The notes beneath the pieces were generated by a model, which worked only from the letters and a program-made list of their open reading frames with translations, was not told the origin of the DNA and did not search any database. The position numbers and the translations under genes are program-made. Of a stretch of DNA of 12,805 nucleotides, positions 1 through 12,805 are shown piece by piece (position 1 is the first letter of the stretch; each line of letters begins with the position of its first letter). Origin of the DNA: Candidatus Poribacteria bacterium (GTDB lineage Bacteria; Poribacteria; DTPJ01; WJIO01); NCBI GenBank assembly GCA_014730235.1, contig WJIO01000431.1:1-12805 (forward strand), in the 5' to 3' direction.

Positions 1-742
1 GAATATTGGCGATGATGAAAAAACCAGAACAGTAGTTGAGGCGGCAAAAACAAATAAAATTCCCATAAGAATAGGTGTAAATGCCGGTTCACTGGAAAAG
101 GAACTTCTAGCCAAATACGGACATCCTACACCAGAGTCGATGGTGGAAAGTGCCATGAGGCATGTAAAGATACTGGAAGATCTGGATTTCTTCGATACGA
201 TCATATCATTGAAAGCCTCGGATCCTCTCATGACAATTCAGTCCTACAGGCTTATTGCTGATATGGTGGACTATCCTCTACATCTTGGGGTCACAGAAGC
301 CGGAACTGCTTTTGCCGGGACTATAAGGTCTGCTGTGGGTATAGGAACACTACTGGCTGAGGGTATCGGTGATACTATAAGGGTATCCCTTACGGATGAT
401 CCGGTTCAGGAGATACGGGCAGGATATGAAATATTAAAGTCTCTGCGACTAAGGGAGTATGGCCCGACTATTATTTCATGTCCCACATGCGGAAGATGTA
501 AGATCGATCTGGTTAAGATTGCGAAGGAAGTGGAACAGGAGATATCATATATAAAAAAACCTATAACAATAGCGGTAATGGGTTGTATAGTCAACGGCCC
601 TGGTGAGGCAAAAGAAGCTGATATTGGCATTGCCGGTGGTGTAGGAAAAGGAATATTGTTTAAAAAAGGTGTCAGGATCAGGGGTATTCCAGAGGATAAG
701 CTTGTAGAAGAGTTGGTTAAAGAAGTCAAAGCGATGATTTAA
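1..742 (+). CDS. ispG: 4-hydroxy-3-methylbut-2-enyl diphosphate synthase (flavodoxin-dependent), 3' part
   Basis: IspG (GcpE) converts 2-C-methyl-D-erythritol 2,4-cyclodiphosphate to HMBPP, the penultimate step of the MEP isoprenoid pathway, in the cytoplasm using a [4Fe-4S] cluster. The reading frame is open from base 2, so the gene enters from the left and the true start is outside the window. The visible 246 residues begin [16 protein letters not shown], continue through [15 protein letters not shown], and carry both cluster-binding regions: SCPTCGRC near positions 479-502 and [17 protein letters not shown] near 580-630. In the family, the cluster is held by the two cysteines of CPTC, the cysteine of GCIVNGPGE and a glutamate a few residues later, and all are present. 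An internal ATG at 140 is not the start because family-conserved sequence lies upstream of it. No clear intrinsic terminator follows; a palindromic repeat element begins 18 bp after the stop. Confidence 0.96.
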
Positions 743-760
743 GTAAGTTCGATTTCCTTA

Positions 761-896
761 AAATATCTGGCTCTTCCAGACTCAGCGTGGTAAAGATAAG
801 AAACTTCTATATGCTGTCATTCCTGCGAAAGCAGAAATGACAAGCTGAGGGAATTTTCAATTATAACCACGCTGAGCCCGTAAGAACCAAATATCT
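761..896. repeat. 136-bp palindromic element with about 31-bp imperfect terminal inverted repeats
   Basis: The left arm (761-791) and right arm (866-896) are equal in length and match as inverted repeats at 25 of 31 positions by hand. The inner 11 bp are perfect: CTCAGCGTGGT at 781-791 against ACCACGCTGAG at 866-876. The outer 15 bp match at 12 of 15. Between the arms is a second hairpin (815-842). The nested layout fills most of the ispG-GNAT gap. It resembles a small non-autonomous mobile element or REP-type element. No clear target-site duplication is visible. It could also fold as a long RNA hairpin between the two genes. Confidence 0.6.
815..842. repeat. Inner hairpin TGTCATTCCTGC-GAAA-GCAGAAATGACA
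   Basis: Two 12-bp arms (815-826 and 831-842) with one mismatch flank a GAAA loop. The same unit recurs in inverted orientation at 5939-5962 and in a variant form at 5890-5908, so this is a dispersed intergenic repeat within this window. Similar TCATTCCTGCGAA-type palindromes are common intergenic repeats in many bacterial genomes. Confidence 0.65.
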
Positions 897-914
897 CTAA
901 GAATAGGATAATAA

Positions 915-2081
915 ATGGATTTATCAAAAAGATTCTCATACGAAGGGCCCAGAACACCAAAACAAAACGAAATAGATGATGTAGTGGAACTGGCCAGATC
1001 AATATTTTTCAAAAGTGCCCCATCTTATAAAGAAGCCGTTGTAACATGGCCCATGTATCTCCGACCTGAACTCCGGGAAAATACTTATTGCATGTTTTAT
1101 AAAGGTTCTCCTGTTGCCCTGATTATCAGACTGGTTCGGGATATGTATATATACGGTTGTCATCTTCGCGTCGGTTATATCGGCAGCGTATGCACTCATC
1201 CGGATCATCGGGAACGAAATTTAGCAGGCACAATCTTAGAAGCTTCTTTTCAGCGATTTGCAAATGACAATGTGGATATTGTTAATATTTCAGGCGCAAG
1301 ATCTTTATACTATCGCACAGGTGCAAACCACGTTGGCCATCCTCAATTTCAGATCGATCTTAATGCAGTAAAACAATTCAAAAATACGGATGTTAAAATA
1401 AGAAAAGCTGAATTTGAAGATGCGGAGATTATACGTTCTTTAAATGAAGGTGAAGACGTAAGGATAAACCGCGATTTATTGGATTATGAGTTGGTACTGG
1501 AAAATGGTTGCTGTTCAGGTAGAAGATGTATATTTTATATTATAGAATCAGGATCAGAAATTGTAAGCTACATTTTGGCCAGGGATTCCAAACGTGACAA
1601 TGGTAAATGGACTCAAAATATATTTGAATTCGCCGGTGATCGCAGCGTCATAATCCCGGCTTTAGCAGATATAGCCAATGACATTAAAATAGATGAAAAT
1701 GCTTATTTCACGATACAGGTTACCGCTCAGGATGAATTAATCCCCATACTGGAAAGATCCGGCTTTACAATGTCCACAAATAGAGCCGGAGGTACTTTAA
1801 AGGTTCTCAATTTCCCTCGAACCATGAATAAGCTAAAACCTATTCTCAGTCAATATATAGATGCAGAAAATGTAGAATTTACCACCGGTAAAGATCGCTA
1901 CGGTATATACAGCGATTCAGGCACATTGGAAATTGATGGTGAAGCCAATATGCTCTGGACGGTCCTTGGTTCCCCGCCTGGAAATCAGATTGAAAACATT
2001 AGAGTTAATGAATCGATGAAAAATCTGACTGAAAATTGTTTCCCAATACCTTTGCCGTCTTTAACACTTAACAATATTTAA
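915..2081 (+). CDS. GNAT family N-acetyltransferase, Eis-like two-part protein
   Basis: This is a 388-aa predicted acetyl-CoA-dependent acyltransferase. The N-terminal GNAT fold shows motif A around residues 86-110 (VGYIGSVCTHPDHRERNLAG) and a later LYYRTGANHVG segment (131-141) resembling the C-terminal strand region of GNAT domains. A second region follows (about 150-290), then a C-terminal part (about 295-388) of the kind seen in Eis-like proteins, with GTLEIDGEANMLWTVLG-type sequence. The overall layout resembles the Eis/enhanced intracellular survival group, usually about 390-410 aa. In the acyl-CoA pyrophosphate loop the usual R/Q-x-x-G-x-G/A appears as R-E-R-N-L-A, so the central glycine is asparagine. 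The start ATG is supported by AGGA about 6 nt upstream. polA begins 18 bp after its stop, so the two are probably co-transcribed. The substrate cannot be read from the sequence. Confidence 0.8.
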   Translation: MDLSKRFSYEGPRTPKQNEIDDVVELARSIFFKSAPSYKEAVVTWPMYLRPELRENTYCMFYKGSPVALIIRLVRDMYIYGCHLRVGYIGSVCTHPDHRERNLAGTILEASFQRFANDNVDIVNISGARSLYYRTGANHVGHPQFQIDLNAVKQFKNTDVKIRKAEFEDAEIIRSLNEGEDVRINRDLLDYELVLENGCCSGRRCIFYIIESGSEIVSYILARDSKRDNGKWTQNIFEFAGDRSVIIPALADIANDIKIDENAYFTIQVTAQDELIPILERSGFTMSTNRAGGTLKVLNFPRTMNKLKPILSQYIDAENVEFTTGKDRYGIYSDSGTLEIDGEANMLWTVLGSPPGNQIENIRVNESMKNLTENCFPIPLPSLTLNNI

Positions 2082-2086
2082 ACAAC

Positions 2087-2092
2087 GGAGGT
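2087..2092 (+). promoter_or_regulatory. Ribosome binding site GGAGGT selecting the GTG start of polA
   Basis: GGAGGT lies 7 nt upstream of GTG at 2100. The next residues (MEEQKKKRFFIMDGNAYIYR) lead directly into the Pol I 5' nuclease domain, so this start is preferred to any later ATG. Confidence 0.85.
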
Positions 2093-2099
2093 ATAAACA

Positions 2100-4805
2100 G
2101 TGGAAGAACAAAAAAAGAAGCGATTCTTCATAATGGACGGAAATGCCTATATATACAGGGCTTTTTATGCAATCGAAGATCTTTCAACCTCCACTGGAAT
2201 ACCTACAAATGCTGTCTTTGGGTTTACCCGTCTGCTTTTAAGCCTTTTGCATGATGACCAGCCAGACTATATAGCCATAGCTTTTGATTCTGCCGGCCCC
2301 ACTTTCCGTCACAAGGAATTCGCCGAATATAAGGCAGATCGACCAAAAATGCCGGATACCTTATCCCAACAACTCCCTACTATAAGGGAAGTGGTTGACG
2401 CTCTTAATGTATCTGTTATCGAGGTTCCGGGCTATGAAGCGGATGATATTATCGGAACTCTGGCCAAAAAGGCCGAAGCTCAGGATATGGAAGTTGTTAT
2501 AGTAACCGGTGATAAAGACGCGCTGCAACTAGTTACTCCAAATATAAAAGTTAATCCCTACAGCTTTCGGGGGGTTTTTGAAAAAGGCTTTGTCTATGAT
2601 GAAGAAAAGGTGAGAAGTCGTCACGGTGTAGAACCGGATAAAATTACTGACATTATGGGTCTTATGGGAGACAAAATAGATAATATACCCGGTGTTCCCG
2701 GTATTGGAAAAGTCACTGCCCCAAAGCTTATAAATGAGTTTGGCTCTCTTGAGGAATTGCTTGAAAATATTGATGAAGTTAAATCGAATAGCCAGAGAAA
2801 AGCTTTAGAGGAGTTCAAGGATCAGGCTCTTTTAAGCAAGCGTCTTGCGACGATTGATGTTGATGTTCCGTTACAGGTCAACATCCCGGATCTAAAAGTC
2901 AAAGATTATGAAGATGAGAAACTCCTGGAGCTATTCTTAAAACTTGAGTTCAGACAATTCATAAAAGATATGGACCTGGGACGTGATAAGGTTGTTGAGA
3001 CAAAATATCATACTATCCTGGATGAATCAGATCTTGACAAGCTGGTTGAAAGTCTGAAGCAGGTTCAGGAATTCGCCATTGATACGGAAACAACCGATAT
3101 AGATCCAATAAGTGCCGAACTGGTGGGTATATCCATATCCTATAAGCCGCATGAAGCCTACTATATACCTGTTGGACATAGATATATGAGCTGCCCTGAA
3201 CAGATTCCCCTGGAAACTGTTATAAAGAAGCTAATGCCTGTTCTTGCAGACCCAAAAATAGGTAAGATAGGACAAAATATTAAATACGATATCCAGATAC
3301 TAAGAAAATACGGCGCAGAAATTGAAAATATTTCCTATGACACCATGCTGGGCTCGTATATACTAAATCCATCTGCGAGGAGACATTCCCTGGATAATAT
3401 GTCTCTTGAGTATTTTGGTTATGAGATGATACCCATTGAAACACTCATTGGTAAAGGTAAAAATCAGACAACCATGGATTCAGTTGATCTGGAAGCTGCC
3501 AGCAAATACGCATGCGAGGATGCTGATCTTACTTTACGCATAAAAGAACAACAGGAACCCGGTCTCCAGAAAAACGACCTGGAATCCGTATTCAGAGAGA
3601 TAGAGTTACCTCTGATTCCGGTTCTGGCTGATATGGAGTTGACAGGGATAAAACTGGATACTGGATATCTTAAAGAGGTATCCACGAAAATGGATACACG
3701 TCTTAAGGCATTAACAGATAATATCTTTGAACTGGCCGGGGAAAGTTTTAACATAAATTCACCCAAACAGTTATCCTATATACTTTTTGAAAAACTCGGT
3801 CTGCCTCCGGGAAAAAGGACAAAAACAGGCTATTCCACAAACGAAGCTGAGCTGGAAAGGCTATCATCAGCAGGATATGAATTACCTGAAGCTGTTCTGG
3901 AATACAGAAGCTTGTCAAAGCTGAAATCCACCTATGTAGACGCTTTACCCGCATCAATTAACCCGGAAACAGCTAGAGTTCATACATTTTTTAATCAGGC
4001 TGTTACAGAAACCGGAAGGTTAAGCAGCAGTAACCCTAACCTGCAAAATATTCCCGTAAGGACGGAAGAAGGTAGGGAAATAAGACGTGCCTTTATACCA
4101 GGTGGAGAATGCAACCTTTTGTTAGCCGCCGACTATTCTCAGATTGAACTGCGCATGCTTGCTCATTTGTCCGGTGATGCAACTCTGGTTGACGCTTTTC
4201 GTAAAGATGAAGATATTCATTCCCGCACCGGTTCATTGATATTCGGGCTTCCAATTGACCAAATTACTCCTGAAATGCGCCGACAGGCAAAGACTATTAA
4301 TTTTGGTGTTATATATGGCATGGGTGCTTTCAGGCTGGCCAGAGAACTGGATATCCCCCTTAAGGATGCAAAGACATTTATCGAAAGCTATTTTGCAACA
4401 TATTCAGGTGTTAAAGAATATTTTGATGGAATTATCGAATTTGCCAGGGAAAATGGTTATGTAACCACCATATCCGGTCGTAGAAGGCGTATATCAGAGA
4501 TAAAAAGCAGAAACCGAAATACCCGTGAGTTTGCCGAACGGACAGCTATAAATACCCCTGTTCAGGGTTCTGCTGCGGACATGATAAAAATGGCTATGAT
4601 CAAAATAGCTGATTTCTTTAAATCGAAAAAACTAAAATCTAAACTCCTTTTGCAGGTACATGATGAACTGGTTTTTGAGGTCGCTGAGGAAGAACTGGAC
4701 ATGGTAAACGAAAACGTAATCAAGCTTATGGAAGAAGCCATGAAGCTGGAAGTACCTATAAAAGTTGATGTAGGTATAGGTAAAAACTGGCTGGAAGCCA
4801 AATGA
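2100..4805 (+). CDS. polA: DNA polymerase I (5' nuclease, 3'-5' exonuclease and polymerase domains)
   Basis: This is a full-length 901-aa Pol I for Okazaki fragment maturation and repair synthesis. The 5' nuclease domain (about 8-290) has acidic residues D13, D63, E113/D115/D116, D138/D140 and D191/D194. The 3'-5' exonuclease domain (about 300-485) keeps all expected catalytic positions: D328 and E330 in AIDTET, N393 and D397 in GQNIKYD, and Y470 and D474 in YACEDAD. Proofreading should therefore be active, unlike the Bacillus, Geobacillus and Taq enzymes, whose exonuclease sites are degenerate. The polymerase domain has motif A (AADYSQIELR, D678 and E683), motif B (R727, K731, F735, Y739) and motif C (VHDE, D855/E856). 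F735 is the position that discriminates against dideoxynucleotides in E. coli-type enzymes. It starts with GTG. coaE follows after 30 bp. Confidence 0.98.
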   Translation: MEEQKKKRFFIMDGNAYIYRAFYAIEDLSTSTGIPTNAVFGFTRLLLSLLHDDQPDYIAIAFDSAGPTFRHKEFAEYKADRPKMPDTLSQQLPTIREVVDALNVSVIEVPGYEADDIIGTLAKKAEAQDMEVVIVTGDKDALQLVTPNIKVNPYSFRGVFEKGFVYDEEKVRSRHGVEPDKITDIMGLMGDKIDNIPGVPGIGKVTAPKLINEFGSLEELLENIDEVKSNSQRKALEEFKDQALLSKRLATIDVDVPLQVNIPDLKVKDYEDEKLLELFLKLEFRQFIKDMDLGRDKVVETKYHTILDESDLDKLVESLKQVQEFAIDTETTDIDPISAELVGISISYKPHEAYYIPVGHRYMSCPEQIPLETVIKKLMPVLADPKIGKIGQNIKYDIQILRKYGAEIENISYDTMLGSYILNPSARRHSLDNMSLEYFGYEMIPIETLIGKGKNQTTMDSVDLEAASKYACEDADLTLRIKEQQEPGLQKNDLESVFREIELPLIPVLADMELTGIKLDTGYLKEVSTKMDTRLKALTDNIFELAGESFNINSPKQLSYILFEKLGLPPGKRTKTGYSTNEAELERLSSAGYELPEAVLEYRSLSKLKSTYVDALPASINPETARVHTFFNQAVTETGRLSSSNPNLQNIPVRTEEGREIRRAFIPGGECNLLLAADYSQIELRMLAHLSGDATLVDAFRKDEDIHSRTGSLIFGLPIDQITPEMRRQAKTINFGVIYGMGAFRLARELDIPLKDAKTFIESYFATYSGVKEYFDGIIEFARENGYVTTISGRRRRISEIKSRNRNTREFAERTAINTPVQGSAADMIKMAMIKIADFFKSKKLKSKLLLQVHDELVFEVAEEELDMVNENVIKLMEEAMKLEVPIKVDVGIGKNWLEAK

Positions 4806-4835
4806 ACAGACCGAACGGCCGTCTTGTGAGCGACT

Positions 4836-5492
4836 ATGAAGAGTAATAGAAAATCCAATGATGGTAATCATGGTATTATCGTCGGACTAACAGGTGGGAT
4901 TGCATGCGGCAAAACAACTGTTTCGGAAATATTTAAAGAACTTGGTGCTGATATTATAAATGCTGACCTGATCGGTCATGAAGTATTAAAAGAAGATAAA
5001 TCAGTAAAAGATAGGCTAGTTGCAACATTTGGTCAGAATATCTTAGGGGAAAATAGGGAAATTAGCAGATACAAGCTGGGAAATATCGCCTTTGATAATA
5101 AATGCCATCTGGACAAAATAAATAAAATTGTTCATCCAGCAATAATCAGAAAAATACAAGAAAATATATCTCAAAAAACTTCCTCCATCCAGAATAATAT
5201 TTTAATAATAGAAGCTCCGCTGTTAATAGAAGTAAATCTAATAAATATGGTAGATGTGGTTGTTGTTGTTTATGCTGATGAGGATAAACAAATAAAACGT
5301 CTTAATGATAGAGGGCTTTCAGAAAATGAAGCTCTTAAGCGCATAAAATCCCAAATGCCAGTTAAAGATAAATTAAGATATGCCGATTTTGTTATTTATA
5401 ACAATGATTCAATAAGTAATACCAGAAAACGAGTTGTAGAAATTTGGGGGATATTGCAGGACAGTCTAAAAGGTAATCAAAAAAAGCCTTGA
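4836..5492 (+). CDS. coaE: Dephospho-CoA kinase
   Basis: CoaE phosphorylates the 3'-hydroxyl of dephospho-CoA with ATP, the last step of coenzyme A synthesis. The 218-aa protein is of normal length. It has a P-loop GLTGGIACGKTT at residues 17-28, an NADLIGHEV segment (42-50) in place of the usual DADxIAH, a lid region RLNDRGLSENEALKRIKSQ, and a C-terminal ADFVIYNND where the family usually reads AD-x-VIDN-x. These are conservative departures and the enzyme should be functional. The ATG at 4836 has only a weak ribosome binding site (GTGAGCG), but the in-frame codons just upstream are TTG followed by a TGA stop, so no earlier start is available. It lies 30 bp after polA, a common neighbour in Firmicutes, suggesting translation from the polA transcript. 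Its TGA stop lies inside the -35 box of the next promoter. Confidence 0.95.
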   Translation: MKSNRKSNDGNHGIIVGLTGGIACGKTTVSEIFKELGADIINADLIGHEVLKEDKSVKDRLVATFGQNILGENREISRYKLGNIAFDNKCHLDKINKIVHPAIIRKIQENISQKTSSIQNNILIIEAPLLIEVNLINMVDVVVVVYADEDKQIKRLNDRGLSENEALKRIKSQMPVKDKLRYADFVIYNNDSISNTRKRVVEIWGILQDSLKGNQKKP

Positions 5493-5517
5493 CGTTTCTT
5501 TTGTTGTGAATTATAAT
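5489..5517 (+). promoter_or_regulatory. Near-consensus sigma-70 promoter overlapping the coaE stop
   Basis: TTGACG (5489-5494) and TATAAT (5512-5517) are separated by exactly 17 bp, matching consensus at 11 of 12 positions. The expected start of transcription is about 5523-5525. The next protein-coding gene of any size, rho, is almost 800 bp downstream, so the promoter probably drives a non-coding RNA or a very long rho leader. Confidence 0.8.
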
Positions 5518-5521
5518 ATAC

Positions 5522-5668
5522 GCGGTGAGAGGGAGGATGTTGGACAGTTTTGACGTTGTAGGTCTTATATGGCATCCCTTAAGCTAAACCGTCCTACCTG
5601 CATCAACTACGATAGTCCGCGAAGATAAAAGGCAAGCACCTAGCATTTAACTTAGTTAGATCTTTTTT
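5522..5668 (+). ncRNA. Candidate structured small RNA, family not recognised
   Basis: This roughly 145-nt stretch lies immediately downstream of a strong promoter and holds no convincing ORF. Possible pairings found by eye are CGCGG (5521-5525) with CCGCG (5617-5621), or alternatively GGAC (5542-5545) with GTCC (5615-5618); then GTTG (5555-5558) with CAAC (5604-5607), GTAGG (5558-5562) with CCTAC (5593-5597), and CTTA (5564-5567) with TAAG (5580-5583). Together these would form a long, interrupted hairpin. The 5' part has three GGA motifs (GGGAGGATGTTGGAC). A weak A/U-rich hairpin (5645-5659) followed by T6 (5663-5668) may end it. It does not show the signature sequences of RNase P RNA, SRP RNA, tmRNA or a T-box that I can recognise. 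A 6S-like shape is possible but unproven. Confidence 0.4.
5645..5668 (+). terminator. Weak candidate terminator of the putative small RNA
   Basis: TTTAAC-TTA-GTTAGA can form a short A/U-rich stem with one G-T pair, followed by TCTTTTTT. The stem is weak for an intrinsic terminator, so this is tentative. Confidence 0.25.
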
Positions 5669-5806
5669 CCATCTTATCTCAGTATTCTGATCCACAATAG
5701 GCTTTCTGGTATCCATTTCCCATATCTGATCATAATGATTAAACAGAAATCCATCTGCTCATAACATTCATAAAGCATTCCATTATTATACTAAGATAAA
5801 GGATTC

Positions 5807-5839
5807 AGGTATAAATATTGATAAATAATCTTTATACCT
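5807..5839. repeat. Inverted repeat AGGTATAAA / TTTATACCT
   Basis: Perfect 9-bp arms at 5807-5815 and 5831-5839 enclose a 15-nt loop. It sits just upstream of the other repeat units and may belong to the same composite element. Confidence 0.45.
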
Positions 5840-5870
5840 TTGTCCGTATAGTTTTTGCTTCGCTCCACTT

Positions 5871-5898
5871 AGAATGACAGCTTTATATATGTCATTCT
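5871..5898. repeat. Inverted repeat AGAATGACA / TGTCATTCT
   Basis: Perfect 9-bp arms at 5871-5879 and 5890-5898 flank a 10-nt loop. The preceding bases CTTCGCTCC (5859-5867) make the left half resemble the widespread intergenic TCATTCTGAGCGAAGCGAAG type of repeat. The right arm is shared with the larger inverted pair that continues to 5962. Confidence 0.5.
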
Positions 5899-5962
5899 GC
5901 AAAGGCAGTATTTCTGTTTCTGAAAAGTTTTTTACTGGACTCCTGCCTTCGCAGGAATGACA
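5890..5962. repeat. REPIN-like pair of inverted TGTCATTC(C)TGC units
   Basis: TGTCATTC-TGCAAAGGCAG (5890-5908) and the reverse complement of 5943-5962 (TGTCATTCCTGCGAAGGCAG) are near-identical, differing by one indel and one base. About 34 nt separate them. The right-hand unit is itself a hairpin, TCCTGC-CTTC-GCAGGA (5941-5956). The unit is the same as that at 815-834. Confidence 0.55.
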
Positions 5963-6118
5963 TGTGAATTGATGCAGGAATGGTAGGTAGATTGATGTAG
6001 AGATAACAGGTAAACTATTGCAGTGATGATAAGCAAATTAAGTTTTCTTGTTTAATTTGTAATCTTTGTTCTTTAAGACATTTAATTCAGAAGAGCCGAA
6101 ACATTTGGTGTTTATTAG

Positions 6119-6200
6119 TTTAAAGTTAGTTCTTTGGTTAAAATAAAAACGGTCAGACCGTTTACAGAAAGGAAGTGGCGTTATGTATATTAACTTTAAA
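6119..6200 (+). promoter_or_regulatory. Structured part of the rho leader: 12-bp stem enclosing a palindrome and the upstream-ORF start
   Basis: TTTAAAGTTA (6119-6128) is perfectly complementary to TAACTTTAAA (6191-6200). In RNA the stem extends to 12 pairs (6119-6130 with 6189-6200) with one G-U. It would enclose the 17-nt palindrome at 6147-6163 and the ribosome binding site and ATG of the 24-codon upstream ORF. TAAAAT at 6139-6144 could instead be a -10 box, but no good -35 box is seen. Confidence 0.4.
6147..6163. promoter_or_regulatory. 17-nt perfect palindrome AAACGGTCAGACCGTTT, operator-like
   Basis: The arms AAACGGTC and GACCGTTT are perfect around a single central A. As DNA this is the size and style of a TetR-family operator. 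As RNA it would form a 6-bp hairpin with a UCAGA loop. No regulator gene lies nearby in the window. It is 20 bp upstream of the upstream ORF and about 140 bp upstream of rho. Confidence 0.4.
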
Positions 6201-6257
6201 GCCAGAATCTTTATTAAAGCGCCAAACCGAAGAATCGAGAGTTTTCAACATTACTAA
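6183..6257 (+). CDS. Candidate 24-aa upstream ORF (leader peptide) of rho
   Basis: The ORF begins MYINFKARIF and ends RIESFQHY: basic, 24 residues, not resembling a family I know. A plausible ribosome binding site (AAAGGAAG, 6168-6175) lies about 8 nt upstream of its ATG. The TAA stop (6255-6257) is 3 nt before the GGAGG of rho (6261-6265), so a terminating ribosome would cover or disturb the rho translation start region. The position suggests a regulatory upstream ORF controlling rho rather than a free-standing protein. An ORF this short can arise by chance, and only the ribosome binding site and placement support it. Confidence 0.4.
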   Translation: MYINFKARIFIKAPNRRIESFQHY

Positions 6258-6260
6258 CTT

Positions 6261-6299
6261 GGAGGGTGGCAAATCAATTAAATTTGCCACAAAAAGTAT
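6261..6299 (+). promoter_or_regulatory. Rho ribosome binding site with intervening hairpin
   Basis: GGAGG (6261-6265) is the only strong Shine-Dalgarno sequence before rho but lies 34 nt from the ATG at 6300, too far for normal use. Between them GTGGCAAAT (6266-6274) pairs perfectly with ATTTGCCAC (6282-6290) around a 7-nt loop, leaving only AAAAAGTAT (9 nt) between stem and ATG. Folding would bring the effective spacing to about 9 nt. A run of A rather than T follows the stem, so it is not a + strand intrinsic terminator. Confidence 0.6.
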
Positions 6300-7613
6300 A
6301 TGAGAGAAGGAACAGCACAACAACAATTGAAACCCAATGAACTAGACATTGGGGAACTGAAAAAAATGACAATTGCTGAGCTAAACAGCATTGCGCGTGA
6401 GCTTGGTATAACAGGTTACAGCAGTCTTAAGAAACATGATTTAATATTCAAAATTCTGGAAGCTAAGGCTACTGGTAACGGCCTGATATTTGGAGAAGGT
6501 GTACTTGATATAAGGCCCGAAGGTTTTGGTTTTTTGCGTTCACCTGCATATAATTATCTTCAGGGGCCTGATGATATTTATGTATCTCCATCCCAGATTC
6601 GCAAATTTAATCTTCGTGTGGGTCATGTGGTTTCGGGTCAAATCCGACCTCCCAAAAAAGGCGGCCCCGGAGAAAAAGAGGAACACTACTTCGCCCTTTT
6701 ACATATTGAAGCTGTTGATTATGAAAATCCCGAAAAGGCAAAGGAGAAAATCCTTTTTGACAATCTGACACCCATATATCCTATGGACAGGATCATCCTG
6801 GAGCATAATCCCAGAGAGCTTTCCACAAGGATAATGGACCTTATAACGCCTATCGGTAAAGGTCAACGTGGACTTGTTGTTGCTCCACCATACAGCGGAA
6901 AAACTGAACTTCTGAAAAGAATAGCCCGGGGAATAACTACAAATCATCCCGAAATGATTTTGATGGTTCTTCTTATTAATGAGCGTCCAGAGGAAGTTAC
7001 TGATGTAGAAAGATTCATCGGTTCCGATGGTGAAGTTGTCAGCGCAACATTTGATGAGCCACCAGAGCGTCATATCGAAGTATCTGATATGGTAATAGAA
7101 AAAGCCAAACGACTTGTGGAATATGGATATGACGTTGTTATCCTTCTGGACAGTATAACAAGGCTTGGTAGAGCCCATAACGCTGTTGCTCCTGCCAGCG
7201 GTAGAGTATTAACCGGTGGTGTTGAATCAACCGCCTTAACCCGCCCAAGAAGATTTTTTGGCGCAGCCAGAAATATAGAGGACGGGGGCAGTTTGACTAT
7301 TATAGCCACAGCCTTAATTGATACAGGCAGTAGAATGGATGACGTTATATTCGAGGAATTCAAAGGCACAGGTAATATGGAAGTACGCCTGGACCGCTCT
7401 CTGCTGGAAAGACGAATTTTCCCCACTATTGACATAAAGACATCAAAAACCCGTCGGGAAGATTTGCTTCTTAGTGAAGATGAGATGAATAAAATCTGGC
7501 TTCTCCGTAAAGCTTTGTCCCAGGAAAACCTGCCTGAAGCTATGGAATTCCTCCTGGAACATTTATCAAAAACAAAGACTAATGAGGAATTTTTAGAGTC
7601 TATGAAGGGTTAA
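6300..7613 (+). CDS. rho: Transcription termination factor Rho
   Basis: Rho is a hexameric RNA-dependent ATPase/helicase that ends transcription of untranslated RNA. The 437-aa protein has an N-terminal Rho_N helical domain (about 14-55), the cold-shock-like primary RNA-binding domain (about 65-140, GFGFLRS and [18 protein letters not shown]), and the RecA-type motor. Visible motor elements are Walker A APPYSGKT (K201), ERPEEVTD with catalytic E228, Walker [11 protein letters not shown] (D284), the Q-loop GRVLTGGV (301-308) and the R-loop KGTGN (355-359). Two positions differ from the E. coli enzyme: APPKAGKT is APPYSGKT here, and IDERPEE is INERPEE. The start at 6300 is chosen because the next in-frame ATG (6366) would remove the beginning of Rho_N; the codons upstream run back to TAA at 6279. 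Translation initiation appears structured. rpmE follows after 73 bp. Confidence 0.97.
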
Positions 7614-7619
7614 ATAAAG

Positions 7620-7648
7620 TGGACTTATAATCAAATTTCTCTTATAAT
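7620..7648 (+). promoter_or_regulatory. Candidate promoter for rpmE
   Basis: TGGACT (7620-7625), 17 bp, then TATAAT (7643-7648). The -10 box is perfect and the -35 box matches at 4 of 6 positions. It starts just after the rho stop, so rpmE and the genes after it may be transcribed independently of rho. Confidence 0.5.
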
Positions 7649-7686
7649 TATATTGGTAATTTTAGGTTTATCTGAAAGGAGAAAAT

Positions 7687-7914
7687 ATGAAACCCGAAAT
7701 TCATCCGAACTATAATGAAACAACAATATCATGTGCATGTGGGGCAGTTTTTAAAACCATGTCTGCAAAAGAAGATCTGAAGGTAGAAATATGCTCCCAA
7801 TGCCATCCTTTCTTTACCGGTAAGCGTAGAGCCGTCAGCTCAGCCGGTCGCGTTGAAAGGTTCAGGAAAAAATATAATCTACCTGATGATTCTGAAGAGA
7901 ATAATGAGGAATAA
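7687..7914 (+). CDS. rpmE: 50S ribosomal protein L31, zinc-binding (C+) type
   Basis: L31 is a small protein at the interface of the ribosomal subunits. This 75-aa version begins MKPEIHPNY and has the four cysteines C16, C18, C36 and C39 (CAC and CSQC) that bind zinc in the C+ form. The diagnostic [10 protein letters not shown] and [12 protein letters not shown] segments follow. Its length is normal, with a short acidic C-terminal tail (DDSEENNEE). A good ribosome binding site (AAAGGAG) lies about 6 nt upstream of the ATG. In many Firmicutes rpmE follows rho and precedes a DUF1385 gene, as here. The C+ form is the zinc-replete version; no zinc-independent paralogue is seen in the window. Confidence 0.97.
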
Positions 7915-7922
7915 TCCCTCCT

Positions 7923-8855
7923 ATGAACAACCCATCTTGTGCAAAGCCCAAGAACGTGGGAGGCCAGGCGGTTATTGAAGGTGTTATGATGCGGGCCCCT
8001 CGTTCTCTGGTTGTAGCCGTAAGAAAACCAAACAATGAGATTGTTGTTAAGCGCGAAAAATTAAAACCTCTAAAAGAGCGATTCCGACCTCTGGGATGGC
8101 CTGTGATACGCGGTGTCGGGGTGTTAATTGAATCCCTGGTCTGGGGAATGAGAGCACTTACATTTTCAGCCAATCAGGCTCTGGAAGAAGAAAACGATGA
8201 GAGTGATCAGGAAAAACCCAAGCAGGAAATGGGAGGACTCAGCTTAGCTTTTACTTTTATGTTGAGTATTTTGCTGGGAATTGGATTATTTGTTATTATT
8301 CCTGAAAGACTTGCAAGCCTTTTTTCTGGCATGTTTTCATCCAACGCGGAAATAATCTTTAATGTATCAGATGGATTTATCCGTCTGATTATATTTTTAC
8401 TGTATGTCTGGATAATATCCCGCAGTAAATATATTGCCAGAGTATTTGAATATCATGGCGCAGAACACAAGTCAATTCACGCTTATGAAGCCGGTGAAGA
8501 ACTCACAGAAGAGAATGTAGCCAAACACAGCCCACAACACCCGCGATGTGGTACCGCATTTTTGATGACTGTTATGTTGATGGGCATAATCGTGTTTTCC
8601 ATATTTGGTAAACCGGATTCAATTTTTGTTCGTATAGGTTCGAGGTTGTTACTAATACCATTTATCGCCGGTATTTCTTACGAAATTATCAAACTTATGT
8701 CCAAGAAACAAAACAGTAAATTTATGCGGGTTTTTATGTTTCCAGGGCTTTGGCTTCAGAAACTTACCACAAAAGAACCATCTAAAGACCAGATACAGGT
8801 AGCAATTCGATCACTACAGGAAGTCTTAACGATGGAAAAAGCAACTCAGGAATAA
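7923..8855 (+). CDS. yqhQ: DUF1385 family membrane protein (YqhQ-like)
   Basis: The function of this family is unknown. The 310-aa protein has the family hallmarks: [12 protein letters not shown] (13-24), [15 protein letters not shown] (175-189, with several conserved His and Glu) and HPRCGTAFL (206-214). Predicted hydrophobic membrane segments lie near 105-125, 150-167, 211-228 and 235-252. The His/Glu/Cys-rich loop between segments two and three could bind a metal, but that is inference. The start is 8 bp after the rpmE stop. The nearest Shine-Dalgarno-like GAGG (7906-7909) is the end of rpmE, about 13 nt away, and can pair with CCTC (7917-7920), so translation is probably coupled to rpmE. 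prfA begins 2 bp after its stop. Confidence 0.88.
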
Positions 8856-8857
8856 AT

Positions 8858-9922
8858 ATGTTACAAAAGCTGGAAGAGATAAAAAATAGATATTTGGAAC
8901 TGGAAAAAGCCCTTTCAGATCCCCAGATAATATCCAACAGTTCACGTTTTCAGGAATATGTCAAGGAGCATTCTGATCTTATTCCGATAGTCGAAGCTAC
9001 AAATGAATACGAACAGGTTATAAAACAGATAAAAGACACAGAAGAGCTATTGGAAACAGAAGAAGACGAGGATTTCCTGGAATTAGCAAGAGATGAATTG
9101 GATAGTCTTACCAAGAGAAAAGATGTCCTTGAACGTAATTTGCAGCTTATGCTTATTCCCAAAGACCCAAATGACGGAAAGAATGTACTGGTAGAAATAA
9201 GAGCAGGTACAGGTGGAGATGAAGCTGGTCTTTTTGCCGCAGAATTGTTCAGAATGTATACTAAATACTCAGACCAGCACAACTGGAAAACAGAAATAAT
9301 TGATTCCCATTCTACCGGTGTGGGCGGATTCAAAGAAATTATATTTGGTGTAGAGGGTAAAGATGCCTACAGACATCTTAAATATGAAAGTGGTGTCCAC
9401 AGGGTTCAGAGAGTTCCAGTAACAGAATCAGGGGGCAGGATACATACATCAGCAGTTACGGTAGCCGTTCTTCCGGAAGCTGAAGAAGTAGAAATAGAGA
9501 TAGAGCCAGAAGACCTTAGAATTGATTTTTTCCGTTCCTCAGGTCCCGGAGGCCAGAGCGTAAATACTACTGATTCTGCTGTCCGAATAACTCATATACC
9601 AACTGGAATAGTAGTCTCCTGTCAGGATGAAAAATCACAGCACAAAAACAGATCCAAGGCCATGAAAGTTCTAAGAGCAAGACTACTAGATCAAATGCAG
9701 AGAGAACAGGAAGCAGAAAGGGCCCAGGAAAGAAAAACACAGATAGGAACCGGAGACAGAAGCGAAAAGATACGCACTTATAATTTCCCCCAGAATCGTC
9801 TTACTGACCACAGGATCAACTTTTCCATCTATAAGCTGGAGGCTATTATGGAAGGTGATCTTGACGAAGTCTTTGAAGCCCTTATAACCGCAGATCAAGA
9901 CGAAATGCTAAAACAGTTGTAA
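8858..9922 (+). CDS. prfA: Peptide chain release factor 1
   Basis: RF1 recognises UAA and UAG in the ribosomal A site and triggers peptide release. The 354-aa protein has the stop-codon-reading P-x-T motif as PVT (187-189), which marks RF1 rather than RF2 (SPF), and the catalytic GGQ (231-233) inside [17 protein letters not shown]. An N-terminal acidic coiled-coil domain (about 1-100) and the [15 protein letters not shown] segment are normal for the family. It overlaps the DUF1385 unit almost directly (2-bp gap), so they are co-transcribed. PrmC, the methyltransferase for the GGQ glutamine, is often encoded next to prfA in Clostridia but is absent from both sides here. Confidence 0.98.
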
Positions 9923-9929
9923 AAACTGG

Positions 9930-9970
9930 ATTCCTGCCTCAAGCTTTTTCAAAAAGCTTGAGGCAGGAAT
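9930..9970. repeat. Perfect 41-nt palindrome after prfA
   Basis: The arms ATTCCTGCCTCAAGCTTTTT (9930-9949) and its exact complement (9951-9970) meet at a single C. It lies 7 bp after the prfA stop. The outer ATTCCTGCC resembles the TCATTCCTGC unit of the other repeats. It could form a 17-18 bp hairpin in RNA, but no T-tract follows (AAGAATTTCC), so it is not a standard intrinsic terminator. It may be a mobile-repeat relic, a 3'-end stabiliser or a Rho-linked terminator hairpin. Confidence 0.75.
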
Positions 9971-10039
9971 AAGAATTTCCCAGGAATGGCAAATTCCTTG
10001 CAATATATTACAGTGAATCCACTTCAACATTTTGCTCTA

Positions 10040-10088
10040 ACATGAGGATAAGCTAAAAATGCAGCGGGGGCTTATCCTCATGTTTTTA
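10040..10088 (+). terminator. Probable intrinsic terminator of the rpmE-DUF1385-prfA unit
   Basis: ACATGAGGATAAGC (10040-10053) pairs perfectly over 14 bp with GCTTATCCTCATGT (10070-10083), followed by TTTTATT. The 16-nt loop (TAAAAATGCAGCGGGG) is large for a terminator. It lies 118 bp after the prfA stop and 44 bp before the next gene. Confidence 0.7.
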
Positions 10089-10131
10089 TTAACCGGTAAG
10101 TTTTTATAAAATCAAGAATCGGAGGTAATAA

Positions 10132-10335
10132 ATGTCTATAGTTGGAATGGTTTTTCTGTTTATAGCAGCAATAGTTCTCGGCCCCCTTTTGATAATATTT
10201 GGTTATCTGCACCTGAGAAGACGTTCCATAAATAAACATGAACTACAGGTAATTAGAGAAGATATAAGAAATATATATGCTGAAATAGAAGATATGAAAG
10301 AACAACTTGCGGATTTTATAATAAAAACTAACTAG
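10132..10335 (+). CDS. Small membrane protein with coiled-coil tail, PspB-like
   Basis: The 67-aa protein has one N-terminal transmembrane helix (about 4-26), a basic stop-transfer patch (LHLRRRSINK, 26-35), and a C-terminal amphipathic coiled coil (about 36-63) with mixed Glu, Arg and Ile. This matches the architecture of phage-shock protein B (PspB), a cytoplasmic-membrane protein that signals envelope stress together with PspC, but similarity is by layout and a weak resemblance in the coiled coil only. An excellent ribosome binding site (GGAGGT, 10121-10126) lies 5 nt upstream. The stop codon sits in the centre of a 16-bp palindrome. It lies 26 bp before the SMR-like gene, so an operon is likely. 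No PspA or PspC gene is in the window. Confidence 0.6.
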   Translation: MSIVGMVFLFIAAIVLGPLLIIFGYLHLRRRSINKHELQVIREDIRNIYAEIEDMKEQLADFIIKTN

Positions 10336-10341
10336 TTAGTT
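10326..10341. repeat. 16-bp perfect palindrome AACTAACTAGTTAGTT
   Basis: It is centred on the TAG stop codon of the PspB-like gene (10333-10335). It may be an operator for the downstream gene or a chance palindrome. Confidence 0.35.
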
Positions 10342-10361
10342 AATTAAAGAAAGAGACAGAA

Positions 10362-10730
10362 TTGAAGGACATGCTTCTTATAATCCTCAGCGTATCCCTT
10401 GCATCGGTAGCACAAATGTTGTTAAAGCTGGGGATGATGAAAGTTGGTAAAGTCTCCTCCCTTTCCAGTGCGCCATCCATGCTCATAAGCGCGCTTATTA
10501 ACCCCCTTGTAATATCAGGTTTAGCCGTATTTGGCGTCAGTGCGCTTTCGTGGCTGGTTGTTTTATCCCGGGTTAAACTAAGTATTGCTTATCCTATGGT
10601 AAGTCTGGGATACGTGGCTGTTGTATTATTTTCCTGGCTTATATTCAAAGAAACTATAAGACCGGTTACCATTATTGGGTGTATATTTGTCGGGATTGGG
10701 GTTTTCCTTATATCCAGAGGTATAAATTAA
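10362..10730 (+). CDS. Small four-helix membrane protein of the SMR/EamA (DMT) group
   Basis: The 122-aa protein has four hydrophobic segments (about 3-24, 43-66, 74-95 and 100-118) and the typical segment LSRVKLSIAYPMVSLGYVAV (68-87) and FSWLIFKETI (90-99) of small multidrug-resistance-like and EamA-type half transporters. The membrane-embedded glutamate of EmrE (E14) appears to be replaced by glutamine (ASVAQMLLK, Q18). It is therefore more likely related to the ArnE/ArnF or EamA-like lipid/sugar flippase branch than to proton-coupled drug export. It probably works as a dimer or heterodimer. The start is TTG at 10362, supported by a weak AAAGAGA; ATG at 10371 is an alternative with a poor one-base spacing to AAGGA. 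It precedes the TM2-like gene by 14 bp. Confidence 0.75.
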   Translation: MKDMLLIILSVSLASVAQMLLKLGMMKVGKVSSLSSAPSMLISALINPLVISGLAVFGVSALSWLVVLSRVKLSIAYPMVSLGYVAVVLFSWLIFKETIRPVTIIGCIFVGIGVFLISRGIN

Positions 10731-10744
10731 ATAAAGGTAATCGG

Positions 10745-11098
10745 ATGAAAAATAACTCTCCTCGGAAACCAAAAAATCCATTTTTCGCGGCTTTCCTGTC
10801 TATTATAATTTGTGGTCTTGGTCAAATATACCTTCGGAGATACCAGAAGGGTGTTATATTTATATTCAGTTTTATTTGTGCCATTGCCATAATATGGTTT
10901 GCTGTTCAGGAGACTGAAATTAAGCTAATAGGTTGGGGTGAAAAGCAGCTAATTTTTGATCCCGCCAAAAGAGAAATAACAATTCGCAATTATACATACA
11001 AAGTCACTGATATAATGAAATTTACCGGCATAACACAGCTTGCCTTTACATGGATATTCAGTATAATTGACGCATGGGAAGAAGGCAGAAAAAAATAG
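10745..11098 (+). CDS. TM2-domain-like small membrane protein
   Basis: This 117-aa protein of unknown function has two N-terminal membrane segments (about 12-30 and 36-54) around GLGQIYLRRYQKG, which resembles the G-x-G-x-x-x-x-Y-L-G-R turn of TM2-type domains. An extra-membrane stretch of about 40 residues (ETEIKLIGWGEKQLIFDPAK and following) comes next, then a third hydrophobic segment ending in WIFSIIDAWEEGRKK (103-117). The frame is open further upstream to 10679, but the ATG at 10745 is preferred because AAAGG (10733-10737) lies 7 nt upstream and the domain begins there; the upstream extension would overlap the SMR-like gene. It is the last gene of the three-gene + strand unit, and its stop sits within a palindromic terminator. 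Confidence 0.65.
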   Translation: MKNNSPRKPKNPFFAAFLSIIICGLGQIYLRRYQKGVIFIFSFICAIAIIWFAVQETEIKLIGWGEKQLIFDPAKREITIRNYTYKVTDIMKFTGITQLAFTWIFSIIDAWEEGRKK

Positions 11099-11125
11099 CT
11101 GCTAGTCATATGACTAGCAGCTATT
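11089..11125 (-). terminator. Intrinsic terminator of htrA (minus strand)
   Basis: Perfect 16-bp arms at 11094-11109 and 11110-11125 (core TAGTCATATGACTA) are followed, on the minus strand, by T7 (the A run at 11089-11095). It overlaps the final codons of the + strand TM2-like gene. Confidence 0.8.
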
Positions 11126-11132
11126 GGATTAT

Positions 11133-11165
11133 AGAATAATCAGATCTGATTATTCTTTATTTTCT
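11133..11165 (+). terminator. Intrinsic terminator of the three small membrane genes (+ strand)
   Basis: Perfect 12-bp arms AGAATAATCAGA (11133-11144) and TCTGATTATTCT (11145-11156) are followed by TTATTTTCTTCC. The hairpin overlaps the htrA stop codon, so the two convergent units each end inside the other's boundary. Confidence 0.65.
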
Positions 11166-12646
11166 TCCTTTTTTATTACAACATACCATGTTCTGCCGTT
11201 TGCACGACGCAGTCTGATCATAACACTTTTCTGGTCTTTTGTTTCTTCAATTGCCTTGTTATAATCATCCATACTTTTAATTTCCGTACCTTCTATTTCC
11301 TGGATTAAGTCCCGTCGTCTTGGAGGATCTTCCACTTTTGCCGCTGGACCATCGGGATCTATAGATGTAATAACTACACCATATTCGTCTTCATAACCCA
11401 GTCCACGAGCGAGTTCATCAGTAAGTTCCTGAACTGATAAACCCAACCATTCTTCGGTTTCAGGGGTGACATCAGTACCTTCAGTCAGCAATTCATCGGT
11501 TCTTTCACCAAGTTTAACCCTGAAACTCTTTTCATCCCCATCACGAATGACTACAACACCGACTTTGTCACCAGGATCAGCCGCAGCAACCAGCCGCTTT
11601 AAATGAGCGCTGTCAATCACTTCCTGATCGTCGAATTCAATGATCAGATCTCCGGCTTCTATACCTGCTTTCTCAGCAGGACCGTCTTCACCAACAAGAG
11701 AAGCTACCAGAACGCCTTGTGGGTCATCCAATCCATATTTTTCGGCTATATCCATTGTAACTTCCTGGAGTTGTATACCAAGCCATCCCCGAACTACTTT
11801 ACCTGTTTCTATCAATTGATCTTTGATGTTTAGGGCCATATTTATTGGAATTGCAAAGCCAATTCCAATATTACCTGGTATTCCTGAAGCTGTTGCAATG
11901 GCAGTATTTATACCGATCACTTCCCCTTTGATGTTTACTAAAGGGCCTCCACTGTTACCCGGATTAATAGAAGCATCGGTTTGTATGAAATCTTCGTATG
12001 TAGCAAGGCCTACGTTGGATCTGCCAGTAGCACTTATGATACCTGCTGTTACGGTATGACTTAATCTGAGTGGATTGCCAATAGCAAGAACCCATTGACC
12101 TACCTGAAGGTCATCAGACCTACCTAATTTAGCAGCAGGCAGGCCTTCTGCATCAATTTTTATAACAGCGACATCAGTTTCTTTGTCTTTACCTACCACT
12201 TCTGCGCTGTATTCGTGTTTATCCTGAAGACTTACTTTAATCTGTTCTGCATTTTCCACAACATGGTTATTAGTTAAAATATATCCATCAGAGCTTATTA
12301 TAACGCCAGACCCCAGACTTCGCCTTCGCCGCTGGCTTGGTTCTCGAGGTCTCCTGGGTTCATCAGGAAAGAATCTTCTGAAAAAATCATCATCAAAGAG
12401 ATCCCAGAATGGCTCTCTCCGGGTACTAACACGGGATGTTGTACTTATATTTACTACTGATGGTTTTACTTCTTTTGCTACCTTAATAAATGCTGCACTC
12501 AAAGATTCTGCGCTGGCTATTTCTGTGTCTGCAAGAGCTTCACCAGACGATATACCACCTGATTCTATATTTAAGAGAACTCCAAGAGTCAGCAATAATA
12601 CAAAACTAAAAGATGCTATAGAGATTATCAATCTCTTTTTGTACAT
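11150..12646 (-). CDS. htrA: HtrA/DegP-type membrane-anchored serine protease with two PDZ domains
   Basis: This is an envelope quality-control protease degrading misfolded or damaged extracytoplasmic proteins. The 498-aa protein starts with a basic patch and a hydrophobic helix (about 5-26) that acts as an uncleaved anchor or signal. The trypsin-like domain (about 52-285) has catalytic H128 (LTNNHVVENAE), D158 (DKETDVAVIKID) and S232 (NPGNSGGPLV). PDZ1 (about 286-375, RGWLGIQLQEV) and PDZ2 (about 403-490, EEWLGLSVQEL) follow. Bacillus-type HtrAs usually have one PDZ; two PDZ domains are typical of DegP/DegQ. An unusual insertion before the protease core (80-110) is rich in aromatics, acids, then Arg/Pro (FFRRFFPDEPRRPREPSQRR). 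The ribosome binding site AAAGGAGG (12655-12662, minus strand) is 8 nt from the ATG. It is a single-gene unit with its own terminator. Confidence 0.96.
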   Translation of the reverse strand: MYKKRLIISIASFSFVLLLTLGVLLNIESGGISSGEALADTEIASAESLSAAFIKVAKEVKPSVVNISTTSRVSTRREPFWDLFDDDFFRRFFPDEPRRPREPSQRRRRSLGSGVIISSDGYILTNNHVVENAEQIKVSLQDKHEYSAEVVGKDKETDVAVIKIDAEGLPAAKLGRSDDLQVGQWVLAIGNPLRLSHTVTAGIISATGRSNVGLATYEDFIQTDASINPGNSGGPLVNIKGEVIGINTAIATASGIPGNIGIGFAIPINMALNIKDQLIETGKVVRGWLGIQLQEVTMDIAEKYGLDDPQGVLVASLVGEDGPAEKAGIEAGDLIIEFDDQEVIDSAHLKRLVAAADPGDKVGVVVIRDGDEKSFRVKLGERTDELLTEGTDVTPETEEWLGLSVQELTDELARGLGYEDEYGVVITSIDPDGPAAKVEDPPRRRDLIQEIEGTEIKSMDDYNKAIEETKDQKSVMIRLRRANGRTWYVVIKKEENKE

Positions 12647-12708
12647 TGAAAGTGCCTCCTTTCAAAGAGAGATATATACACCAAAATTAGAAGAAAGTTC
12701 CCAAAAAA

Positions 12709-12737
12709 AAGATAATACTTTTATCTATATATTTCAA
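12709..12737 (-). promoter_or_regulatory. Candidate htrA promoter
   Basis: On the minus strand TTGAAA (12732-12737) and TATCTT (12709-12714) are 17 bp apart, a fair sigma-70-like match. The rest of 12738-12805 is A/T-rich and contains nothing else that I can support. Confidence 0.35.
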
Positions 12738-12805
12738 GTATGAAATGGGAATTTTAATATAAAAATTGCACAACCACAATATAAAACATAAATATGGGAG
12801 TTAAA

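Follow-up and report, generated by a model that had tools for sequence, protein, structure and literature searches.

A candidate hairpin-bridged ribosome-binding site upstream of rho in a poribacterial genome

The rho gene of a Candidatus Poribacteria bacterium is preceded by a Shine-Dalgarno (SD) motif that lies far from the start codon, and the intervening sequence contains a hairpin that would bring the two to a near-ideal distance when folded. Initiation of rho through such a hairpin-bridged, split ribosome-binding site, of the type found in genes 25 and 38 of phage T4, is in our judgement the best reading of this leader and a plausible one, although its probability falls somewhat short of even. 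It is favoured by the exact geometry, the stable stem, the free SD, the lack of a nearer SD, a rank above all other candidate starts sampled, a far TGGAGG in the leader of a relative, the T4 precedent and the accommodation of hairpins by ribosomes; it is disfavoured by the lack of the stem in that relative and at other rho loci, the lack of enrichment across the genome, the large proportion of genes without an SD, the abundance of hairpins and a start codon that is predicted to be largely paired. In the proposed mechanism, the 16S tail of the 30S subunit would pair with the distant GGAGG of the rho mRNA, the hairpin would remain folded and be accommodated on the subunit, and the effective distance from SD to AUG would contract from 34 to approximately 9 nt, allowing AUG 6300 to reach the P site. 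Three points are inferred for this purpose: the presence of the region in the transcript, persistence of the stem on the 30S subunit and use of the far SD.

Gene-finding programs assume a linear SD close to the start codon. Were the arrangement to be proven, phage-style split sites would occur in cellular genes, here in the gene governing transcription termination; were it not functional, it would show how often convincing arrangements arise where intergenic hairpins and SD-less genes abound. The fuller proposition, in which a cellular housekeeping gene of an uncultured phylum is translated via a site like that of T4 gene 25 and melting of the stem or protein binding would tune the amount of Rho, we regard as doubtful. 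The window throughout is the whole stretch of 12,805 nt that was analysed, which forms one contig of a Poribacteria MAG of 5.53 Mb; rho, its leader elements and the promoter-like sequence described below lie on the forward strand.

The rho gene and its start codon

The rho gene (6300..7613) encodes 437 amino acids from an ATG start (6300-6302), carries the Pfam domains Rho_N, Rho_RNA_bind and ATP-synt_ab, and has a conserved N-terminus. The nearest genome compared, Candidatus Poribacteria SpSt-970 (contig DTPJ01000768.1; L010/L039), belongs to the same order and another family; it shares this N-terminus at 83-84% identity, with MGDGTVQQIKANELNIDELKEM aligned to the first residues of the relative's protein, and over codons 1-22 the first, second and third codon positions carry 6, 2 and 10 changes. 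ATG 6300 is most probably the true start of rho, since the N-terminus is conserved as coding sequence in the relative and its substitutions are biased to the third position. Starts at TTG 6327 and ATG 6366 were rejected, as the relative conserves, as coding sequence, the upstream codons that either would drop. The view of the initial annotation that there is no better start than ATG 6300 is therefore borne out, with 6366 disfavoured by the conserved codons 1-22. A promoter-like sequence, TTGACG-17-TATAAT, matches the consensus at 11 of 12 positions at the end of coaE (5489..5517) and is a possible rho promoter on the strength of that match, in which case the 5' UTR would be very long.

Stop codons occur within the rho matches of two other poribacterial MAGs. 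One match (L021; G057:C418:1286-2551) contains a single in-frame TAA, which is either a sequencing error or a true interruption; the other (G078:C14:18677-19713) is split into overlapping pieces, of which one has three internal TGA codons, and this suggests frameshifts or a broken gene.

Anatomy and predicted folding of the leader

The distant SD-like GGAGG (6261..6265) stands 34 nt from the rho ATG in the unfolded transcript. On the base adjoining it begins a perfect stem of 9 bp, in which the 5' arm GTGGCAAAT (6266..6274) pairs with the 3' arm ATTTGCCAC (6282..6290) around a 7-nt loop, CAATTAA (6275..6281), and an A-rich tail of 9 nt, AAAAAGTAT (6291..6299), leads from the stem to the start codon. 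The folded hairpin thus leaves a spacing of 9 nt between GGAGG and ATG, and the geometry claimed at the outset (a GGAGG, a 9-bp stem on the next base and a 9-nt remainder) is exact in its coordinates.

Folding predictions give the stem an energy of -10.2 kcal/mol at 37 C with a mean pairing probability of 0.98, while GGAGG is predicted to be unpaired (0.98) and the rho AUG just ~38% unpaired at the same temperature. The fold of the 81-nt region was beaten by one of 200 dinucleotide shuffles (z -2.67), and Rfam covariance models found no match in the window at gathering score. Melting of the stem is predicted to be gradual, the paired form being favoured up to 60-65 C and the pair probability still 0.81 at 70 C. 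Hence nothing here points to a simple temperature switch, in contrast to the temperature sensitivity first proposed for rho translation.

A hairpin-bridged SD is a mechanism already known from phage T4, and the precedent of gene 25 holds on consulting the literature: the hairpin reduces the distance from SD to AUG from 27 to 11 nt in gene 25 and from 22 to 5 nt in gene 38, both split sites have been proven experimentally, and mutations that destabilize the stem lower initiation (PMC3014915). The rho leader shows several features of these sites, having an SD that is too far away when unfolded, a stable stem wholly between SD and AUG, a free SD, a folded spacing within the functional range and no competing SD. 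It resembles gene 25 (Nivinskas 1999; Malys and Nivinskas 2009, reviewed in PMC3014915) in that an over-long spacing is bridged by a stem (27 to 11 nt there, 34 to 9 nt here) and in that the arrangement is lineage-restricted, that of gene 25 being absent from distant relatives (PMC3014915). It differs in that reporters and DMS probing have proven the T4 site, whose conservation extends through the T-even phages, whereas the present case concerns a bacterial housekeeping gene, in one genome, read from sequence alone. Gene 38 is likewise an instance of spacing shortened by a hairpin, but it is a phage gene whose function was tested, and its unfolded spacing is shorter than the 34 nt of rho (PMC3014915). 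Ribosomes are reported to accommodate hairpins or push them aside without fully unfolding them (PMC3936740).

Comparison with relatives

In SpSt-970, the only same-order relative compared, the rho leader contains no stem, and the 9-nt tail is not recognisably conserved there. Its rho has GGAG ~9 nt before the homologous ATG, that is, at normal spacing, and also TGGAGG 28 nt before the same codon. That both same-order leaders have a far TGGAGG hints, weakly but genuinely, at a role for the far SD; this was noticed post hoc and in two genomes only. At other rho loci, numbering 73 with some entered twice (once per genome collection), a normally spaced SD was found at a candidate start in 57 and a bridging stem in none. 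The arrangement is real but unconserved in the sequences compared and, if functional, would be specific to its lineage and not a conserved control element of rho. The rho leader of a poribacterium further removed (L012) has a GTGGAA/TTCCAC hairpin ~27 nt before ATG 1504, upstream of an SD of the GGGGG type, possibly by chance.

The original proposal of functional bridging is partly supported: anatomy, start codon and the analogy with T4 hold, but conservation does not back the function. Relatives with a normal SD and no stem had been named as part of the evidence that would count against it, and the single relative from the same order, at order-level distance, is of this kind, although it too carries a far TGGAGG.

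The shared TGGAGG also admits a reading in which the far GGAGG is a standby site, where the 30S subunit docks before sliding past the hairpin or pushing it aside. Spacing would then not require the hairpin, which would be tolerated or inhibit mildly. A TGGAGG ~30 nt upstream in both same-order leaders, with a hairpin in only one of them, speaks for this reading, and sliding across structures at an energetic cost has been described (PMC3936740). Structured standby sites resemble the rho leader in that a hairpin near the initiation site is accommodated and not unfolded, but they place that hairpin upstream of the SD (PMC3936740) and not, as here, between SD and AUG; furthermore, they usually precede a working SD, of which there is none before the rho AUG, and the shared motif rests on two genomes. 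We therefore consider a standby site rather improbable.

Requirement for the distant SD and genome statistics

Whether bridging through the hairpin is needed depends on how genes of this organism usually initiate. Its anti-SD was taken from the canonical SDs of neighbouring genes (AAGGAGG before a degP-like gene and GGAGGT before polA), the 16S contig ending before the 3' tail. No SD match of at least 4 nt was found at normal spacing before ATG 6300, in agreement with the idea that the far GGAGG is the sole strong site. Yet ~42% of the organism's genes have no normally spaced SD of at least 4 nt, an approximate figure because gene calls were simple ORFs taken from the first possible start, and among genes with a single candidate start the count is 42 of 117. 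The need for a far SD is therefore weaker than was claimed; rho need not use the distant GGAGG, and initiation without an SD becomes a serious rival.

In that rival reading, rho starts at AUG 6300 by means of the unstructured A-rich tail and the start codon (and S1), while GGAGG and hairpin play no part, an intergenic palindrome of a common sort having fallen beside a GGAGG. Beyond the SD-less genes themselves, it draws on the lack of conservation of the rho stem and on the frequency of such palindromes: intergenic DNA of this genome holds 1.67 distinct perfect stems of at least 9 bp per kb, where a Markov model gives 0.06. From intergenic composition, the probability of a perfect stem of at least 9 bp within a 34-nt spacer is ~0.001. 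What the rival leaves unexplained is that GGAGG so far upstream (-45 to -21) is rare, occurring before 5 of 777 genes in this genome and 2 of 277 in the relative (0.6-0.7%), and is nevertheless common to both leaders, and that the stem directly adjoins the SD and leaves a near-ideal spacing.

We scanned 1.17 Mb of the genome (833 genes, 2,280 candidate starts) for split sites, defined as a far SD of at least 5 nt followed by a stem of at least 6 bp and a folded spacing of 3-14. There was no enrichment among the 2,280 candidate starts, with 7 observed and 6.35 expected, so the genome makes no systematic use of hairpin-bridged sites. The rho arrangement is the strongest in this sample, no other having a 9-bp stem; 0.1 with a stem of at least 9 bp would be expected by chance. 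Extrapolation to the whole genome gives about 0.5 equally good arrangements expected by chance, which also lends weight to SD-less initiation; the arrangement would thus be remarkable at a single chosen gene, though not as the outcome of scanning a genome. Set against the rarity and placement of the GGAGG, these figures make SD-less initiation a reading that we take seriously, while holding it to be somewhat less than an even prospect.

Leader open reading frames

Two short frames precede rho. An ORF of 24 codons (6183..6257) has AAGGAAG upstream of its ATG and a stop 3 nt before GGAGG, and an open frame of 42 codons (6175..6303) runs across the hairpin to a stop codon that overlaps the rho start as ATGA. 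Both are probably not coding. Their codon scores, -0.11 (6183-6257) and -0.01 (6175-6303), are intergenic in character and fall below the 5th percentile for pieces of real genes of 42 codons (0.109). A Pfam search of both gave no match, a comparison of the 6175-6303 frame with 19 relatives found no homologue, and that frame had a ~4% chance of being open. As genes, both were accordingly rejected.

Translation of either frame might deliver ribosomes to rho by coupling, and the initial annotation had listed a leader ribosome among the possible controls. The AAGGAAG upstream of ATG 6183 and the -4 overlap of the longer frame, typical of coupled genes, would suit such coupling, and in E. coli the rho gene is preceded by the leader rhoL (PMC9765468). 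The two systems are alike in having a leader upstream of rho, which in E. coli is associated with Rho autoregulation; unlike rhoL-rho, a coding leader is unsupported here, and neither codon scores nor homologue searches indicate a translated leader of the rhoL type. No counterpart was recognised in the SpSt-970 leader, and structure just past a stop correlates with weaker coupling (PMC12548453). Coupled initiation is accordingly very unlikely, and control by a leader ribosome finds no support, the frames looking non-coding by codon score; nor does control by Rho itself, likewise named at the outset.

Palindromes and repeats around the locus

The palindrome of the rho hairpin could instead serve as a DNA operator, or as some other nucleic-acid element with no part in initiation. 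In favour of this, its core TGGCAAAT-N-ATTTGCCA is present in four copies genome-wide and the reversed control in none, but the other copies form no regulon: one is within the CDS of an MnmA-like tRNA-thiolase, one at the convergent end of two genes and one intergenic, downstream of a glucan phosphorylase-like gene. The neighbouring palindrome at 6147-6163 has no other exact copy and shows no excess over control. Of the explanations considered, an operator seems to us the most improbable, and both a dispersed family or regulon of TGGCAAAT palindromes (four copies, no common context) and a regulon for the 6147-6163 palindrome (no excess over control) were rejected.

Upstream of the leader ORF, positions 6147-6163 form a perfect palindrome, AAACGGTC-A-GACCGTTT; a partly similar CGATCAGGCTG in the SpSt-970 leader aligns with it. 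Between coaE and rho, positions 5883-5970 hold a copy of a dispersed palindromic repeat of the TGTCATTCCTGC...GCAGGAATGACA type, which matches the genome at dozens of places. Two intergenic hairpins elsewhere (L106, 1073-1125; L105, 1499-1524) share an 11-bp arm, AATGGCAAATT / AATTTGCCATT, and possibly represent a small hairpin family.
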